From Asanoa ferruginea (GTDB lineage: Bacteria > Actinomycetota > Actinomycetes > Mycobacteriales > Micromonosporaceae), in NCBI RefSeq assembly GCF_003387075.1, contig NZ_QUMQ01000001.1:5890001-5954000 (forward strand): a stretch of DNA of 64,000 nt. The letters are read 5' to 3'. This document shows, piece after piece, positions 1 through 64,000 of the stretch (within the stretch, counting starts at the first letter, position 1; each line of letters starts with the position of its first letter). Both the position numbers and the translations under genes were made by a program. Below the pieces are notes generated by a model. That model had not been told where the DNA came from. It saw only the letters and a list, made by a program, of their open reading frames with translations, and searched no databases.

Positions 1-24
1 GCGCATTTTCCGCCCGGCACCACG

Positions 25-1014
25 TCAGCGGGCCAGGCGGGCCCGCAGGAAGTCGACGATCGCCGCCTTCGCGGCCTTGGCCTGGGTGGGCACCATGCCC
101 GGCATGCTGAGGAACGCGTGGCCCGCGCCGGGGTGCTCGGTGAGGGAGACGGTCGTGCCGGCGTCGCGCAGCCGCCCGGCGTAGGTGCGGCCGTGGTCGG
201 CCACCGGGTCGAGGGTCGGCACGACCACCAGCGCCGGGGGCAGGCCGCTCAGGTCGTCGGCGTAGAGCGGGGAGACCGCGCGCGGGTCGGTGCCCTCGGG
301 AGCGGCCAGCCGTTGGAACAGCTTCATCTGCGTCACGGTGAGCGTCGGGCTGTCGCCGTGCTCGGCCATCGACGGATAGTCCAGCGCCGTCGAGGTCAGG
401 TCGACGCACGGGTTGACCAGCACCTGGGCCCGCAGGGCCAGGCCGGCGTCGCGGGCCCGGATGGCGGCCAGCGCGGTCACGATCGAGCCGGCGCTCTCGC
501 CGAAGACGGCGACCCGGGCCGGATCGATGCCCCACCGTGCCGGGTCCCGCACGACCTGGCCCAGCACGTCCCAGCCGTCGTCGATCGCCGCCGACAGTGG
601 GAGGCCCGGTGCCACCAGGCGGTGCTCGACCGAGACCACCACGGCCGGTAGGCGGCCGGCGAGGTGGCTGTTGATCCAGTCGCTCTGCGCCGCCGTGCCG
701 ACGAAGCCGCCGCCGTGCACGTGCAGCACCAGCGGCAGGGCGGCCGAACCGGCGCGGGCCGGCGACGGACGGTAGACCCGGACCCGGAGCGTCCGGTCGG
801 GCAGCGCCACCTCCTGCCAGGCGATCGTGGTGCCGCGGTTGGGGAACCCCGTGACGATCCGCATCAACGGGGACGAGCGCCGGCGGTTCTCCGCGTCGCG
901 GAAGGCGGTCAGCGCCTCGGGCGGCATCGTCAGCCAGTCGGGCTCCTTGCGCAGGGCGGACAGCAGCCGGATGCCCAGCGGTGGCTGCTGCCGCGTACCC
1001 GTGGAAATGGTCAT
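25..1014 (-). CDS. alpha/beta hydrolase, HSL-type esterase
   Basis: A 329-aa cytoplasmic carboxylic-ester hydrolase of the hormone-sensitive-lipase type. The oxyanion-hole motif HGGG is at residues 100-103 and the nucleophile elbow GESAG at 172-176 (Ser174). The remaining triad members are probably Asp269 in the LDPVAD stretch and His299 in the GAGHAF stretch. Length and motif order fit the family, and there is no signal peptide. The ATG start at 1014 faces a TetR gene, and the two share an intergenic dyad, so this esterase is the likely target of that repressor. The substrate cannot be inferred; small acyl esters are typical for the family. Confidence 0.9.
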   Translation of the reverse strand: MTISTGTRQQPPLGIRLLSALRKEPDWLTMPPEALTAFRDAENRRRSSPLMRIVTGFPNRGTTIAWQEVALPDRTLRVRVYRPSPARAGSAALPLVLHVHGGGFVGTAAQSDWINSHLAGRLPAVVVSVEHRLVAPGLPLSAAIDDGWDVLGQVVRDPARWGIDPARVAVFGESAGSIVTALAAIRARDAGLALRAQVLVNPCVDLTSTALDYPSMAEHGDSPTLTVTQMKLFQRLAAPEGTDPRAVSPLYADDLSGLPPALVVVPTLDPVADHGRTYAGRLRDAGTTVSLTEHPGAGHAFLSMPGMVPTQAKAAKAAIVDFLRARLAR

Positions 1015-1037
1015 GGCTCCTCCTCGGTCGACATTTC

Positions 1038-1067
1038 GCTACTGGAAGTATCGATACCGAAGGTAGC
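1038..1067. promoter_or_regulatory. two-tier palindromic operator, probable TetR site
   Basis: A perfect 10-bp palindrome GTATCGATAC (1048-1057) is flanked at exactly 5 bp on both sides by GCTAC (1038-1042) and its complement GTAGC (1063-1067), all sharing one centre. It lies between the divergent esterase and TetR genes, just upstream of the TetR -10 element. This is where an autoregulated TetR repressor controlling both genes would bind. Confidence 0.65.
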
Positions 1068-1076
1068 ACAATTGGT

Positions 1077-1082
1077 TATCGT
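1077..1082 (+). promoter_or_regulatory. -10 element of leaderless TetR transcript
   Basis: TATCGT matches the actinobacterial TANNNT -10 pattern and lies 6 nt before the ATG at 1089, so transcription probably starts at or next to the start codon. No Shine-Dalgarno sequence precedes the ATG, consistent with a leaderless mRNA. Confidence 0.45.
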
Positions 1083-1088
1083 GTGACC

Positions 1089-1646
1089 ATGGCTCGAGCA
1101 ACCGCACCCGCCCGGCCGCCCGGCCGGCCCCGCTCCAGCGTCGACGCCACCGTCTTCGCGGCCACGCTGCGCACGGTCGACGAGCTGGGCTACACGCATG
1201 CCACCGTCGATCGGATCGCCGCCGCGGCCGGGGTCGCGAAGACCACGCTCTATCGCCGCTGGCCGTCGAAGGGCGCGCTGATCGCCGCGTGCCTGCTGGA
1301 CGCGTTCGGGCCGGTGCCGGTCGAGGGCGCCAGCCGGCAGGAGATCCTGTCGTCGGCGGTGCGCTGGGGGGCCGCGAAGGTCGCCGAGCCCGGGGTCGGC
1401 GCCGCCTTCGCGGGCGTGTTCACCGACGCCATCAACGATCCCGCCCTACGCGAGATCCTGTCGACGCAGTTCCAGGACCCTTACCGGGTCGCGCTCCAGG
1501 AGGCGCTCGGCGAGCCGGAGCAGCGGGTGCTGTTCTTCATCGACGTCATCGTAGGCACCCTGCTGCACCGGATGGGCATGACCGGCGCGCCGATGGCCGA
1601 ATCCGACGTCGACGCGCTGGTCGAGATGGTGCTCCGAATGCTCTAG
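1089..1646 (+). CDS. TetR/AcrR family transcriptional repressor
   Basis: A 185-aa regulator with an N-terminal TetR helix-turn-helix (about residues 22-62; recognition region GVAKTTLYRRWPSKGAL) and a C-terminal TetR_C-like ligand domain. The reading frame is open further upstream, but the ATG at 1089 gives a normal N-terminus with a Pro/Arg-rich tail and sits 6 nt behind a good -10, so a leaderless start is preferred. It is divergent from the esterase gene across a symmetrical operator, indicating autoregulation and control of the esterase. The stop codon overlaps the convergent ABC ATPase gene by 4 bp. The ligand is unknown. Confidence 0.9.
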   Translation: MARATAPARPPGRPRSSVDATVFAATLRTVDELGYTHATVDRIAAAAGVAKTTLYRRWPSKGALIAACLLDAFGPVPVEGASRQEILSSAVRWGAAKVAEPGVGAAFAGVFTDAINDPALREILSTQFQDPYRVALQEALGEPEQRVLFFIDVIVGTLLHRMGMTGAPMAESDVDALVEMVLRML

Positions 1647-2449
1647 CGCGCCTTGGAGAACTTCTCGTATTCCTCGACGACCTCTTCCGTCGGGCCGTCG
1701 CCGCGGATCACACCGGACTCGAGCCAGATCGTGCGCTCGCAGGTCTCCCGGATCGTGCTGATCTGGTGGCTGACGAGGAAGACCGTGCCGGCCTCCTCGC
1801 GCATCTGCTTGACCCGATCCTCGCTGCGCTTGCGGAACTTGGCGTCACCGGTCGCCAGCGCCTCGTCGATGAGCAGCACCTCGTGGCTCTTGGCGGACGC
1901 GATGGCGAAGCGCAGCCGGGCACCCATGCCGGAGGAGTAGGTGCGCATCGGCAGCGAGGCGAAGTCGCCGCGCTCGTTGATGCCGGAATAGTCGATGATG
2001 CCGGGCACCAGCCGGCGAGCCTCCGCGCGGCTCATCCCCATGGCGAGGCAGCCGAGGAGGGCGTTGCGCTCGCCCGACAGGTCGTTGAACAGGGCCGCGT
2101 TGACGCCCAGCAGCGACGGCTGGCCGGAGGTGTAGACCGCGCCGCTGTGCGGCGGCAGCAGGCCGGCGATCGCCCGCAGCATGGTCGACTTGCCGGAACC
2201 GTTGCTGCCGATGAGGCCGACCGCCTCGCCCTCGTACGCCACGAAGCTGACGCCCTTGACCGCGTGCACTTCGCGGATCATCGGCGAGCGGGTGCCGGTG
2301 AGGATCCGGCGCAGGCCGGCGACCGGGCTGGCCGCGGCGCCGCCCGAGCCGTGCACCCGGTAGACGATGTGCACGTTGTCGACCACGACGGTCGGGTGCC
2401 GGTCGGTCGGCGCGGTCTGGGTGCGCCCGTTCAGTTCTGCCTCAGCCAC
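1643..2449 (-). CDS. polysaccharide/teichoic acid ABC exporter, ATP-binding subunit
   Basis: A 268-aa nucleotide-binding subunit of the Wzt/TagH/RfbE class, which powers export of lipid-linked polysaccharide through the partner permease. Walker A is GSNGSGKST, the signature region is YSSGMGARL, and Walker B is LLIDEALATGD followed by the H-loop LVSHQ. It lacks the long C-terminal glycan-binding extension of some Wzt proteins, so coupling probably does not depend on a specific non-reducing end cap. The GTG start has an AGGAG ribosome site 7 nt upstream and overlaps the end of the permease gene by 8 bp, as expected for a two-gene operon. The adjacent surface-glycan biosynthesis genes supply the likely substrate. 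Confidence 0.9.
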   Translation of the reverse strand: MAEAELNGRTQTAPTDRHPTVVVDNVHIVYRVHGSGGAAASPVAGLRRILTGTRSPMIREVHAVKGVSFVAYEGEAVGLIGSNGSGKSTMLRAIAGLLPPHSGAVYTSGQPSLLGVNAALFNDLSGERNALLGCLAMGMSRAEARRLVPGIIDYSGINERGDFASLPMRTYSSGMGARLRFAIASAKSHEVLLIDEALATGDAKFRKRSEDRVKQMREEAGTVFLVSHQISTIRETCERTIWLESGVIRGDGPTEEVVEEYEKFSKAR

Positions 2450-3338
2450 GGCCGTACTCCTGCTCTCCGCGCCAAAAGTAGATGTAGCCGCCGATCCCGA
2501 TCACCACGGTCCAACCGATGGCGTACGCCCAGAGCTGCCCCACCGGCGAGGCGAGCGGGACGTCTTCCATCAGGGCGTGCCGGGCCAGCTCGATGTAGAC
2601 CAGCAGGGGATTGGCCTCGATGATGTTCGACGCCAGCGGCGACAGGTGGTCCTCGAAGTTCGCGACGCTGTAGAGCACGCCCGAGCCATACATCCAGGTG
2701 CGCATGACGAACGGCATGACCTGCTTGAGGTCGGTGAGCTTGGCGCCCAGCCGGGCCATCGCCAGGGCCAGGCCGGCGTTGAACACCGACTGGAGCAGCA
2801 GCGTCGGGATGAGCAGCAGCCACTCGATCGTGATCGGCTCGCCACTGACCAGCACGATGCCGATCAGCACGACCATCGCCGCGATGAGGCTCTGGAACTG
2901 GGTCAGCATCACCGAGATCGGCAGCACGGCGCGCGGGAAGTGCAGCGCCCGGATGAGGCCGAGGTTCGCGACGATCGACTGGGTGCCCTGCTGGACGACC
3001 GTCTGCGTGAAGGTGAAGACGAACAGGCCCGTGCACAGGTAGGCGATGAAGTTGTCGACCTGGCTGCGGGTGTTGAGCACCACGCCGAAGATCAGGTAGT
3101 AGACGCCCGCGTTGGCCAGCGGCGTGAGCACCTGCCAGAGCTGGCCCAGCCGAGCGGTGCTGAACGCGGCGACGAGCTTGGCGTTCGCGTACTCCGTGAT
3201 GAAGTTTCGGTATTGCCAGAGTTGTCGGGTGTATACGCCCAGGCTGGGGCGGGATCCGGCGACTTTGAGCCCGTGACGGGCGGCCAACTGCCGCAGCTGC
3301 AGATCCGAGCCCGGCTCGGTGACTGCGGTATCGGCCAT
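2442..3338 (-). CDS. polysaccharide ABC exporter, ABC-2 type permease
   Basis: A 298-aa integral membrane permease of the Wzm/TagG/RfbD class. The N-terminal cytoplasmic segment contains LWQYRNFI and the QLWQVLTPL motif typical of this family. About six hydrophobic segments follow, ending in a Tyr/Trp-containing tail. The ATG at 3338 is preferred because GGAG lies 8 nt upstream; a GTG 9 nt earlier is poorly spaced. It forms an exporter with the overlapping downstream ATPase. The gene is divergent from a TetR regulator, with repeated palindromic elements between them, so glycan export may be repressor-controlled. Confidence 0.9.
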   Translation of the reverse strand: MADTAVTEPGSDLQLRQLAARHGLKVAGSRPSLGVYTRQLWQYRNFITEYANAKLVAAFSTARLGQLWQVLTPLANAGVYYLIFGVVLNTRSQVDNFIAYLCTGLFVFTFTQTVVQQGTQSIVANLGLIRALHFPRAVLPISVMLTQFQSLIAAMVVLIGIVLVSGEPITIEWLLLIPTLLLQSVFNAGLALAMARLGAKLTDLKQVMPFVMRTWMYGSGVLYSVANFEDHLSPLASNIIEANPLLVYIELARHALMEDVPLASPVGQLWAYAIGWTVVIGIGGYIYFWRGEQEYGRG

Positions 3339-3376
3339 GCTGGTCACTCCACGTGGTCATGCGAAAACGGTCATGG

Positions 3377-3440
3377 ACGTCGCGACTCGGGCGCAAGCCC
3401 CGTCGACATCAGCAGAGGCTAACCGCGCGTACGTCGCGAC
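3377..3440. promoter_or_regulatory. repeated ACGTCGCGAC elements, candidate TetR operators
   Basis: The 10-mer ACGTCGCGAC occurs at 3377-3386 and again at 3431-3440. The second copy continues to form the perfect palindrome CGTCGCGACG (3432-3441). Both lie between the divergent permease and TetR starts. A repeated palindromic word in such a short gap suggests binding sites for the neighbouring TetR. Confidence 0.4.
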
Positions 3441-3461
3441 GCAACCGTACCGTCGCTGCGC

Positions 3462-3467
3462 TATATT
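3462..3467 (+). promoter_or_regulatory. -10 element of leaderless TetR transcript
   Basis: TATATT, close to the consensus, ends 6 nt before the ATG at 3474. The spacing places transcription initiation at the start codon, consistent with a leaderless mRNA. Confidence 0.45.
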
Positions 3468-3473
3468 GCCTCG

Positions 3474-4076
3474 ATGACGATCGAGAATAGACGCTCCGTG
3501 GCGGGCGCCGCGGTGTTGCGGGGTGACATCACCACCGCCCTGCGGCGCGCCCTGCTCGAGGAGTTGGCGGCCAACGGTTACGGGCGACTCTCGATCGAAG
3601 CGGTGGCCCGGCGGGCCGGCGTGGCCAAGACCGCGGTCTACCGGCGCTGGAACGCCAAACTCGACATGGTGCTCGAGGTGGTGACCGAGGTCGCCGGCCG
3701 CAAGCTCTCGCTGCCCGACACCGGCAGCCTGCGCGGTGACCTGCGGCTCGTCCTCCAGATTCTGGCCGAGGCGCTGCGCCACCCGCTGGCCTCCCAGATC
3801 ATCCCTGACCTGCTGGCCGAGACCGGCCGCGACCCCGACATCGCCGCCGCGCTCGACCGCGCGCGACGGACGGTCCAGGACGAGGTCGGCGTACGCCTGA
3901 TCAACCGCGCGATCGAGCGCGGCGAACTGCCGGCCGACACCGACGCCGACCTCGCCGTCGACCTGGTCGTCGGTCCGCTCTACTGGCGGCTGGCGATCGC
4001 GCGGCTCCCGCTGACGCCCGACGATCTGTCCAAGCTGGCCGACGCCACCCTGGCAGCGCTGTCCGCGGAGACGTGA
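3474..4076 (+). CDS. TetR/AcrR family transcriptional regulator
   Basis: A 200-aa regulator. The N-terminal helix-turn-helix includes YGRLSIEAVARRAGVAKTAV and YRRWNAK, followed by a C-terminal domain resembling TetR_C_11/16 (LRGDLRLVLQILAEALRHP and a later LAVDLVVGPLYWRL). The latter is the usual signature of this subfamily. It is divergent from the Wzm/Wzt exporter and 94 bp upstream of the aminotransferase that opens the glycan cluster, so it may tune surface-glycan assembly or export. No ligand can be proposed. Confidence 0.88.
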   Translation: MTIENRRSVAGAAVLRGDITTALRRALLEELAANGYGRLSIEAVARRAGVAKTAVYRRWNAKLDMVLEVVTEVAGRKLSLPDTGSLRGDLRLVLQILAEALRHPLASQIIPDLLAETGRDPDIAAALDRARRTVQDEVGVRLINRAIERGELPADTDADLAVDLVVGPLYWRLAIARLPLTPDDLSKLADATLAALSAET

Positions 4077-4170
4077 TGGTCTTTCGCGCCGCGTAGCGCG
4101 ACAGGTTAGGGTCGGTGCCCCGGTCGAACCACCCGCCCCTCAACCGGGTTCGTCCAGAAGGAACCCATTC

Positions 4171-5280
4171 ATGACCAATTCCAGTCAGGACCCGATCCCG
4201 CCGGCCCGACCGGTGATCGGTGAGCGTGAGATCGAAGCGGCCGTCCGCGTGCTACGCAGCGGAATGGTGGTTCAAGGACCCGAGGTCGCCGCGTTCGAGC
4301 AGGAGTTCGCCGAGATCGTCGACGGCCGGCACTGCGTCGCCGTCAACTCCGGCACCTCCGCGCTCCAGCTCACCCTCCTGGGCATGGGCATCGGTCCTGG
4401 CGACGAGGTGATCGTCCCCTCGTTCTCGTTCGCCGCCAGCGCCAACGCCATCCGCCTGGTCGGCGCCTCGCCGGTCTTCGCCGACATCGAGCCGGCCAGC
4501 TTCTGCATCGACCCTGACGCCATCGCGGCCGCGATCACCCCGCGCACCGCCGCCGTCATGCCGGTCCACCTCTACGGCCAGCCCGCGGCGATGGACCGCA
4601 TCATGGAGCTGGCACAGCGGCACGGCATCGCCGTCGTCGAAGACGCGGCACAGGCGCACGGCGCGGCGTTGCACGGCAAGCCGGTGGGAGCGTTCGGGCT
4701 CGCCGGATGCTTCAGTTTCTACCCGACCAAGAACATGCACTCGCTCGAGGGCGGCATGATCACCACCGCCGACGCCGGGCTCGCGCGCACCCTGCGGTTG
4801 CTGCGCAACCAGGGCATGGAGCAGCGCTACGCCAACGAGATCGTCGGCGCCAACATGCGCCTGACCGATGTGGCCGCGGCGATCGGCCGGGTGCAGCTCA
4901 CCCAGCTCGCCGGCTGGACCGAGCAGCGGCGGGCCAACGCCAAGGTGCTCGACTCGCGGATCACCGCGTGCACCGTCCCGCCGGTGGCCGACGGCGCGCA
5001 GCACGTCTACCACCAGTACACGGTGCGGGTGCGGGGCGACCGCGACGCGGCGCAGGCCCACCTCAAGGCCCAGGGCGTCGGCAGCGCGGTCTACTACCCG
5101 ACGCCGATCCACCGGCTCAAGCCCTACCTCGGCGCCGACGGCAGGCCCGGCCCGTGGGATCTGCCGGAGACCGAGCGGGCCGCGGCCGAGGTGCTCTCCC
5201 TGCCGGTGTTCCCGACGCTGACGCCGGCGGAGCTCGACCGGATCGCGGAGGCGACCAACGGCACGGCGGGTGCCCGATGA
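4171..5280 (+). CDS. DegT/DnrJ/EryC1/StrS aminotransferase, WbpE/WlbC-like
   Basis: A 369-aa PLP-dependent sugar aminotransferase. The PLP Schiff-base lysine is Lys187 in FYPTKNMHSLEGG, and the EDAAQAHGA segment (157-165) contributes the Asp that holds the pyridine nitrogen. The sugar-nucleotide 3-keto substrate is suggested by context: the next gene, overlapping by 4 nt, is a WlbA/WbpB-type 3-dehydrogenase, and a WbpA-type 6-dehydrogenase and WbpD-type acetyltransferase lie downstream. In that route the enzyme transfers an amino group from glutamate to C3 of UDP-3-keto-GlcNAcA. Other 3- or 4-amino sugars remain possible on sequence alone. Confidence 0.88.
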   Translation: MTNSSQDPIPPARPVIGEREIEAAVRVLRSGMVVQGPEVAAFEQEFAEIVDGRHCVAVNSGTSALQLTLLGMGIGPGDEVIVPSFSFAASANAIRLVGASPVFADIEPASFCIDPDAIAAAITPRTAAVMPVHLYGQPAAMDRIMELAQRHGIAVVEDAAQAHGAALHGKPVGAFGLAGCFSFYPTKNMHSLEGGMITTADAGLARTLRLLRNQGMEQRYANEIVGANMRLTDVAAAIGRVQLTQLAGWTEQRRANAKVLDSRITACTVPPVADGAQHVYHQYTVRVRGDRDAAQAHLKAQGVGSAVYYPTPIHRLKPYLGADGRPGPWDLPETERAAAEVLSLPVFPTLTPAELDRIAEATNGTAGAR

Positions 5281-6269
5281 GCGCCAACACGTTGCGCGCC
5301 GGCCTGATCGGTCTCGGTGCGATGGGCCGCAACCACGCCCGGGTCCTGCGCGGGCTCGACGGCGTCGACCTGGTGGCCGTCGTCGACCCGGCCGGTGACG
5401 CCGCCGGCTCGGTGCGCGACCTGCCGGTGCTCTCGACGGTCGCCGAACTCGTCGCGCTCGGCGTCGACTACGCGGTGGTCGCGTGCCCGACCGGCCTGCA
5501 CGAGGAGGTCGGCCTCGAGCTCGCCGCCGGCGGTGTCGCCGCGCTGATCGAGAAGCCGCTGGCGCCGAGCGTCGAGGCCGGGCGCCGGCTGGTCGAGGCG
5601 TTCGAGTCGGCCGGGCTGGTCGCGGGTGTCGGTCACATCGAGCGCTACAACCCCGCGTTGCAGAGCCTGCGCTCGCGGCTGGAGGCCGGTGAGCTCGGCG
5701 AGGTGCTCCAGGTCGTCACCCGGCGGCAGGGCCCGTTCCCGCATCGGATCGCCGACGTGGGCGTCGTGATGGACCTCGCCACCCACGACATCGACCTGAC
5801 CAGTTGGGTGACCGGGCAGGCCTACACCTCGATCTCGGCGCACACCGCGTTCCGCAGCGGCCGGCAGCACGAGGACATGGTCGCCGCGACCGGGCGGCTC
5901 GCCGACGGCACGATCGTCAACCACCTCGTCAACTGGCTCAGCCCGTTCAAGGAGCGGTCCACTGTGGTCACCGGCGACCGGGGTTGCTTCATCGCCGACA
6001 CGCTCACGGCCGACCTGACGTTCTACGCCAACGGCGCGTTCGGCACGGAGTGGGAGGCGCTGCGCGCGTTCCGCGGCGTCGCCGAGGGCGACATGATCCG
6101 CTACGCGATACCGAAGCGGGAGCCGCTGCTCGTCGAGCACGAGCGGTTCCGCGACGCGGTGGAGGGCAAGCAGAGCGACATCGTCACGTTGCGCCAGGCC
6201 CTGCGTACGGTCGAGGTGTCGGCGGCGGTGCTCGACTCGGCCAAGCGTGGCGTTACCGTCTCGCTATGA
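5277..6269 (+). CDS. Gfo/Idh/MocA oxidoreductase, WlbA/WbpB-like UDP-sugar 3-dehydrogenase
   Basis: A 330-aa NAD(P)-dependent oxidoreductase. The N-terminal Rossmann motif GLGAMG is at residues 12-17 and the family EKP signature at 92-94 (IEKPLAP). The C-terminal GFO/IDH domain contains GHIERYNP and DLATHDIDL, the latter typical of the WlbA branch. In Bordetella and Pseudomonas the orthologous enzyme oxidises C3 of UDP-GlcNAcA, with 2-oxoglutarate regenerating NAD. Its start overlaps the aminotransferase stop (ATGA) and its stop overlaps the next glycosyltransferase start (ATGA), so these genes are translationally coupled. Confidence 0.88.
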   Translation: MSANTLRAGLIGLGAMGRNHARVLRGLDGVDLVAVVDPAGDAAGSVRDLPVLSTVAELVALGVDYAVVACPTGLHEEVGLELAAGGVAALIEKPLAPSVEAGRRLVEAFESAGLVAGVGHIERYNPALQSLRSRLEAGELGEVLQVVTRRQGPFPHRIADVGVVMDLATHDIDLTSWVTGQAYTSISAHTAFRSGRQHEDMVAATGRLADGTIVNHLVNWLSPFKERSTVVTGDRGCFIADTLTADLTFYANGAFGTEWEALRAFRGVAEGDMIRYAIPKREPLLVEHERFRDAVEGKQSDIVTLRQALRTVEVSAAVLDSAKRGVTVSL

Positions 6270-7810
6270 CGTCACCGACCCGCGGCCGCGTGGTGATGAT
6301 CGTCGACAACGGTGTCGTCGGCGACTCGCGTGTGCAGAAGGCCGCCCGATCGGCCGCCGACCTGGGCTGGGACGTCGTCCTGCTCGGCGTGCTCGGCGGC
6401 GGCTCACCGCAGGAGACCTGGCGGATCGGCGACGCGCAGGTGCGGCTGCTGCGGGTCGGCCGCGGCCTCGGGCGGCGCCCCACCGAGTTCCAGCGCTCCC
6501 TGCGACGCCCGCTGGCCTACCCGCCGGGCTACCAGGCCGGCTACCGGATCCAGAAGATCAAGGCCCGGCAGGCCGCGCTGCGCGAGCGCTGGACGGCCCT
6601 GGAGGTTGCCGGTGGTCGGCTGCGCGAGGTGTCCGGCAAGGCCGTGCTCACCCCGCTGCGGGCGCTGGCGAAGGCGACCAGCCTCTGGGTCCGCTTCCGG
6701 GCCCGTGAGCTGCGCCGGCTGAAGGCCGCCCGGGAAAACCCGGCCACACCGTTGACCAGGCTGTCGATCGCGGCCTGGCAGAAGCTGCTCGGCGACCGGG
6801 CCTGGCGCCGGCTCGACCCCGGCCTGTGGGACTACGAGATCGCGTTCGCGCCGGTGATCGACGCGTTGGCGCCCGACATCATCCACGCGCACGACTTCCG
6901 GATGGTCGGCGTCGGCGTCCGGGCCCGGATGCGGGCGCGGGCGGTGGGCCGCGACACCCGCCTGCTCTGGGACGCGCACGAGTTCGTCGCCGGGATCAAC
7001 GGCCGGCCGGACAACCCGCGCTGGCTGCCGGGCCAGGTGTCCTACGTGGCGGAGTACGCGCCGGCCGCCGACGCGGTCGTGACCGTTTCCGACACCCTCG
7101 CCGACCTGCTCCAGGAGACCCACGGGCTGGCGTCCCGGCCGCGGGTCGTGCTCAACGCCCCCGCCGCCGACCCGCCGGAGAAGGACCCGAGCATCCCCAC
7201 GCCCGACCTGCGCGCCCTCTGCGGGGTCGGTCCGGGCACGCCGCTGCTCGTCTACAGCGGCGCCGTCAACCCGTCCCGCGGCGTCGACGTGATGGTCGAC
7301 GCGCTGCCACAGTTGCCCGACGCGCACATCGCGCTCGTGACGCTGCACCCCAGCGTCAGCGTTCCGGCCGCCGACGCGCTGCGCGAGCGCGCGGTAGCGC
7401 TCGGCGTCGCCGACCGCGTCCACCTGTTGCCCTATGTGCCGCACTGGCAGGTCGCCGAGTTCCTGGCCGCGGCCGACGTGGGTGTCGTGCCGATCCTGCA
7501 CAACCTCAACCACGAACTGGCTCTGATCACCAAGTTCCTGGAGTACGCGCACGCCCGGCTGCCGATCGTGGTCAGCGACGTGCGCACGATGGCCGAGACC
7601 ACCCGGGCCACCGGCCAGGGCGAGGTCTTCACGGCCGGCGATGTCGACGACTACGTCCGTGCCGTGCGCGCCGTTCTCGCCGACCCGCAGCGCTACCGGG
7701 CCGCCTACGACAAGCCCGCGCTGCTGGAGGCGTGGACCTGGGAAGCGCAGACCCGGGTGCTCGACGAGAGCTACGTCGAGCTGATGGGCGGCAGGAAGAG
7801 CGGGTCGTAG
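6266..7810 (+). CDS. GT-B glycosyltransferase (paralogue 1 of 3)
   Basis: A 514-aa cytosolic glycosyltransferase with two Rossmann-like halves. The N-terminal domain opens with VVMIVDNGVVGDSRVQK and carries DIIHAHDFRMVGVG. A Lys/Arg-rich helical insert (about residues 90-180) may touch the membrane. The C-terminal GT4-like domain includes LLVYSGAVNPSRGVDVMVDA and HELALITKFLEYAHARLP, the last corresponding to the nucleotide-binding E-x7-E region. Two paralogues lie 5 kb and 8 kb downstream. The ATG start overlaps the previous stop, and the 3' end overlaps the convergent glycosyltransferase gene by 40 bp. Donor and acceptor are unknown, probably for the surface polymer built by this cluster. 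Confidence 0.85.
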   Translation: MTSPTRGRVVMIVDNGVVGDSRVQKAARSAADLGWDVVLLGVLGGGSPQETWRIGDAQVRLLRVGRGLGRRPTEFQRSLRRPLAYPPGYQAGYRIQKIKARQAALRERWTALEVAGGRLREVSGKAVLTPLRALAKATSLWVRFRARELRRLKAARENPATPLTRLSIAAWQKLLGDRAWRRLDPGLWDYEIAFAPVIDALAPDIIHAHDFRMVGVGVRARMRARAVGRDTRLLWDAHEFVAGINGRPDNPRWLPGQVSYVAEYAPAADAVVTVSDTLADLLQETHGLASRPRVVLNAPAADPPEKDPSIPTPDLRALCGVGPGTPLLVYSGAVNPSRGVDVMVDALPQLPDAHIALVTLHPSVSVPAADALRERAVALGVADRVHLLPYVPHWQVAEFLAAADVGVVPILHNLNHELALITKFLEYAHARLPIVVSDVRTMAETTRATGQGEVFTAGDVDDYVRAVRAVLADPQRYRAAYDKPALLEAWTWEAQTRVLDESYVELMGGRKSGS

Positions 7811-9906
7811 GTCGGCTGCACCACCGACCAGTCCCAGGTTGCCAGCGCGTGCTCGGCGGCGGCCCGGCCGGCCTCGCGCCACCCGTCGTCGGTCGCGGTC
7901 AGCTCCAGGATCCGGGCCGCGGCCTCGGCGGGCGTGCCGACCACCCAGTCGTCGGGGAACACCGTGCGGGCGCTGTGGGCGCGGCCGGCGAAGAACGGCC
8001 AGTCGCGCACGACCGGGACGGCACCGCTGGCCGCACCCTCGACCAGCGCGCAGTGGAAGCTCTCCCGCACCGAGGTGCTGAGGATGACGCCGACCTCGGT
8101 GAGCACCTTCGGGACGTCGTCGCGCTGGCCCAGCCGGCGCACGGCGCCCTGCGCCTCCAACTCGACGACCTCGCGCTCGAACGCCGTGCAGTAGGCCTTC
8201 GCCGCCGCGCTCACGTCGGCGCTCGGCTCCTTGCCGACCAGCACCAGGTTGTAGCGCTCGTCGTGGGCGCGCAGCAGGCGCAGCACCTCGATCGCCCAGC
8301 GCGGGTCTTTGGCGATCGCGCTGATGCCGACCAGGCCGAGGGTGAAGCGGGCGTCCGGCGTCTTCTCCGCGGGGTAGGCGCGCAGATCCATCGCGTTGGT
8401 CAGCACGTGCAGGCGCGGCGCGTCGGGACCACGTAGCCGGGGCACCGCGGCCACCACCAGGTCGCGCAGGTGGTCGGAGACGAAGACCAGGTCGTCGACC
8501 CGGGAGAAGTCGACCAGGTGCGGCCACCAGGTGAAGGCCTCGAAGCTGTGCAGGCGTACGACGACCCGCGTCGTTCCGGGGTCGACGAGGCTTAGCAGGC
8601 CGGCCGGCACCGCGCACCAGTCGACGAAGACCGTGTCGGCCCACTCCAGGCCCGGGCCGAACAGCTCCTGCGCCTCCCGGGCGTATTTCGAGTCGCCCAT
8701 GAGCCGGTGTGCGATCAGCTTCGCGCGCCCGTTGTTGAGGAACGTGCGCACCGGGGTGCCCGGCGACATGTCGAGGCTGCGCGTCTCCACCTCCGGCATC
8801 GCCTCGTAGCGTTCCCGGATCGGGGTGAGGAAGTTGTCGTTGAGGCCGGTCAGGAACAGCGCCCGGGGCGGGCGACCGGTGGCCGGCTCGGCCTTGGCGC
8901 CGCGCCCGGACGGGCTGGCGAACCGGCGCCCGATCGCGCTCTCGTGAAGCGGCGCCAGGAACTGCTCGGGATCGTCGCTCAGCGGCGACGACAGGCTGTC
9001 GAAGTGCAGGACCCGGTGGAAGAGCAGGTCGAAGGCGCGGCCGACGACCGGTGGTGCCTTGATCGGGTGGGTGCCGGCGCGCAGCAACTCGGCGCGCGCC
9101 AGCTCGCCCTCGACCACGTCGTGCAGCGAGGCGGGGACGCGGCCGGCGGCGAGGTCGCGGTCGGCGGCCGGGCCGAGCAGTTCGGCCCTCGTGCGCGGGT
9201 CGGTCACCAGCGGCACGACCCGCTCGGCCATGGCCAGCGCGCTGCCCGGCTGGCCGGCGTTGAGCATGCTGGCCTGGAGCCGGCGGGCCAACGCGGCCCG
9301 GCGCCGCTCCGGGACGCCGGGCGCCGCGGCCGCGACCGCCCACATCTTCCGCACCGGGCGGATCCGCATCGCCCGGCTGCCGGTCGCGACCAGCCCGGCG
9401 AGCCGGGCCACGGCACCGGCGCGGCGCGCCGCGTCGCTGGCGACCAGCCGCGGAGACGGAGCCGACGGGAGGGCGGCCCGCCAGCCGGGCCGGATCGGGT
9501 TGGCCAGCCGGTCGTCGACGGCCTTGAGCGCCGGGGTCAGCCCGAACACCGCGTCGGCCCGCCGGTTGCGGTGGGCCAGTTGCCACACCGTGTGCACGGC
9601 GTTGTTGTCGAGCGCGACGATGACCTCCGCCGACCGCGCGTGCTCGCGGACCCAGCGGTCGCGTGAGGCGCGGAGCCAGACCTTCACCGGCGGGGTGGCG
9701 CCGCGCACCAGGTTGCTGAAGACCGGGCCCTTGGCCGTGCCCAGCCGCCGGATCTCGGCCAGCTCCGCGGCGCCGCCCAGTCGGCCCGGGTCGAAGTCGC
9801 AGGCCAGGTAAACCTTCGCGCCCCGCTCGCGCAGCTTGGTCAGCGCCTCGACGAGCACGGTCGGCCGGGTCGGGACGGCGCCGGCGACGAGCAGCACGTC
9901 GGTCAT
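7771..9906 (-). CDS. large glycosyltransferase, C-terminal GT-B domain with novel N-terminal half
   Basis: A 711-aa protein. Residues from about 330 onward look like a two-domain GT-B enzyme (LFLTGLNDNFLTPIRERYEA opens the acceptor domain). The segment RLHVLTNAMDLRAYP, then YNLVLVGKEPS and SVRESFHCALVEGAASG, forms the donor-binding part with the conserved Glu pair. The first ~330 residues, starting MTDVLLVAGAVPTRPTVLVE, contain a Rossmann-like beginning and Arg/Ala-rich helices that I do not recognise. It may be a second, degenerate GT-B domain or an organising module. The gene overlaps the next gene upstream in transcription order by 4 bp, forming a two-gene minus-strand operon. Confidence 0.78.
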   Translation of the reverse strand: MTDVLLVAGAVPTRPTVLVEALTKLRERGAKVYLACDFDPGRLGGAAELAEIRRLGTAKGPVFSNLVRGATPPVKVWLRASRDRWVREHARSAEVIVALDNNAVHTVWQLAHRNRRADAVFGLTPALKAVDDRLANPIRPGWRAALPSAPSPRLVASDAARRAGAVARLAGLVATGSRAMRIRPVRKMWAVAAAAPGVPERRRAALARRLQASMLNAGQPGSALAMAERVVPLVTDPRTRAELLGPAADRDLAAGRVPASLHDVVEGELARAELLRAGTHPIKAPPVVGRAFDLLFHRVLHFDSLSSPLSDDPEQFLAPLHESAIGRRFASPSGRGAKAEPATGRPPRALFLTGLNDNFLTPIRERYEAMPEVETRSLDMSPGTPVRTFLNNGRAKLIAHRLMGDSKYAREAQELFGPGLEWADTVFVDWCAVPAGLLSLVDPGTTRVVVRLHSFEAFTWWPHLVDFSRVDDLVFVSDHLRDLVVAAVPRLRGPDAPRLHVLTNAMDLRAYPAEKTPDARFTLGLVGISAIAKDPRWAIEVLRLLRAHDERYNLVLVGKEPSADVSAAAKAYCTAFEREVVELEAQGAVRRLGQRDDVPKVLTEVGVILSTSVRESFHCALVEGAASGAVPVVRDWPFFAGRAHSARTVFPDDWVVGTPAEAAARILELTATDDGWREAGRAAAEHALATWDWSVVQPTYDPLFLPPISST

Positions 9907-11267
9907 CGGACGAGCTCGGTGACGTCGCGCACGGCCGGCTCCAGCTGGGTGTCACGGGCGTATCGGTCGGCCGACGCGCGGGCGGCGGCCCGGTCGGTGT
10001 CGCTGGTGTCGACGGCCAGCCGGGCGGCCCGGCGGAAGGACTCCGCGATGCCGGCGGCCTCCACTGTGGCTGGACCCGCCCACAGTGGATAGTCGGCGAG
10101 CACCGTGGACGCGTCGTGCTCGGCCTCGTGTGCCGAGACGATCGGTAGGCCGGTCGCCATGAACTCGTAGACCTTTCCGGAGGTCATGTATTGCCCGCCG
10201 GTGACCATGAAGGCCAGGCCGTCCCACCGCGCGTAGGTCGCGGCGACCTCGGCCTTGGGCACCGGGCCGCCGAAGGTGACCCCGTCGACGCCGGCCGCCT
10301 TCAACGCCTCCATGTGCGGATTGTCCTCCCGGGCCCAGCCGGCGCCGACGTGCCCGCGCACCTCGAAGCGGGCGCCGGCCAGCAGCGGCTCACTGTCGCG
10401 CGCCGTTCGCCAGCCCTCGAGCGTCGCCTCCAGCAACGGCAGCGGCAGGTTGAGCGCGCCGAGGTAGCCGAAGGTGAGGCCGGCGGCCGGATCGGCCCGA
10501 TGTGGTTGCGGCGGGATGCTGTCCCGGTCGAAGCCGTTGCGCACCACCCGCACCCGCTCCGCCACCTCCGGGTAGCGGTCGCGGTAGAAGCCCGCAATCG
10601 GTTCGTTGACGCACCAGAAGGCCGTGGCGTCGGCCAGCAGCTTGGCCTCCCACTGGCCGGCCACCGAGTCGCGGGTGAAGGCTTCGCCGCCGTTGATGAC
10701 GTCGACCGACCAGCCGTCGCGGAAGTCGACGACGTAGGGCACCCGGTGCTCCTCCCACAGCCGCCAGGTCGCGGCCAGGTTGACGTAGGGCACGCAGGTG
10801 GCCACCAGGAGGTTGGCCGGCCGTTGCTTGTGCAGCCGCAGGACGGCCTGCTCCAACGCCGGCCGCCAACCGCCGAAGACGGGCTCCGGGAAGAGCTTGA
10901 GCGCCTGCTGGCGCTGTTCGTAGATCCACTCGCGGGGGCGCAGCGACCGGGCCGCCGAGAAGCGCCGGATGTCGGTCTCCAGGTCGACCCGCTCCAGCGG
11001 CAGTTCGACGATCTCGATGCGGGGGTCGACGCCGGCACTCAGCGTGTGGTCGAGACCGTATTCGCGCTCCCACGCCTCCTGCCGGATCGTGACGACGGTG
11101 ACGTCCCAACCCGCGGCGGCGAACTGGTTGGCCGTCTCGCGCATCCGGTATGCCGAGCTCTTGGCCGCCGGCGGGAACCCGATGGCCAGGTAGATGACGT
11201 GCGGCCGGGACCCGCCTGGCCGCGTCGGAGACCGGCGAACGAGGTCACTGGCACTGCGGGTCGACAC
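9903..11267 (-). CDS. GT4-like glycosyltransferase
   Basis: A 454-aa GT-B glycosyltransferase. The N-terminal half has YLAIGFPPAAKSSAYRM and FAAAGWDVTVVT, typical of group-1 enzymes. The C-terminal half has LTFGYLGALNLPLP and VYEFMATGLPIVSAHE, which corresponds to the nucleotide-sugar binding region. The GTG at 11267 is chosen because AGGA lies 6 nt upstream; the frame remains open to 11348 but that extension lacks family character. The stop overlaps the start of the 711-aa glycosyltransferase by 4 bp, implying coupled translation. It is divergent from the paralogous glycosyltransferase at 11370, so the two share a short promoter region. Confidence 0.83.
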   Translation of the reverse strand: MSTRSASDLVRRSPTRPGGSRPHVIYLAIGFPPAAKSSAYRMRETANQFAAAGWDVTVVTIRQEAWEREYGLDHTLSAGVDPRIEIVELPLERVDLETDIRRFSAARSLRPREWIYEQRQQALKLFPEPVFGGWRPALEQAVLRLHKQRPANLLVATCVPYVNLAATWRLWEEHRVPYVVDFRDGWSVDVINGGEAFTRDSVAGQWEAKLLADATAFWCVNEPIAGFYRDRYPEVAERVRVVRNGFDRDSIPPQPHRADPAAGLTFGYLGALNLPLPLLEATLEGWRTARDSEPLLAGARFEVRGHVGAGWAREDNPHMEALKAAGVDGVTFGGPVPKAEVAATYARWDGLAFMVTGGQYMTSGKVYEFMATGLPIVSAHEAEHDASTVLADYPLWAGPATVEAAGIAESFRRAARLAVDTSDTDRAAARASADRYARDTQLEPAVRDVTELVR

Positions 11268-11369
11268 TGATGATCCTGCCCGGGTAGACGACGGTACGTT
11301 ACAGTAGCCGACCGCCGAGCCCGTGTGATGACCACAAACCACCGTCACTGAGCGTCAGGAGCCCCTGCG

Positions 11370-12902
11370 ATGAAGCCCACCGGTCGCGGACGCATCGTCA
11401 TGCTGGTCGACAACGGTGTGCACGGCGACTCGCGGGTGCAGAAGACGGCCGCTTCGGCCGCCGCAGCGGGCTGGGACGTCGTGCTGCTCGGCCGCGGCGC
11501 CGCGGAGACGTGGCAGCTCGGCGGCGCGGAGGTGCGCCTCATCCCGACGCCGTCCCCGCTGGCCAAGGGGTCGCACACCACCCGGCGGCGCTGGCTGCGC
11601 GGCCCGCTCGGCTACCCGCCCACCGGCATCGCCGCCATCCGCGCCCAGAAGGTCAAGGCGTGGCAGGCCGACCTGCGGTTCCGCCGGGCGCTCGGCACCC
11701 GCTCCGGCGCGGCCAAGCTCCGGCTGAGCGTCGAGTCGGCGCTGGCCAAGGTGACCAGCCGGTGGGTCTCGTTCCGCTACTGGCAGCTCAACCGCAAGCC
11801 CCGCACGTTCCACGGCCCCTGGGACCGCGCGGTGACCAGGTTCTGGCAGGCCACCCTTGGGGACCGCGCCTGGCGGCGGCTCGCGCCGCACCTGTGGGAC
11901 TTCGAGTTGGCCTTCGGCCCGGTGATCGACGAGTTGAAGCCCGATCTCATCCACGCCAACGACTTCCGCATGCTCGGCGTCGGTGCCCGCGCCAAGACCC
12001 GCGCGGCGGCGGCGGGCCGTCAGGTCAAGTTGGTGTGGGACGCGCACGAATTCGTGCCGGGCATCCGACCGCTACCGCACAACGCCCGCTGGAACCCGGC
12101 GATCCAGGCGCACGAGCGGGAGTACGCATCGTTCGCGGATGCGGTGGTGACGGTGTCGGGTGGGTTGGCGGAGTTGTTGCGTGTGGAGCATGGGTTGGCG
12201 TCGTTGCCGACGGTGGTGCTTAACGCGCCTTTGGCGGCGGGTTCGGAGGGTGTGGGTCCGGATCTGCGGGGGTTGTGTGGGGTTGGGGTCGGGGTTCCGT
12301 TGGTGGTTTACAGCGGTGCGGCGGCGGTGCAGCGTGGTTTGGATTTGATGGTGGAGGCGTTGCCGAGGTTGGGCGGGGTGCATGTCGCGTTGGTGGTGAA
12401 CGCGCCGTCCGATGGTTATGTGCGGGGGTTGGTGGCCCGTGCGGAGGTCCTCGGTGTGGGTGGTCGGTTGCATGTGTTGCCGTATGTGGCGCATGACCGG
12501 GTGGTGGGTTTGTTGTCGGGGGCTGATGTCGGGGTGATTCCGATTCATCGGTGGCCGAATCATGAGATTGCGTTGATTACCAAGTTTTTTGAGTATGCGC
12601 ATGCGCGGTTGCCGATGGTTGTGTCGGATGTGCGGACGATGGCGGATGCGGTGCGTGCGGCGGGTATTGGTGAGGTGTTCCGGTCGGAGGACCTGGACGA
12701 TTTTGTGCGTGCGGTGGAGTCGGTGTTGGCGGATCCGGGTCGTTATCGGGCGGCCTATGAGGATCCGGAGTTGTTGGATTCCTGGACCTGGGAACGCCAG
12801 TTCGCGATCCTCGACGAATCCGTCTACGCCCGGCTGGCGCCTACGGCGACCACTTCCACACCAGCGTCAGATACGTCCCATACCACGCCGACCCGAGGGT
12901 GA
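11370..12902 (+). CDS. GT-B glycosyltransferase (paralogue 2 of 3)
   Basis: A 510-aa paralogue of the enzyme at 6266, with the same opening (IVMLVDNGVHGDSRVQK), the same DLIHANDFRMLGVG element and a GT4-like C-terminal domain (VPLVVYSGAAAVQRGLDLM, IALITKFFEYAHARLP). AGGAG lies 8 nt before the ATG. From about base 12135 to 12715 the DNA switches abruptly to Leu-TTG, His-CAT and Gly-GGT/GGG codons, unlike the C-ending codons on either side. This block is repeated, apparently base for base, in the third paralogue, so recent gene conversion or duplication is likely. The last 62 bp overlap the convergent mannosyltransferase gene. Confidence 0.85.
   Translation: MKPTGRGRIVMLVDNGVHGDSRVQKTAASAAAAGWDVVLLGRGAAETWQLGGAEVRLIPTPSPLAKGSHTTRRRWLRGPLGYPPTGIAAIRAQKVKAWQADLRFRRALGTRSGAAKLRLSVESALAKVTSRWVSFRYWQLNRKPRTFHGPWDRAVTRFWQATLGDRAWRRLAPHLWDFELAFGPVIDELKPDLIHANDFRMLGVGARAKTRAAAAGRQVKLVWDAHEFVPGIRPLPHNARWNPAIQAHEREYASFADAVVTVSGGLAELLRVEHGLASLPTVVLNAPLAAGSEGVGPDLRGLCGVGVGVPLVVYSGAAAVQRGLDLMVEALPRLGGVHVALVVNAPSDGYVRGLVARAEVLGVGGRLHVLPYVAHDRVVGLLSGADVGVIPIHRWPNHEIALITKFFEYAHARLPMVVSDVRTMADAVRAAGIGEVFRSEDLDDFVRAVESVLADPGRYRAAYEDPELLDSWTWERQFAILDESVYARLAPTATTSTPASDTSHTTPTRG
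12135..12715 (+). repeat. 581-bp direct repeat, copy 1 (glycosyltransferase C-terminal domain)
   Basis: Appears identical to 14840-15420 at an offset of 2705 bp, with near-identity continuing for about 90 bp further (a cluster of changes just after 12715, then a shared end near 12804). It encodes the donor-binding domain of both glycosyltransferases. Codon choice is G/T-ending and strongly different from the flanks. Confidence 0.88.
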
Positions 12903-14040
12903 GCGCCACCAGCACGATCACCTTCGTGCTGTTGAGTGCCTTGGTCAGGCCGGCCGCCAGTGGCAGCAGCAGGGTGAAGACCGGGATCAGGTAGCGCGCC
13001 TTGCCCTGCTGGCCGCCGGCCGCGCCGGCGAGGAAGACCAGCATCACCACGGTGTAGACGACGATCGGCAGCGGCGGGCGCTGCGCGAGTAGGAGCGCGA
13101 GGAGCACCACCGCGGCGAAGACCGAGAAGACGATCACGTACAACTCGAGTTGCTGGTTGGTCTGGGTCAGCACTTTGGCGAAGGTGCGGACCGTGTCGGC
13201 GCCACCGTCGAACGAGACGCGCCAGCCTTCCCGCTGCATATAGAAGTAGCCGTCCCAGCGGCCCAACCGCGCGCCGACCCAGGCGAGGAAGCCCAGGTAG
13301 CCGATCGGGGCGATGGCACCGGCGACCCAGGGCCGCCACCCGTCGCGGCGCCGCACGATCGCCACGATCGCGCTGATCCCCACCGCGGCGATCAGCGCCA
13401 CGGCGACCGGTCGGGTCAGGCCGGCGAGCAGGCACAGCACGCCGGCGGTGAGCCAGCGCTCGCGCAGCAGCGCGTAGAGCGACCAGGCGGCCAGGGCGGT
13501 GAACAGCGACTCGCTGTAGCCCATGTTCTCCACCAGCGCGTGCGGTAGCACGCCCCAGAGGATGACCAGCAGGATGCCCGTGGTCTGCGACCACAGCCGC
13601 ACACCGATGGCATAGATGCCCCAGGCGGCGGCGATGGCCGAGAGCCACGAGACGACCAGCGCCGCACCGAGCGAACCCACCGTCGGCACCCAGGTCACGA
13701 CCTGCGTCAACGCCGGGAACAGCGGAAAGAACGCCAGGTTGGAAGGTCGCAGGCTGCCGTCGACACCGACCGGGATGGCGGGGTCGTAGCCGACGTCGAC
13801 AATCTTGCGGTAGGCGGTGGCGTCGAACCGGCCGGCGAGCAGCCAGCTCAGGTCGGTGCCTTGCCGGTGGGCCATCACCCAGAGGAACAGGATGCCAACG
13901 CAGCGGACGACCAGGTAGCCGAGGATCGCGGGCGCGGCGGCCGACCCGGCCGAGCGGGCGCGGTCACGCCAGGAGCGGGCGGGCGGCGGCTCGGCTGGCG
14001 CCGTGCGTGCATCGCTGTCTACGGTGGTCGGTGCGGCCAT
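12841..14040 (-). CDS. PIG-V-like membrane mannosyltransferase
   Basis: A 399-aa polytopic membrane protein with roughly nine hydrophobic segments, resembling bacterial relatives of GPI mannosyltransferase PIG-V (GT-C fold). Diagnostic elements are RFDATAYRKIVDVGYD in the first external loop (with the family Asp), NLAFFPLFP, ENMGYSESLFTALAAW and LAGLTRP. Such enzymes use polyprenyl-phosphate mannose outside the membrane. The ATG at 14040 gives a short cytosolic N-terminus before the first membrane helix; the frame is open upstream but would run into the divergent glycosyltransferase gene. Its 3' end overlaps the preceding plus-strand gene by 62 bp. Confidence 0.83.
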   Translation of the reverse strand: MAAPTTVDSDARTAPAEPPPARSWRDRARSAGSAAAPAILGYLVVRCVGILFLWVMAHRQGTDLSWLLAGRFDATAYRKIVDVGYDPAIPVGVDGSLRPSNLAFFPLFPALTQVVTWVPTVGSLGAALVVSWLSAIAAAWGIYAIGVRLWSQTTGILLVILWGVLPHALVENMGYSESLFTALAAWSLYALLRERWLTAGVLCLLAGLTRPVAVALIAAVGISAIVAIVRRRDGWRPWVAGAIAPIGYLGFLAWVGARLGRWDGYFYMQREGWRVSFDGGADTVRTFAKVLTQTNQQLELYVIVFSVFAAVVLLALLLAQRPPLPIVVYTVVMLVFLAGAAGGQQGKARYLIPVFTLLLPLAAGLTKALNSTKVIVLVALTLGSAWYGTYLTLVWKWSP

Positions 14041-14069
14041 GGGCACAAACCCTAGCCGTTTCGCTCGCA

Positions 14070-14100
14070 TTGACGATGACCCGCAACATCTTGGTAATCT
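14070..14100 (+). promoter_or_regulatory. sigma-70-like promoter for third glycosyltransferase paralogue
   Basis: TTGACG (14070-14075) and TAATCT (14095-14100) are separated by 19 bp in the divergent gap upstream of the glycosyltransferase at 14153, predicting a leader of roughly 45 nt with GGAAGG as its ribosome site. Confidence 0.45.
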
Positions 14101-14152
14101 CACGACGATCGCGGTGGCCCTCACCGTGCCCTCGGAAGGCGAAAAGACCGGT

Positions 14153-15577
14153 ATGGCAGCAGATGCCGCCAGTGTGCGCCGTGGCGGCCGTCGACGCGTT
14201 GTCATGTTGGTCGACAACGGCGTGCACGGTGACTCAAGAGTGCAGAAGGTGGCCCGGTCGGCGGCCGACGCGGGCTGGGAGGTCGTGCTTCTCGGCAAGT
14301 CGCCCGCCGGTCCCGAGACCTGGCAGATCGGCGCCGCCGAGGTCCGGCTGCTGCCGATGCCCGACCCGCTCCTGCGGGCCTCCGCCTTGCGCCGCCTCGC
14401 CCATCGGCTCCTCAAGCGTCCGACGGCCACGTCGAAGAATGTCGCCGCCGCTGCCGCTCCGGCCGCCAAGCCCCGGGGCGCCCGTTCGATCGCTGTCGCC
14501 GCCGCCCGCCGCGCCTACCAGCCATACGACCGCGCGCGCACCAGGTTCTGGACGCGGGTCAGCGGCGACGCCGCGTGGCGGCGGCTCGAGCCGGCGCTGT
14601 GGGACTACGAAGAGGTCTTCGGCCCGGTCGTCGACCAACTCGAGCCGGATCTGATCCACGCACACGACTTCCGGATGGTCGGCGTCGGTGCCCGCGCCAA
14701 GACCCGCGCCGCGGCGGCGGGCCGTGAGGTCAAGCTGGTCTGGGACGCGCACGAGTTCCTGCCCGGGATCAAGCCACGCCGCGACGACGCCCATTGGCTG
14801 CCCGCACACCTCGCCCATGAGCGGGAGTACGCGCGGTTTGCGGATGCGGTGGTGACGGTGTCGGGTGGGTTGGCGGAGTTGTTGCGTGTGGAGCATGGGT
14901 TGGCGTCGTTGCCGACGGTGGTGCTTAACGCGCCTTTGGCGGCGGGTTCGGAGGGTGTGGGTCCGGATCTGCGGGGGTTGTGTGGGGTTGGGGTCGGGGT
15001 TCCGTTGGTGGTTTACAGCGGTGCGGCGGCGGTGCAGCGTGGTTTGGATTTGATGGTGGAGGCGTTGCCGAGGTTGGGCGGGGTGCATGTCGCGTTGGTG
15101 GTGAACGCGCCGTCCGATGGTTATGTGCGGGGGTTGGTGGCCCGTGCGGAGGTCCTCGGTGTGGGTGGTCGGTTGCATGTGTTGCCGTATGTGGCGCATG
15201 ACCGGGTGGTGGGTTTGTTGTCGGGGGCTGATGTCGGGGTGATTCCGATTCATCGGTGGCCGAATCATGAGATTGCGTTGATTACCAAGTTTTTTGAGTA
15301 TGCGCATGCGCGGTTGCCGATGGTTGTGTCGGATGTGCGGACGATGGCGGATGCGGTGCGTGCGGCGGGTATTGGTGAGGTGTTCCGGTCGGAGGACCTG
15401 GACGATTTTGTGCGTGCGGTTGGGTTGGTGTTGGCGGATCGGGGTCGTTATCGGGCGGCCTATGAGGATCCGGAGTTGTTGGATTCCTGGACCTGGGAAC
15501 GCCAGGCGGCCGTGCTCGACGACCTCTATCGCGACCTGCTGCCAGACCTGGCGCCGGCCCGCGGGGGAGCGTCGTGA
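14153..15577 (+). CDS. GT-B glycosyltransferase (paralogue 3 of 3)
   Basis: A 474-aa paralogue of the enzymes at 6266 and 11370. The N-terminal domain begins RVVMLVDNGVHGDSRVQK and contains DLIHAHDFRMVGVG; the helical insert is shorter than in the other two. The C-terminal domain is essentially identical in protein and DNA to that of paralogue 2. The ATG at 14153 is preferred as the first start after a plausible promoter, with GGAAGG 13 nt upstream; GTG codons slightly earlier are alternatives. The stop overlaps the GTG start of the following GT2 gene (GTGA). Identical donor domains but different acceptor domains suggest the same sugar donor is used on different acceptors. Confidence 0.84.
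   Translation: MAADAASVRRGGRRRVVMLVDNGVHGDSRVQKVARSAADAGWEVVLLGKSPAGPETWQIGAAEVRLLPMPDPLLRASALRRLAHRLLKRPTATSKNVAAAAAPAAKPRGARSIAVAAARRAYQPYDRARTRFWTRVSGDAAWRRLEPALWDYEEVFGPVVDQLEPDLIHAHDFRMVGVGARAKTRAAAAGREVKLVWDAHEFLPGIKPRRDDAHWLPAHLAHEREYARFADAVVTVSGGLAELLRVEHGLASLPTVVLNAPLAAGSEGVGPDLRGLCGVGVGVPLVVYSGAAAVQRGLDLMVEALPRLGGVHVALVVNAPSDGYVRGLVARAEVLGVGGRLHVLPYVAHDRVVGLLSGADVGVIPIHRWPNHEIALITKFFEYAHARLPMVVSDVRTMADAVRAAGIGEVFRSEDLDDFVRAVGLVLADRGRYRAAYEDPELLDSWTWERQAAVLDDLYRDLLPDLAPARGGAS
14840..15420 (+). repeat. 581-bp direct repeat, copy 2 (glycosyltransferase C-terminal domain)
   Basis: Second copy of the block at 12135-12715, same orientation. The upstream halves of the two genes are clearly diverged, so the boundary is sharp. 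The repeat could mediate recombination that deletes the intervening mannosyltransferase gene. Confidence 0.88.
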
Positions 15578-17121
15578 CCGAGACGCCGCCACCGCCGGCG
15601 GTGACGGTCGTCCTCGCGGTCTACAACACGATGCCCTACCTCACCCGCTGCCTCGAATCCCTTGCCGCACAGACCATCGGGCCCGACCAGCTCGAGGTCA
15701 TCGCGGTCGACGACGGTTCAACCGACGGCAGCTCCGCCGAGCTCGAGCGCTTCGCCCGGCTCCACCCCGGCCTCGTCACGGTGCTCCGCCAGCCCAACTC
15801 GGGCGGCCCGGCAGCGCCGAGCAACCGGGCCCTCGACCGGGCAACCGGCCGCTACGTCTTCTTCCTCGGCGCCGACGACTACCTCGGTCCTGAGGCTCTC
15901 GAACGCCTCGTCGCCACCGGTGACCGGCTCGGCTCGGACGTCGTGCTCGGCCGCGTCGTCGGCGTCAACAGCCGGCACGTCGACCAGACGGTGTTCGCCG
16001 CCGACGCCGACCACATCGGGTTGTTCGACTCCGGGCTGCCCTACGCACTGGCCAACACCAAGCTGTTCCGCCGCGCCCTGATCGAGAAGCACGGTGTCCG
16101 CTTCCCCGAGGGCATGCCGGTGCTCAGCGACCAGCCGTTCACCCTGGCGGCGCTGTTCCACGCCCAGCGGATCTCGGTGCGGGCCGACTACGACTACTAC
16201 TACGCGGTGCGCCGGCTCGATTCCGGCAACATCACCTACGGCAGCCGGCAGAGCGTGCGGCTGGACGCGCTGGCGCAGCTCGTCGAGTATGTCGCGGCGC
16301 TCGTGCCGGCCGGCGACCAGCGCGACGCCGTGCTGGTCCGGCACTTCCGCTGGGAGCTGGCCAAGCTCGTCGGCGACGAGTTCCGCCGGCTCGATCGCGC
16401 CGACCAGGAGACGCTCGTCGCCGGCGTCGGCGCGCTGGTGCGCGGCCACCTCACCGAGGGCATCCGCGCGCAGCTCGACGTCGAGTCGAGGGTGCGGTTC
16501 GCGGTCGCCGCGCACGGCGACGTCGACGCGCTCCTCGCCGTCATCCGCCAGGACGCCGAGGTCGGCGTGCCGGTCACGGTGATCGAAGGCGACCGGTCCT
16601 ACGCGGCCTACCCGGGTTTCCGCTCCGCAGGCGGGCCGCCCGACGGATGCTTCGACGTGACAGCGACGCGGGACTGGCGGGCCAAGTTCGACGCCACCAC
16701 CGTCGCCTGGGAACGCGGCCCGCAGGGCCGCGCGCTGGTGATCAGCGGCCGCAGCCCCCGCACCGACGTGGCCGAACCGGTGGTGCTCAGCGCCGGCGGC
16801 GTCAGCGCGGCCGCGGTCGTGACGCGCGACGGCGACGGCACCCGGGTGCACGCCCGGCTGTCCGCCAACGAACTGCTCGCCACCAGTTCGGCGGCCGGGG
16901 AGCGCCGGGCGATCAAGGCCGCTGTCGGCCCGGCCACCGCGCTGCTGCGCGCCCCCGGCTTCAGGGCACCCACCCCCGTGATCCGCCGCCGGGGCGCCCG
17001 CCCCTACCTGGTGGCCGTCAGCGTCGACCCGCTTGGCCAGGTCATCATCGGGGTGACTCCGTTGAGCGTTCGCCGGGTGGTGGCCCACCTCAAGCGCGCT
17101 GGGCTCCGTGTAGGAAGGTAG
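15574..17121 (+). CDS. GT2 family glycosyltransferase with C-terminal extension
   Basis: A 515-aa GT-A enzyme. The GT2 domain covers roughly residues 1-230, with VTVVLAVYNTMPYLTRCLES, the nucleotide-binding VIAVDDGSTDGS and the DXD-like GADDYLG (DD near residue 107). The remaining ~280 residues, with short beta-rich stretches, resemble the accessory domain of teichoic-acid-type glycerol/ribitol or sugar polymerases. The GTG start overlaps the previous stop, and GGGGGAG lies just upstream. The tight linkage to a UDP-sugar dehydrogenase 5 bp downstream places it in the glycan cluster. The transferred sugar is unknown. Confidence 0.85.
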   Translation: MTETPPPPAVTVVLAVYNTMPYLTRCLESLAAQTIGPDQLEVIAVDDGSTDGSSAELERFARLHPGLVTVLRQPNSGGPAAPSNRALDRATGRYVFFLGADDYLGPEALERLVATGDRLGSDVVLGRVVGVNSRHVDQTVFAADADHIGLFDSGLPYALANTKLFRRALIEKHGVRFPEGMPVLSDQPFTLAALFHAQRISVRADYDYYYAVRRLDSGNITYGSRQSVRLDALAQLVEYVAALVPAGDQRDAVLVRHFRWELAKLVGDEFRRLDRADQETLVAGVGALVRGHLTEGIRAQLDVESRVRFAVAAHGDVDALLAVIRQDAEVGVPVTVIEGDRSYAAYPGFRSAGGPPDGCFDVTATRDWRAKFDATTVAWERGPQGRALVISGRSPRTDVAEPVVLSAGGVSAAAVVTRDGDGTRVHARLSANELLATSSAAGERRAIKAAVGPATALLRAPGFRAPTPVIRRRGARPYLVAVSVDPLGQVIIGVTPLSVRRVVAHLKRAGLRVGR

Positions 17122-17125
17122 GCCC

Positions 17126-18409
17126 GTGAACATCTGCGTCGTCGCTCTGGGGAAGATCGGCCTCCCGCTGGCCGTGCAGTTCGCGTCGAAGGGTCACCGG
17201 GTCCGCGGCGCCGACACCTCCAAGCGGGTGGTCGACCTGGTCAACGACGGGGTGGCACCGTTCCCCGGCGAGGCCGGCCTCGACGCCGCGCTCGGCACGG
17301 CGGTGTCGGCTGGCCTGCTCACGGCCACCACCGACACCGCGGCGGCCGTCGCCGAGTCCGACGCGGTGGTCGTCGTCGTTCCGCTGTTCGTCGACGCCGA
17401 CGGCATTCCCGACTTCGGCTGGATGGACGACGCGACCCGGGCCATCGCCGCCGGCCTGCGGCCCGGCACGCTGGTCAGCTACGAGACGACGCTGCCCGTC
17501 GGCACCACCCGCGACCGATGGGCGCCGATGCTCGCCGAGGGCTCCGGCCTGACCGCCGGCAGCGACTTCTTCCTGGTCTTCAGCCCGGAGCGGGTGCTCA
17601 CCGGCCGGGTCTTCGCCGACCTGCGCAAATACCCGAAGCTGGTCGGTGGCATCGACGCCGCGTCGGCCGCGCGGGGCGTCGCGTTCTACGAGTCGGTCCT
17701 CGACTTCGACGACCGCGCCGATCTTCCCCGGCCCAACGGGGTGTGGGACCTCGGCTCGGCCGAGGCGTCGGAGATGGCCAAGCTCGCCGAGACCACCTAC
17801 CGCGACGTCAACATCGCGCTGGCCAACCAGTTCGCCCGGTTCGCCGGCACCGCCGGGATCGACGTCACCAAGGTGATCGAGGCCTGCAACTCGCAGCCAT
17901 ACAGCCACATCCACCAGCCCGGGATCGCGGTCGGCGGGCACTGCATCCCGATCTACCCGCGGATGTATCTGTGGAACGACCCGGACGCGACCGTCGTCCG
18001 GGCCGCGCGGGAAGCCAATGCCGACATGCCGGCGTACGCGGTCTCGCTGCTCGCCGACGCCTACGGCGACCTGACCGGCGCCAATGTGCTGGTGCTGGGT
18101 GCCGCCTACCGCGGCGGGGTCAAGGAGACGGCGTTCTCCGGCGTCTTCCCGGCCGTCGAGGCGCTGCGGGCCCGGGGCGCCGTGCCCTACGTCGCCGACC
18201 CGATGTACACCACCGACGAGCTCATCGCAGACGGCCTGCCGCCGCACGAGGGCCAGCCGGTCACCGCCGCCGTGATCCAGGCCGACCACGCCGAATACCG
18301 GACCCTGGCCGCCGCCGACCTGCCCGGGGTGCGGGTGCTGGTCGACGGCCGGCGGGTGACCGACCCCGCCCGGTGGGACGGGGTGCGGCGGATCGTCATC
18401 GGGGCGTGA
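17126..18409 (+). CDS. UDP-sugar 6-dehydrogenase, WbpA/WecC family
   Basis: A 427-aa NAD-dependent nucleotide-sugar dehydrogenase that oxidises C6 of a UDP-HexNAc to the uronic acid. Domain order is an N-terminal NAD-binding fold (ALGKIGLP; the first Gly of the usual GLGYVGLP is Ala), central helical domain, and C-terminal UDP-binding domain. The catalytic Cys273 sits in AVGGHCIPIYP and the substrate Lys region is EMAKLAETTYRDVNIA (217-232). The GGHCIP motif favours the UDP-GlcNAc/ManNAc branch over UDP-glucose. AGGAAGG lies 6 nt upstream of the GTG. With the neighbouring WbpB-, WbpE- and WbpD-like genes it would supply UDP-GlcNAcA as the first step. Confidence 0.9.
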   Translation: MNICVVALGKIGLPLAVQFASKGHRVRGADTSKRVVDLVNDGVAPFPGEAGLDAALGTAVSAGLLTATTDTAAAVAESDAVVVVVPLFVDADGIPDFGWMDDATRAIAAGLRPGTLVSYETTLPVGTTRDRWAPMLAEGSGLTAGSDFFLVFSPERVLTGRVFADLRKYPKLVGGIDAASAARGVAFYESVLDFDDRADLPRPNGVWDLGSAEASEMAKLAETTYRDVNIALANQFARFAGTAGIDVTKVIEACNSQPYSHIHQPGIAVGGHCIPIYPRMYLWNDPDATVVRAAREANADMPAYAVSLLADAYGDLTGANVLVLGAAYRGGVKETAFSGVFPAVEALRARGAVPYVADPMYTTDELIADGLPPHEGQPVTAAVIQADHAEYRTLAAADLPGVRVLVDGRRVTDPARWDGVRRIVIGA

Positions 18410-18410
18410 G

Positions 18411-18944
18411 TCAGGCGTTCGCCGGCCGCCGCGGTTCACGGGAGACGACCTGGCCCGCGGCGTCGACCCAACCCTTCGGCCGGGCCGGGTTGCCGGCCAC
18501 GAGCTGGTAGGGCTCGACGCTCCGGGTCACCACCGAGCCGGCCGCGACCATGGCGTACTCGCCGATCTCGACACCGCACACCAGCGTCGCGTTCGCGCCG
18601 ATCGAGGCACCACGGCGTACGACAGTGGGGGTGATCTCCCAATCCGGGTTCTGCGCCCGGGGCCGCAGGTCGTTGGTGAAGACCGCGCACGGGCCGACGA
18701 ACACCTCGTCTTCGATCGTGACCCCGTGGTAGACCGAGACGTTGTTCTGGATCTTCACCAGGTCGCCGACCACCGCACCGGCGTCGACGTAGACGTTGCG
18801 GCCGATCACGCAGTTGGCCCCGATCGTCGCGGTCGAGCGGACGTGGGCCAGGTGCCACACCTTCGTGCCGGCACCGATCGTGGCTCCCTCGTCCACCTCG
18901 GCGGTGGGGTGGACGAAGACCTCAGACATGGCGTCAGTGTTCAT
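18411..18944 (-). CDS. hexapeptide N-acetyltransferase, WbpD/WlbB family
   Basis: A 177-aa left-handed beta-helix acyltransferase closely resembling WbpD/WlbB, which acetylates the C3 amino group of UDP-GlcNAc3NA using acetyl-CoA. Recognisable family segments are GAGTKVWHLAHV, KIQNNVSVYHGVTIEDEVF, GPCAVFTNDLRPR, GASIGANATLVCGVEIG and VAGNPARPKGWV. Two ATGs (18944 and 18929) are possible starts and neither has a strong ribosome site. It faces the 3' end of the dehydrogenase gene with one intervening base, so it is transcribed separately but completes the pathway set. Active as a trimer in the family. Confidence 0.9.
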   Translation of the reverse strand: MNTDAMSEVFVHPTAEVDEGATIGAGTKVWHLAHVRSTATIGANCVIGRNVYVDAGAVVGDLVKIQNNVSVYHGVTIEDEVFVGPCAVFTNDLRPRAQNPDWEITPTVVRRGASIGANATLVCGVEIGEYAMVAAGSVVTRSVEPYQLVAGNPARPKGWVDAAGQVVSREPRRPANA

Positions 18945-18984
18945 GCCGCCCGACGATAGGTGCCGCCCGGACGGCACCATCAGC

Positions 18985-18990
18985 TAGGGT
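18985..18990 (+). promoter_or_regulatory. -10 element of leaderless TPR-protein transcript
   Basis: TAGGGT lies 7 nt before the GTG at 18998, the spacing expected for transcription starting at the start codon; no ribosome-binding sequence is present. Confidence 0.4.
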
Positions 18991-18997
18991 CCTGCCG

Positions 18998-19714
18998 GTG
19001 AGTTTCAGCGACGACGTGCGGTCGGCCTTCCGGCGCGGCGAGACCGACGCCGTCGTGGCGATGAGCCGCGCCGAGATCGACCGGGCCCGGGCGGCCGGCG
19101 ATCTGGCCGGCGAGGTGGAGGCCCGTTACAGCCTCGCCCGCGTCGCCCTGCGCGGCGGCGACCTGGCCGGCGCCGCGGCCCGTGCGCAGGAGGCGCTCGC
19201 GGTGGCGCTGCGCTCCGGCGACCGCGCCCTCCCGGAACGGCCCAGGCACGTGCTGGCCGCGGTGACCAGGATGTCCGGCGACCTGACCCGGGCGCGCGAG
19301 CTCTACCTGGAGAACATCGCGCTCAACGAGTCGCTGGGCCGCCCCGAGGTGGTCAACTCGGAGCGGCACAACCTGGCGTTCTGCGAGCTGGGACTGGGCA
19401 ACCTCGACGCGGCGCGGGACCTGTGGGCCGCCAGCCGCGAGCGGGTCTTCCGGGAGGGCTGGGACGACTTCGTGCCCTATGTCTGCGTGGCCGGCGCCGC
19501 TCTCGCCTCGGCCGAGGGCGACCAGCACCGCGCGGCCCGGATGGTCGGCCTCGCGGACGCGGCCTTCGCGGCTCTTGGCCAGGTGCCGGACCCCGACGAC
19601 GCCGCCGAACTCGCCGCCGTCCGCACCGCTGCTGTGCACGCCATCGGCGAGGCCCGATTCACCCAGGAGTACGCCCAGGGCCAGCACCTTGACCCCCGCG
19701 CCGCCTTCGCCTAG
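18998..19714 (+). CDS. tetratricopeptide-repeat protein
   Basis: A 238-aa soluble protein built of about five helix-turn-helix TPR units. Typical packing residues appear in AGEVEARYSLARVALRGGD, LAGAAARAQEALAVALRSGD, LTRARELYLENIALNESLG and LGNLDAARDLWAAS. No catalytic domain, signal peptide or membrane segment is seen. Proteins like this usually act as scaffolds or as detached sensor domains of larger regulators. The GTG start is supported by a -10 element 7 nt upstream. It is not obviously linked to the glycan genes, which end just before it on the other strand. Confidence 0.7.
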   Translation: MSFSDDVRSAFRRGETDAVVAMSRAEIDRARAAGDLAGEVEARYSLARVALRGGDLAGAAARAQEALAVALRSGDRALPERPRHVLAAVTRMSGDLTRARELYLENIALNESLGRPEVVNSERHNLAFCELGLGNLDAARDLWAASRERVFREGWDDFVPYVCVAGAALASAEGDQHRAARMVGLADAAFAALGQVPDPDDAAELAAVRTAAVHAIGEARFTQEYAQGQHLDPRAAFA

Positions 19715-19934
19715 CGGCTTCGCTTTTCGCTGTATGGACAAAAGTTCGGCGGGTTCCAGCAAAACATCTGGACATCGAAATGAATGAATCGTAGAGTTCC
19801 CACCCCAGGCATTCGGCGTGCCGGGTCAACCAACGACATCGACAGCGATGCCCGCCAGTTGCCCGTGTGCGCCGCGCAGAGCGGCCGTGGCACCCGATGG
19901 TGCAGCGCTGTCTCCCGCTCTCCCTGGAGGAACC

Positions 19935-22900
19935 GTGCCCGTCCCGTCCCGACGCGCGCGCATCCCGATCCTGGGTGCGCTCGCTCTCGCGCTCACCGTC
20001 TCCGGCATTGTCCTACCCGCGACCAGCGCTGCCGCCGCACCACCGCCCCAGACGCCCGGTGTGACCCTGCGGACCTTCGACCTACAGACCGCGTTGAGCA
20101 GCATCTGCACGCTCAAGCCGGCACAGACGCCCAACGTCGACAAGCTGATGTCGACGGTCAACTGGACGACAGCCGCCGACTTCGGCCTGGAGGACAACTT
20201 CCTCTCCCAGGTCATCGGCAACATCAACATCACCACAGCCGGCAACTACACGTTCCGGCTGATCAGTGACGACGGATCGCGGCTCGTCATCGACGGCAAT
20301 GTCGTGATCGACCATGACGGGCTGCACGGCGCGACCGCCAAGGACGGCGCCGTCGCGCTGACCACCGGCTACCACTCGCTCAACATCGACTTCTTCGAGG
20401 CCGGTGGCGGGCAGCAGCTGACCCTGCAGTGGCAGACGCCGGGCTCGACCTCGTTCGTGACGGTGCCCAACTCGGTGCTGAGCACCGACGCCGGCGTCGT
20501 GCGGGTCACCGCGCCCGGGCGCAAGGAGTGCGAGGCGAGCGGCGACTCGCCCGGCGACGGCCTTCCGCTCACCGCCGTGCACCCCAACTTCACTCTGACC
20601 AACCTGCGGCCCAACGGCTTCCAGCCGAAGGTCACCGGCATGGACTGGCTGCCCGACGGCCGCCTCGTCATCTCGACCTGGGGCGGCAGCGACCAGTCCG
20701 GCACCTCCCAGGACGGCGAGGTGTGGATCCTGTCCAACACCGGCGGGGCGACCTCGCCCGCCAACATCACGACGAAGCGGATCGGCAGCGCCCTCAAGGA
20801 GCCGATGGGCCTCAAGGTCGTCAACGGCGTGGTGTACGTGTCGGAGAAGGCGCGCCTGACCCGGCTGGTGGACACCACTGGTGACGAGGTCGCCGACCAG
20901 TACCAGACGGTCGCGACCTGGCCCTACGACGGCAACTTCCACGAGTTCGCGTTCGGCCTGCTCTACCAGGACGGCTTCTTCTACGTGAACCTGTCGGTGT
21001 CGATCGACTACGGCGGCAACACCACCAACCCGCAGGGCATCGCCAACCGGGGCACCACGCTGAAGATCAACGCCAGCAACGGCCAGTGGACCTACGTGGC
21101 CGGCGGGCTGCGTACCCCGCATGGCATCGGTTGGGGTCCGGAGAACAGCATTTTCGTCACCGACAACCAGGGCGGCTACCAACCCGCGTCCAAGCTGCTG
21201 CACATCAAGCAGGGCCGCTTCTTCAACCACTACCTCAACCCGCAGGGTCCGTTCGACAACGCGCCCGTGACACCGCCGGTGCTGTGGCTGCCGCAGAACG
21301 AGATCGGCAACTCGCCCAGCACGCCGCTGTTGATGCCCAGCGGCACGTACGCCGGACAGTTCCTGATCGGTGATGTCACCTACGGCGGCCTCCAGCGCGC
21401 GTTCGTGGAGAAGGTCAACGGCGAATACCAGGGTGCGCTCTACCGGCTCACCCAGGGCCTCGAGGCCGGCATTTCGGAGGTCAACCTCGGCCCGGACGGC
21501 GCGGTCTACGTCGGTGGCCTCGGCGCCGGCGGCAACTGGGGCCAGACCGGCAAGCTGATGTACGGCCTACAGAAGCTGACCCCGAACGGCACCAACTACT
21601 TCGACATGCTCGCGACCCGGGCCACGCCCAACGGGTTCGAGATCGAATACACCCAGCCGCTGTCGGCCGCCACCGCCACGGCGCTGGCCAGCAAATACCG
21701 CGTGAAGCAGTGGCGTTACGTGCCGACCGCCGCCTACGGCGGCCCGAAGATCGACGAGGAGACGCTGACCGTGTCGTCGGCGACGCTCTCCTCCGACGGC
21801 AAGAAGGTCACCCTGGTGATCAACGGGCTCAAGGCGGGCCGGGTCGTGCACATCCGTTCGCCCAGGCCGTTCGCGGCCAGCAACGGCCAGTCACTGTGGA
21901 GCACCGAGGTCTGGTACACGCTCAACGCCATTCCCGGCCAGGTGCCGCCGGTCAACCTCGCCCTCGGCAAGCCGGCGACCGCCGACAGTTCCTGCTCCGT
22001 CAACGAGAACCCGGCGCGCGCCGTCAACGGCACCGTCACCAACGGCAACCTCGACAAGTGGTGCTCGCAGGGTGCCAGCAAGTGGCTCCAGGTCGACCTG
22101 GGCGCCACGCAGAGCGTGAACAAGCTGGTCGTCCAGCACGCCGGTGCCGGTGGGGAGAACACCGCCTGGAACACCCGCGACTTCAACCTCCAGGTGAGCA
22201 CCAACGGCACAACGTGGACGACGGTCGCGACGGTGACCGGCAACACGGCCAGCACGACCACGCACAACATCACGGCGACCCAGGCGAGATACGTCCGGAT
22301 CAACGTCACCACCGCGGCCAGCGACGGCAACGCGGCGGCGCGGGTCTACGAACTCGAGGCGTACGGCGGCACCAGCACCGTCGGCAACCTCGCGCTGAAC
22401 AAGACCGCTACCGCCGACAGTTCGTGTGGCACCACGGAGGGGCCGGCCAAGGCCGTCAACGGCAGCGTCTCCGGCGGCAACGCCGACAAGTGGTGCTCGC
22501 TCGGCGCCACGAAGTGGCTCCAGGTCGATCTGGGCTCGAGCCAGAGCGTGGGCCGGATCGTGCTCAAGCACGCCGGTGCCGGCGGTGAGAGCAGCGCCTG
22601 GAACACCCGCGACTTCAACCTCCAGGTGAGCACCAATGGCACGTCGTGGACGACGGTCGCGACGGTGACCGGCAACACGGCCAGCACCACCACGCACGAC
22701 TTCACCGCCGTGCAGGCCCGGTATCTGCGCCTAAACGTGACCACGCCGGCCAGCGACGGCAACGGGGCGGCGCGGATCTACGAGTTCGAGGCCTACAACA
22801 GCTCCGGGGGAGCCAACCCGAACCGGGTCGTGCTCTTCGACGGCTCCAACATGAACAACTTCGAGCAGACCAATGGCAGCGCGGTGACCTGGCCGCTGGG

Positions 22901-23408
22901 CAACGGCGGCGTCGAGGTGCTCGGTGGCGACATCCGCAGCAAGGAGAGCTTCGGCGACTTCAAGCTGCACCTCGAGTTCTGGCTGCCCAACCTGCCGGCC
23001 AACGTCACCGGCCAGGCCCGGGCCAACAGTGGCATCTACCTCCAGGACCGCTACGAGCTCCAGGTCCTGGACTCCTTCGGCGACACGTCGATCGGCATCG
23101 ACGAGTGCGCGTCGATCTACAACAAGATCGCGCCCACCAGCAACGCCGCGACCGCGCCGGAGACCTGGCAGACCTACGACGTGACCTTCCGCGCGGCCCG
23201 GTTCAACGCGTCCGGCGCCAAGACGGAGAACGCCCGGGTCACGGTCGTGTGGAACGGCGTCACGGTGCACAACAACGTGGCGATCGACGGCCCGACCGGC
23301 GCCGGCGCGGCCGAGGGACCCACCGCCGGCAAGATCCGCCTACAGGACCACGGCGACGCCGGCGCGAACGTCTTCTACCGCAACATCTGGGTCGAGCCGG
23401 TGGTGTGA
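19935..23408 (+). CDS. secreted multidomain carbohydrate-active protein (PA14, beta-propeller, two F5/8C, DUF1080)
   Basis: A 1157-aa exported protein. The GTG at 19935 is chosen because GGAGG lies 4 nt upstream and it yields a classical signal peptide (Arg-rich start, hydrophobic core, cleavage near ATSAAAA). Domains in order are PA14 (about 78-180), a PQQ-glucose/sorbosone-dehydrogenase-like beta-propeller (about 215-660), two F5/8 type C (CBM32-like) domains (675-812 and 817-954) and a C-terminal DUF1080/3-keto-disaccharide hydrolase domain (962-1157). PA14 and F5/8C domains bind glycans; DUF1080 relatives cleave oxidised disaccharides. It may capture and process an extracellular polysaccharide. 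The GH76 gene follows after 2 bp, probably in the same operon. Confidence 0.82.
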   Translation: MPVPSRRARIPILGALALALTVSGIVLPATSAAAAPPPQTPGVTLRTFDLQTALSSICTLKPAQTPNVDKLMSTVNWTTAADFGLEDNFLSQVIGNINITTAGNYTFRLISDDGSRLVIDGNVVIDHDGLHGATAKDGAVALTTGYHSLNIDFFEAGGGQQLTLQWQTPGSTSFVTVPNSVLSTDAGVVRVTAPGRKECEASGDSPGDGLPLTAVHPNFTLTNLRPNGFQPKVTGMDWLPDGRLVISTWGGSDQSGTSQDGEVWILSNTGGATSPANITTKRIGSALKEPMGLKVVNGVVYVSEKARLTRLVDTTGDEVADQYQTVATWPYDGNFHEFAFGLLYQDGFFYVNLSVSIDYGGNTTNPQGIANRGTTLKINASNGQWTYVAGGLRTPHGIGWGPENSIFVTDNQGGYQPASKLLHIKQGRFFNHYLNPQGPFDNAPVTPPVLWLPQNEIGNSPSTPLLMPSGTYAGQFLIGDVTYGGLQRAFVEKVNGEYQGALYRLTQGLEAGISEVNLGPDGAVYVGGLGAGGNWGQTGKLMYGLQKLTPNGTNYFDMLATRATPNGFEIEYTQPLSAATATALASKYRVKQWRYVPTAAYGGPKIDEETLTVSSATLSSDGKKVTLVINGLKAGRVVHIRSPRPFAASNGQSLWSTEVWYTLNAIPGQVPPVNLALGKPATADSSCSVNENPARAVNGTVTNGNLDKWCSQGASKWLQVDLGATQSVNKLVVQHAGAGGENTAWNTRDFNLQVSTNGTTWTTVATVTGNTASTTTHNITATQARYVRINVTTAASDGNAAARVYELEAYGGTSTVGNLALNKTATADSSCGTTEGPAKAVNGSVSGGNADKWCSLGATKWLQVDLGSSQSVGRIVLKHAGAGGESSAWNTRDFNLQVSTNGTSWTTVATVTGNTASTTTHDFTAVQARYLRLNVTTPASDGNGAARIYEFEAYNSSGGANPNRVVLFDGSNMNNFEQTNGSAVTWPLGNGGVEVLGGDIRSKESFGDFKLHLEFWLPNLPANVTGQARANSGIYLQDRYELQVLDSFGDTSIGIDECASIYNKIAPTSNAATAPETWQTYDVTFRAARFNASGAKTENARVTVVWNGVTVHNNVAIDGPTGAGAAEGPTAGKIRLQDHGDAGANVFYRNIWVEPVV
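21957..22797 (+). repeat. tandem F5/8C-encoding repeat, two units of about 425 bp
   Basis: Unit 1 (about 21957-22370) and unit 2 (about 22385-22797) encode highly similar carbohydrate-binding domains, both with KWLQVDLG, AWNTRDFNLQVSTNG and WTTVATVTGNTASTTTH. Much of the DNA is the same too, so this is a recent in-frame duplication. Confidence 0.75.
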
Positions 23409-23410
23409 CG

Positions 23411-24826
23411 ATGCCCAGATCGTGGGTCAGAGGTCTGCTGGCGGGCATGGTGGCGCTCGCGTCGGTCACGGTGGCGACGAACAGTGTCGCCGCCGCACCG
23501 ACGCCGGCCGCCAACAGCGTCGCGGTGCTGATGCAGTCCTACGACTCCGCCAGCGGCCGGATCGGCGGCGGTTGGTGGACCGGAGCGGTGGCGCTGAGCA
23601 CGGTGATGACCTACCGGCAGGCCACCGGCGACACGCGATACGACTATGCGATCACGGAGGCGTTCGCGAAGAACACCGACTTCACCAACGAATACATCGA
23701 CGACACCGGCTGGTGGGCGTTGGTCTGGCTCCAGGCCTACGACATCACCGGCAATCGGGCCTACCTCAGCATGGCCGAGACGACCACCCGGTATATGCAC
23801 GACTTCTGGGACTCGCAATGCGGTGGCGGCGTCTACTGGCGCGACGACAGGCGCTACAAGGCCTCCATCGCCAACGAGCTGTTTCTGGCCGCCACGGCCG
23901 GCCTGCACAACCGGATCCCGGGCGACACCACCTACCTGGGCTGGGCCACAGCGGAGTGGAACTGGTTGAGGAACTCGGGCCTGATCAGCTCGAACCTGGT
24001 CCGGGACGGGGTCAACGTGCCCGGTTGTGGTTACAGCAACGCCAACTACACCTACAACCAGGGCGTCATCCTGCAAGGGCTGGTCGAGCTGTCCAGGGCC
24101 ACCGGCGACACCAGCCTGCTGACCACGGCCAGGTCGATCGCGACCGCGGCGGTGCAACGCTTCAATCGCAACGGCGTCCTCCACGAGGGTTGCGAGCCGA
24201 ACTGCACCGGCGACGGGCAGTCGTTCAAGGGCATCTTCATCAGATACCTGCGGGCGCTGGCCACCGCCGCCAACACCACCGAGTACGACACGTTCATCAC
24301 CACCACGGCCACCTCGATCCTGGCCAACAACACCAACGCCGCGGGCCAGCAGGGCAACTCGTTCGTCGGCCCGTTCGCGTTGTGGTCCTACAACACGCAG
24401 GCGAGCGCCGCGGCGGCGCTGGTGGCCGCGCTCGGCAGCGTCGCCGGGCCGTTACGCGGTCAGGAGTCGGGGCGGTGTGTCGACGTGCCCGGCGCCAGCC
24501 AGGCCAACGGCGTCCGGGTCGCCCTCTGGGACTGTCACGGCGGCGGCAACCAGGTCTGGACGGCGACCTCGTCCGGTCAGCTCACGGTCTACGGCGCCAA
24601 GTGCCTCGACGTCAACGGCGCGGGCACCGCGAACGGGACGCCGGTCCAGATCTGGGACTGCAACGGTGGCACCAACCAGCGCTGGACCGTGCGGCCCGAC
24701 GGGACCGTGGTCGGCGTCGGATCGGGCAAGTGTCTGGACGCCACCGGTCACGGCACCGCCAACGGAACCCTGCTGGCGATCTGGACCTGCACCGGTGGAG
24801 CAAACCAGAAGTGGGGCCGCACCTGA
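23411..24826 (+). CDS. secreted GH76 alpha-1,6-mannanase with ricin-type lectin domain
   Basis: A 471-aa exported glycoside hydrolase. After a signal peptide (residues 1-30) comes an (alpha/alpha)6-barrel GH76 domain. The consecutive Asp pair in NEYIDDTGWWALVWLQAYD fits the family catalytic DD. The middle also carries GGGVYWRDDRRYK and NYTYNQGVILQGL, both usual in GH76. The C-terminal ~125 residues form a ricin B/CBM13 lectin with three QxW-type repeats (GGNQVWT, GTNQRWT, GANQKWG). GH76 enzymes cut alpha-1,6-mannan of fungal walls or mycobacterial-type lipoglycans. It lies 2 bp behind the multidomain secreted protein and probably works with it. Confidence 0.88.
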   Translation: MPRSWVRGLLAGMVALASVTVATNSVAAAPTPAANSVAVLMQSYDSASGRIGGGWWTGAVALSTVMTYRQATGDTRYDYAITEAFAKNTDFTNEYIDDTGWWALVWLQAYDITGNRAYLSMAETTTRYMHDFWDSQCGGGVYWRDDRRYKASIANELFLAATAGLHNRIPGDTTYLGWATAEWNWLRNSGLISSNLVRDGVNVPGCGYSNANYTYNQGVILQGLVELSRATGDTSLLTTARSIATAAVQRFNRNGVLHEGCEPNCTGDGQSFKGIFIRYLRALATAANTTEYDTFITTTATSILANNTNAAGQQGNSFVGPFALWSYNTQASAAAALVAALGSVAGPLRGQESGRCVDVPGASQANGVRVALWDCHGGGNQVWTATSSGQLTVYGAKCLDVNGAGTANGTPVQIWDCNGGTNQRWTVRPDGTVVGVGSGKCLDATGHGTANGTLLAIWTCTGGANQKWGRT

Positions 24827-24833
24827 CCGATAA

Positions 24834-25901
24834 CTAGAGCGCGAGGGTGTCCAGGTCCACGGCGTCGGCCATGGCCTGGGCACCCTTGTCGTTGAGGTGC
24901 ATGCCGTCGCCGGCGTCGAGGTCCGGGGCGATGAAGTCGGGTGCCGCCGGATTGGCGACGGCCCGGGCCACGTCGAAGACCGCGTCAAAAGCGTCCGTTG
25001 TACGGATCCAGTCGTTCACTTCGCGCCGGGCGGCGAGGCCTTCCGGCGTGCTGATCCCGGGGTAGATGGCGCCCGCGAACGGGCCGACGGTGGCGACCAG
25101 GATCTTCAGGCCGGCATCGTGGGCGCGCTCGGCGAGGTTCTCGAAACCGGCGATGAGATCGGCCGCGGTCGCGGGCGGCTCGCCGACCATGCCGGGGAGG
25201 GCGAAGTCGTTGATTCCGAAGTGGACCAGCACATGGGTGCGGCCGGGAACGTCGAGAACGTCTCGGTCGAAGCGGGCCAGCGCGTGCTCGCCGACCTCGT
25301 CGCGGAGCAGGCGGTTGCCGGCGATGCCCTGGTTGACCACCCAACCCCGGTCGAGGCGCCGGTTGAGGAAGTCGACGGACCGGTTGTTGGCGTCGATCGT
25401 GGAGCCGACGCCTTCGAACCAGGAGTCGCCGAACGCCACGGCGACCGCAGTGTCGTCTGGGGCGAGCACGTCGACGCCTTCGACGAAGAAGCGGCCTTCC
25501 ATCTGGTCGTCGCCGACCCGCGCGTTCACCGCAGGCTTGTGTGAATAGGTGGCCAGCCCGGTCTCGCCTGGGAACGAGAGGTTGAGGACCAGGTCGGCAC
25601 GGCGATCGACGCGCAGGTCGACCGGGTCGCTGGCGGCCTCGTCGCCCGCGGGGATGGTGACCTCCTTCGCGCCGTCGAAGGTGAGCGTGGCCTGCCCGTG
25701 GGCGCTGCCGACGCTCGCCGCGCCGATGGTCAAGGGGGCCCGGCCGAAGCGGTTGGTCAGGCGTACCCGAAGACGCTCTCCACCACCGGCCATGCGCAGC
25801 GCCTGCTCGATCGTCTGGTCGGCGAAACCGCGCGGCTCGGAGAGCTGGATCTGCTCGTAGGGACTGATCACGGCGGTGCGGAAACCGGCTGTCCAGATCA
25901 T
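24834..25901 (-). CDS. SGNH/GDSL-type esterase
   Basis: A 355-aa hydrolase with the four SGNH blocks: GDSWFEG (nucleophile Ser), GIAGNRLL (Gly), FGINDF (Asn) and DGMHLND (Asp-His). An N-terminal ~150-residue beta-rich domain precedes the catalytic fold, as in secreted or surface rhamnogalacturonan-acetylesterase relatives, but no signal peptide is visible. The ATG at 25901 has GGAG 6 nt upstream and gives a sensible N-terminus. It is divergent from a MarR gene across an 18-bp dyad, making it the probable target of that regulator. The substrate is unknown. Confidence 0.85.
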   Translation of the reverse strand: MIWTAGFRTAVISPYEQIQLSEPRGFADQTIEQALRMAGGGERLRVRLTNRFGRAPLTIGAASVGSAHGQATLTFDGAKEVTIPAGDEAASDPVDLRVDRRADLVLNLSFPGETGLATYSHKPAVNARVGDDQMEGRFFVEGVDVLAPDDTAVAVAFGDSWFEGVGSTIDANNRSVDFLNRRLDRGWVVNQGIAGNRLLRDEVGEHALARFDRDVLDVPGRTHVLVHFGINDFALPGMVGEPPATAADLIAGFENLAERAHDAGLKILVATVGPFAGAIYPGISTPEGLAARREVNDWIRTTDAFDAVFDVARAVANPAAPDFIAPDLDAGDGMHLNDKGAQAMADAVDLDTLAL

Positions 25902-25917
25902 GTTCACTCCCGTGGTT

Positions 25918-25935
25918 TGCTTCGAACTCGAAGCA
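25918..25935. promoter_or_regulatory. MarR operator (18-bp dyad)
   Basis: TGCTTCGA and TCGAAGCA are perfect inverted arms separated by AC, between the divergent SGNH esterase and MarR genes. The dyad covers the expected -35 region of the marR promoter. Size and symmetry are typical of MarR-family sites. Confidence 0.75.
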
Positions 25936-25943
25936 TACTCCGC

Positions 25944-25949
25944 TATCGT
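25944..25949 (+). promoter_or_regulatory. -10 element of marR
   Basis: TATCGT, 7 nt before the MarR ATG, is the same hexamer seen before the TetR gene at 1089. The close spacing suggests a leaderless or very short-leader transcript, although GAGGG also precedes the ATG. Confidence 0.4.
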
Positions 25950-25956
25950 GAGGGAC

Positions 25957-26448
25957 ATGACGAGCGCGCTCGATCCTCAGGAGCTGGGGGCCTACTTCGC
26001 GTTCATGGAAGCCAGCAGCCTGCTCTCTCACCAGGTCGAACAGCACCTGCGGGCCGAGGGTGATCTGCGTTACGTGCAGTTCCAGCTCCTCGCCCGCCTG
26101 GCCAACGCCCGCGGGCAGCTCACCATGACGGAGCTCGCCGACGGCGTCGTCTACAGCCGCAGCGGCCTGACCTACCAGGCCGGCCTGCTGGAGGCGGCCG
26201 GCCTGATCACCCGCGCCCCGTCGGCCGAGGACGAGCGCGCCACGCTGGTCACGATCACGGATGCCGGGCTGGCATTGTTCGCCCGCGTCCTGCCCGGCCA
26301 CGTCGAGGTCGTCCGGAGCCTGCTGTTCGATCCGCTCACCGGCGACGACGTCGACCACCTGGGCGACATCATGCAACGGATACGCGACCACATGCGTGCG
26401 CAGCCGCCCCGCTCCGCCGCGCCACGCAAACGCCGTTCAACTGGGTAG
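25957..26448 (+). CDS. MarR family transcriptional regulator
   Basis: A 163-aa winged-helix regulator. The DNA-binding segment includes LTMTELADGVVYSRSGLTYQAGLLEAAGLI and the wing SAEDERATLVTITDAG with the conserved Asp-Glu-Arg. The helical ends form the dimer interface. It is divergent from the SGNH esterase, with a perfect dyad in between that also overlaps its own promoter, so autoregulation and esterase control are expected. The last 12 bp overlap the convergent phzF-like gene. The ligand is unknown. Confidence 0.9.
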   Translation: MTSALDPQELGAYFAFMEASSLLSHQVEQHLRAEGDLRYVQFQLLARLANARGQLTMTELADGVVYSRSGLTYQAGLLEAAGLITRAPSAEDERATLVTITDAGLALFARVLPGHVEVVRSLLFDPLTGDDVDHLGDIMQRIRDHMRAQPPRSAAPRKRRSTG

Positions 26449-27279
26449 TGCGACGGCGGCACCGCTCACCGAGATGCCGGATCGCGGTTCCGCGGGGATC
26501 GACAGCGTCAGCACGCTCGGCCGCCCCATGTCGAGGCCCTGGTGCACCGTGACCGTGGCGGGCGGAGCCACCAACCCCAGCTCGCGCAGGTAGCCGCCGA
26601 ACGCCGCGGCCGCCGCGCCGGTGGCCGGGTCCTCGACGACACCACCGGGCGGGAAGGGGTTGCGCGCGTGGAACACGTGCGTGGCCTCGCGATAGACCAG
26701 GTCGATGGTGGTCCAGTCGCGTTGGGCCATCAGGCTGGCCAGGGCGGCCAGGTCGTAATCCAGGTCGGCCAGGCGTTGCCGGCTCGCGGCGGCGACGATG
26801 GGGTGCCAGGCGCCGGCGAACGCGACCCGCGGCGGCAACGTGGCGTCGAGGTCTTCCGGTGCCCAGCGGAGGGCGTCGAGCAGCGCCACGAGATCGCCGT
26901 CGGCGATGGGCTCGGTCCGTGGTGCGACGCTGACCAGGGTCGCGGTGACGATGCCATCCGCACCGACCTTTGTGGACACCTCGACCAGGCCGGCGCGGGT
27001 GTCCAGCCGCATTGTTCCCGGGCCGTGCCGCTCGGCGTAGGCAGCCGCCGAGGCGATGGTCGCGTGACCGCAGAACGGCACCTCCGCCTTCGGGCTGAAG
27101 TAACGCACGTCGAAGTCCTCGTCGCCGCGCGCCACCAGGAACGCCGTCTCGGAATAGCCGACCTCGGCGGCCACGCGCTGCATGTCGGCGTCACTGACTC
27201 CGGTCGCATCGAGCACCACGCCGGCCGGATTGCCACCCGCCGGGTCGGCGCTGAACGCCACGTACCGCAGGATCTCCAT
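26437..27279 (-). CDS. PhzF family isomerase/epimerase-like protein
   Basis: A 280-aa protein with the PhzF two-barrel fold. Family landmarks are ADPAGGNPAGVVLDA near the N-terminus (with the GGNPAGV turn), the catalytic-Glu region GYSETAFL, VPFCGHATIASAAA in the first lobe, and DPATGAAAAAFGGYL in the second. PhzF relatives isomerise trans-2,3-dihydro-3-hydroxyanthranilate in phenazine synthesis, but no other phenazine genes are nearby, so a different small-molecule epimerisation is more likely. It is transcribed alone, tail-to-tail with marR. Confidence 0.88.
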   Translation of the reverse strand: MEILRYVAFSADPAGGNPAGVVLDATGVSDADMQRVAAEVGYSETAFLVARGDEDFDVRYFSPKAEVPFCGHATIASAAAYAERHGPGTMRLDTRAGLVEVSTKVGADGIVTATLVSVAPRTEPIADGDLVALLDALRWAPEDLDATLPPRVAFAGAWHPIVAAASRQRLADLDYDLAALASLMAQRDWTTIDLVYREATHVFHARNPFPPGGVVEDPATGAAAAAFGGYLRELGLVAPPATVTVHQGLDMGRPSVLTLSIPAEPRSGISVSGAAVALPS

Positions 27280-27305
27280 GCCCGAAGACCCTACGTCCCG
27301 TGCGG

Positions 27306-28067
27306 TCAGCCGGGGTTCGGACGCGACCGGTCGGGCGCGGTAATCGCGGGGGTCAGCAGTGCGAGTTCGCGGGCCAGCTCGGCTTCGGCGGTGACCCGCG
27401 AAGCGAAGGGCAGCCGGGCGTCGTGATGCCCCTGGCGGGTCTCGGACCGCAGCGTCAGCCCGTCGGCGTCGATCGCGACCGGGGCGAGCCGCCCGCGCGC
27501 CGAGGCGAGCCGGGCCGGCAGGGTCAGCCCGTCGAGGCCGTGCCGGACGAGTTGGTGCAGGTAGGTGGCCTCGATAGCCGCGAGAGGGTCGGGCCGGGCG
27601 GCGCGGTAGGCGTCGACTGCCACGTCATCGGAGGTCGAGTGCCGCTCGAGGCGCACCGCCACCGGCTCGACGGCCCACAGGGCGACCGGGGGCAGGTCGA
27701 GCAGGGCATCGATGGTGCCGGCGTCGCAGTCGTCGAGGGTTGCCGGGTCGAGCGCTCGCACGGTCCCCGTGACGGTCACCCGGGCCCGCACCCGGCAGCG
27801 CACCGGCACCGGGACCACGGAGGTCACTTCGAGCCGCAGCCCGCCGGGTCGGCTGCGCGCCGCGACGAGCTGGCCTCCGGCCGGTGTCATCGCGTCGACC
27901 GCGAGCGCGATCGAGCCGTCGGGGAGCATGGTGTGTGCGGCGATGAGCTCGGTGGCCGTGTCGCCCGTGCGGATCAGCAACGAGCCGGACACCGCCAGGA
28001 CCGATCGCGTCGCGACCGCGTCGCGGATGGGCATGCCGTCCGACATCCGGCTCGCGTCCGGCGCCAT
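27306..28067 (-). CDS. DUF2470-like, iron-regulated protein
   Basis: A 253-aa soluble protein. The C-terminal ~100 residues (PLAAIEATYLHQLVRHGLDG onward) resemble DUF2470, a domain found in HugZ-type haem-utilisation proteins; the N-terminal half (LLIRTGDTATELIAAH, GSIALAVDAMTPAGG) fits the flavin-reductase-like split barrel that usually accompanies it. Strong AAGGAGG lies 4 nt before the ATG. An iron-box match with 15 of 19 consensus positions sits 32 nt upstream, so expression should rise in iron starvation under a DtxR/IdeR repressor. A role in haem or siderophore-iron handling is inferred from domain and control; no enzymatic activity is shown. Confidence 0.65.
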   Translation of the reverse strand: MAPDASRMSDGMPIRDAVATRSVLAVSGSLLIRTGDTATELIAAHTMLPDGSIALAVDAMTPAGGQLVAARSRPGGLRLEVTSVVPVPVRCRVRARVTVTGTVRALDPATLDDCDAGTIDALLDLPPVALWAVEPVAVRLERHSTSDDVAVDAYRAARPDPLAAIEATYLHQLVRHGLDGLTLPARLASARGRLAPVAIDADGLTLRSETRQGHHDARLPFASRVTAEAELARELALLTPAITAPDRSRPNPG

Positions 28068-28098
28068 GCGGCCTCCTTGGTCGGGAATGAGGAGGCCT

Positions 28099-28117
28099 AA
28101 AGGATAGCCTTACCTAA
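28099..28117 (-). promoter_or_regulatory. iron box (DtxR/IdeR/DmdR site)
   Basis: Reading the minus strand, TTAGGTAAGGCTATCCTTT matches 15 of 19 positions of the actinobacterial iron box TTAGGTTAGGCTAACCTAA. It lies just upstream of the DUF2470-like gene. Confidence 0.75.
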
Positions 28118-28145
28118 TTCCCGACCGGAAGGAGGCCGGCCCTGG

Positions 28146-28442
28146 TCAGCGGGGCTGGTAGGTCAGGCAGTCGCTCACGGTGGCGCCGGGACCGATCTTC
28201 ACGGATTCGGCCTTGCACGCCAGGTTGGTGTTGTGGACGCACTGCGTGCGCGCGCAGGCCCCGACGGTGCCGGTGACATCGGCGATGCCGCCGCGCACCG
28301 ACGACTCGACGAACGTCGCACAGGAAGCGGAGTCACCAGCGGACGCAACGGTCACGGCTGGCGCGTGGCAGCCACCGTCGTTGAAGCTGCACGCGGTGGC
28401 GGCACATTCGCGGACGGCGGGCATCTGCAGGAGAGTTCTCAT
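28146..28442 (-). CDS. DUF1540 cysteine-rich protein
   Basis: A 98-aa protein with two DUF1540 units, each with spaced cysteines: VRECAATACSFNDGGCHAP near the N-terminus and VGACARTQCVHNTNLACKA near the C-terminus. The conserved Cys pattern suggests metal binding. The ATG at 28442 has GGAGG 5 nt upstream; a longer reading frame upstream lacks family features. A second iron-box-like site lies about 165 nt upstream, so this gene may also respond to iron. Function of DUF1540 is unknown; metal storage or sensing is a guess from the cysteines and context. Confidence 0.78.
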   Translation of the reverse strand: MRTLLQMPAVRECAATACSFNDGGCHAPAVTVASAGDSASCATFVESSVRGGIADVTGTVGACARTQCVHNTNLACKAESVKIGPGATVSDCLTYQPR

Positions 28443-28605
28443 GACGTCCTCCGTTTTGCTGAATTGTTCGCGCCAATCATTCCGGGCGCGATTAAGGGTA
28501 GCAACAAATGGTCGGAGGCGTGCGCCGTTGTGTCGGCGGTACAAGCATAACCGCAGGTCAGACGGGTGCAGAATGGCGAAGAAAGAATAGCGCGACGGCG
28601 AATTA

Positions 28606-28624
28606 CGAGGTAAGCCTAGGCTAA
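28606..28624 (-). promoter_or_regulatory. second iron-box-like site
   Basis: Minus-strand TTAGCCTAGGCTTACCTCG matches 14 of 19 iron-box positions, including the central TAGGCT. It straddles the stop of the SDR gene and precedes the DUF1540 gene in the same direction, which it probably controls. Confidence 0.5.
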
Positions 28625-29548
28625 TTCAGGAGAGGCAACGCTAATTGAACTTCCGTCCCTCGAGTTACTTAGGAGTTCGCCTGTCGCGGCCCACAACCGG
28701 CGTTCCCGATCACGGTCGTGTGCCGTCGGTCGCACCTGTGCCACCGTGTCGCGGACCACGAACGCGCCGTCGCGCAGCCCCGCCCATCGCTCGTCGAGCG
28801 CGATCGACGCCAGCATCGGCCCGGACCGCTCGGGCGTGGCGACACCGGGCAGCCGCGCGAGCCCTCGCCCGATCGCCTGGAGCGCCGCGGGCGCACCGCG
28901 GCCGAGGGCGGTGCCGGGCATCCAGCCGGGCTCGAACACCGACACGCCGACACCCGGCCCGACCCGTCGTTGCAGCTCGTGGGCGTAGTAGAGGACGGCC
29001 AGCTTGGCGTTGGAGTAGGCAACACCGGCGCTACCCGCCGCCGGCCGCGCGAGCTCGACCGGATCCTGCCATCGCGCCGCCGGCACGCGCAGCAGCCGCC
29101 GCCAGACGTTGGCGTAGTAGGTGTTGGAGCCCAGCAGCACGATCCGGGCCGGCGCGCTGAGCGAGCCGAGAAGGTCGCCGATGAGCTGGGCGTGGGCGAG
29201 ATAGTTCACGGCGAACGTCAGCTCGAACCCGTCGGCCGAGGCCTGCCGGGTGTCCGCCGACATGGCCCCGGCGTTGGCCACCAGCGCCCCCAACGGCCGC
29301 GCCGCGCCGCTCGCGAGCAGTTCCCGCACGGTCGCCGCCGCGGCCCGCACGTCGGCGAGCCGGGACAGGTCGCAACCGATCTCGTGCGCCACCGCGCCGA
29401 GCGCCCGGGCCTCGTCGGCGACGCCGGTCAGTGCCACACCGCCGCGCCCCACCAGCAACAGGTCGGGCCGAGCCGGGTGGGCCGCCATCGCCAGGACCGC
29501 GGCCCGGCCGAGGCCCCGAGTCGGGCCGGTGATCACTACAGAAGTCAT
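28616..29548 (-). CDS. short-chain dehydrogenase/reductase
   Basis: A 310-aa SDR of the protochlorophyllide-reductase/retinol-dehydrogenase-like subgroup. The cofactor motif TGPTRGLG is at residues 8-15, then the NAG motif (VANAGAMS), FAVNYLAH and the catalytic YSNAK (Tyr-x3-Lys) near residue 180. The TGxxxGxG form is classical. Physiological substrate is unknown. It is divergent from the XRE-family regulator gene at 29651, whose product could control it. Confidence 0.87.
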   Translation of the reverse strand: MTSVVITGPTRGLGRAAVLAMAAHPARPDLLLVGRGGVALTGVADEARALGAVAHEIGCDLSRLADVRAAAATVRELLASGAARPLGALVANAGAMSADTRQASADGFELTFAVNYLAHAQLIGDLLGSLSAPARIVLLGSNTYYANVWRRLLRVPAARWQDPVELARPAAGSAGVAYSNAKLAVLYYAHELQRRVGPGVGVSVFEPGWMPGTALGRGAPAALQAIGRGLARLPGVATPERSGPMLASIALDERWAGLRDGAFVVRDTVAQVRPTAHDRDRERRLWAATGELLSNSRDGSSISVASPELA

Positions 29549-29650
29549 GGATCCAGCTAACGACGGTTCCGCGGGGCCAGGCAGTCGTCGGGTTTTCGTA
29601 GGACTACCAGGGCCAGGACACCCCGCAGCGGCCTGGCAATACTGGAAGAC

Positions 29651-30494
29651 GTGGAGGCGTGGGAGTTCGGCCGGACCGTCCGCCGCTGGCGTGACCGGGC
29701 GGCGCCCGAGTCGGTGGGCCTGCCGGCGGGACGGCGGCGCCGAGCGGCCGGGCTGCGCCGCGAAACTGGCCGCGATCGCCGGAATCTCCGCCGGCTACCT
29801 GACCCGCCTCGAACAGGGCCGCGCGACCGCACCGTCGGCCCAGGTCGTGGAGGCCCTCGCGCGGGCGCTGCGGCTGGCCGACGCCGAACGCGACCTGCTC
29901 TACCAGTTGGCCGGTCACGCCGCGCCCGGGAAGGGGATCGTCCCCTCGCGGCTGACGCCGAGCGTGCAGCGCCTGCTCGACCGCCTGGCACACACCCCGG
30001 TCGTCGTCTACGACGCGACCTGGACGCTCGTGCTGGCCAACGCACCCTACGACGCCCTGATGGGCGCGACTTCGGGCTGGCGTGGCATCGAGCGCAACGC
30101 CGTCTGGCGCAACCTCCTGGGCCCAGAAAGCCGCGTCGTGCACACGAAGCAGGAGCAGGCCGACCACGAGGCGCGGTTGGTCGCCGACCTGCGGCTGACC
30201 GCCTCCCGCTATCCGGCCGACCGGGCCCTGCGCCGCCTCGTCAGCGACCTCGCGGCGCAGAGCCCCCGCTTCGCCGGGCTCTGGGATTCCGACATCCCGC
30301 CGCCACCGCCGGATCCGTCGAAACACAAGACGATCGACCACCCGGCGGTCGGCCGGATCACCCTCGACTGCGACACCCTCGTCGTCGCCATCGACGACCT
30401 GCGGATCACCGTCTACACCGCCGAACCCGGCACCGACGACGCCGACCGGCTCGCCCTCGCCCTCGTCCTCGGCACCCAGGCCCTGATCGACTAG
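29651..30494 (+). pseudogene. XRE/MmyB-type regulator with apparent frameshift
   Basis: The GTG at 29651 (GGAAG upstream) begins an MmyB-like regulator: EAWEFGRTVRRWRDRAAPES, then RRRRAAGLRRE. At about 29762-29767 the frame must shift to continue with LAAIAGISAGYLTRLEQGR, the rest of the helix-turn-helix. The C-terminal MmyB ligand-binding domain follows (VVVYDATWTLVLANAPYDAL, RLTASRYPADRALRRLV). The joint CGCGAAACTGG looks 2 nt short of the usual family spelling for RREELA. Either the gene is broken or the base count is wrong here. Relatives usually control an adjacent dehydrogenase, which fits the divergent SDR. The stop overlaps the convergent aldo-keto reductase stop. Confidence 0.78.
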
Positions 30495-31336
30495 CCGAGC
30501 TGCCGGAGATCGTCCTCGGTCAGCTTGAGCTCACCGGCCGCGACGTTCTGCTCCAGGTGCGCCAGGGAGCTCGTACCCGGAATGAGCATGATGTTGGGTG
30601 ATCGCGCCAGCAGCCAGGCGAGCGCCACCTGGGGCACGGTGGCCCCGAGTCGGTCGGCCACGGCGGTCAGGCGCTCGGCGGCCAGTGGCTGGTAGCCGCC
30701 GACCGGGAAGAACGGCACGTAGGCGATGCCGGCCTCGGCGCAGGCGTCGACGATCGGGTCGTCGTCGCGCGCCGCGATGTTGTAGAGGTTCTGCACGCAG
30801 ACGATGTCGGCGACCGCGCGGGCCCGGGCGAACTCGGCCAGGGTCACGTTCGAGATGCCCAGGTGCCGGATGAGGCCCTCCGCGCGCAGCGACATCAGGG
30901 TCTCCAGCGCGGCTTCCAGCGGCGGGTCGGTGTGGCCGCGGTCGCCCATCCGCAGGTTGACCACGTCGAGCCGGTCGACGCCGAGGGAGCGCAGGTTGGC
31001 CTCGACGCCGCGGCGCAGCCCTTCCGGGGTGAGGCCGCGTTGCTCGCCGGCCGGCAGGGTGATGTCGCCGCCCTCGACCAGAGCGCCGACCTTGGTCACA
31101 ATCACCAGATCATCCGGGTACGGGTGGAGCGCGGCGCGGATCAACTCGTTGGCGGCCACGCCGTCCCGGGCGTAGTAGTGCGAGGTGTCGAGGTGGTTGA
31201 CGCCGAGGTCCGCGGCCCGGCGCAGGATCGCCAGCGCGGTGTCGAGGTCGGGCCGGCCGCCCCTCGGCCAGCCGGTGAGCTTCATGGTTCCGTAGCCGAC
31301 CCGGTTGACGATCAGGTCGCCGAGCAAGTTCGCCAT
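30491..31336 (-). CDS. aldo/keto reductase
   Basis: A 281-aa NADPH-dependent (alpha/beta)8-barrel oxidoreductase. GYGTMKLTG near the N-terminus, DTSHYYARDG (catalytic Asp and Tyr), VTKVGALVEG (Lys) and LGISNVTLAEF (nucleotide phosphate loop) mark the active site. The C-terminal cofactor region is LIPGTSSLAHLEQN. It resembles the YajO/Tas-like group that reduces aldehydes or sugars. The ATG at 31336 follows the MmpL gene by 14 bp, so the two may be cotranscribed. Confidence 0.9.
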   Translation of the reverse strand: MANLLGDLIVNRVGYGTMKLTGWPRGGRPDLDTALAILRRAADLGVNHLDTSHYYARDGVAANELIRAALHPYPDDLVIVTKVGALVEGGDITLPAGEQRGLTPEGLRRGVEANLRSLGVDRLDVVNLRMGDRGHTDPPLEAALETLMSLRAEGLIRHLGISNVTLAEFARARAVADIVCVQNLYNIAARDDDPIVDACAEAGIAYVPFFPVGGYQPLAAERLTAVADRLGATVPQVALAWLLARSPNIMLIPGTSSLAHLEQNVAAGELKLTEDDLRQLG

Positions 31337-31350
31337 GATCGGCGACCGTA

Positions 31351-33501
31351 TCAGCCGGTCCTGGTGACTTCCTGGGCCGCGGCTTCCTGGTCGGCCCGGT
31401 GCCGACCGTTGCGGTCCTGATGGCCCGGCCACCACGCCGCGTGGCCCATCAGGGCGGTGAGCGCCGGAGTCAGGAACAGCGCCATGACGAACGCGACGAT
31501 GGCGATGCCGCCGGAGATCGCGAAGCCCATCTCGGTGAGCAGGCTGTTGCCGGCGAGCATGAGCGACGCGAAGGTGCCGGCCAGGATCAGCCCGGCGGCG
31601 GCGACGGTCGGGCCGGCGTGCCGCACCGACATCGAGGCCGCTTCGCGCGGACTTCGGCCCTCGCGGGCTTCCTCGCGTAGTCGGGCGATCATCAGGATGT
31701 TGTAGTCGGTGCCGAGGGCCACCACGAACAAATACATGATCACCGGGAGGATGAAGATCAGGCCGGGCTCGCCCTGGATCTTCTGGAAGACCAGCACGGT
31801 CGCGCCGAGCGTGGCCGCGAAGCCGAGACCGACGGAGAGCATCAGATACCAGGGCGCGACCAGGCTCCGCAGCAGCAGGCCGAGAATGATCATGATGAGG
31901 ATCGCGGCGACCGGGAAGACCACGAGGTAGTCGTGGTTGACCGCGGCCTGGATGTCGACGAAGACCGCGGTGATCCCGCCGACGTACGCCGTCATTCCCG
32001 GTGGCGCCGACGCGTGCGCCGCGTCGCGCAGCGGACCCTTGACGGTCTCCAGGGCCGCGTGTGACTGCGGATTGGTCGCGAGCGTCACCTGGAAGTCGGC
32101 GACCGTCTTGTCGGCCGAGAGAGTCGCGGGGGAGACCTGCCCGACGCCCGGGACCGCGCTCAGCTTGGCCTGGTAGGCGGTCAACTGGTCGGCGGCCAGC
32201 GGCGTCCCGCCGTCGGACTTGAGGAACACCTGCGACGGCTCGGTCGCGCCGGCGGGCAGGCCCTTGAGCAGTTCCGCCTGCCAGACCGTCGACTCGGACG
32301 CCTTCGAGGTGGACCCGCCGCCGAGGTCGAAGTTCGGTGAGAAGCCGAGCGCGAAGATCGCCAACACCACGAGGACAAGACCCGAGGCTCCGGCGTACGC
32401 GACCGGGCGGCGACCCACCGAGCGGCCGAGGGCGGCGAACCGGGCGCCGGTCGGTTCCTTCTTCCACGCCTTCGACGGCCAGAACACCTTCGTGCCGAGC
32501 AGCGACACGATCGCCGGGATCAGCGTGAGGCCGGCGAGCAGCGTCGTGGCCACGGCGATCGCCAGGGCCGGGCCGAGCGACTTGAACAACCCCAGCGTCG
32601 ACAGGGTCAGCGCGAGGAACGCGATGATCACCGCGCCGGCCGCGGAGGCGATCGCCTCGCCGACCCGGGTCACCGAACTGACCATGGCGGTCTTCGGATC
32701 CTCACCGAGGCGCAGCCGTTCCCGATATCGGAACATCAGGAACAGGATGTAGTCGGTGCCGACGCCGAACAGCACCACGATCAGGAACGCGCTGATCGAA
32801 CTGTCCGTCTTGAGGTTGAACGCGCTGTTCGCCCAGCCGATCAAACCGGTCGCGACCTGCGACACCACGCCGATCGTGATGATCGGCAGCAGGGCGATGA
32901 TCGGGCTCCGGAAGATGATCAGGAGCAGCACCAGGATCAGGCCGATCGTGGCCACCCCGATGATGATGTTGGCCCGGTTGCCCGAGTCCTGTTGATCGAG
33001 GGCCTGCGCCGCTCCGCCGGTGATGCCGCCCTTGAGGTCGGTGCCGTGGAGTTGCTGCTGGAGGCTGTCGCGCAGGGCCTGCACCGCTTCACCGGGCGCC
33101 TTGTCGCCCGGATCCGTCTGCTGCGGCATCTGCACGGCGATGATCTGGATCAGCTTGTTGGCCGAGGCCGGCGCCGCCGCGATGTTGGTCAGGTTCGGGA
33201 TGTGCTGGCTGGTCAGCGTCTGCGCGATCGACGCGACCTTCGCCGAGTCGGCACCGGTGAGCGGCCCGCCGTCGCCGCGTTCGAGCACGATGATCGCCGA
33301 CGGCGTCGCGGCGTGCGGGAACGCCGCCTCCTGGATGTCCTGTGCCTGGATCGACTCGTAGTGCGTCGGGAGGAACGACGCCTCGTCGGTCGTGGTGGTC
33401 AGCTTCGGCGCGAACCCGATGATCGCCACCGCCGCGATCAGCCAGACGACGATCACCCAGATCGGGTGCCGAACCACGACCCGCCCCAGCACACCGAACA
33501 C
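31351..33501 (-). CDS. MMPL/RND family exporter
   Basis: A 716-aa integral membrane transporter with the duplicated RND layout: one helix, a large extracytoplasmic loop (about residues 40-170), five helices, then the same again. The first half ends at VATTLLAGLTLIPAIVSLLG and the second contains LGTDYNILMIARLREEAREG, a characteristic MMPL element (also GVGTDYILFLMFRYRERL in the first half). MMPL proteins move lipids, siderophores or hydrophobic drugs using the proton gradient. The GTG at 33501 is preferred because GGGAGG lies 8 nt upstream. The substrate is unknown, and no polyketide or lipid-synthesis genes adjoin it. Confidence 0.88.
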   Translation of the reverse strand: MFGVLGRVVVRHPIWVIVVWLIAAVAIIGFAPKLTTTTDEASFLPTHYESIQAQDIQEAAFPHAATPSAIIVLERGDGGPLTGADSAKVASIAQTLTSQHIPNLTNIAAAPASANKLIQIIAVQMPQQTDPGDKAPGEAVQALRDSLQQQLHGTDLKGGITGGAAQALDQQDSGNRANIIIGVATIGLILVLLLIIFRSPIIALLPIITIGVVSQVATGLIGWANSAFNLKTDSSISAFLIVVLFGVGTDYILFLMFRYRERLRLGEDPKTAMVSSVTRVGEAIASAAGAVIIAFLALTLSTLGLFKSLGPALAIAVATTLLAGLTLIPAIVSLLGTKVFWPSKAWKKEPTGARFAALGRSVGRRPVAYAGASGLVLVVLAIFALGFSPNFDLGGGSTSKASESTVWQAELLKGLPAGATEPSQVFLKSDGGTPLAADQLTAYQAKLSAVPGVGQVSPATLSADKTVADFQVTLATNPQSHAALETVKGPLRDAAHASAPPGMTAYVGGITAVFVDIQAAVNHDYLVVFPVAAILIMIILGLLLRSLVAPWYLMLSVGLGFAATLGATVLVFQKIQGEPGLIFILPVIMYLFVVALGTDYNILMIARLREEAREGRSPREAASMSVRHAGPTVAAAGLILAGTFASLMLAGNSLLTEMGFAISGGIAIVAFVMALFLTPALTALMGHAAWWPGHQDRNGRHRADQEAAAQEVTRTG

Positions 33502-33664
33502 GAGTGGTACCTCCCAGTAGCGACGAGCGGGTCGGCCACTCGAACTTCCTGATCGCCAAACTAGACGGCTGTCGCCGGGCCCACCCCATGATTCCAATCA
33601 CCTGACCTGCGGGATCGTGCTCCGACTCCCTGCTGGCTGTCAGCTTCCGTCCAGGTTGGGGTGT

Positions 33665-33699
33665 GCTGGAGTCCAGCCATTGCAGTGACTGTGAGTCAC
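33665..33699. promoter_or_regulatory. two adjacent inverted repeats upstream of MMPL gene
   Basis: GCTGGA-g-TCCAGC (33665-33677) and GTGACT-gtg-AGTCAC (33685-33699) are both perfect. They lie between the end of the PAP2 gene and the MMPL gene. Odd-length spacers and absence of a T-tract argue against a terminator; protein-binding sites for MMPL control are possible. Confidence 0.35.
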
Positions 33700-33748
33700 C
33701 CTGGCTTCGCGGTATCGGCGGGTGTACATCCGTCCATTCCAGACGGAT

Positions 33749-34768
33749 CTATGAACCGCCCGGCGTGGGCCCGGTCGGGCGGCCCCGCCGCCGCCGGCAC
33801 CGGGCGCGCGGGCCGCCCGCTGCCTGGCGAGGCCGGGGGCGTGCTGCCGGGCTGGGCGGACCCACCCACGCGACCGGCACCGGGCGTTTCCCGCTGGGCG
33901 GCGCCTGGGCCGGCAGGCGGGCCGCGCTCTTGCCCGGTGTGGCGAGCCAGCCCGCGTTGGCGGTGGCCAGGTCCGGGGTGGCGTCCACCGGATCCGGCAG
34001 GCGTCCGCGCGACGAGACCATCAGGGTGGCGAGGCCGACGGCCAGGGCGCGGACCCCGTAGCGCCGTGCGGCCGGGGTGAGGCGCACCTGGGGGACCCGC
34101 TCGACCAGGGCGCTGACGGCGACGAGCAGCGCGACGGCGACGATCGCGTCCAGCCAGTAGTGGTTGCCGGTGGTCACCACCACGGCCAGGGTGATCACCG
34201 GGTGGGCGAGCCAGAGCCAGCGGAACCGGCCCCGGGTGGCGGTCACCAGGGCGACGGCGACGGCGAGGGCCCAGCCGACGTGCAGCGACGGCATGGCGGC
34301 GTACTGGTTGCTCAGGGTGTCGGTATCCGGCGGGCCGTAGACGGCGGGCCCGAACAGCGTGCCGGTGTCGACCAGCCCGGTGCTGGAGACCAGCCGGGGC
34401 GGCGCGAGCGGGAACCAGATGTGGAACACCAGCGCGGCCGCGGTGACGCCGGCCAGGATCCGGCGGGTCCGGCGATAGAGCACCGGGCGGCGGACGTACA
34501 ACCAGATCAGGCAGGCGATGGTCGCCGGGAAATGGACGTAGGCGTAGTAGCAGTTGGCGGCGAGCACAAGATCGTGGTGGCCGGCCACCGCCTGCTGCGC
34601 GGCGAGTTCGCTGGGCAGGTGGAGCCAGCGCTCGAGATGCCACACGGTCGTCGCGTTGGCCATGGCCTGGTCGGCGTGACCCGCGACCAGCAGCCGGATC
34701 CATTTGTAGGCCAGGAAGAGAAAGGCGACCAGGAAGAACTCGCCTGTTACTGAACGCAGCCGAACCAT
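33749..34768 (-). CDS. PAP2 family membrane phosphatase / IPC-synthase-like protein
   Basis: A 339-aa membrane protein with about six helices. The last two phosphatase motifs are AAMPSLHVGWALA (motif 2, SxHV) and GNHYWLDAIVA (motif 3, with catalytic His and Asp), arranged as in inositol-phosphorylceramide-synthase-like PAP2 proteins. An Arg-rich/Pro-rich cytosolic tail of about 80 residues follows. The active site faces outward, and substrates in the family are lipid phosphates or phosphatidylinositol. The ATG at 34768 is used. It is divergent from the small protein at 34970. Confidence 0.82.
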   Translation of the reverse strand: MVRLRSVTGEFFLVAFLFLAYKWIRLLVAGHADQAMANATTVWHLERWLHLPSELAAQQAVAGHHDLVLAANCYYAYVHFPATIACLIWLYVRRPVLYRRTRRILAGVTAAALVFHIWFPLAPPRLVSSTGLVDTGTLFGPAVYGPPDTDTLSNQYAAMPSLHVGWALAVAVALVTATRGRFRWLWLAHPVITLAVVVTTGNHYWLDAIVAVALLVAVSALVERVPQVRLTPAARRYGVRALAVGLATLMVSSRGRLPDPVDATPDLATANAGWLATPGKSAARLPAQAPPSGKRPVPVAWVGPPSPAARPRPRQAAGGPRARCRRRRGRPTGPTPGGS

Positions 34769-34955
34769 CGCACACGCCCTCCCCCGAACGAGCGCTACTG
34801 AAGATCGGAATCATGCGCCAGATGAACAAGCGTTTACTAGAAGGTGAGCGCACTATCACATCGGCGGAACGAGGAGTCGTAGGTCACGGATCGGCGTCGG
34901 CGGAGGGTCCACGATGGACGTCCGGTGAGTTGGGGCCGCGTGACCGGGCGGCGCG

Positions 34956-34961
34956 TATCGT
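34956..34961 (+). promoter_or_regulatory. -10 element upstream of hypothetical gene
   Basis: TATCGT is 8 nt before the ATG at 34970, the same hexamer used before other leaderless genes in this window. It supports the chosen start and a leaderless transcript. Confidence 0.35.
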
Positions 34962-34969
34962 TGTCTCTG

Positions 34970-35413
34970 ATGACACCTGTCGAAGCCATGGGCCAGGCGG
35001 TCGCCTCGGTCGCTGCCGGACTTCGCAAAGACCGAGACGCGCTGTCGATCCTGCTGAGGATGACGCCCGACGAGGCGGTCGCCGTCGCCGGCGGCATGCT
35101 CGACCTTGTCAATCTGCTCGCCAAGATCGTCGCCGAACGCGAGGGCGGCACCGCCGCGGAGATGATCGAGGCGACGGCCGCCGGCCGGTCCGACGTGATC
35201 CAGCGGATGGCGGCCTTCGCGATCGAGGTCATCAATTCCGGCGGCGAACTACCCACGTCCGTCGACGCGGCGGAGGTCATCGTCGGCCTGGGCGCGATCG
35301 CCGGGCGGCTGACCGAGGTCGCCGCCGAGCAGGAGGGCGGCACACCCCTCGACGTACTCGCCAGAATCGGCTTAGGTGTGGCTCAGATGGAAGCGTTCGA
35401 GCCACCCGAATAG
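34970..35413 (+). CDS. hypothetical helical protein
   Basis: A 147-aa acidic, Ala-rich and probably all-helical protein with no signal peptide, membrane segment or recognised domain. Two segments resemble each other: VAEREGGTAAEMIEATAAGR and VAAEQEGGTPLDVLARIGLG, suggesting an internal duplication of roughly 65 residues. The ATG at 34970 is preferred because a -10 hexamer lies 8 nt upstream; an earlier GTG in frame is possible. It ends 20 bp before the GH3 gene, which has its own good ribosome site, so cotranscription is possible. I do not recognise its function. Confidence 0.65.
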   Translation: MTPVEAMGQAVASVAAGLRKDRDALSILLRMTPDEAVAVAGGMLDLVNLLAKIVAEREGGTAAEMIEATAAGRSDVIQRMAAFAIEVINSGGELPTSVDAAEVIVGLGAIAGRLTEVAAEQEGGTPLDVLARIGLGVAQMEAFEPPE

Positions 35414-35433
35414 TTGGTTGTGGAGGGCAGGGC

Positions 35434-37416
35434 ATGCGTCCAACCCGGCGGTCCCGCACCAAGCCCACTGCCCTCGTCGCCGCACTGCTGCTCGTCGCGC
35501 TGCTGCCCATCGCCGCCGCCGCGGCACCGGTCGACCCAACGCGTAGCGGTGGCGGCTCGAGCGAGAAGCCGGCCTACCTCGACGCCGGGCTGCCGGTCGA
35601 GCAGCGGGTGTCCGATCTGCTTCGCCGGATGACGCTGGCCGAGAAGGTCGGCCAGCTGACCCAGGCCGAACGGGCGGCGGTCACCGACAACCCCGAACTG
35701 ATCGCCGAGTCGCACCTCGGCTCGCTGCTGTCCGGCGGCGGGTCCGTGCCGACACCCAACACCCCGCAAGCGTGGCTGGAGATGGTCAACGGATTCCAGC
35801 GGCAGGCGCTGAGCACCCGGCTGGGCATCCCGCTCATCTACGGCATCGACGCCGTGCACGGGCACGGCAACGTCTACGGCGCCACGGTCTTTCCGCACAA
35901 CATCGGCCTCGGTGCCACCCGCGACCCGGGCCTGGTCCAGGAGATCGGGCGCGCCACCGCCGAAGAGCTCATCGCCACCGGCATACCGTGGAACTTCGCA
36001 CCGTGCCTCTGCGTGGCCCGCGACGAGCGGTGGGGCCGCACCTACGAGAGCTTCGGTGAAGATCCGGCGCTGGTGAGCCAGCTGGCCAGCTACATCGGTG
36101 GCCTCCAGAGCGCGGGCGTGCTCGCCACCGCCAAGCACTACGCCGGTGACGGCGACACCGAGTATGACCAGACGGGTGGTGGCAACAACTTGTCACCGGC
36201 CAACCAGGCGTTCGTCATCGACCAGGGCACCACGGTGACCAGCCGGGCCGACTTCGCCCGCATCGACCTGGCGCCCTTCCGCGAGGCCGTTGGTCGCTAC
36301 CACGTCGGCAGTGTGATGCCGTCCTATTCCAGTGTGGACTGGACCGAAGACGGCGTCGGCAACCCGGTCAGGATGCACGCGAATGCCGAGCTGCTGACCG
36401 GCGTACTCAAGAAGGACATGGGTTTCGAGGGCTTTGTCGTCTCCGACTGGGAGGGCGTCCAGCGGTTCGCCGACCCGGCCGAACCGACGAACAAGGGCCT
36501 GACCGCCTACAAGGTACGCACCGCGGCGAACGCCGGCATCGACATGTTCATGGTGCCCAACAACGCGAGCGAGTTCATCGACCTGCTGACCGCGGAGGTC
36601 GAGGCGGGCCGGGTCAGCATCGACCGGATCGACGACGCGGTCCGGCGCATCCTGCGGGCGAAGTTCGAGCTCGGCCTCTTCGAGAAGCCCTACGCCTCGC
36701 CCGACAACCTCGATCAGGTGGGCAGTGCCGAGCACCGGGCCCTGGCCCGCCGCGCCGTGGCCCAGTCGCAGGTGCTGCTGAAGAACTCGCGGCGGGCACT
36801 GCCACTGGCCGACGACGCGAGCCTCTACGTCGCGGGCCGCAACGCCGACGACATCGGCAACCAGGCCGGCGGCTGGACCATCCAGTGGCAGGGCGTCTCG
36901 GGCGACACCATCCCGGGCACCACGATCCTTTCGGGCATCCGCGAGGTCGCGCCGCGGGCGACCGTCACCTTCAGCGCCGACGCGTCAGCGCCGACCGACG
37001 GCGCCGACGTCGGCATCGTGGTGGTCGGCGAAACGCCTTACGCGGAAGGCTTCGGCGACGTCGGCGGCCCGGTGTGCACGTGGTGCTCGGCTCCGCAGCA
37101 CGAGGAGAAGTCGCTGTCGCTCCAGCCTTCCGACAAGGCGGTAGTCGACAAGGTCTGCGGCGAGATCGACACGTGCGTCGTGCTGGTCGTCTCCGGGCGC
37201 CCACAGGTGCTGACGGACCAACTGGGCGAGATGGATGCCCTGGTCGCCTCGTGGCTGCCCGGCAGCGAGGGCGCCGGGGTCGCCGATGTGCTCTTCGGCC
37301 GAAGCCCGTTCACCGGCAAACTCCCGATGACCTGGCCGCGCACCGAAGCCCAGATCCCGATCAACACCGGCGACCGCGACTACCGCCCGCTGTTCCCCTA
37401 CGGCTACGGCCTTTGA
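35434..37416 (+). CDS. secreted GH3 beta-glucosidase
   Basis: A 660-aa exported glycoside hydrolase. The signal peptide (Arg-rich start, then ALVAALLLVALLPIAAAAA) is cleaved near residue 31. The N-terminal TIM barrel includes LIYGIDAVHGHGNVYGATVF and AKHYAGDG, and the catalytic nucleophile Asp338 lies in FVVSDWEGV. The C-terminal alpha/beta sandwich includes GLFEKPYA, LLKNSRRALPL and GKLPMTWPR. The fibronectin-III tail of longer GH3 enzymes is missing. The family cuts beta-glucosides or beta-1,3-/1,4-oligosaccharides from the non-reducing end. GGAGGG lies 7 nt before the ATG. No sugar transporter is adjacent. Confidence 0.92.
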   Translation: MRPTRRSRTKPTALVAALLLVALLPIAAAAAPVDPTRSGGGSSEKPAYLDAGLPVEQRVSDLLRRMTLAEKVGQLTQAERAAVTDNPELIAESHLGSLLSGGGSVPTPNTPQAWLEMVNGFQRQALSTRLGIPLIYGIDAVHGHGNVYGATVFPHNIGLGATRDPGLVQEIGRATAEELIATGIPWNFAPCLCVARDERWGRTYESFGEDPALVSQLASYIGGLQSAGVLATAKHYAGDGDTEYDQTGGGNNLSPANQAFVIDQGTTVTSRADFARIDLAPFREAVGRYHVGSVMPSYSSVDWTEDGVGNPVRMHANAELLTGVLKKDMGFEGFVVSDWEGVQRFADPAEPTNKGLTAYKVRTAANAGIDMFMVPNNASEFIDLLTAEVEAGRVSIDRIDDAVRRILRAKFELGLFEKPYASPDNLDQVGSAEHRALARRAVAQSQVLLKNSRRALPLADDASLYVAGRNADDIGNQAGGWTIQWQGVSGDTIPGTTILSGIREVAPRATVTFSADASAPTDGADVGIVVVGETPYAEGFGDVGGPVCTWCSAPQHEEKSLSLQPSDKAVVDKVCGEIDTCVVLVVSGRPQVLTDQLGEMDALVASWLPGSEGAGVADVLFGRSPFTGKLPMTWPRTEAQIPINTGDRDYRPLFPYGYGL

Positions 37417-37547
37417 GGCTGGGTGCTCGCGCACGCTCGTTACCATCCCGGCTGTGGCCGACATCCAGCAGACTCACCGGCGGCTGGAGCCGCTACACGC
37501 GTTCTTGGCTCGCGGCCCTCAACCTCAACCTGCCTGAGGGGTACGCG

Positions 37548-37724
37548 ATGACGGCGGGCCGCCACCAACGTCAGGGCATCACGTCGATGCTCGACCGGGT
37601 TCCGGCGGAACCGAGCGATGGCCAGGTCGACCGCCGCACCCGCTACGGACACGTGGTGCTGGCCGCGACAACGGTGGCTGCGACGCTGGCGGCGGCCGGC
37701 TATCTGGTGTCCATCGACCAGTAG
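37548..37724 (+). CDS. small single-pass membrane protein
   Basis: A 58-aa reading frame with GAGGGG 6 nt before the ATG. The first 33 residues are polar, then HVVLAATTVAATLAAAGYLV forms one membrane helix near the C-terminus, giving a tail-anchored topology. It lies between the GH3 gene and a convergent lipoprotein gene. No homology is recognised, and codon use is the only further support. Confidence 0.4.
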   Translation: MTAGRHQRQGITSMLDRVPAEPSDGQVDRRTRYGHVVLAATTVAATLAAAGYLVSIDQ

Positions 37725-37730
37725 TAGATG

Positions 37731-38648
37731 TCAGCCGCCGCTGGCCATCTTCTCGATCTGGTCGAGAACGAGTTGGGGCCGGTCGAGGGGAATGTCGTGG
37801 GAGCTTCCCTCGGCGGTGACGAGTTCGCGGTCGGGCCCGGCCTTCGCGAACGCCGCGGCCGCGTCGCGCCACCGCTGTGCGTCTTCCGGTGAGCCGTCGA
37901 AGGGCGTCTTGGTGGAGACCATCACGATCGCCGGCACCGTCGTCGGCCAGGAGGCCGCGTGGTAGTCGTGGTGGGCGGGGCCGAAGTTGGCTGCCGTGGC
38001 GATGAGTTGCCGGTTCTGCTTGGTCGAGGGCTGCTTCTTCGCCTCCTCGATCTGCGGCGCGGTGGCGGCCACGAGGCGGGCGATTTCCTCATCAGTGAAG
38101 AACGGCGGCAGGTTGGCGTCGACGAGCACCGCGCCGGAGAGCAACTGCGGGTTCGCCTGTGCGAAGTAGGTGGCGACCTCGCCGGCCTGCGAGTGCGAGA
38201 CCAGGACCACCTTCTGCGTAACGCCGAGCTGGTGCAGACCGGCCTCCAGGTCGGAGACGGCGGAGTGGACATCCCACGGGCCGGCTACCTCATCGCTGTC
38301 GCCCAGACCGGCCCGGTCGTAGGTGATGATCATGGATCCGGTGTCCTGCGCGAGCCGTGGGACCAGCCCCTTCCAATAGGAGGAGTCCTCGCCGCCCCCG
38401 GCGTCCAGGACGATCGCGGGCTGGTGTCCAGGGGTGACGTGGAAGGCCAGCCGGCGCCCGTCAACGGTGATCATCTTCAAGATGGAAGCCGGCGGGCTGG
38501 CTGTTGCCGCGGCACTGGAGGATGCCGCCGCTGGGGCGGGGGTGGACGCCGGCGAGTTGCCGCAGGCGGCCAATCCGGCGCCGAGGGCCGCGGGCACGAC
38601 GAGCCCCAGCGCGATCGAGCGACGCCAGGACCTTGATTTTGCGGGCAT
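37731..38648 (-). CDS. alpha/beta-hydrolase lipoprotein
   Basis: A 305-aa exported lipoprotein: a basic N-terminus and hydrophobic stretch end in a lipobox (GLAAC-G, Cys29), followed by a Ser/Ala/Pro-rich linker. The hydrolase domain has the nucleophile in SHSQAG, an oxyanion region LDAGGGEDSSYW, the RAGLGDS element, and a final SSHDIP with the catalytic His. Lipid anchoring places it on the outer face of the membrane. Substrate is unknown; haloalkane-dehalogenase-like or esterase activity is typical of the fold. Confidence 0.85.
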   Translation of the reverse strand: MPAKSRSWRRSIALGLVVPAALGAGLAACGNSPASTPAPAAASSSAAATASPPASILKMITVDGRRLAFHVTPGHQPAIVLDAGGGEDSSYWKGLVPRLAQDTGSMIITYDRAGLGDSDEVAGPWDVHSAVSDLEAGLHQLGVTQKVVLVSHSQAGEVATYFAQANPQLLSGAVLVDANLPPFFTDEEIARLVAATAPQIEEAKKQPSTKQNRQLIATAANFGPAHHDYHAASWPTTVPAIVMVSTKTPFDGSPEDAQRWRDAAAAFAKAGPDRELVTAEGSSHDIPLDRPQLVLDQIEKMASGG

Positions 38649-38828
38649 GGAACTTCCCTTGGGAATCTTTGTCGGTGGTGCGGAACGAGATCAATCCTTG
38701 GCTTCGCCGGGCTCCGGCACGATCCCGCTGGCTGCAACCTTTGAGCGGCGGGGAGCAGCAAGGCGTTCGGGGGGTTGTCCCTACCCCCTGGTTGGCTAGT
38801 GTGGAGCGTCGAGCGATCGGAGCGGTCT

Positions 38829-39280
38829 GTGGAGGTGGCGCAGCCCTGCCGCTACTGCGGTGGCCCTGCGCCGGATCACGACCAGTGGCGGCGCGTGGTG
38901 CTGCACGAGCATCGTTCCCGCCCCGGTCCGAGGCCTGGGACATCGTCCGCTGCGCGCGCTGCCGGCGCCGCCAGCGCCGGGCGGCGGCCAGGTGGGTCGG
39001 CATCTTCGTGGCCGTGGTGGTCGCCTGCCTGGCCTACGCCAACTACGCGGTCTGGACGGGCTGGGCCGCGCTTCCGCCAGACGAGCGCGGCAACGGCGAC
39101 TGGCGGGTCCTGGCCGCCGCCATGGGCGGCCTGGGTTGCTGTTTCCTGGTCTTCGTGGCGCCGTTCGCCTATCTGCTGCGGGCCATCTGGCGCCATGTCT
39201 ACATCGTGCGCCGCAACGAGCAGGTCAGGTCCAGGAAGTGGGACGGCTGGAACTGGACCGAGCCGCCCAAGGAGGAGTAG
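38829..39280 (+). pseudogene. zinc-ribbon membrane protein with apparent frameshift
   Basis: The GTG at 38829 starts a frame reading VEVAQPCRYCGGPAPDHDQW, with one CxxC knuckle. From about 38915 the matching second knuckle (WDIVRCARCRRRQ) and two membrane helices (VGIFVAVVVACLAYANYAVW; FLVFVAPFAYLLRAIW) are in another frame. Restoring one C to the CCCC run near 38917-38920 joins them into a protein of about 150 residues with a CxxC-CxxC zinc ribbon and two helices. The split pair of knuckles is the main reason to propose a frameshift or a sequence error. The stop at 39280 is 4 bp before the next GTG. Confidence 0.5.
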
Positions 39281-39284
39281 CTAC

Positions 39285-40163
39285 GTGAACCTCAAGATCA
39301 TGAGTCTGCTGCCGGGGTTCCGCTATTCGTCGGTCGCCGCCCCGATACCGGCCGGTGCCGAGCGGCTGGCGGTCGACGTGGCACAGCAGATCCCGCGCCG
39401 GCCTGCGGGCGTCGTGCGGCGTCGCGGTCCGGCCTACGGTGCGGGGCTCCGGTCCGAGGTGCTGATGCCGGCGGCCGAAGGGCGCTACCCACTGGTGGTC
39501 TACCTGCCCGGCGGCGGTTTCGTCCGGGCGCCGACGGCCATGGCTCGCCGGGAGCGGGCGTTCATCGCCGCCGCCGGCTACGTCGTGGCGAGCGTCGGCT
39601 ATCGCACCGTCCGCGAGGGCGCCACCTACACCGACGGCCTCGCCGACATCCGGGCCGCCGTCGACGCACTCACCAGCCGCGCGGCCGAATACCGCATCGA
39701 CGCGGACCGGATCGCGGTGTGGGGCGAGTCGGCCGGCGGCTACCTCGCCTCGATGGCCGGGCTCACCGACTCACGCCTGCGGGCCGTGGTCGACCAGTTC
39801 GGCGCCTCCGACCTGTCCCGCGTCGCCGAGGGGTTCGACGCTGGCATGCGGGCGGCCGCCGCCGACCCGCGCCACCCGATCCGCCGCTACGGCGCCGTCG
39901 CCGCCAATCCGATCGACCTCGTCGCGACGGGTGCACCGGCGTTCCTGCTCATGCACGGCGACGACGACCGTGTCATCCCGCCCGACCAGACGCTGTCGCT
40001 GCACCACGCACTGAAGGCGGCCGGGGCCGACAGCACCCACTACGTCATCACCGGAGCCGGTCACGGCCGGCTGGCCCGCAGCAGCGCGCAGACCCGGTTC
40101 TGGACCTCGTTGCCGGTCATGACGACCGTCGCCGCGTTCCTCGACCACCACCTGCGGACCTGA
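39285..40163 (+). CDS. alpha/beta hydrolase (HSL/BD-FAE-type esterase)
   Basis: A 292-aa cytosolic esterase. The oxyanion loop is LPGGGFVR (the first His of HGGG is replaced by Pro), the nucleophile motif is WGESAGGY, and the acid and His are in GDDDRVIP and GAGHGRL. It belongs with acetyl-xylan-esterase/feruloyl-esterase-like BD-FAE hydrolases. The GTG start has GGAGG 10 nt upstream and directly follows the frameshifted zinc-ribbon gene. The 3' end overlaps the convergent DNA glycosylase gene by 47 bp. Confidence 0.85.
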   Translation: MNLKIMSLLPGFRYSSVAAPIPAGAERLAVDVAQQIPRRPAGVVRRRGPAYGAGLRSEVLMPAAEGRYPLVVYLPGGGFVRAPTAMARRERAFIAAAGYVVASVGYRTVREGATYTDGLADIRAAVDALTSRAAEYRIDADRIAVWGESAGGYLASMAGLTDSRLRAVVDQFGASDLSRVAEGFDAGMRAAAADPRHPIRRYGAVAANPIDLVATGAPAFLLMHGDDDRVIPPDQTLSLHHALKAAGADSTHYVITGAGHGRLARSSAQTRFWTSLPVMTTVAAFLDHHLRT

Positions 40164-40824
40164 CCCGCTCGCTGAGCTGGCGGAGGGCCCGTTCCTTGGC
40201 GTCGGAGATCTCGCCGGCGGGGGCGAGGGATCGCCAGAGCAGCGCGGCGGCGTAGCTGCGGTAAGGCGACCAGGCTGAGGCCCGTTCGGTCACCTCTGCC
40301 GGTGACGGAGTGGAAGACAGGCGCCACCGGGTGGCGATCGCCTGTGCCAGGCCGGGGTCGCTGGCAGGCAACACGTCGGGCCGTTTGAGTTGGCGCATCA
40401 GGAACATCTGCGCCGTCCATTGGCCGATCCCGCGGCCGGCGGTGAGCAGCGCGACGACCTGGTCGTCGGTCAGGTCGGCCAGGTCTTCCAGGTCGATCCG
40501 GCCGTCGGACTGGCGGGCGGCGAGGTCGAGGACGTATCCCGCCTTCGTGGCGGACAGCCCCAGTTGGCGCAGTTCGCCGATGCCGAGTGCGGTGATGTCG
40601 GCCGCGGTCGGGATGTGACCACAGCGGGCCGCGATCCGGTCGTAGATGGTGAAGGCGGCGATCGCCGATGTGCGCTGGCCGATGATGTGGATGAGCATCG
40701 CGGCGAACCTGCTGGAGCCGGTACGACCGCCGTCGTGCCAGACGAACGGGTCTTGCGGCCCGTACTCCGCCAGCAGGTCCCGGAAGACCGCTTCGCTGGC
40801 GGAAAGGGATCGGTAGGCCCGCAT
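40117..40824 (-). CDS. AlkA-like HhH-GPD DNA glycosylase
   Basis: A 235-aa DNA-3-methyladenine glycosylase II-like enzyme that removes alkylated purines. A first helix-hairpin-helix-like stretch is LGLSATKAGYVLDLA; the diagnostic HhH is LLTAGRGIGQWTAQM (126-140) and the catalytic Asp156 follows in DVLPASDPGL. The N-terminal AlkA beta-domain is absent, making it a minimal core. Its ATG shares one base with the stop of the EAL gene (TGATG), so translation is coupled to an operon with the EAL protein and a retron-type reverse transcriptase. It may be an ordinary repair enzyme or part of that retron cassette. Confidence 0.88.
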   Translation of the reverse strand: MRAYRSLSASEAVFRDLLAEYGPQDPFVWHDGGRTGSSRFAAMLIHIIGQRTSAIAAFTIYDRIAARCGHIPTAADITALGIGELRQLGLSATKAGYVLDLAARQSDGRIDLEDLADLTDDQVVALLTAGRGIGQWTAQMFLMRQLKRPDVLPASDPGLAQAIATRWRLSSTPSPAEVTERASAWSPYRSYAAALLWRSLAPAGEISDAKERALRQLSERVRSAGGGRGTRRRSS

Positions 40825-42071
40825 CAGGCACCGGCGCCGAGTCGGCGGAGCAGAGACCGCGCCGCGGCGACCACCCGGCGGCGGTCGTGGGTCACACCGA
40901 ACTCGAACTCGTCGGGGTGGCCGGGCGCGGCCCGCGCGAACATCGCGGATGCGGTGCCGGGGCTGAGGGTCAGGGTGGCAAAGTGGCCGTCGAGGGTCCG
41001 GTCATGGTCGCGGGCTCCTCGCACGCCGGCGGCGGGTGGGTCGGGCAGTCCCGGCCCGAGCGCCCCGGTGATCACCCCGCGCCCGGCGAACCGGGCCAGC
41101 CGGGCCTGGTCGACCGCAGTCAGCAGGCGCGGGTCGGGCAGCAGCAGGAGCGACAGCGCCGGGGCGGTCAGTTCCGCGGCCCGTTCGGCGAGGTGGCGGC
41201 TCAGCGCGGTGATGTAGGCCAGGTTCGCGCGGCTGATCGACCGACCCGCGAGGGCATCGAACGGTGTGGCGAGGTCGGCGATCGGCTCCGACCTGACGTT
41301 CAAGGTGGGTGCCGGTGCCCGACGGCCGGTGGGCAGCGGTCCCGGTCGTCCCAGGTAGCGGCCCTGTGCGAGGGTGGCTCCGGCGGAGCGGGCAAACTCG
41401 GCGTCGGCCGCCGTCTCGACGCCCTCGGCCAGGATCGTCGCGCCGGTGCGCTCGGCTTCCTCGTACGCGATATCCATGATCTGCATGACCATCGGTGTGG
41501 GTCCGCCCTGGGTGACGTATTGGTCCAGCTTGATCACGTCGGCCGCGAGGATGGGCAGCATCGACAGGGCGGAGGGGTTCGCGCCGAGATCGTCGATCGC
41601 GAGTCCGGTGACGTCGGGTCGCTGGTGATCGATCCCGGCGAGCAGGGAACGCGGGTCGCGCTCCAACGACCGCTCGGTCACCTCCAGCACCACCTGAAAC
41701 CGGGCGAAGGCCTCCTCGATGTCGGGCCACAGGTCGGGCGGGCAGTCGGAGCCGAGCGCCAGCGGCTCGATGTTGAGAAACAAGAGCTGGTCATAGGGGA
41801 GGTTGGCGGCCATCGCGGCGCGGCACGCGGCGGCGCGGGCCGCCCAGTCGAACTCGACGACCAGGTCGCTCCGGTAGGCGTGCCGCAGCAGCGTCGTGGC
41901 GTCGGTGAACGGCGAGCCGGCGGGCCCGCGGACCAGCGCCTCATAACCGACCGTGGTGTGGCTGGCCAGATGCACGATCGGCTGAAAAACGCTTTCGAGA
42001 CGCCGAGCTCGAAGGATCCGCGCGAACTCGTCGTCACGGTCGTCATCGGTGCTCGGTGACACATTTGTCAC
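40824..42071 (-). CDS. EAL-domain protein, predicted active c-di-GMP phosphodiesterase
   Basis: A 415-aa cytosolic protein. The EAL domain (about 18-255) keeps every residue used for metal binding and catalysis: Glu44 of EAL, Asn100, Glu130, Asp160-Asp161 (AIDDLG), Lys181, Glu216 (AEGVE) and Gln236, so c-di-GMP hydrolysis is predicted. The C-terminal ~150 residues (SISRANLAYITALSRHLAER, later PGHPDEFEFGVTHDRR) resemble the DICT sensory domain that accompanies some EAL proteins. There is no membrane segment. The GTG start overlaps the reverse transcriptase stop by 4 bp and no separate ribosome site is seen, so it is translationally coupled to that gene. Confidence 0.87.
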   Translation of the reverse strand: MTNVSPSTDDDRDDEFARILRARRLESVFQPIVHLASHTTVGYEALVRGPAGSPFTDATTLLRHAYRSDLVVEFDWAARAAACRAAMAANLPYDQLLFLNIEPLALGSDCPPDLWPDIEEAFARFQVVLEVTERSLERDPRSLLAGIDHQRPDVTGLAIDDLGANPSALSMLPILAADVIKLDQYVTQGGPTPMVMQIMDIAYEEAERTGATILAEGVETAADAEFARSAGATLAQGRYLGRPGPLPTGRRAPAPTLNVRSEPIADLATPFDALAGRSISRANLAYITALSRHLAERAAELTAPALSLLLLPDPRLLTAVDQARLARFAGRGVITGALGPGLPDPPAAGVRGARDHDRTLDGHFATLTLSPGTASAMFARAAPGHPDEFEFGVTHDRRRVVAAARSLLRRLGAGA

Positions 42072-43402
42072 ATATCAACGATATCCCGTTGGTGCGGGTG
42101 GGCGGGGTTCGCCGCAGTGGCGAGTGCCGCGTCAAGGAGGCTGGCCAGCTTGGCTGCCCGGTGCGGGCTCGCGCGTCCGACCCAGGCGACGCGGCCCGCG
42201 AGGTGCTCCGCGAACGCCGGGTGGCCGCCCCGGTTCTGTGCGGCGAGGCCGGTGCGGGCGGCGTTGTGCAGGATGGCGCGCAGCCGATCGTATTCGTCGC
42301 GAGGCACGGCTGGCCGTTCGTTGACCACGAGGCCGGCGAGCAGTTGCCGGTCGCCGCGTCCGCGTATCCGGGTCTTGGTGGGGTGCACGCGAAACCCCTC
42401 GTCGCGAACGACATCGGCCACGGCGACGAGCAGGTCATCGAGCCGCTGCCCCGAAATGCCGCCGGAGAAGGCGAGGTCGTCGGCGTACCTGCGGTAGCTC
42501 ACGCCGAAGGCGCCGGCCAGTCCGGTGAGGCGGCGGTCCAGCCGGAACGCGCACAGGTTGGCCAGGACCGGCGAGGTGGGTGCGCCCTGCGGTAGGTGGC
42601 CCGCGCGCAGCGCCGCGATTCGCGCGGGTCTTTCGATGAGGTGCGGTGGCGCCATCCGTAGGACGTTGGCCGGCGTGCGGATCGTGCAGATCCCGGTCAG
42701 GGCGTGCGCGACCGGCTCGGGGTAACCGGCGGTGCGCAGCAGACCGTAGACGCGTGCGGCGGTGACCGTGGCGAAGAACGCCAACAGGTCGACGCGTACG
42801 ACGATCGGCTGTCCAGAGTGGGCTGTCGCGAAGGTCGATGCCGAACGGGACGGCACGAACCCATGTGCGGCGTCGTGGACCGGAATGCGGCCGAAGACGT
42901 CGGTGAGCAGGCGTCGCTGCAGGTCGCGCAGTCGGGGTTTGGGCGCCTCGATGAGCCGCGTGCCGGCCCATCGATACCGGTAGTGGTGGAGGCGTGGGTC
43001 GGCCGCCCGCCGGTTCATCGCCCGCCGGTCGGCGTACCAGTCGAGGTGTTCGATGCTCAACCCGAGCTGGGCGGCCAGGTCGCCGAGGTGGTCGAGCACG
43101 GGGGTGTGCCAGCGGTGGGTGATCGTCCGGGTCGCGACCACCTGGCGCGAGCTTATGAGGATCGGGCGACGGACCGCTTCGCGCAGCGGCTCCAGGCCCG
43201 CGACGAACGCCGCCAGCTCACGGGGACGGTCACTCGGCCGACGCGGATAGGCGGTGAGCACGGCGTCGGCGACCGGCACCAGCCAGCGCCGGCGCACCCC
43301 AAGGACCAACCCACCACGATCGGCCAGCGCCGGGCGGCGCCATTCGCCGTCGGCGAGAAAGGCGTCGGCCAGAGCCACCGCGAGGCTGCGGGCGCTGGTC
43401 AC
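42068..43402 (-). CDS. retron-type reverse transcriptase
   Basis: A 444-aa RNA-directed DNA polymerase of the retron class. Landmarks are WYADRRAMNRR, HYRYRW, IEAPKPRLRDLQRRLL, AHGFVPSRS (179-187), the catalytic Asp205 in VVRVDLLAFF, LPQGAPTSPVLANL (270-283), YADD at 306-309, VHPTKTRI and LAGLVVN, then a thumb with RLRAILHN and LAGRVAWVGR. A ~115-residue N-terminal extension is present, as in longer retron RTs. The GTG at 43402 directly follows the a2 arm of a candidate msr-msd RNA. The stop overlaps the EAL gene start. In retrons the enzyme primes on the 2'-OH of a branch G to make msDNA. Confidence 0.9.
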   Translation of the reverse strand: MTSARSLAVALADAFLADGEWRRPALADRGGLVLGVRRRWLVPVADAVLTAYPRRPSDRPRELAAFVAGLEPLREAVRRPILISSRQVVATRTITHRWHTPVLDHLGDLAAQLGLSIEHLDWYADRRAMNRRAADPRLHHYRYRWAGTRLIEAPKPRLRDLQRRLLTDVFGRIPVHDAAHGFVPSRSASTFATAHSGQPIVVRVDLLAFFATVTAARVYGLLRTAGYPEPVAHALTGICTIRTPANVLRMAPPHLIERPARIAALRAGHLPQGAPTSPVLANLCAFRLDRRLTGLAGAFGVSYRRYADDLAFSGGISGQRLDDLLVAVADVVRDEGFRVHPTKTRIRGRGDRQLLAGLVVNERPAVPRDEYDRLRAILHNAARTGLAAQNRGGHPAFAEHLAGRVAWVGRASPHRAAKLASLLDAALATAANPAHPHQRDIVDM

Positions 43403-43575
43403 GGCGGCGTGCCCCGACGATGCCCGGTCGTGCGGGTGCAGAGGTTCGCGAAGCGTGCCCGCGCACCTGCGGTGTGGTGCTCAGGTAGACAACACGCCCC
43501 CGGGGTTGCCCCGGAGAGACCATCGCCCCGCCTCCAGCGGAGACGCGGCACGGTCAGCTCGGGACACGCCGCCAT
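43403..43575 (-). ncRNA. candidate retron msr-msd RNA
   Basis: On the minus strand, a 15-nt arm GGCGGCGTGTCCCGA (a1, 43573-43559) pairs with TCGGGGCACGCCGCC (a2, 43417-43403) through 14 Watson-Crick pairs and one G-U pair. The arms enclose 141 nt and end exactly at the RT start codon. The A ending a1 is followed by GC, giving the AGC context of a retron branch guanosine, predicted at 43558. Inside are an msr-like hairpin CGTCTCC/GGAGGCG, a strong hairpin CTCCGGGG-caa-CCCCGGGG, and an msd-like stem GCGTG..TACCTG/CAGGTG..CACGC. The a1-msr-msd-a2-RT order is the known retron layout. Confidence 0.7.
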
Positions 43576-43584
43576 TTGTGCATC

Positions 43585-46368
43585 CTAGGCGTGGCGGAGG
43601 GCCAACTGGGAAAGCTCGAGGCGGTTGGTCGCGCCGGTCTTGGCGAGCATGTGGGAGACGTGGGCGCTGACCGTCTTCTCGCTGATCACCAGGGTGCGGG
43701 CGATCTCGGCATAGGTGCGGCCGGCGACGATGTGGGTCAGGATTTCGCTCTCCCGGTCGGTCAGTCCCCAGCGGGGAGGCGTGCGGACCGGTTCCGCCGC
43801 TACCTCGGTCAGGGAGATCCGGGCCGTGGTCGCCAGCGCCGCGACCTCCGTCGCCAGTGGAGAGCCGAGGTCGGTCGAGAGTTGGTGGGCGCGCCGCACC
43901 GCGCTGGCGGCCTCGTCGCGGTGGCCGCCACCAGCCAGCAGCGTCTGCCCGACCCGCCAGGCCGCGTACGCCTCCTCCCACGGCAACGACGCGGTGTGGC
44001 AGGCCCGGTGGGCTCGGCGCCAGGCGTCCGCCGCCGCCGGCGTGCGGTGGGCCCGCTCGACCTCGGCGTCGTACAACGCCCGCAGGGCCTCGGCTACCAA
44101 CGGGTAGCGAGCGCCCGGCACTTCCGGCACGGCCGGGACGGTGGGGTAGCGGCGGCGCAGGTCGGCGAGCGCGGCCCGGGCCGGTTCCGGGTCCGCGTCG
44201 CGGATCTGGTCGGCGAGGACCCGGGCGACCGGTGGGAGGACCCGCTCATACATTTCCTGTAGGCGCTCGGACAGGGCGCGGTCGGCGGCCGCGATGGCCG
44301 CTGCGGCGTCGCCGGCGGCGCCGGCAATCTCGACGCGGACCAGGTCGAACGGTTGTGTGCGGAAGCCCGAGCCGTCGGTGAGCTCCTCGGCCCGGGCCAG
44401 GTGCCCGCGTGCCTCGGCGGTCCGTCCCTGCCGCACCGCCAGCAGCGCGGCGACCAGACGGGCGTGCGCGTTGGCGAACGGGCCCGGGTTGGCCGCGAAC
44501 ACCTCGCGCAGGCGCTCCGCGCAGGCCTGTGGATCGCCCCGCAGCAAGAGGCCGAACGCCTCGAGGGCACATTCCATCGCCGCGTAGTTGTGCGGCATCC
44601 CCAGCGCCGTCATCTCGGCCCGGCATTCGGCGTGATAGTCGATCACCGCCTGGTCGTCGATGTCGCCGAGGGTGCCCGCGACCCACGCTCCGGCCGACTT
44701 GTAGGCCCAGAACTCGCCGATGCCCGCCGCGACGGTCTGTGCCTGCCGCCCGCGGTCCGCCGCCGTGGGGTCGTCGGCGATGCAGCGGGCGATCGTGTCG
44801 GCGGTCAGCGCGTAGGCGAGCGCCCGCGCCGAGCCGCTCGCCTCCGCCAGCTCGACCGCCGCACGCGCCCGCGCCGCGCCGTCGGGTAGCGAGCGGAACA
44901 GCTCGGCGTGGGCCAGCGCCGCGGTGGCCAGCGCGCGTTCCGGACTGTCCGGGTGGTCCACCGTCAGCTCCAGCGCCTCGCGGGCCAGGCCGACGTCGGC
45001 GAACGAGCCGCCGGTGGTGTGCAGCAGGCGCATCCGGCGGACCAGCAGGTCGGCGGCGGCCAGCGGGGCCTGGCGCCGGTCGACGAGGCCGATCATCTCC
45101 TCGACCGCGCGCAACTCCCGTGACTGGTCGCCGGCGCGGTCGGCCGCGACGCGCACCCGGTCCAGCAAGTCGAGGCGGGACAGCGCGGCGGCCGGCACGG
45201 CAGGCAACAGGAACAGGGCACGATCCAGCAGGCGTACGGCCTCGGCCGCGCCGCCCTCCCGCTGTGCCGCCTCGGCGCCGCGCAGCGCCCACGCGTAGGC
45301 CTGCCCGACATCGCCGCACCGGTGGTAGTGGTCGGCCACGGCGACCGTGCCGGCGACGTCGGTGACCCGGCCCGACAGGATGGCGGCGAACGCCGTGTGC
45401 GCCGAGTGCCGTTCCTCGGGCAGCAGCGTCGCCTCGAGCACCTCGGCCAGCAGCGGGTGCACGAACCAGTAACGATCGTCGGTCACCTCCAGGACCCGGG
45501 CGTCGACCGCCGCACGCAACGCCGGCAGCACCGGGCCGCCGACCGCCTCGGCGAGCAGGGCAGCCGTGACCGGTCGGCCCGCGACCGCGACGAACACGCT
45601 GACCCGGCGGTCCGCCGGGGCGAGACCGTGCCACGCCCGCGTCACGGCGCCGCGCAGGCCATCGGGCAGGCCGGGCGGCAGCGCACCGGCGTCCGGGTCG
45701 AGACCGCGGGCCAGCAGGGCGGTCAGATAAGGGTTGCCGCGGGTACGCGCGAACACCTCGTCGACCACCGATTCGCGCGGCGGCCGCCCGAAGAGGGCGG
45801 TGAGCTGATCGGCGGTCCCGGCCCGGTCCAGCCGAGCCACGGGGAGTTCCCCGAACTCGGGGAACCGGCGGACGTCGGCCAGCCACCGATGTAGGGGATG
45901 CCCGTCGGCGAGGTCGTCGGTCCGCAGCGTGGCCAGCACGGCGAGCCGGCGGCGCGGCGCCATCGCGAGCACGAATGTGAGCACTTCGAGCGTGCTGCCG
46001 TCGGCCCAGTGCAGGTCGTCGACGACCAGCAGCAGGGGCCGTTCCCGGCAGGCGTCGTCGAGCCACCGGTCGAAGGTCAACGGCTGGAAATCGGGCGGGC
46101 CGCCGGCGGGCCAGTCCCGCAGCGCCGACAGCAATGGCAGGAACGGCGTGGCGAGCGAGGTCAGCGGCAGGCACGGCGCCCACAGCACGCCGAACTCGCC
46201 CGCCACCCGACTACGGAGGTCACGGGCGAGCGCGGTCTTACCGACGCCAGCCTCGCCGGCGACCAGCAGGAAACCCGGGCGCCCGGCGGCAGCCCGCGCG
46301 GTCAGGTCGAGCAGCGCGTGCGATTCCGCGGCCCGGCCGACCAGGAGGTCGCCGCCGGCGGCAGCCAT
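43585..46368 (-). CDS. large LuxR-family ATP-binding regulator (LAL/MalT-like)
   Basis: A 927-aa regulator. The N-terminal AAA/NACHT-like ATPase has Walker A AGEAGVGKTAL (about 37-47) and Walker B LLLVVDDLHWAD (about 112-123). A long helical TPR-like middle probably senses a ligand. The C-terminal LuxR helix-turn-helix is WGLTDRESEILTHIVAGRTYAEIA plus ISEKTVSAHVSHMLAKTGATNR. LAL proteins typically activate carbohydrate or antibiotic genes. It is upstream of the retron operon on the same strand, and its stop is only about 10 bp before the retron RNA, so read-through into the retron is possible. It is divergent from the small secreted protein at 46514. Confidence 0.9.
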   Translation of the reverse strand: MAAAGGDLLVGRAAESHALLDLTARAAAGRPGFLLVAGEAGVGKTALARDLRSRVAGEFGVLWAPCLPLTSLATPFLPLLSALRDWPAGGPPDFQPLTFDRWLDDACRERPLLLVVDDLHWADGSTLEVLTFVLAMAPRRRLAVLATLRTDDLADGHPLHRWLADVRRFPEFGELPVARLDRAGTADQLTALFGRPPRESVVDEVFARTRGNPYLTALLARGLDPDAGALPPGLPDGLRGAVTRAWHGLAPADRRVSVFVAVAGRPVTAALLAEAVGGPVLPALRAAVDARVLEVTDDRYWFVHPLLAEVLEATLLPEERHSAHTAFAAILSGRVTDVAGTVAVADHYHRCGDVGQAYAWALRGAEAAQREGGAAEAVRLLDRALFLLPAVPAAALSRLDLLDRVRVAADRAGDQSRELRAVEEMIGLVDRRQAPLAAADLLVRRMRLLHTTGGSFADVGLAREALELTVDHPDSPERALATAALAHAELFRSLPDGAARARAAVELAEASGSARALAYALTADTIARCIADDPTAADRGRQAQTVAAGIGEFWAYKSAGAWVAGTLGDIDDQAVIDYHAECRAEMTALGMPHNYAAMECALEAFGLLLRGDPQACAERLREVFAANPGPFANAHARLVAALLAVRQGRTAEARGHLARAEELTDGSGFRTQPFDLVRVEIAGAAGDAAAAIAAADRALSERLQEMYERVLPPVARVLADQIRDADPEPARAALADLRRRYPTVPAVPEVPGARYPLVAEALRALYDAEVERAHRTPAAADAWRRAHRACHTASLPWEEAYAAWRVGQTLLAGGGHRDEAASAVRRAHQLSTDLGSPLATEVAALATTARISLTEVAAEPVRTPPRWGLTDRESEILTHIVAGRTYAEIARTLVISEKTVSAHVSHMLAKTGATNRLELSQLALRHA

Positions 46369-46513
46369 GTGCCGAGTCTGGCACCGGCGGCCCGCGCGGT
46401 CATCACTCGTAGGGATAAGGGGTACGTCGCCCGATCTCAGGGGTCAGGCCCAATGTGGCCGGTCGCCCGCCGGCGAAGCCTGGAGGCACAAGCCGACAAC
46501 CAGGAGGTTCGCC

Positions 46514-46720
46514 ATGAACGCATGTTGGATCCTGACCGCCGCGATGGTGGCCGCCGGCATTTCCGGCCCGGCGCCCGAAGACCGGATGCTCCCGGTGCCC
46601 ACCTGCGCCGCGAGCGTGGACGAGCACGCCGACTGGCACCGGGCTCAGGGCTTCACCGCCCAGGCCGCGAAGAGCTTCGCCCTGATCATCAAGGAGGACT
46701 GCCGTCAGTCGGCCGGGTGA
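46514..46720 (+). CDS. small exported protein
   Basis: A 68-aa protein with an excellent ribosome site (AGGAGG, 6 nt spacing). Residues 1-20 (MNACWILTAAMVAAGISGPA) form a signal peptide without the usual basic residues, and the mature ~45 residues contain two cysteines (PTCAAS and EDCRQ) that could form one disulfide. No family is recognised. It is divergent from the LAL regulator, which may control it, and ends 8 bp before the convergent haloperoxidase-like gene. Confidence 0.6.
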   Translation: MNACWILTAAMVAAGISGPAPEDRMLPVPTCAASVDEHADWHRAQGFTAQAAKSFALIIKEDCRQSAG

Positions 46721-46728
46721 GGCCTTCC

Positions 46729-48009
46729 TCAAAGACGTTCTTGGCGCGGGTGGCGGGCGTGTGCGGCGACCGCGCCTGCGACCCGCCGGCCCAGCCGGGC
46801 GCCGTCGATCAGGGATTTGCGGAAATGCAGGCCGGCCCAGATGCGGGCGCCGGTGACGTCGGCGGCGGCGTCGGGGAGCGTGCGGTAGGTGCGGGTGGTT
46901 CCGGTGATCGTGCTGGTCATCGTGAGCGGGATCCGGCTGGTGTGGAAGTAGCCGGCCAGCGCGGTCGTGATGGCGTTGCTCCAGGTCGCGTGGGCGGAGA
47001 CGTATTCGGGGTGGTTGACCGTCAGCAGCGACCGCCACGTCGGGTCCGCGGTGGTGGCCGGGTTGCCGTCGCTGTCGGCGCGGGCGATGGCGTGCACCGG
47101 CCGCCAGAAGAGGTAGTGGTATTTGGCGTTGAAGCAGGCGATCAGCGCGTCGGCTGCGGTGACCTGGGCCAGGCCGAGCATCCTGGCCGCTGCCGCCGTG
47201 TCCAGCCGTCGCTCGGCGCCGAGGCCGCGCAGCGTACGACTCCACTGGGTGAAGGTGTTCTCCGCCCAGAATCTGGCGGTGTCGGTCTGCGCCGGACTGC
47301 GCACGGTGGAGTCGACCCGGCCGTAGGCGGCGACCTCCACGAGATCGGCGGCATACGCGGCGCTGGTCAACTGGTAGGGCCCGAGCGGGCGGAACTGGTC
47401 AGCCGCGGCGATGACGAGTGGCGTGACCCGGCCGAGTTTGACATCGACCGGGGTCGCCGGCGTGCCGTCGGGGTTGGTGAGGACCGGTTCGAAGACCCCG
47501 GGGCCGGGCGCGGGTTGGGTCCACGGCACGGTCGCGTCGAATCCGTCGTCGGCGCGGAGTGCGAGGACCGCCTCGGCGACCTGTCGGCCTCTGTCCAGGC
47601 CGCGGCCTACCGCCGGACTGTTGTCGAGCAGGGCCCGATAGGCGGCGTAGCTGTCGGCCAGCGAATCAGCCTGCGCCGGCACCCGGGCGGACAGGACCAG
47701 GTAGGCGGCCGTCGCCACCGCGGCGTCCGCGTCGGCCCTCCCGCGTGCGCAGGGGGCGACGAGCAGCGCCGGATAACGCCCGGATGCCGCCGCGCCGGCA
47801 TCGTGGATCGCACCGTGCACGATGCCGCCGAGCACGCCGGCGCTGCCCGGGGGCCGGCCGGGAGCGATCGCCGCCTCGGCGATCCCGCTCCAGTGCAGCG
47901 CGGCGTTCGGCGGCCTGGCCGTGCGACTGTGCCCGGCAGCCGGTGCGGGACGGGTGGCGACGAGGGCGGCAGCGCCGCCGACCGCGACCAGAAGCTCTCT
48001 ACGATTCAT
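46729..48009 (-). CDS. Tat-exported vanadium-dependent haloperoxidase-like PAP2 protein
   Basis: A 426-aa protein. The start ATG at 48009 gives a short Tat-type leader (NRRELLVAVGGAAALVA). The C-terminal half has the vanadate/phosphate-binding set shared by vanadium haloperoxidases and PAP2 phosphatases: Lys-Arg in NAKYHYLFWRPVHAI, HPEYVSAHATWSNA (the PSGH motif altered to VSAH) and GLHFRKSLIDG with Arg. Either halide oxidation or phosphatase activity is possible; most actinobacterial members of this secreted branch are uncharacterised. It is divergent from an HxlR-type regulator 90 bp away, which may control it. Confidence 0.82.
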   Translation of the reverse strand: MNRRELLVAVGGAAALVATRPAPAAGHSRTARPPNAALHWSGIAEAAIAPGRPPGSAGVLGGIVHGAIHDAGAAASGRYPALLVAPCARGRADADAAVATAAYLVLSARVPAQADSLADSYAAYRALLDNSPAVGRGLDRGRQVAEAVLALRADDGFDATVPWTQPAPGPGVFEPVLTNPDGTPATPVDVKLGRVTPLVIAAADQFRPLGPYQLTSAAYAADLVEVAAYGRVDSTVRSPAQTDTARFWAENTFTQWSRTLRGLGAERRLDTAAAARMLGLAQVTAADALIACFNAKYHYLFWRPVHAIARADSDGNPATTADPTWRSLLTVNHPEYVSAHATWSNAITTALAGYFHTSRIPLTMTSTITGTTRTYRTLPDAAADVTGARIWAGLHFRKSLIDGARLGRRVAGAVAAHARHPRQERL

Positions 48010-48098
48010 GAGGGGGAGTGTTCGGCCGTTCGACAGATCGCGGGAAGTACGGATTTCGTACTGCCCGGCCGGCCACGTGCGGGCGCACACTGCCAGGC

Positions 48099-48785
48099 AT
48101 GAAGACGTACGGCCAGTACTGCCCGGTGGCCAAGGCCGCCGAGGTCCTCGGCGACCGGTGGACCCTGCTGCTGGTCCGCGATCTGCTCTTCGGCCCGCTC
48201 GGTTTCAACGAGCTCGCCCGCGGCCTGCCCGGCATCTCGCGCAGCGTGCTCAGCAGCCGGCTGCGCCACCTGGAGCGGCTCGGTCTGATCGAGTTGGCCG
48301 GCGCCGGAGCCGGCTACCAGCTGACCGGGCCCGGTCGGCAGCTCAGCGGTGTGGTCAGGGCTCTTGGCGAGTGGGCGGTGCACTGGGTCATGGAAGATCC
48401 GGCCCAGGCGGAGCTCGACCCGGATCTGCTGATCCTGTGGATCAGCCGGCATGTCGCCGCCGACGCGTTGCCGGCGCACAAGACCGTGGTCGCGTTCCGG
48501 CTGTCAGGGCCGAAACCCGGACGCCTGTGGATGGTCCTCGAACGGACCGGGGTGTCGATCTGCCACACCGACCCGGGCCTGGACCCGGCGAGCTACGTGC
48601 ATCTCGACGGCTACGTGGCGGCCCTCTACGGCGTCTACTCAGGACGGTGCGAGCTCAACGCGCAGATCGCCGCGGGCCGGCTCGCCCTGGCCGGGGATCC
48701 GGCGCTCGTCCGCGCCTTCCCGAGCTGGTTCACGTGGAGCAGTTTTGCCACCACCGTGCGGGCGGCCGCCCGCTCAGCCGCCTAA
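48099..48785 (+). CDS. HxlR-type transcriptional regulator with C-terminal SCP2-like domain
   Basis: A 228-aa protein. The N-terminal ~100 residues are a HxlR winged helix: YCPVAKAAEVLGDRWTLLLV, GPLGFNELARGLPGISRSVL, SSRLRHLERLGLI; the Cys near residue 8 is the family redox/ligand position. The C-terminal half (LILWISRHVAADALPAHKTV to the end) resembles SCP2/sterol-carrier-like ligand domains fused to such regulators. The ATG at 48099 is preferred over an upstream extension without family features. It is divergent from the haloperoxidase-like gene, a plausible target. Confidence 0.85.
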   Translation: MKTYGQYCPVAKAAEVLGDRWTLLLVRDLLFGPLGFNELARGLPGISRSVLSSRLRHLERLGLIELAGAGAGYQLTGPGRQLSGVVRALGEWAVHWVMEDPAQAELDPDLLILWISRHVAADALPAHKTVVAFRLSGPKPGRLWMVLERTGVSICHTDPGLDPASYVHLDGYVAALYGVYSGRCELNAQIAAGRLALAGDPALVRAFPSWFTWSSFATTVRAAARSAA

Positions 48786-48787
48786 GG

Positions 48788-49234
48788 TCAGCCGCACACC
48801 TTCCACTTGCCGTCTTCCTTGGCAAGCGGCAGGTCGAGCGCCTCCTGCGCGCCGGTGGTGCCGGTGAGCTCCACCTGCACATCGGCTTTCCACGACAGGT
48901 TCCACAAGGTGACCTTGGTGTTGACCACCTGGCTGTCGCTGACGCCACTGCTGTGCACGTGGCTCGCGAAGCTGTCGTGGTGGGCCTTGGCGACGCTGGC
49001 CGAGCAGAGGTATTGCTGCGCTTTGGCGTCGTCGTTGGCGATCACGGCGTCCACGTAGGACGCGGCCGCCGACTTGGCCGGGCCGGTCTGCACCGCGATC
49101 AGCCCAACCAGGGTGACGCCCCCGCCGCAGCACAGGACCACCACGCCCGCCACGCTCAGGCCGATGATCAGTCCCCAACGCCTCCGCTTGGGCGGTGGGC
49201 CGAACGGTGGTCCATAGACCGGAGCCGCTGACAT
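48788..49234 (-). CDS. membrane-anchored DUF4878-like protein
   Basis: A 148-aa protein: a Pro-rich cytosolic N-terminus (PVYGPPFGPPPKRRR), one membrane helix (LIIGLSVAGVVVLCCGGGVTLVGL) and an extracytoplasmic domain of about 95 residues (AASYVDAVIANDDAKAQQYL and a final KEDGKWKVCG) resembling NTF2-like/DUF4878 lipoprotein domains. The ATG is at 49234. Two cysteines (LCSAS and KVCG) may be disulfide-linked. Function unknown; it is convergent with the HxlR gene and divergent from the ABC exporter. Confidence 0.72.
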   Translation of the reverse strand: MSAAPVYGPPFGPPPKRRRWGLIIGLSVAGVVVLCCGGGVTLVGLIAVQTGPAKSAAASYVDAVIANDDAKAQQYLCSASVAKAHHDSFASHVHSSGVSDSQVVNTKVTLWNLSWKADVQVELTGTTGAQEALDLPLAKEDGKWKVCG

Positions 49235-49300
49235 GCGGCGAGCGTACGTCCGGCGATCGATCCGCAGGCTCCTTCTTGACGGAATCCATACGCGGAGGGC

Positions 49301-49332
49301 TTGACCTTGACGTAGCGTCAACCCCCCAAACT
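49301..49332 (+). promoter_or_regulatory. MerR-type promoter/operator of ABC exporter
   Basis: TTGACC (49301-49306, -35) is followed by the perfect dyad TTGACG-tag-CGTCAA (49307-49321) and a weak -10 (CAAACT, 49327-49332), so the spacer is about 20 bp. An over-long spacer filled by a dyad is the classical MerR-activated arrangement, and a MerR gene is in the same operon. Confidence 0.7.
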
Positions 49333-49339
49333 GGCTGCC

Positions 49340-50119
49340 ATGAGTATCCCTGCGGCCCAGGGACCTGCGATCCACGTGCAGGGCCTGGAGAAGTCCTACA
49401 AGGAGCTGCACGTGTTGCGCGGCGTCGACTTCGACGTGGCGCGCGGCAGCATTTTCGCGCTGCTCGGCTCCAACGGGGCGGGCAAGACCACGGTGGTGCG
49501 GATCCTGGCCACCCTGCTCAAGGCCGACGCCGGCACGGCCGGGGTCAACGGCTTCGACGTCGCGTCGCAGGCGGCCGACGTACGCGAGTCGATCAGTCTC
49601 ACCGGGCAGTTCGCGGCGGTCGACGAGATCCTCACCGGGCGGGAGAACCTCGTGCTGATCGCCCGGCTGAGGCACCTCAAGGAACCCGGCGCGATCGCCG
49701 ACGAGCTGCTGCGGCGGTTCTCGCTGACCGAGGCGGGGAGCCGGCGGGTGGCGACCTACTCCGGTGGCATGCGCCGCCGGCTGGACATCTCGATGAGCCT
49801 GATCGGGAACCCGCCGGTCATCTTCCTCGACGAGCCGACGACCGGGCTCGACCCCGAGGCGCGGATCGAGGTCTGGCAGGCCATCCGGGAACTCGCCGCG
49901 GGCGGCACGACCGTGCTGCTCACCACGCAGTATCTCGACGAAGCCGAGCAGCTCGCGGACCGGATCGCGATCCTGCACGAGGGTCGGATCATCGTCAACG
50001 GCACCCTGGCCGAGCTCAAGGCGCTGCTGCCGCCGGCGAAGGTCGAATACATCGAGAAGCAGCCCACCCTGGAAGACGTCTTCTTCGCGGTCGTCGGCGA
50101 CACCACCAAGACCAAGTAG
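49340..50119 (+). CDS. DrrA-type ABC exporter ATP-binding protein
   Basis: A 259-aa ATPase of the daunorubicin-resistance (DrrA) class. Walker A is GSNGAGKTTVV, signature YSGGMRRRLD, Walker B VIFLDEPTTGLD, and the H-loop His is replaced in LLTTQYLDEAEQL, as usual for this class. The C-terminal tail (PTLEDVFFAVVGDT) is also characteristic of DrrA. It powers the ABC-2 permease encoded 9 bp downstream, probably for drug or lipid-like export. Expression should be controlled by the MerR protein at the end of the operon through the dyad just upstream. Confidence 0.92.
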   Translation: MSIPAAQGPAIHVQGLEKSYKELHVLRGVDFDVARGSIFALLGSNGAGKTTVVRILATLLKADAGTAGVNGFDVASQAADVRESISLTGQFAAVDEILTGRENLVLIARLRHLKEPGAIADELLRRFSLTEAGSRRVATYSGGMRRRLDISMSLIGNPPVIFLDEPTTGLDPEARIEVWQAIRELAAGGTTVLLTTQYLDEAEQLADRIAILHEGRIIVNGTLAELKALLPPAKVEYIEKQPTLEDVFFAVVGDTTKTK

Positions 50120-50128
50120 GGAACGACA

Positions 50129-50891
50129 ATGGCCACGCATTTCTTCGTCGACACCGCGGCCCTCACCGGACGCACGCTGCGCCACGTCACCCGCAGCCTG
50201 GACACGATCATCACGACCGCGATCACACCCATCGCCATGATGTTGCTTTTCGTGTACGTGTTCGGCGGCGCGATCGACACCGGGTCGGTTTCGTACGTCA
50301 ACTACATGCTGCCCGGCATCCTGCTCATCACGATCGCGTCGGGGATCGCGTACACCGCGTTCCGGCTCTTCATGGATATGCAGAGCGGCATCTTCGAGCG
50401 CTTCTCGTCGATGCCGATCGCCCGGTCGGGCGTGTTGTGGGCACACGTGCTGACCTCGATGGTCGCCAACCTGATCTCGCTCCTGGTCGTCGTCCTGGCC
50501 GCCATCGCCATCGGCTTCCGCTCGGGCGCCGGCGTGCTGGCCTGGCTCGCGGTCGCCGGCACGCTCATCCTGTTCACCCTGGCGCTGACCTGGATCGCCG
50601 TGATCCCCGGCCTGACCGCGAAGTCGGTCGACGGTGCGAGCGCGTTCTCCTACCCGCTGATCTTCCTGCCGTTCATCAGCTCGGCGTTCGTGCCCACCGC
50701 GACCATGCCCGGCCCGGTGCGCGCCTTCGCCGAGAACCAGCCGGTCACCTCCATCGTCAACGCCATCCGCAGCCTGCTCACCCAGCAAACCCGTCGGCAC
50801 CGACATCTGGATCGCGCTCGCGTGGTGCGTCGGCATCCTCGTGGTCGCCTACGTGTTCGCGAACATGGCCTACCGTCGGCGGATCTCCTGA
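50129..50891 (+). pseudogene. DrrB-type ABC-2 permease with apparent C-terminal frameshift
   Basis: An ABC-2 membrane permease partnering the DrrA-type ATPase: N-terminal TLRHVTRSLDTIITTAITP, the GIFERFSSMPIARS segment, five to six helices and NQPVTSIVNAIRSLL near the end. After the AAA run at about 50786-50788 the frame is lost, giving an Arg/His-rich tail ending at 50920. In the next frame the bases read VGTDIWIALAWCVGILVV and YVFANMAYRRRIS, the expected final helix and tail, ending at 50891. One extra A in CAGCAAACCC is therefore likely. With the shift corrected the protein has about 253 residues. As written, the last membrane helix would be missing. Confidence 0.82.
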
Positions 50892-50913
50892 GGGGCGGGG
50901 TGAGGATGGAAGC

Positions 50914-51696
50914 ATGCTGACGATCGGACAATTAGCGGCGTACGCCGGCGTCACGGCACGAACGGTGCGGCACTATCACCAGATCGGGCTGCTGCCCGAG
51001 CCGGAGCGTGACGATTCGGGCTACCGGCGCTACGGCGCCAAGGCGGTCGTGTCGCTCATCAAGATCCGCACGCTCGCCAACGCCGGCGTACCCCTGTCCC
51101 AGGTTGGCCCGCTGCTCGAAGCCGAACCGGCGGCTTTCGCTGACGCTCTCCAACGGATCGACCGCGACCTGCGCGACGAGATCGACCGGCTCGAGACCAG
51201 CCGCAAGCAGATCGCGCAGCTCACCACCGGCGACACGCTGGCGCTCCCGTCGGACGTGCTCCACTACCTCGACCGGCTCCGGGAGATCGGTGCGTCCGAG
51301 CGGATGATCGACGGTGAGCGGGAAGGGTGGATCCTGGTCGCGGCCCGCTGGCCCGATCAGATCCCGGAGGTGATGGCGGGGAAGCTCGCACAGCTCGACG
51401 ATCCGCACCACGTCCGGCTCTACCGCCTCCTGTCGGAGATCATCGACAGCGACCCGGTCGACGACCGGCTGCTGGAGGAAGCCGCCGACATCATGGCCAA
51501 CCTGGCCGAGCAGGCCTTCGCCGCCGGCGAGCTCAACTTCGAGGAGATGGCGCAGGACGAGGTAGCGGTTGGCCTGCTCGACGGCCTGCTCCTCGAGTCC
51601 GACCCGCGAGCGGGCCGGATGCTGGAGCTGATGCGCGAGCGCGGCTGGGTCGGCTGGACCCGCCTGGAGCGGCTGGACGCACCCTGCCAACGGTGA
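50914..51696 (+). CDS. MerR family transcriptional regulator
   Basis: A 260-aa regulator. The MerR helix-turn-helix is at the N-terminus (LTIGQLAAYAGVTARTVRHY, HQIGLLPEPERDDSGYRRY), followed by a coiled-coil region (LQRIDRDLRDEIDRLETSRK) and a C-terminal ~120-residue helical effector domain of the type found with actinobacterial drug-exporter regulators. The ATG at 50914 has GGA 6 nt upstream. It closes the drrAB-like operon, and the spacer dyad at 49307-49321 is its probable binding site. The inducer is unknown. Confidence 0.9.
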   Translation: MLTIGQLAAYAGVTARTVRHYHQIGLLPEPERDDSGYRRYGAKAVVSLIKIRTLANAGVPLSQVGPLLEAEPAAFADALQRIDRDLRDEIDRLETSRKQIAQLTTGDTLALPSDVLHYLDRLREIGASERMIDGEREGWILVAARWPDQIPEVMAGKLAQLDDPHHVRLYRLLSEIIDSDPVDDRLLEEAADIMANLAEQAFAAGELNFEEMAQDEVAVGLLDGLLLESDPRAGRMLELMRERGWVGWTRLERLDAPCQR

Positions 51697-51780
51697 ATCT
51701 TGACGATTTCTTGACGTCGTGATCCGCGTTCGCACCGGCAGGATGAGGGCGCGATAGCGGCCCCTGTCGAGGAGCACCGG

Positions 51781-53700
51781 ATGGAAGAAGCATCGTCGGC
51801 CGGCGGCCGTGACGTGGTGCGCGCGGCCGTCGTGGTCGGCGCCCTCGGCGTCGTCTTCGGCGACATCGGGACCAGCCCGATCTACACCATCCAGACCGTC
51901 TTCAACCCGGCCGACCCGCACCCGGTGCCGGTCAGCACCGACAACGTCTACGGGGTCGTGTCGCTGGTGTTCTGGTCGGTCATGCTCATCGTCACCCTGA
52001 CCTACGTGACGCTGGTGATGCGGGTCGACAACCAGGGGCAGGGCGGCATCATGGCCCTGATCACCCTGCTCCGCCGGCTCGGCGGGGGGCGCAGCCGGCG
52101 GGCGGCGCTGGTGCTCGCCGCGCTCGGCGTGTTCGGCGCCGCGCTCTTCTTCGGCGACAGCATGATCACACCGGCCATCTCGGTGCTGTCGGCGGTCGAG
52201 GGACTCAAGATCGTGCAGCCGGGGCTCGAAGACCTGGTCGTGCCGATCACCGCGGTCATCATCGTGCTGCTCTTCCTCGTGCAGCGGCGCGGCACGGCCG
52301 CGGTCGGCCGGTTCTTCGGCCCGGTGATGATCGCCTGGTTCGTCGCCATCGCCGCGTGCGGAATCGGCGGGATCGTCGAGAACCCCCACATCCTGGCGGC
52401 GCTGTCACCCACGTACGCCATCAGCTTCGTGGCCGGGAACTTCCACATCGGATTCTTCGCGCTGGCCGCGATCGTGCTCGCGGTGACCGGCGCCGAGGCC
52501 CTCTACGCCGACATGGGCCACTTCGGGCGGCGGGCGATCACCCGCGGCTGGCTGTCGTTGGTGCTGCCGGCGTGCGTGCTGAGCTATTTCGGCCAGGGCG
52601 CGCTGATCCTCTCCGACCAGAGCACGATCAGCAGCCCGTTCTTCCTGCTCACCCCCGACTGGGCCCGGTTGCCGATGGTGGTGCTGGCGACCGCGGCGAC
52701 GGTCATCGCCTCGCAGGCGGTCATCACCGGTGCCTATTCGGTCGCGTCCCAGGCCGCGCAACTCGGCTATCTGCCCCGGTTGCGGGTCGCGCACACGTCG
52801 GCGTCGACGATCGGCCAGATCTACGTGCCCTGGATCAACTGGCTGCTGATGGTCTCGGTGCTGATCCTCGTCTTCGCGTTCCGCTCCTCGGCCGCGCTCG
52901 CGTTCGCCTTCGGCATGGCCGTCATCGCGACCATCACCATCACCACGCTGCTCTTCTTCTACCTCGCCCGGGTCCGCTTCCACACGCCATTGTGGATAGT
53001 GCTTACCGGTGCCGGCATCCTGTTGGCCGTCGACGTGCTGTTCCTCGCCGCCAACCTGACCAAGTTGCTGCACGGGGCCTGGTTGCCGTTGCTGATCGGG
53101 CTGACCGCGTTCGCGGTGATGACGACCTGGCAGCGGGGCCGTTCTGTGGTCACCCGCGAACGTGAACAGGCCGAGGGTCCCTTGCGGGAGTTCGTCACCG
53201 AGCTGCACGACCGGCCGGACACGTTCACCCGGGTGCCGGGCACGGCCGTGTTCCTCAACCGGGGCAAGGAGACCGCGCCGCTGGCGCTGCGGGCCAACGT
53301 CGAACACAACCACGTGCTGCACGAGCACGTGGTGATCCTGTCGATCGAGACCGACACCGTGCCATACGTGCCGGACAGCGAGCGGATCGTGGTCGACGAC
53401 CTGGGATTCGCGCAGGACGGGGTCATCCATGTCGTAGCGCGGTTCGGCTATATCGAGACGCCGAACGTGCCCGCGACGCTCGCGCTGCTCGAACCGGACC
53501 GCACCGAGGGGCTGGTCTCGCTCGACGGCGCTTCCTATTTCCTCTCGAAGATCGAGCTCACCCGCGGCGATGCGCCGACGATGGCCGGCTGGCGCAAACG
53601 GCTGTTCATCGCGACGTCCTACGTGACGGCTGACGCAGCCGAGTATTTCGGCCTGCCGCGCGAACGCACGGTCATCATGGGTTCCCGGATCGCCGTCTGA
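51781..53700 (+). CDS. kup: Kup-type low-affinity potassium/proton symporter
   Basis: A 639-aa transporter with about 12 membrane helices and a C-terminal cytosolic domain of ~170 residues. The family start GVVFGDIGTSPIYTIQTVF is present, along with GALFFGDSMITPAISVLSAVEG, EALYADMGHFG and a final SYFLSKIELTRGDAP with MAGWRKRLF. Kup proteins import K+ with protons, mainly under acidic or low-K+ conditions. GAGGAG lies 9 nt before the ATG. The 84-nt upstream gap is too short for a c-di-AMP riboswitch, which controls many kup genes elsewhere; it instead holds two TTGACG words. Confidence 0.95.
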   Translation: MEEASSAGGRDVVRAAVVVGALGVVFGDIGTSPIYTIQTVFNPADPHPVPVSTDNVYGVVSLVFWSVMLIVTLTYVTLVMRVDNQGQGGIMALITLLRRLGGGRSRRAALVLAALGVFGAALFFGDSMITPAISVLSAVEGLKIVQPGLEDLVVPITAVIIVLLFLVQRRGTAAVGRFFGPVMIAWFVAIAACGIGGIVENPHILAALSPTYAISFVAGNFHIGFFALAAIVLAVTGAEALYADMGHFGRRAITRGWLSLVLPACVLSYFGQGALILSDQSTISSPFFLLTPDWARLPMVVLATAATVIASQAVITGAYSVASQAAQLGYLPRLRVAHTSASTIGQIYVPWINWLLMVSVLILVFAFRSSAALAFAFGMAVIATITITTLLFFYLARVRFHTPLWIVLTGAGILLAVDVLFLAANLTKLLHGAWLPLLIGLTAFAVMTTWQRGRSVVTREREQAEGPLREFVTELHDRPDTFTRVPGTAVFLNRGKETAPLALRANVEHNHVLHEHVVILSIETDTVPYVPDSERIVVDDLGFAQDGVIHVVARFGYIETPNVPATLALLEPDRTEGLVSLDGASYFLSKIELTRGDAPTMAGWRKRLFIATSYVTADAAEYFGLPRERTVIMGSRIAV

Positions 53701-53742
53701 CACCCGAGGGCTGGGCGCTCGTGGCAGGGTTGGGGAGTGGAT

Positions 53743-53841
53743 GTGACTTCCGCGGCCCGGCGCGTCCGGCGGGCCCTTCCGCTGCTGCTCGTGTTGGCGG
53801 CCCTCGGCTGGGTGGCGACGATCACCGTGTTGATCAGCTAG
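53743..53841 (+). CDS. possible 32-aa membrane peptide
   Basis: A very small frame starting at GTG 53743 (GGGGAG 5 nt upstream; an in-frame GTG at 53737 is an alternative). It reads an Arg-rich N-terminus (TSAARRVRRAL) followed by one hydrophobic helix (PLLLVLAALGWVATITVLIS). It lies between kup and corA, and the pattern of basic start plus single helix resembles small transporter-associated peptides. No homology evidence is available. Confidence 0.3.
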   Translation: MTSAARRVRRALPLLLVLAALGWVATITVLIS

Positions 53842-53846
53842 CGCGG

Positions 53847-54875
53847 CTATAGCCAGTTGTTGCGGCGGAAACCCCGATACATGACGACCGCGGTGACGAT
53901 CATGACCAGCATCACGCCGGGATAGCCGTAGCGCCAGCCCAGCTCCGGCATGAAGGTGAAGTTCATTCCGTAGATGCCGGCGATGAACGTCTGCACCGCG
54001 AAGATCGCCGCCCAGCCAGCGATCTTGCGCATGTCGTTGTTCTGGTCCACCGTGACCTGCGCCAGCCGGGCCTGGAGGATCGAGTTGAGCAGATCGTCGA
54101 ACGCGGTGATCCGTTCGACCGTGCGCAGGAGGTTGTTGTAGACGTCGCGGAAATAGCGGCGGATCTCCTTGGACAGCAGGGTCCGATCCTCGAGCAGCGC
54201 ACCGAAGTGACGCTGCAACGGTGCCACCGCCCGTTTGAACTCCACCAGCTCCCGCTTGAGCTGATAGATGTGCGAGACCCGCCCACCGGCACCCGCGTAC
54301 CGCGCGAAGACGCTCTCCTCGACCGCGTCGATATCGGTCTCCACCGCAGCCGCCACCGCCGTGTAGGCGTCGACCACGCGGTCACACACGGCGTGTGCCA
54401 CCGCCCACGGCCCCAGCGCCAGCCGCTGCGGCCGAGCCTCCAGGTCGCTCCGGACCGGCCCCAATGCGCCGGGCGCGCCGTGTCGCACGGTGATCACGAA
54501 CTGCGGCCCGATGAAGACCACCACGGCGCCCGTTTCCACCACCTCGGAGGTCTCCGTCAGCTCCGGATGATCGACGTACCTCGTGGTCCGCAGCACGATC
54601 ACCGTGACCTCTTCGGAGCGCTCCACCGCCGGCCGGTGATCCGGGCTGAGCGCGTGCTCGGCGGTCAGCTCATCGAGCCCGTACACCTCGGCCACCTCGA
54701 TGATGTTGGCCGGCGTCGGGTCGTGCAGCCCCAGCCAGACGAACCCCTCGCCGGCCCGGGCTATCTCCAGCGCCTGCGCGTAGTCGAACTGCCCACCCAT
54801 CCGTCGCCCGGCCACGTAGACGGCGCAGTCGACAACCCAGTCCATGGCAGACCGGTTCTGCTCGTCGGCCACCAC
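53847..54875 (-). CDS. corA: CorA family magnesium/cobalt channel
   Basis: A 342-aa protein. The N-terminal ~270 residues form the cytosolic funnel with FVWLGLHDPTPANIIEVAE and the long stalk helix (NLLRTVERITAFDDLLNSIL). Two C-terminal helices follow, with the pore motif YGMNF after the first (FIAGIYGMNFTFMPEL) and a basic end (RGFRRNNWL). The family works as a pentamer importing Mg2+. Tandem GTG codons at 54875 and 54872 are possible starts behind GGAGG. It is convergent with kup. Confidence 0.94.
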   Translation of the reverse strand: MVADEQNRSAMDWVVDCAVYVAGRRMGGQFDYAQALEIARAGEGFVWLGLHDPTPANIIEVAEVYGLDELTAEHALSPDHRPAVERSEEVTVIVLRTTRYVDHPELTETSEVVETGAVVVFIGPQFVITVRHGAPGALGPVRSDLEARPQRLALGPWAVAHAVCDRVVDAYTAVAAAVETDIDAVEESVFARYAGAGGRVSHIYQLKRELVEFKRAVAPLQRHFGALLEDRTLLSKEIRRYFRDVYNNLLRTVERITAFDDLLNSILQARLAQVTVDQNNDMRKIAGWAAIFAVQTFIAGIYGMNFTFMPELGWRYGYPGVMLVMIVTAVVMYRGFRRNNWL

Positions 54876-55064
54876 CGCCTCCCTCCCGGTTCCTCGCCTG
54901 CATTAAAACGCGCGGATGCACCGCCCATGCCTGATCCGATCACATGGCGCGCCCTTTCCAAGGCCAACCGCGTGTGTCAAGGGCGTATTGGGATCGCTGC
55001 CCGGTGCGTATGGATTCCGTAGCGACCGCCGCTCTCCGGCCGGGCCCGGACGCACGATGCGGGT

Positions 55065-55430
55065 ATGTCGTCGTTGACACGTTGTCCGGTCCTGGTCATC
55101 GAACCCGGCACCGCGCTGGCCCCGGCACTGTGCGACCTCCTGGGTGTGCCGGTTTGCGCCGTGTGGCACGGATGGGGCGCCGACGTGGTCGGCGAGATCC
55201 GCCGGCGCCAGCCGCTCGTGGTGGTGATCCGCCCCTGGCCCGGTTTCGGTCACCCGCAGCTGGTCAGGCTGCGAGCGCTGGTCGACCTGCCGGTGGTCGA
55301 GGTCGCGACCGGGACCACAATGGACGTCGATCCGGAGATGCCGCACCCGCCGTTCTCGGCCGCCGACGTCGCCGAGGTGGTCCGCAGGCACCTCACCGCG
55401 GCCGAGCGGCGGGAGTTGGTCGGGCGGTAG
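55065..55430 (+). CDS. hypothetical protein with receiver-like fold
   Basis: A 121-aa soluble protein with alternating hydrophobic strands and helices: CPVLVIEPGTALAPALCDLL, PLVVVIRPWPGF, LVDLPVVEVATGTT and a final helix AADVAEVVRRHL. The layout resembles a response-regulator receiver without its phosphoacceptor Asp. No domain is confidently recognised. The ATG is isolated by 189 bp from the divergent corA. The following methyltransferase starts 74 bp later. Confidence 0.6.
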   Translation: MSSLTRCPVLVIEPGTALAPALCDLLGVPVCAVWHGWGADVVGEIRRRQPLVVVIRPWPGFGHPQLVRLRALVDLPVVEVATGTTMDVDPEMPHPPFSAADVAEVVRRHLTAAERRELVGR

Positions 55431-55504
55431 CCCTCCCGATGTTGGTGGTCGGGGAGCATGATGGGCGGGTGGGCGACGGCGGCGCGGTCGCGGACGACTC
55501 CGGC

Positions 55505-56320
55505 ATGAAGGCGGTGTCGGCGTCGACCTACGCCGCCGCGGCCGACCACTTCGACGACTCGGCGCTGTCGTTCTGGGACAGGTTCGGTCGTGCGACGGTC
55601 GCGCGGCTCGGCCTGCGCCCGGGCGACCGGGTCTTCGACGCCTGTTGCGGCACGGGTGCGTCGGCGCTGCCCGCCGCGCACGAGGTCGGTGCCGGCGGGC
55701 GGGTGTTGGGCTTCGACCTGGCCGAGCCGGCGCTCGCGCTGGCCCGAGCCAAGGCGCGGGGTCAGGGTTTGTCCAATGTCGAGTTCCGGTCGGCCGATGT
55801 CGAACACATCGGGCTGCCGTCCGGGGCTTTCGACGCCGTGGTCTGCGTCTTCGGTGTCTTCTTCCTGCCCGACATGGTCGCCGCGGTCGCGGAGCTGTGG
55901 CGGCTGGTCCGCCCCGGCGGCGTGCTGGCCGTCACGGTGTGGGGACCCGAGTGGCTCGAACCGGCGACCACCGAGTTCTGGGCCGCGGTCGGCGCCGAAC
56001 GCCCCGACCTGGTGAAGGCCTTCCACCCGTGGACCCGGGTCACGTCCGCGGAGGCGGTGGCCGAGCTGTTGCGGTCCGGCGGCACGCCGGCGCCGACGGT
56101 CGAGGCCGAGCCGGGCACCCATCCGCTCGCCGACCCTGACGACTGGTGGACGATCGTGCTCGGCACCGGCTACCGGGCCACCGTCGAGCAACTCGACCCA
56201 TCAGGAGCTGCACGCGTACGCGCTGCCAATGTCGCGTGGCTACGCGACCACGAGGTGAGCCAGCTCCAGGTGAACGTTCTTTACGCGCGGGCCGTCAAGC
56301 CCGGGCCAGCCGCCGGTTGA
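55505..56320 (+). CDS. class I SAM-dependent methyltransferase
   Basis: A 271-aa methyltransferase of the UbiE/Methyltransf_11 type. SAM motif I is VFDACCGTGASALP, motif II GRVLGFDLAEPALALA, and motif post-II/IV VVCVFGVFFLPDM, then LWRLVRPGGVLAVTVWG. The Cys residues in motif I are unusual (Gly is more common). The ATG at 55505 is chosen; an upstream ATG/GTG in frame (about 55440-55470) could add up to about 20 residues. The substrate is unknown; a link to the arsenic genes that follow is possible (ArsM-type methylation) but the Cys residues of ArsM are not evident. Confidence 0.82.
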   Translation: MKAVSASTYAAAADHFDDSALSFWDRFGRATVARLGLRPGDRVFDACCGTGASALPAAHEVGAGGRVLGFDLAEPALALARAKARGQGLSNVEFRSADVEHIGLPSGAFDAVVCVFGVFFLPDMVAAVAELWRLVRPGGVLAVTVWGPEWLEPATTEFWAAVGAERPDLVKAFHPWTRVTSAEAVAELLRSGGTPAPTVEAEPGTHPLADPDDWWTIVLGTGYRATVEQLDPSGAARVRAANVAWLRDHEVSQLQVNVLYARAVKPGPAAG

Positions 56321-56352
56321 CTCGGGAGACTGACTCAGCGAATATTGAGTCA
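56317..56352 (+). promoter_or_regulatory. leaderless ars promoter with ArsR operator
   Basis: TTGACT (56317-56322) and AATATT (56341-56346) are 18 bp apart, and the ATG at 56353 falls at the predicted transcription start. A perfect dyad TGACTCA (56331-56337) - 8 nt - TGAGTCA (56346-56352) covers the -10 and ends at the start codon. Binding of the ArsR domain there would block initiation. Confidence 0.72.
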
Positions 56353-57039
56353 ATGAACGTTGAGATGTCTTCGGTCGAGCGGCGGGCCCGGGTGCACGCC
56401 GCGCTCGGCGATCCCGCGCGCCTGGTGATCGCTGACGCGCTCGCGATCGGCGATGCGTCGCCGAGCGAGATCGCCGACCGGCTCGGGATGTCGAGCAACC
56501 TGGTCGCCCACCACCTCGGCGTGCTGACGGACGCCGGCGTCATCACCCGGTCCCGGTCTGAGCATGATCGGCGCCGCAGCTACGTCCGCCTCCGGCCGGA
56601 CTCGCTCGCCGCGTTCGGCAGCCCCGGGTTCGCGGTCCCTCGCCGGGTGGTGTTCGTCTGCACGCGCAACTCCGCGCGTTCGCAGCTGGCCGCAGCGGTC
56701 TGGAGGTCGCGGAGCGCCGTGCCGGCCGCCTCTGCGGGCACCGAGCCCGCCGCCCGGGTCAACCCGCGTGCGGTGCGTGCGGCGCGGCGGCACGGTCTCC
56801 GCTTGGCGGCGCAGCGCACCGCGAGCCTCGACGCCGTCGCGGCCGACGGAGACCTGCTGATCGCGGTCTGCGACCACGTCCACGAGACGCTGCCCGCCGC
56901 ACTGACCCGCCTGCACTGGTCGGTTCCGGACCCGGTGCCGGTGGACACCGACGTAGCGTTCGAGGCGGCCTTCGCCGACATCTCCGAGCGGATCGGCCGG
57001 CTCGTGCCCGCCATCACGGTCGGGGGATCGAGACCGTGA
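56353..57039 (+). CDS. ArsR-type repressor fused to low-molecular-weight phosphatase/arsenate reductase domain
   Basis: A 228-aa fusion. Residues 1-95 are an ArsR winged helix (RVHAALGDPARLVIADALAI, SPSEIADRLGMSSNLVAHHL, DHDRRRSYVRL-like wing). Residues about 98-228 form an LMW-PTP/ArsC-like domain with the P-loop CTRNSARS (CX5R) and a later AVCDHVHE. The N-terminal Cys pair of typical arsenite-sensing ArsR proteins is not seen, so sensing may involve the P-loop Cys. The stop overlaps the aquaporin start (GTGA), and an ArsR-type operator sits on its own leaderless promoter. Confidence 0.85.
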   Translation: MNVEMSSVERRARVHAALGDPARLVIADALAIGDASPSEIADRLGMSSNLVAHHLGVLTDAGVITRSRSEHDRRRSYVRLRPDSLAAFGSPGFAVPRRVVFVCTRNSARSQLAAAVWRSRSAVPAASAGTEPAARVNPRAVRAARRHGLRLAAQRTASLDAVAADGDLLIAVCDHVHETLPAALTRLHWSVPDPVPVDTDVAFEAAFADISERIGRLVPAITVGGSRP

Positions 57040-57779
57040 GCGCCACCCTCGGGCGCCGGCTGTTCGCCGAATACCTCGGCAGCGCGTTGCTCGTGACCGC
57101 CGTCGTCGGCTCCGGGATCATGGCGGCGCGGCTGTCTCCGGGCGACGCCGGCCTCCAGCTGTCTGAGAACGCGTTCGCGACGATGCTGGCGCTCGCGGTG
57201 CTGATCCTGGTGCTGGGACCGGTCTCCGGCGCACACCTCAACCCGGTCGTCACCGCCGTCGACTGGTGGCTGCGCCGCCGTGCCGGTGCGGCACCCGCCC
57301 CGACGCTTGTCGCCGGCTACGTTGTCGCCCAGGTGGCCGGTGCCGTCAGCGGGGCGGTCCTGGCCAACGTGATGTTCGACCTGCCGGCGGTGTCCTGGTC
57401 GACCACCGACCGCGCCGCGTCGCACCTGTGGATCGGCGAAACGGTCGCGACCGCCGGGCTGATTCTGCTCGTCTTCGCCCTGGTTCGGACCGCGAACACC
57501 CGGGATGCGCCGGCCGCCGTCGGCGCCTACATCGGTGCCGCCTACTGGTTCACCAGCTCGACCAGCTTCGCCAACCCGGCCGTGACCATCGGTCGCGGGT
57601 TCACCGACACCTTCGCCGGCATCGCGCCGGCCTCCGTGCCGGCGTTCATCGGAGCGCAACTCGTCGGCGGAGCCCTGGGTGCCCTGTTGGTCGTGGTCCT
57701 CTACCCGCAGCCGCGCGGGTCCGAAGAGGCCGACCGTCGCGTCCTGACCGCCACGACCACGGAGCGCGCCGACCGATGA
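57036..57779 (+). CDS. MIP family aquaglyceroporin, probable arsenic channel (AqpS-like)
   Basis: A 247-aa six-helix channel. The first NPA box is altered to NPV (GAHLNPVVTAV) and the second is intact (FANPAVT), followed by GRGFTDTFAGI. Actinobacterial MIP genes inside ars operons are thought to let arsenite leave down its gradient after intracellular reduction. It overlaps the genes on both sides by 4 bp (GTGA upstream, ATGA downstream), so it is cotranslated with the ArsR fusion and arsenate reductase. Confidence 0.87.
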   Translation: MSATLGRRLFAEYLGSALLVTAVVGSGIMAARLSPGDAGLQLSENAFATMLALAVLILVLGPVSGAHLNPVVTAVDWWLRRRAGAAPAPTLVAGYVVAQVAGAVSGAVLANVMFDLPAVSWSTTDRAASHLWIGETVATAGLILLVFALVRTANTRDAPAAVGAYIGAAYWFTSSTSFANPAVTIGRGFTDTFAGIAPASVPAFIGAQLVGGALGALLVVVLYPQPRGSEEADRRVLTATTTERADR

Positions 57780-58183
57780 CGACCGCCACGAAGCCCAGCG
57801 TCCTGTTCGTCTGTGTGCACAACGCGGGCCGATCGCAGATGGCGGCCGGATTCCTCCGCCACCTCGCCGGTGACCGCGTCGAAGTGCGGTCCGCCGGGTC
57901 CGCTCCGGCAGACCAGATCAACCCGGTCGCCGTGCGCGCGATGGAGGAACTCGGCATCGACATCACCGACCAGCAACCCACGATCCTGACGCCGGGTGAC
58001 TCGGCGGCATCGTCGGTGGTCATCACGATGGGCTGTGGCGACGTCTGCCCCTACTTCCCGGGACAGACCCACCTCGACTGGGAGCTCGACGACCCCGCCG
58101 GCCAGAACATCGAAGCCGTCCGGCGCATCCGGGACGACATCGGCAGCCGGGTCAGGGCGCTCGTCGCCGAGATCCTCCCTTAG
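57776..58183 (+). CDS. arsC: arsenate reductase, LMW-PTP type
   Basis: A 135-aa enzyme of the thioredoxin/mycothiol-linked ArsC group that reduces arsenate to arsenite. The P-loop is FVCVHNAGRSQMA with Cys14-x5-Arg20, and the resolving region is ITMGCGDVCPYFPG with two Cys three apart. DWELDDPAGQ is the general acid loop. The ATG start overlaps the aquaporin stop, and the 3' end overlaps the convergent BASS permease gene by 32 bp. Product arsenite would leave via the aquaporin or the permease. Confidence 0.92.
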   Translation: MTTATKPSVLFVCVHNAGRSQMAAGFLRHLAGDRVEVRSAGSAPADQINPVAVRAMEELGIDITDQQPTILTPGDSAASSVVITMGCGDVCPYFPGQTHLDWELDDPAGQNIEAVRRIRDDIGSRVRALVAEILP

Positions 58184-59186
58184 CCGTGGGTAGGAGGCGG
58201 GGCACCAGTCGCACATAGGCGACCATGCCCAGGACCTCGACCAGCGTCTGGGTGACCACGACCGCCGCGGCGACGGCGAGGCGGTCGGGGAGGGCCAGCG
58301 CCAGCGGGAGCACCACCAGCGAGTTGCGGGTCGCGCCGGTGAACACCACGGCCCGGGCCGGTGCCGTGTCCAGCCGGAAGAGCCGGCTGACGCCCAGCCC
58401 GGCAACGGCCATCACCACCAGGAAGACGACGTAGAACGGCACCACGCCGACCACGTCGCCGAGGTCGTTGTGGATCTTGGGGATCTGGGAGGCGACGACC
58501 ACGAACAGCGTCGCGGCCATCAGCGGCACCATCGCCGTTCCCAGGTGCCGGGCGACCGTTGCCCCGGCCCGGCGCCGGCTGGCCCACGCCTGCGTGGCCC
58601 AGGCCAGCACGAGCGGGACGACGATCAGGAAGAGGAAGGCCTCGACGAAGGGTCCGGCGTCGACCGTCTCGGCCAGGTCTGACCCCAGGAACAACAGCAG
58701 AAACAGCGGTAGCAACAGGATCTGGGCGATCAGCAACAGCGGCGTGGCGGCAAGCAGCCGATCGCTGCTCGCGCCGGCCAGGCCGCTGAAGACGATCACG
58801 TAGTCGACGCAGGGGGTGAGCAACACCAGCAGCACACCCAGCCGCACCGCCTGGTCGGCCGGCAGGAACGTGAACATCGCCGCCACCACGAGCGGGACGA
58901 CGACGAAGTTCACGACGAGCGCGGCGGCGAGGAATCGGCCGTCGCGCAGGGAGCGCACCAGATCCCGTGCCGGCACTTGGAGGAACGTCACGTAGAGCAG
59001 GGCACCCAGCACCGGACTGATGACGTGTTCGAGGCCCGGCCCCGCGCCCGGCAGCGCCCAGCCGACAGCAGCCCCCGCGCCGATCGCGCCCAGATAGACG
59101 GCGACCTGATGCCGCTCCAACCCGGCGACCAGCTCAGCCTTCCATCTCGTAGGGGAACGAATGCCATACGTCGCCCGCACGCTCAC
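58152..59186 (-). CDS. BASS-family permease, arsenite efflux-like (ACR3-related)
   Basis: A 344-aa (or slightly shorter) ten-helix membrane protein of the bile acid:sodium symporter superfamily. The GVLLVLLTPCVDYVIVFSGL segment corresponds to the ACR3 Cys-containing helix, with the crossover motif TGATRNSLVVLPLALALP in the last third. Location next to the ars operon, in opposite orientation, supports arsenite extrusion. The start is uncertain: the GTG at 59186 lies inside the preceding gene without a ribosome site, and a TTG at 59120 would remove 22 residues. It is probably cotranscribed with the two genes upstream. Confidence 0.8.
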   Translation of the reverse strand: MSVRATYGIRSPTRWKAELVAGLERHQVAVYLGAIGAGAAVGWALPGAGPGLEHVISPVLGALLYVTFLQVPARDLVRSLRDGRFLAAALVVNFVVVPLVVAAMFTFLPADQAVRLGVLLVLLTPCVDYVIVFSGLAGASSDRLLAATPLLLIAQILLLPLFLLLFLGSDLAETVDAGPFVEAFLFLIVVPLVLAWATQAWASRRRAGATVARHLGTAMVPLMAATLFVVVASQIPKIHNDLGDVVGVVPFYVVFLVVMAVAGLGVSRLFRLDTAPARAVVFTGATRNSLVVLPLALALPDRLAVAAAVVVTQTLVEVLGMVAYVRLVPRLLPTAKGGSRRRAP

Positions 59187-59460
59187 GGTCGGCGCGGTAA
59201 CCGACCTCGAGCCGAGCGACCACGGCGAGCGACGGGTCGTCTTCCACCAGGTGGACCATCGCGTCGATCACGCAGGCACCGTGGAGATTCGGGTCGTTGA
59301 CCCCGTCGAGCACTACCCACGAGTTGTCGGCCGTGTGGATCACGGTGAGCGCCGGTAACTGGCCGTCGGCGACCGTCCGCTGCACGGTGGCGCCGAGTTG
59401 TGGCGGAAAACGGCCGTCCGGGAAGGGAAAGGGCACGTGTCGGAAGACTTCGTGAGCCAC
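59134..59460 (-). CDS. hypothetical protein (108 aa)
   Basis: A 108-aa soluble protein with a compact alpha/beta look: FRHVPFPFPDGRFPPQLGAT, ALTVIHTADNSWVVLDGVND and CVIDAMVHLVEDDPSLAVVA. No family is recognised. The GTG start is 9 bp after the oxidoreductase stop, with GAGCGG nearby, so it is likely cotranscribed with that gene and with the BASS permease, whose start it overlaps. Confidence 0.6.
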   Translation of the reverse strand: MAHEVFRHVPFPFPDGRFPPQLGATVQRTVADGQLPALTVIHTADNSWVVLDGVNDPNLHGACVIDAMVHLVEDDPSLAVVARLEVGYRADRERAGDVWHSFPYEMEG

Positions 59461-59469
59461 GACCGCTCA

Positions 59470-60480
59470 TCAAAGCCTGATCGTGGTGCCGGTTGTGGCA
59501 CTCGTTCGGGCGGCGTCGAGGACCTCGATGTTGCGGAGGACGTCCCACGGGTCGACCGGGAGCGGCGCTTCGCCGCGGACAGCAGCCGCGAACGCCGGGT
59601 AGTAGGTGTCCCAGCGGCCGCGTTCGGTCGGGACCGGCTCGGCTGGGCCGCCGCGGTAGAGGTTGCCCCAGCGGGCTTGCGGCTCGGTGCCCCAGCGGTC
59701 GCCCTCGGTCGCGGGCGTGCGGCCGGCGATGAGGTCGGCCTCCTGGCCGTCGACGCCGTCGACGATGTAGGTGCCGGTCGTGCCGGTGACCCGGAAGCGT
59801 GGGCCGGGGGCGCCCTGCACCCAGCTGCCCCAGAGCTGTGATTCGACGCCGCCGGTGTGGGCGACGGTGACGAAGAAGTCGTCGTCGAGCGTGTGCCGGG
59901 CGCTCATCCGGGCGTAGACGTGGTCCGCGGGACCGAACAGCAACAGGGCCTGGTCGACCAGGTGCGCGCCGAAGTCGCGCAGGGCGCCGCCGCCGGCCGC
60001 GGGTGGGCCCGGGTCGGGGGAGAAGCGTTCGAAGCGGGACTCGAAGCGGGTGATGTCGCCCAGCTCACCCGTGTCGATCAGGCGGCGGACGGTCAGCAGG
60101 TCGGAGTCCCAGCGGCGGTTCTGGTAGACGCTGAGCGCGACGCCGGCCCGCTCGGCCGCTTCGATCGCGGTGCGGGCCTCGGCCGCGTCGAGGGCGAACG
60201 GTTTGTCGACCACCACCGCCATGCCGAGCCCGATCGCCTCCATAGCGAGCGGAATGTGGGTGTCTGCCGGGGTGGAAATCGCGACCGCCTGAACACCGTC
60301 GGTGACCAGTGCCTGCAGCGAGTCGTAGGCGGTGACGCCGGGATGGTCCTTCTCGAGCTCGGCCCGGCGGTCCGGTGACCGGGTCACCACGCCGGCGAAG
60401 TCGATGTCAGGCGCTGACCTGAGAAGTGGCGCGTGGAAGTAGCGCCCGCCGAATCCGTAGCCGACCAGTCCGAATCGCAT
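59470..60480 (-). CDS. Gfo/Idh/MocA family oxidoreductase
   Basis: A 336-aa NAD(P)-dependent dehydrogenase. The Rossmann motif is GLVGYGFGGRYFHAPLL, the EKP-like signature appears as VDKPFALD (Asp replacing Glu), and the C-terminal domain has GALRDFGAHLVDQALLLFG, as in YvaA/inositol-dehydrogenase-type enzymes. It acts on a sugar or cyclitol not identifiable here. It is the first gene of a minus-strand set with the 108-aa protein and the BASS permease. It is only distantly related to the WlbA-like enzyme at 5277. Confidence 0.87.
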   Translation of the reverse strand: MRFGLVGYGFGGRYFHAPLLRSAPDIDFAGVVTRSPDRRAELEKDHPGVTAYDSLQALVTDGVQAVAISTPADTHIPLAMEAIGLGMAVVVDKPFALDAAEARTAIEAAERAGVALSVYQNRRWDSDLLTVRRLIDTGELGDITRFESRFERFSPDPGPPAAGGGALRDFGAHLVDQALLLFGPADHVYARMSARHTLDDDFFVTVAHTGGVESQLWGSWVQGAPGPRFRVTGTTGTYIVDGVDGQEADLIAGRTPATEGDRWGTEPQARWGNLYRGGPAEPVPTERGRWDTYYPAFAAAVRGEAPLPVDPWDVLRNIEVLDAARTSATTGTTIRL

Positions 60481-60520
60481 GTGGGGATCCTCTTCCCGAG
60501 GGGTTTCTCAGGTCAAGCTG

Positions 60521-60552
60521 GCGTCCGGGCGGTCGGTTGACCGCCCGGACGC
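60521..60552 (-). terminator. strong hairpin terminator after NlpC/P60-like gene
   Basis: GCGTCCGGGCGGTC (60521-60534), loop GGTT and GACCGCCCGGACGC (60539-60552) form a perfect 14-bp stem. There is no T-run, as common in actinobacteria. Nearly the same hairpin follows the GH25 gene. Confidence 0.75.
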
Positions 60553-60561
60553 GATCAACGG

Positions 60562-61404
60562 CTAGTGGAAGGTGCCGGTGCCGGCCCAGGCGGGGATGCC
60601 GATGCCGGGTCCGCGGCGCATGGTCCAGTTGGTGAAGGTGGTGCCGGTTGACTCTCCGGTGTGGAGGGTGCCGTCGGCGCCGTAGTACCAGATCAGGTCG
60701 TCCTTACCGTCGTGGTTGTAGTCCCCGACGCCGGCCCAGGTCGGTGTCCCGATCCCATCGACGGACCCGATGGTGGCCAGGCCGCTTCCGGAGAAGGTGA
60801 ACACGGCTGAGCCTTGGTGCCAGGCGATGTCGTCGCGGTAGCCGTCGCCGTCGAAGTCACCGACGCCGGCCCAGTCCGGGGTCCCGATCCCGGGCCCGCG
60901 ACGCATCGTGCAGTTGGCGAAGGTGCTGCCGTTCGATTCGCAGGTGTGAATGGTTCCGTCGGGGTAGAACCAGAACAGGTCGTCGCGGCCGTCGTGGGTG
61001 TAGTCCCCGACCCCGGCCCACGTCGGTGTCCCGGGCCCGTCGACGGAGCCGGTCGTTGCCAGGCCGCTGCCCGAGAACGTGAAGATCGTAGATCCCTGGT
61101 GCCAGGCGATGTCGTCGCGATAGCCGTCACCGTCGAAGTCACCGACCCCGGCCCAGTCGGGTTTGCCGACTCCTGGTCCGCGGCGCATGGTGCAGTTGGT
61201 GAACGTGGTCCCGTTCGCGTCGCAGGTGTGGATGGTCCCGTCACCGGCGTAGTACCAGAACAGGTCGTCGCGGCCGTCGTGGTTGTAGTCACCGACACCG
61301 GCCCAATCGGGGGTGCCGATCCCGTCGACGGAACCGATGGTCGGGAACCCGGCCCCGGAGAAGGTGAACAGGCCCGAGCCCTGCATCCACGCCACATCCG
61401 CACC
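60562..61404 (-). repeat. 843-bp inverted repeat, copy 1 (FG-GAP module)
   Basis: Inverted relative to 63089-63931. The encoded ~280 residues differ at only about six positions, and the terminator hairpin beyond each end is shared too, so the duplicated unit includes module, stop and terminator. Confidence 0.88.
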
Positions 61405-62031
61405 CGAGGTTCCGGCCTCCAGGACGCGGCGATACTTGAAGGGCTTGTACAAAGACCTGCTGTAGCCGGCCTCCGACCACAGCCGGTGCTTGGTGGACGG
61501 CTTGGTCTGCTCGTACATCATGAAGTCGCCGCCGACGGCACCGACCCAGTGGTCGAAGATCACCGTGTGCGAGCCGTTCACCGGGTTGGCCTCGTTGTGG
61601 TAGAGCAGGATGTCGCCGGGACGCAGCGCGTTGTAGGTGATCTGCACGCTGATGGTGTCGAGGTCGCCGGTCCACCAGTAGTTGTCGTTGGTGTGCCAGG
61701 CCATCCCGACGTATCCCGAACAGTCGGTGCGATAATCGTCGCGATATTTCTCCATGCTGTAGGGCACGTGGGCGTCATACCAGGACTTCGCGCGGCTCAG
61801 GATCTCGTTCCGGGTGATCCACGGTCCGGGATTGTCGGCCGCCGCCGCCCCTGCGGCCCGCGTCGCCGAGCTGACGGCGGTGACACCCTGCGGCCGCACG
61901 GTGGTGTCGTCGCTGCCGGCCGCCGCCTGCGCCGTGGCGGGCGCCACCATCGCCAGGGCGACGGCCGCGCCGAGCACGGCCAGGATGTGGCGCCAGCGGA
62001 ACACGCTGTGCCGTCGTTGATTGGGCTTCAT
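60562..62031 (-). CDS. secreted NlpC/P60-like amidase with FG-GAP repeat tail
   Basis: A 489-aa exported protein. A long signal peptide (residues about 1-38, core HILAVLGAAVALAMVAPATAQAAA) precedes a cysteine-peptidase-like domain: Cys in YRTDCSGYVGMAWH, ALRPGDILLYHNEA and the catalytic His region GSHTVIFDHWVG. This suggests peptidoglycan or amide hydrolysis. The C-terminal ~280 residues are FG-GAP/VCBS-type repeats with Asp-rich calcium-binding turns (DYNHDGRDD, DFDGDGYRDD, DYTHDGRDD). GGGAGA lies 8 nt before the ATG. This module is almost identical to that of the divergent GH25 protein. Confidence 0.87.
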   Translation of the reverse strand: MKPNQRRHSVFRWRHILAVLGAAVALAMVAPATAQAAAGSDDTTVRPQGVTAVSSATRAAGAAAADNPGPWITRNEILSRAKSWYDAHVPYSMEKYRDDYRTDCSGYVGMAWHTNDNYWWTGDLDTISVQITYNALRPGDILLYHNEANPVNGSHTVIFDHWVGAVGGDFMMYEQTKPSTKHRLWSEAGYSRSLYKPFKYRRVLEAGTSGADVAWMQGSGLFTFSGAGFPTIGSVDGIGTPDWAGVGDYNHDGRDDLFWYYAGDGTIHTCDANGTTFTNCTMRRGPGVGKPDWAGVGDFDGDGYRDDIAWHQGSTIFTFSGSGLATTGSVDGPGTPTWAGVGDYTHDGRDDLFWFYPDGTIHTCESNGSTFANCTMRRGPGIGTPDWAGVGDFDGDGYRDDIAWHQGSAVFTFSGSGLATIGSVDGIGTPTWAGVGDYNHDGKDDLIWYYGADGTLHTGESTGTTFTNWTMRRGPGIGIPAWAGTGTFH

Positions 62032-62079
62032 CGAGACTTCTCCCTCGGGTCCGGTCCGCGGTCGTTGCGGACAGACCGT

Positions 62080-62162
62080 CGCGGTACGGGCTATCCAAGG
62101 ACTGGACGCCGACGCCGGGAGTACGGGCGCGGGCGTCCAGCGTTCGGATAGCCCGTACCGCG
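62080..62162. promoter_or_regulatory. large symmetrical dyad in divergent promoter region
   Basis: A perfect 17-bp outer arm CGCGGTACGGGCTATCC (62080-62096) pairs with 62146-62162, and an inner 9-bp arm CTGGACGCC (62102-62110) pairs with 62132-62140. Both are centred at 62121. The element sits midway between the two divergent cell-wall hydrolase genes and could be a shared operator, a pair of mirrored promoters, or an RNA hairpin in both leaders. Confidence 0.7.
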
Positions 62163-62215
62163 AAGGTCCCGGTGTTGGCGCGCGTGCGCCGAGATCACCT
62201 GACCCGAGGAGTTCG

Positions 62216-63931
62216 ATGCGCATCAGGACAGACCTGACCCATCGCCGACTACGGTTGGCCGTCGCGTTCTCGGCGGCCATCGTGACGGCCGTGTTGGCGC
62301 CCGGCGGGGCCATGGCAAGCGGACCGTCGATCACACCGTCCAACAGCGACAACGGCTGGGCCGGCAGCGGCACGCCAACGAGCGTGTCCGGCACGTCGAC
62401 AGCCCTGGCCACGATCGTGCCGCCGCCGGCCGGCTACCCGATCAACGGCCGCGACGTGTCCAGCCACGATCACAACGGCGGCAAGACCGTCAGTTGGCCG
62501 GCCCAGAAAGCAGCCGGAGACGAGTTCGCCTACGTCAAGGCGACCGAGGGCACCACGTACACGAATGAGTACTTCACCCAGGACTACCGCGGCGCGAAAG
62601 CCGCCGGCCTCTATGTCGGCGCGTATGCCTGGGGGCGGCCCGACAAGGGCAACCCGGTCGGCCAGGCGAACTACTTCGTCGACCACATGGAGTGGTCACG
62701 GGACGGCCGGACGCTGCCGCCGTTCCTGGACATCGAGTGGCCCTACAACGACCTGCCCGCATGCTACGGCCTCAACCAGAGCCAGATGCGTTCGTGGATC
62801 AGCTCGTTCCTGAGCCAGGTGCAGGCCCGCATCGGCGTCACGCCGATGATCTACACCAACGTCAACTGGTGGAATCCGTGCACCGGCAACAGCACCGCGT
62901 TCGCCGGCTACCTGCTCGACGTCGCGAGCTGCAACTCCTCGCCACCATCGGTGCCGGGCTGGGGCAACCATTGGACCTTCTGGCAGTACGACATCCCGGA
63001 CTGCCAGCGCGGCGGCGACCGCGATTCCAACGTCTTCAACGGAAGCCTCGCCCAGCTGGCCCAACTCGCCGGCGCACACGCGGGGTCAGGCGCGGACGTC
63101 GCGTGGATGCAAGGCTCGGGCCTGTTCACGTTCTCCGGGGCCGGGTTCCCGACGATCGGTTCCGTCGACGGGATCGGCACTCCGGACTGGGCCGGTGTCG
63201 GTGACTACAACCACGACGGCCGCGACGACCTGTTCTGGTACTACGCCGGTGACGGGACCATCCACACCTGCGACGCGAACGGGACCACGTTCACCAACTG
63301 CACCATGCGGCGCGGACCAGGAGTCGGCAAACCCGACTGGGCCGGAGTCGGTGACTTCGACGGTGACGGCTACCGCGACGACATCGCCTGGCACCAAGGC
63401 TCAACCATCTTCACCCTCTCGGGCAGCGGCCTAGCCACGACCGGCTCCGTTGACGGGCCCGGGACACCAACCTGGGCCGGTGTCGGGGACTACACCCACG
63501 ACGGCCGCGACGACCTGTTCTGGTTCTACCCCGACGGAACGATCCACACCTGCGAATCGAACGGCAGCACCTTCGCCAACTGCACCATGCGCCGCGGACC
63601 CGGGATCGGGACCCCGGACTGGGCCGGCGTCGGCGACTTCGACGCAGACGGCTACCGCGACGACATCGCCTGGCACCAAGGATCAGCCGTGTTCACCTTC
63701 TCCGGAACCGGCCTGGCCACCATCGGGTCCGTCGATGGGATCGGGACACCCACCTGGGCCGGGGTCGGGGACTACAACCACGACGGCCGCGACGACCTGA
63801 TCTGGTACTACGGCGCCGACGGCACCCTCCACACCGGAGAGTCAACCGGCACCACCTTCAGCAACTGGACCATGCGCCGCGGACCTGGGATCGGCGTCCC
63901 TGCCTGGGCCGGCACCGGCACCTTCCACTAA
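62216..63931 (+). CDS. secreted GH25 lysozyme with FG-GAP repeat tail
   Basis: A 571-aa exported muramidase. The signal peptide covers about residues 1-35 (RRLRLAVAFSAAIVTAVLAPGGAMA). The GH25 domain (about 78-285) starts INGRDVSSHDHNGG, with the catalytic Asp-x-Glu in PPFLDIEWPYND and the late WTFWQYD strand. It cuts the MurNAc-GlcNAc bond of peptidoglycan. The C-terminal ~280 residues are calcium-type FG-GAP repeats virtually identical to those of the divergent amidase. GAGGAG lies 4 nt before the ATG. The two enzymes together could open the cell wall from glycan and peptide sides. Confidence 0.92.
   Translation: MRIRTDLTHRRLRLAVAFSAAIVTAVLAPGGAMASGPSITPSNSDNGWAGSGTPTSVSGTSTALATIVPPPAGYPINGRDVSSHDHNGGKTVSWPAQKAAGDEFAYVKATEGTTYTNEYFTQDYRGAKAAGLYVGAYAWGRPDKGNPVGQANYFVDHMEWSRDGRTLPPFLDIEWPYNDLPACYGLNQSQMRSWISSFLSQVQARIGVTPMIYTNVNWWNPCTGNSTAFAGYLLDVASCNSSPPSVPGWGNHWTFWQYDIPDCQRGGDRDSNVFNGSLAQLAQLAGAHAGSGADVAWMQGSGLFTFSGAGFPTIGSVDGIGTPDWAGVGDYNHDGRDDLFWYYAGDGTIHTCDANGTTFTNCTMRRGPGVGKPDWAGVGDFDGDGYRDDIAWHQGSTIFTLSGSGLATTGSVDGPGTPTWAGVGDYTHDGRDDLFWFYPDGTIHTCESNGSTFANCTMRRGPGIGTPDWAGVGDFDADGYRDDIAWHQGSAVFTFSGTGLATIGSVDGIGTPTWAGVGDYNHDGRDDLIWYYGADGTLHTGESTGTTFSNWTMRRGPGIGVPAWAGTGTFH
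63089..63931 (+). repeat. 843-bp inverted repeat, copy 2 (FG-GAP module)
   Basis: Mirror of 60562-61404; see that entry. The 1684 bp between the arms could be inverted by recombination, which would swap the catalytic domains between the two genes without breaking them. Confidence 0.88.
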
Positions 63932-63941
63932 CCCCTCACCC

Positions 63942-63972
63942 CGTCCGGGCGGTCAACCCGACCGCCCGGACG
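63942..63972 (+). terminator. strong hairpin terminator after GH25 gene
   Basis: CGTCCGGGCGGTC (63942-63954), loop AACCC and GACCGCCCGGACG (63960-63972) form a perfect 13-bp stem, matching the hairpin at 60521-60552. It confirms that the duplication extends beyond the coding region. Confidence 0.75.
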
Positions 63973-64000
63973 CGAAGGGCACCGGCCAGTTCGATGGCGT

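Follow-up and report, generated by a model that had tools for sequence, protein, structure and literature searches.

The usual description of a retron is of a system with three parts, in which an effector gene sits next to the reverse transcriptase (RT). In Asanoa ferruginea, genes for an RT, an EAL phosphodiesterase and an AlkA-like glycosylase overlap one after another on the minus strand, and the question is whether this arrangement is a working operon of a new retron type, as a first-pass annotation proposed, or an accident of position. The window, meaning the whole 64,000-nucleotide stretch of DNA that was analysed, covers positions 5,890,001-5,954,000 of the 9.07-Mb single-contig genome. 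Our analysis indicates that the feature is very probably a two-part retron (noncoding RNA and RT) of an actinobacterial family without a fixed partner gene, with EAL and AlkA as accidental neighbours.

Gene layout and origin of the overlaps

The coding region contains the following features:

42068-43402, minus strand: RT gene, 444 aa, with YADD at residues 306-309
43118-43402, minus strand: conserved, five-helix N-terminal helical domain of the RT (residues 1-95)
40824-42071, minus strand: EAL phosphodiesterase gene, 415 aa, probable accidental neighbour; orthologues in 4 of 5 congeners
40117-40824, minus strand: AlkA-like HhH-GPD glycosylase gene, 235 aa, probable accidental neighbour; relatives (E≤1e-40, 44-48% identity) in 2 of 299 other family genomes
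42078-42083, minus strand: TATCGT, the presumed EAL -10 box, within the 3' end of RT; TAYYGT-N6-GTG in 5/5 (window and four orthologues)

The RT stop codon TGA (42070-42068) and the EAL start codon GTG (42071-42069) lie in a 4-nt overlap, and base 40824 is common to the EAL stop and the AlkA ATG. Domain matches are RVT_1 for the RT (1.1e-15), EAL (1.1e-27) and HhH-GPD (8.7e-12), and EAL Glu44 and AlkA Asp156 align with the same residues of the best-matching solved proteins. The layout first annotated is correct in its coordinates, strands, domains and overlaps, and the catalytic residues named there (RT YADD, EAL Glu44 and AlkA Asp156) are present.

If RT, EAL and AlkA were a functional operon, the new retron type would have c-di-GMP cleavage or base excision as its output, and the gapless overlaps, the retained catalytic residues of EAL and AlkA, and possible co-transcription from the retron promoter all fit such an arrangement. 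We consider it highly improbable. Adjacency was searched for in 122 loci, of which 120 hold the RT, sampled as longer stretches for 40 loci together with the best 80 (by profile) of 548 confirmed loci from named genomes, two sets that share genomes. Neither EAL nor AlkA adjoins the RT in any of the 120 RT loci (RT-EAL or RT-EAL-AlkA, 0/120), so the proposal that they are retron effectors finds no support; close RT homologues have other neighbours. The association is confined to one genome and absent in congeners, which counts against a new type; in A. iriomotensis, RT and EAL are both present on different contigs. EAL also has its own conserved -10 box, and AlkA is nearly private to this genome.

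All five other genomes examined from the genus have EAL relatives, four of which (75-79% identity) were taken as orthologues. These four have no RT or AlkA beside them and no AlkA within their 17-kb stretches, and their surroundings are of three kinds, one of them common to L123 and L124 and none resembling that of the window. Alignment of the EAL starts reveals a common leader from TA[TC][CT]GT-N6-GTG onwards, with DNA before it that differs between contexts; the box is absent in a relative of 50% identity. Its position exactly 6 nt before the GTG suggests a -10 element spaced for a leaderless mRNA. The earlier remark that EAL has no separate ribosome site fits the sequence but misleads, since such a TAnnnT box points to a transcript that needs no leader. 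The RT and EAL genes overlap because the RT frame runs into the EAL promoter and the EAL start region makes the RT's TGA; it is most probably an accident of the junction, with read-through transcription from RT into EAL possible in this strain.

The EAL start region (42056-42071) also contains an inverted repeat, GTGACA-AATG-TGTCAC, which the four orthologues keep apart from one to a few changes and which may be an operator over the start codon. The C-terminal part of EAL (residues about 250-415; 40827-41324, minus strand) has no Pfam match, yet lies within the full-length orthologue match. For AlkA, no relative above 36% identity was found in the genus, and its two relatives in other family genomes have no EAL within the short flanking stretches examined. 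The first-pass annotation named two observations that would speak against it. The first, close RT homologues with other neighbours, is seen, and EAL occurs in four congeners with no RT beside it; the second, a widely conserved EAL-AlkA pair, was not found in these comparisons.

Structure and conservation of the msr-msd RNA

An msr-msd RNA (43571-43405), which falls inside the span of the first-pass annotation and was overlooked there, precedes the RT gene. Its parts, with the presumed promoter, are as follows:

43405-43571, minus strand: retron msr-msd ncRNA, 167 nt, just upstream of RT; identified by conservation, structure and covariance model R1
43559-43571, minus strand: a1 arm of the a1/a2 duplex, pairing with 43405-43417, with changes on both sides in each of the 13 pairs
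43405-43417, minus strand: a2 arm, forming the 13-bp covarying duplex with a1
43558, minus strand: guanosine within AGC, immediately following a1 and predicted by analogy with known retrons to be the branch point
43518-43555, minus strand: msr hairpin 1, variable in length (helix 2, added by eye; RNAalifold did not predict it)
43498-43516, minus strand: msr hairpin 2 (CUCCGGGG-loop-CCCCGGGG; helix 3, with covariation)
43418-43497, minus strand: approximate msd, template of the predicted msDNA, placed between the msr hairpins and a2, with covariation in helices 4 and 5; extent inferred
43582-43587, minus strand: -10 box TAGGAT of the presumed retron promoter, overlapping the stop codon of an upstream LuxR-type AAA gene

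In an alignment of 16 upstream regions, about 185 nt directly before RT are conserved and the DNA further up mostly differs; the conserved block begins after the TA-box and carries GCGUGUCCCGA close to the beginning and UCGGGRCACGC close to the end. When the window is compared with A. iriomotensis, DNA similarity is confined to positions -186 to +1279 relative to the RT start, and this limit in two Asanoa species marks promoter, ncRNA and RT as the unit. Both ncRNA arms were found by pattern in 38 of 41 loci; in the remaining three the ncRNA was picked up by the covariance model, at about 700 bp from RT in two cases. The consensus runs from the a1/a2 duplex through a free G after a1, the msr hairpins, the msd hairpin and a2 to the RT, which is the familiar retron layout, and the fold has a z-score of -4.0.

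Model R1 was built from 38 Micromonosporaceae sequences and scores 153 bits (E 1.1e-24) on the window ncRNA, itself one of the 38 seeds. R1 matches upstream of RT on the same strand in 78 of the 80 best named loci; the independent part of this test is 41 of 43 loci outside Micromonosporaceae, where matched hosts include Nocardioides, Arthrobacter, Microbacterium, Agreia and Acidimicrobiia. The two exceptions are L219, matched on the opposite strand only, and L226, which begins inside RT. Across 77 distinct sequences, 25 of 33 pairs change on both sides and 96.4% of cells pair, a count that leans towards the R1 structure because the alignment was fitted to R1; RNAalifold gives the same a1/a2 duplex on an unfitted alignment. 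None of 500 shuffles reaches the observed covariation (score 0.422 vs 0.142 shuffled and 0.05-0.08 slid), and sliding the alignment by 1-3 columns lowers pairing to 40-51%.

In 78 of 79 sequences the base immediately after a1 is a G, by analogy with known retrons the probable priming G; AG is found in 73/79 and AGC in 41/79, the window among the latter. A retron review (PMC6868368) places the branch G within AGC. TAnnnT occurs in a 17-position slot upstream of the ncRNA in 78/78 named loci, against a background of 1.6% at random places in the same loci.

The window's own genome has a single R1 match at E≤0.01, and when stricter filters were applied to 198 genomes sampled from the phylum, no further match appeared, so either the ncRNA family is sparse or R1 misses distant members there. 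Among 38 chosen family genomes 13 match R1, 12 of which carry this RT (2 as fragments only); the thirteenth, G008, has a weak match and lacks this RT. No R1 match was found in the four RT-less congeners, and no ncRNA match in G143, G122 and G224, which hold fragments of this RT. Weak matches (38-46 bits) at G008:C20:332815-332950 and G205:C1:3304169-3304594, with no family RT matched there, are possibly solo or diverged msr-msd copies, or chance. In L068 (G189) and L071 (G183), the ncRNA lies about 700 bp upstream of RT and does not adjoin it, which suggests that RNA and RT can act apart. Rfam 15 contains no matching family for the window ncRNA at gathering threshold, and the RNA may already be described in the retron classification or census literature.

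The reverse transcriptase family and its neighbours

The best matches of the window RT are the PADLOC profiles RT_other and RT_outgroup (PDLC02949 and PDLC03740; residues 3-431 and 6-425). With these retron RT profiles and the accompanying ncRNA, the original identification of a retron RT holds. The locus combines a retron-family RT with an intact active site, an upstream ncRNA with a1/a2 repeats, and a G after a1. Y306, A307, D308 and D309 are invariant in 41 RT sequences. Retron-specific RT motifs are NAxxH and VTG, and at these places the window RT, judged on its own sequence, has FATAH (191-195) and LAG (355-357). The N-terminal domain has no Pfam match and no confident PDB fold match, and the RT has no second Pfam domain.

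The best typed profile is RT_XIII (1.1e-89), and a type XIII or other typed retron with its effector lost or unlinked would explain a missing partner; RT_other (1.8e-168) and RT_outgroup score far higher, however, and match all 41 family members scanned and 39/39 N-terminal pieces, whereas RT_XIII matches the N-terminal domain of 0/39 members at E≤0.1. Assignment to type XIII by profile was rejected on these scores, and we regard this origin as unlikely. The PADLOC profiles are protein models, and the library rows consulted name no effector for them; the present analysis adds the ncRNA, the promoter and the missing partner.

Nor did the neighbours reveal a recurrent effector among the loci examined. 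Flanks of up to 1.5 kb around 29 RT relatives contain no EAL and no AlkA; a remote EAL was found in two RT loci, about 4 and 8 kb away, and AlkA in none. Of 74 loci, 34 have their first called downstream gene on the same strand as RT (within 50 nt in 7), none of these same-strand genes is called as overlapping RT, and no Pfam family occurs in more than 3 of the 74 downstream genes. Besides RT, the commonest neighbour family reaches at most 12/41 or 14/80 loci, at scattered offsets. Recurrent neighbours include a sigma-like family (9/41 loci) and an ABC-type family (12/41; labels by eye), which form a collinear block upstream of RT in five Micromonospora; one Actinoplanes has it roughly 2 kb downstream. 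Neighbour blocks are shared chiefly by loci of one genus (eight Nocardioides, six Dactylosporangium, five Micromonospora). Because its training set consisted of high-GC loci, the gene caller under-calls neighbours in lower-GC hosts; even the RT was called in only 65 of the 80 named loci. A tripartite defence retron was rejected on finding no conserved adjacent or fused effector in the loci examined, with neighbours under-called in low-GC hosts.

Matches to the RT (E≤1e-20) occur in 63 of 300 family genomes, 5 only at 32-33% identity and 5 only as fragments. This patchy distribution, together with variable insertion sites, would fit a selfish or decaying element without host function, carried by islands, and three Micromonospora loci lie between an intact and a truncated tRNA-Arg(CCT), as is typical of integrated islands. 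Against this, the RT is under purifying selection (dN/dS 0.13-0.36 in 13 pairs), the RNA structure is kept across several actinobacterial families, and an RT tree built by a quick method, with poor support for 26 of its 78 inner branches, groups largely by host genus, with 21 changes for 21 labels and with Arthrobacter and Actinoplanes scattered. A selfish element could likewise show all three properties; on balance we judge a lack of host function quite unlikely.

A truncated 5' half of tRNA-Arg(CCT) is found in four Micromonospora loci (L036, L037, L040 and L041), about +1511 to +1659 after the RT start. In L037, L040 and L041, the stretch is repeated 3-8 kb away on the opposite side of RT, and this second copy holds the intact tRNA-Arg(CCT), with an integrase-like fragment (by eye) near it in L037 and L040. 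With the RT unit between the two copies, the retron resembles cargo carried at the margin of tRNA-integrated islands. Additional RT copies, or ones that are split or fragmentary, were seen in G290, G115, G110, G143, G122 and G224, and G290 has a full-length unit and a split unit that retains the ncRNA. By record title, two family retron units are outside Actinomycetota, L202 (Sporosarcina) and L225 (a Myxococcales MAG), possibly through transfer, binning error or contamination.

Possible function and significance

For the two-part retron favoured here, the RNA structure, promoter position, RT family and missing fixed partner (in the loci examined) were computed, and the steps of priming, msDNA synthesis and sensing are modelled on known retrons. 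Transcription would begin at the TAnnnT promoter just before the ncRNA, and a1 would pair with a2, leaving guanosine 43558 unpaired beside the template start. By analogy, the RT would prime from the 2'-OH of this branch guanosine and copy the msd into branched msDNA, which would remain complexed with the RT, the complex acting as a sensor. The retron would have landed by chance immediately before an EAL gene already in place, the promoter of which is retained within the RT end, with AlkA as a further strain-specific gene after EAL.

Myxobacterial retrons, the nearest analogy, are not known to have an effector. PMC6868368 mentions putative actinobacterial retrons and describes myxobacterial retrons with N-terminally extended RTs and vertical (lineage-bound) inheritance; Mx162, Mx65 and Sa163 are likened to the present family by description only, through these two properties, and one hit of the family, L225, is titled a Myxococcales MAG. 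A fused Toprim domain is described for Retron Eco2 (Ec67) and a separate effector for Ec86; neither was found at the window retron. According to PMC12548924, the co-located HipA/DUF3037 genes of Retron-Sda1 defend without RT or ncRNA, and Retron-Bth1 has no apparent effector gene; these are two single retrons, whereas here a whole family is without a partner in the loci examined.

By analogy with other retrons, our tentative first choice for function is a phage-sensing retron whose partner may be encoded elsewhere or contacted via the N-terminal helical domain. A self-contained RT/msDNA effector is a somewhat weaker possibility, and a function other than defence seems doubtful. Likewise possible, and put forward with reserve, is an effectorless two-part lineage in several actinobacterial families, with output by the RT N-terminal domain, the msDNA or a recruited host housekeeping protein.

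The locus carries a caution: when genes overlap tightly in a single genome, this should not be taken as evidence for a defence operon. What merits further work is the apparently effectorless family of ncRNA and RT. Its msr-msd model may also be of practical use, as compact high-GC retrons could suit actinobacterial genome editing. With strong covariation in its RNA and purifying selection on its RT, a family of RNA and RT only (80 of 548 relatives examined) opens the function of effectorless retrons to direct testing in laboratory actinomycetes.
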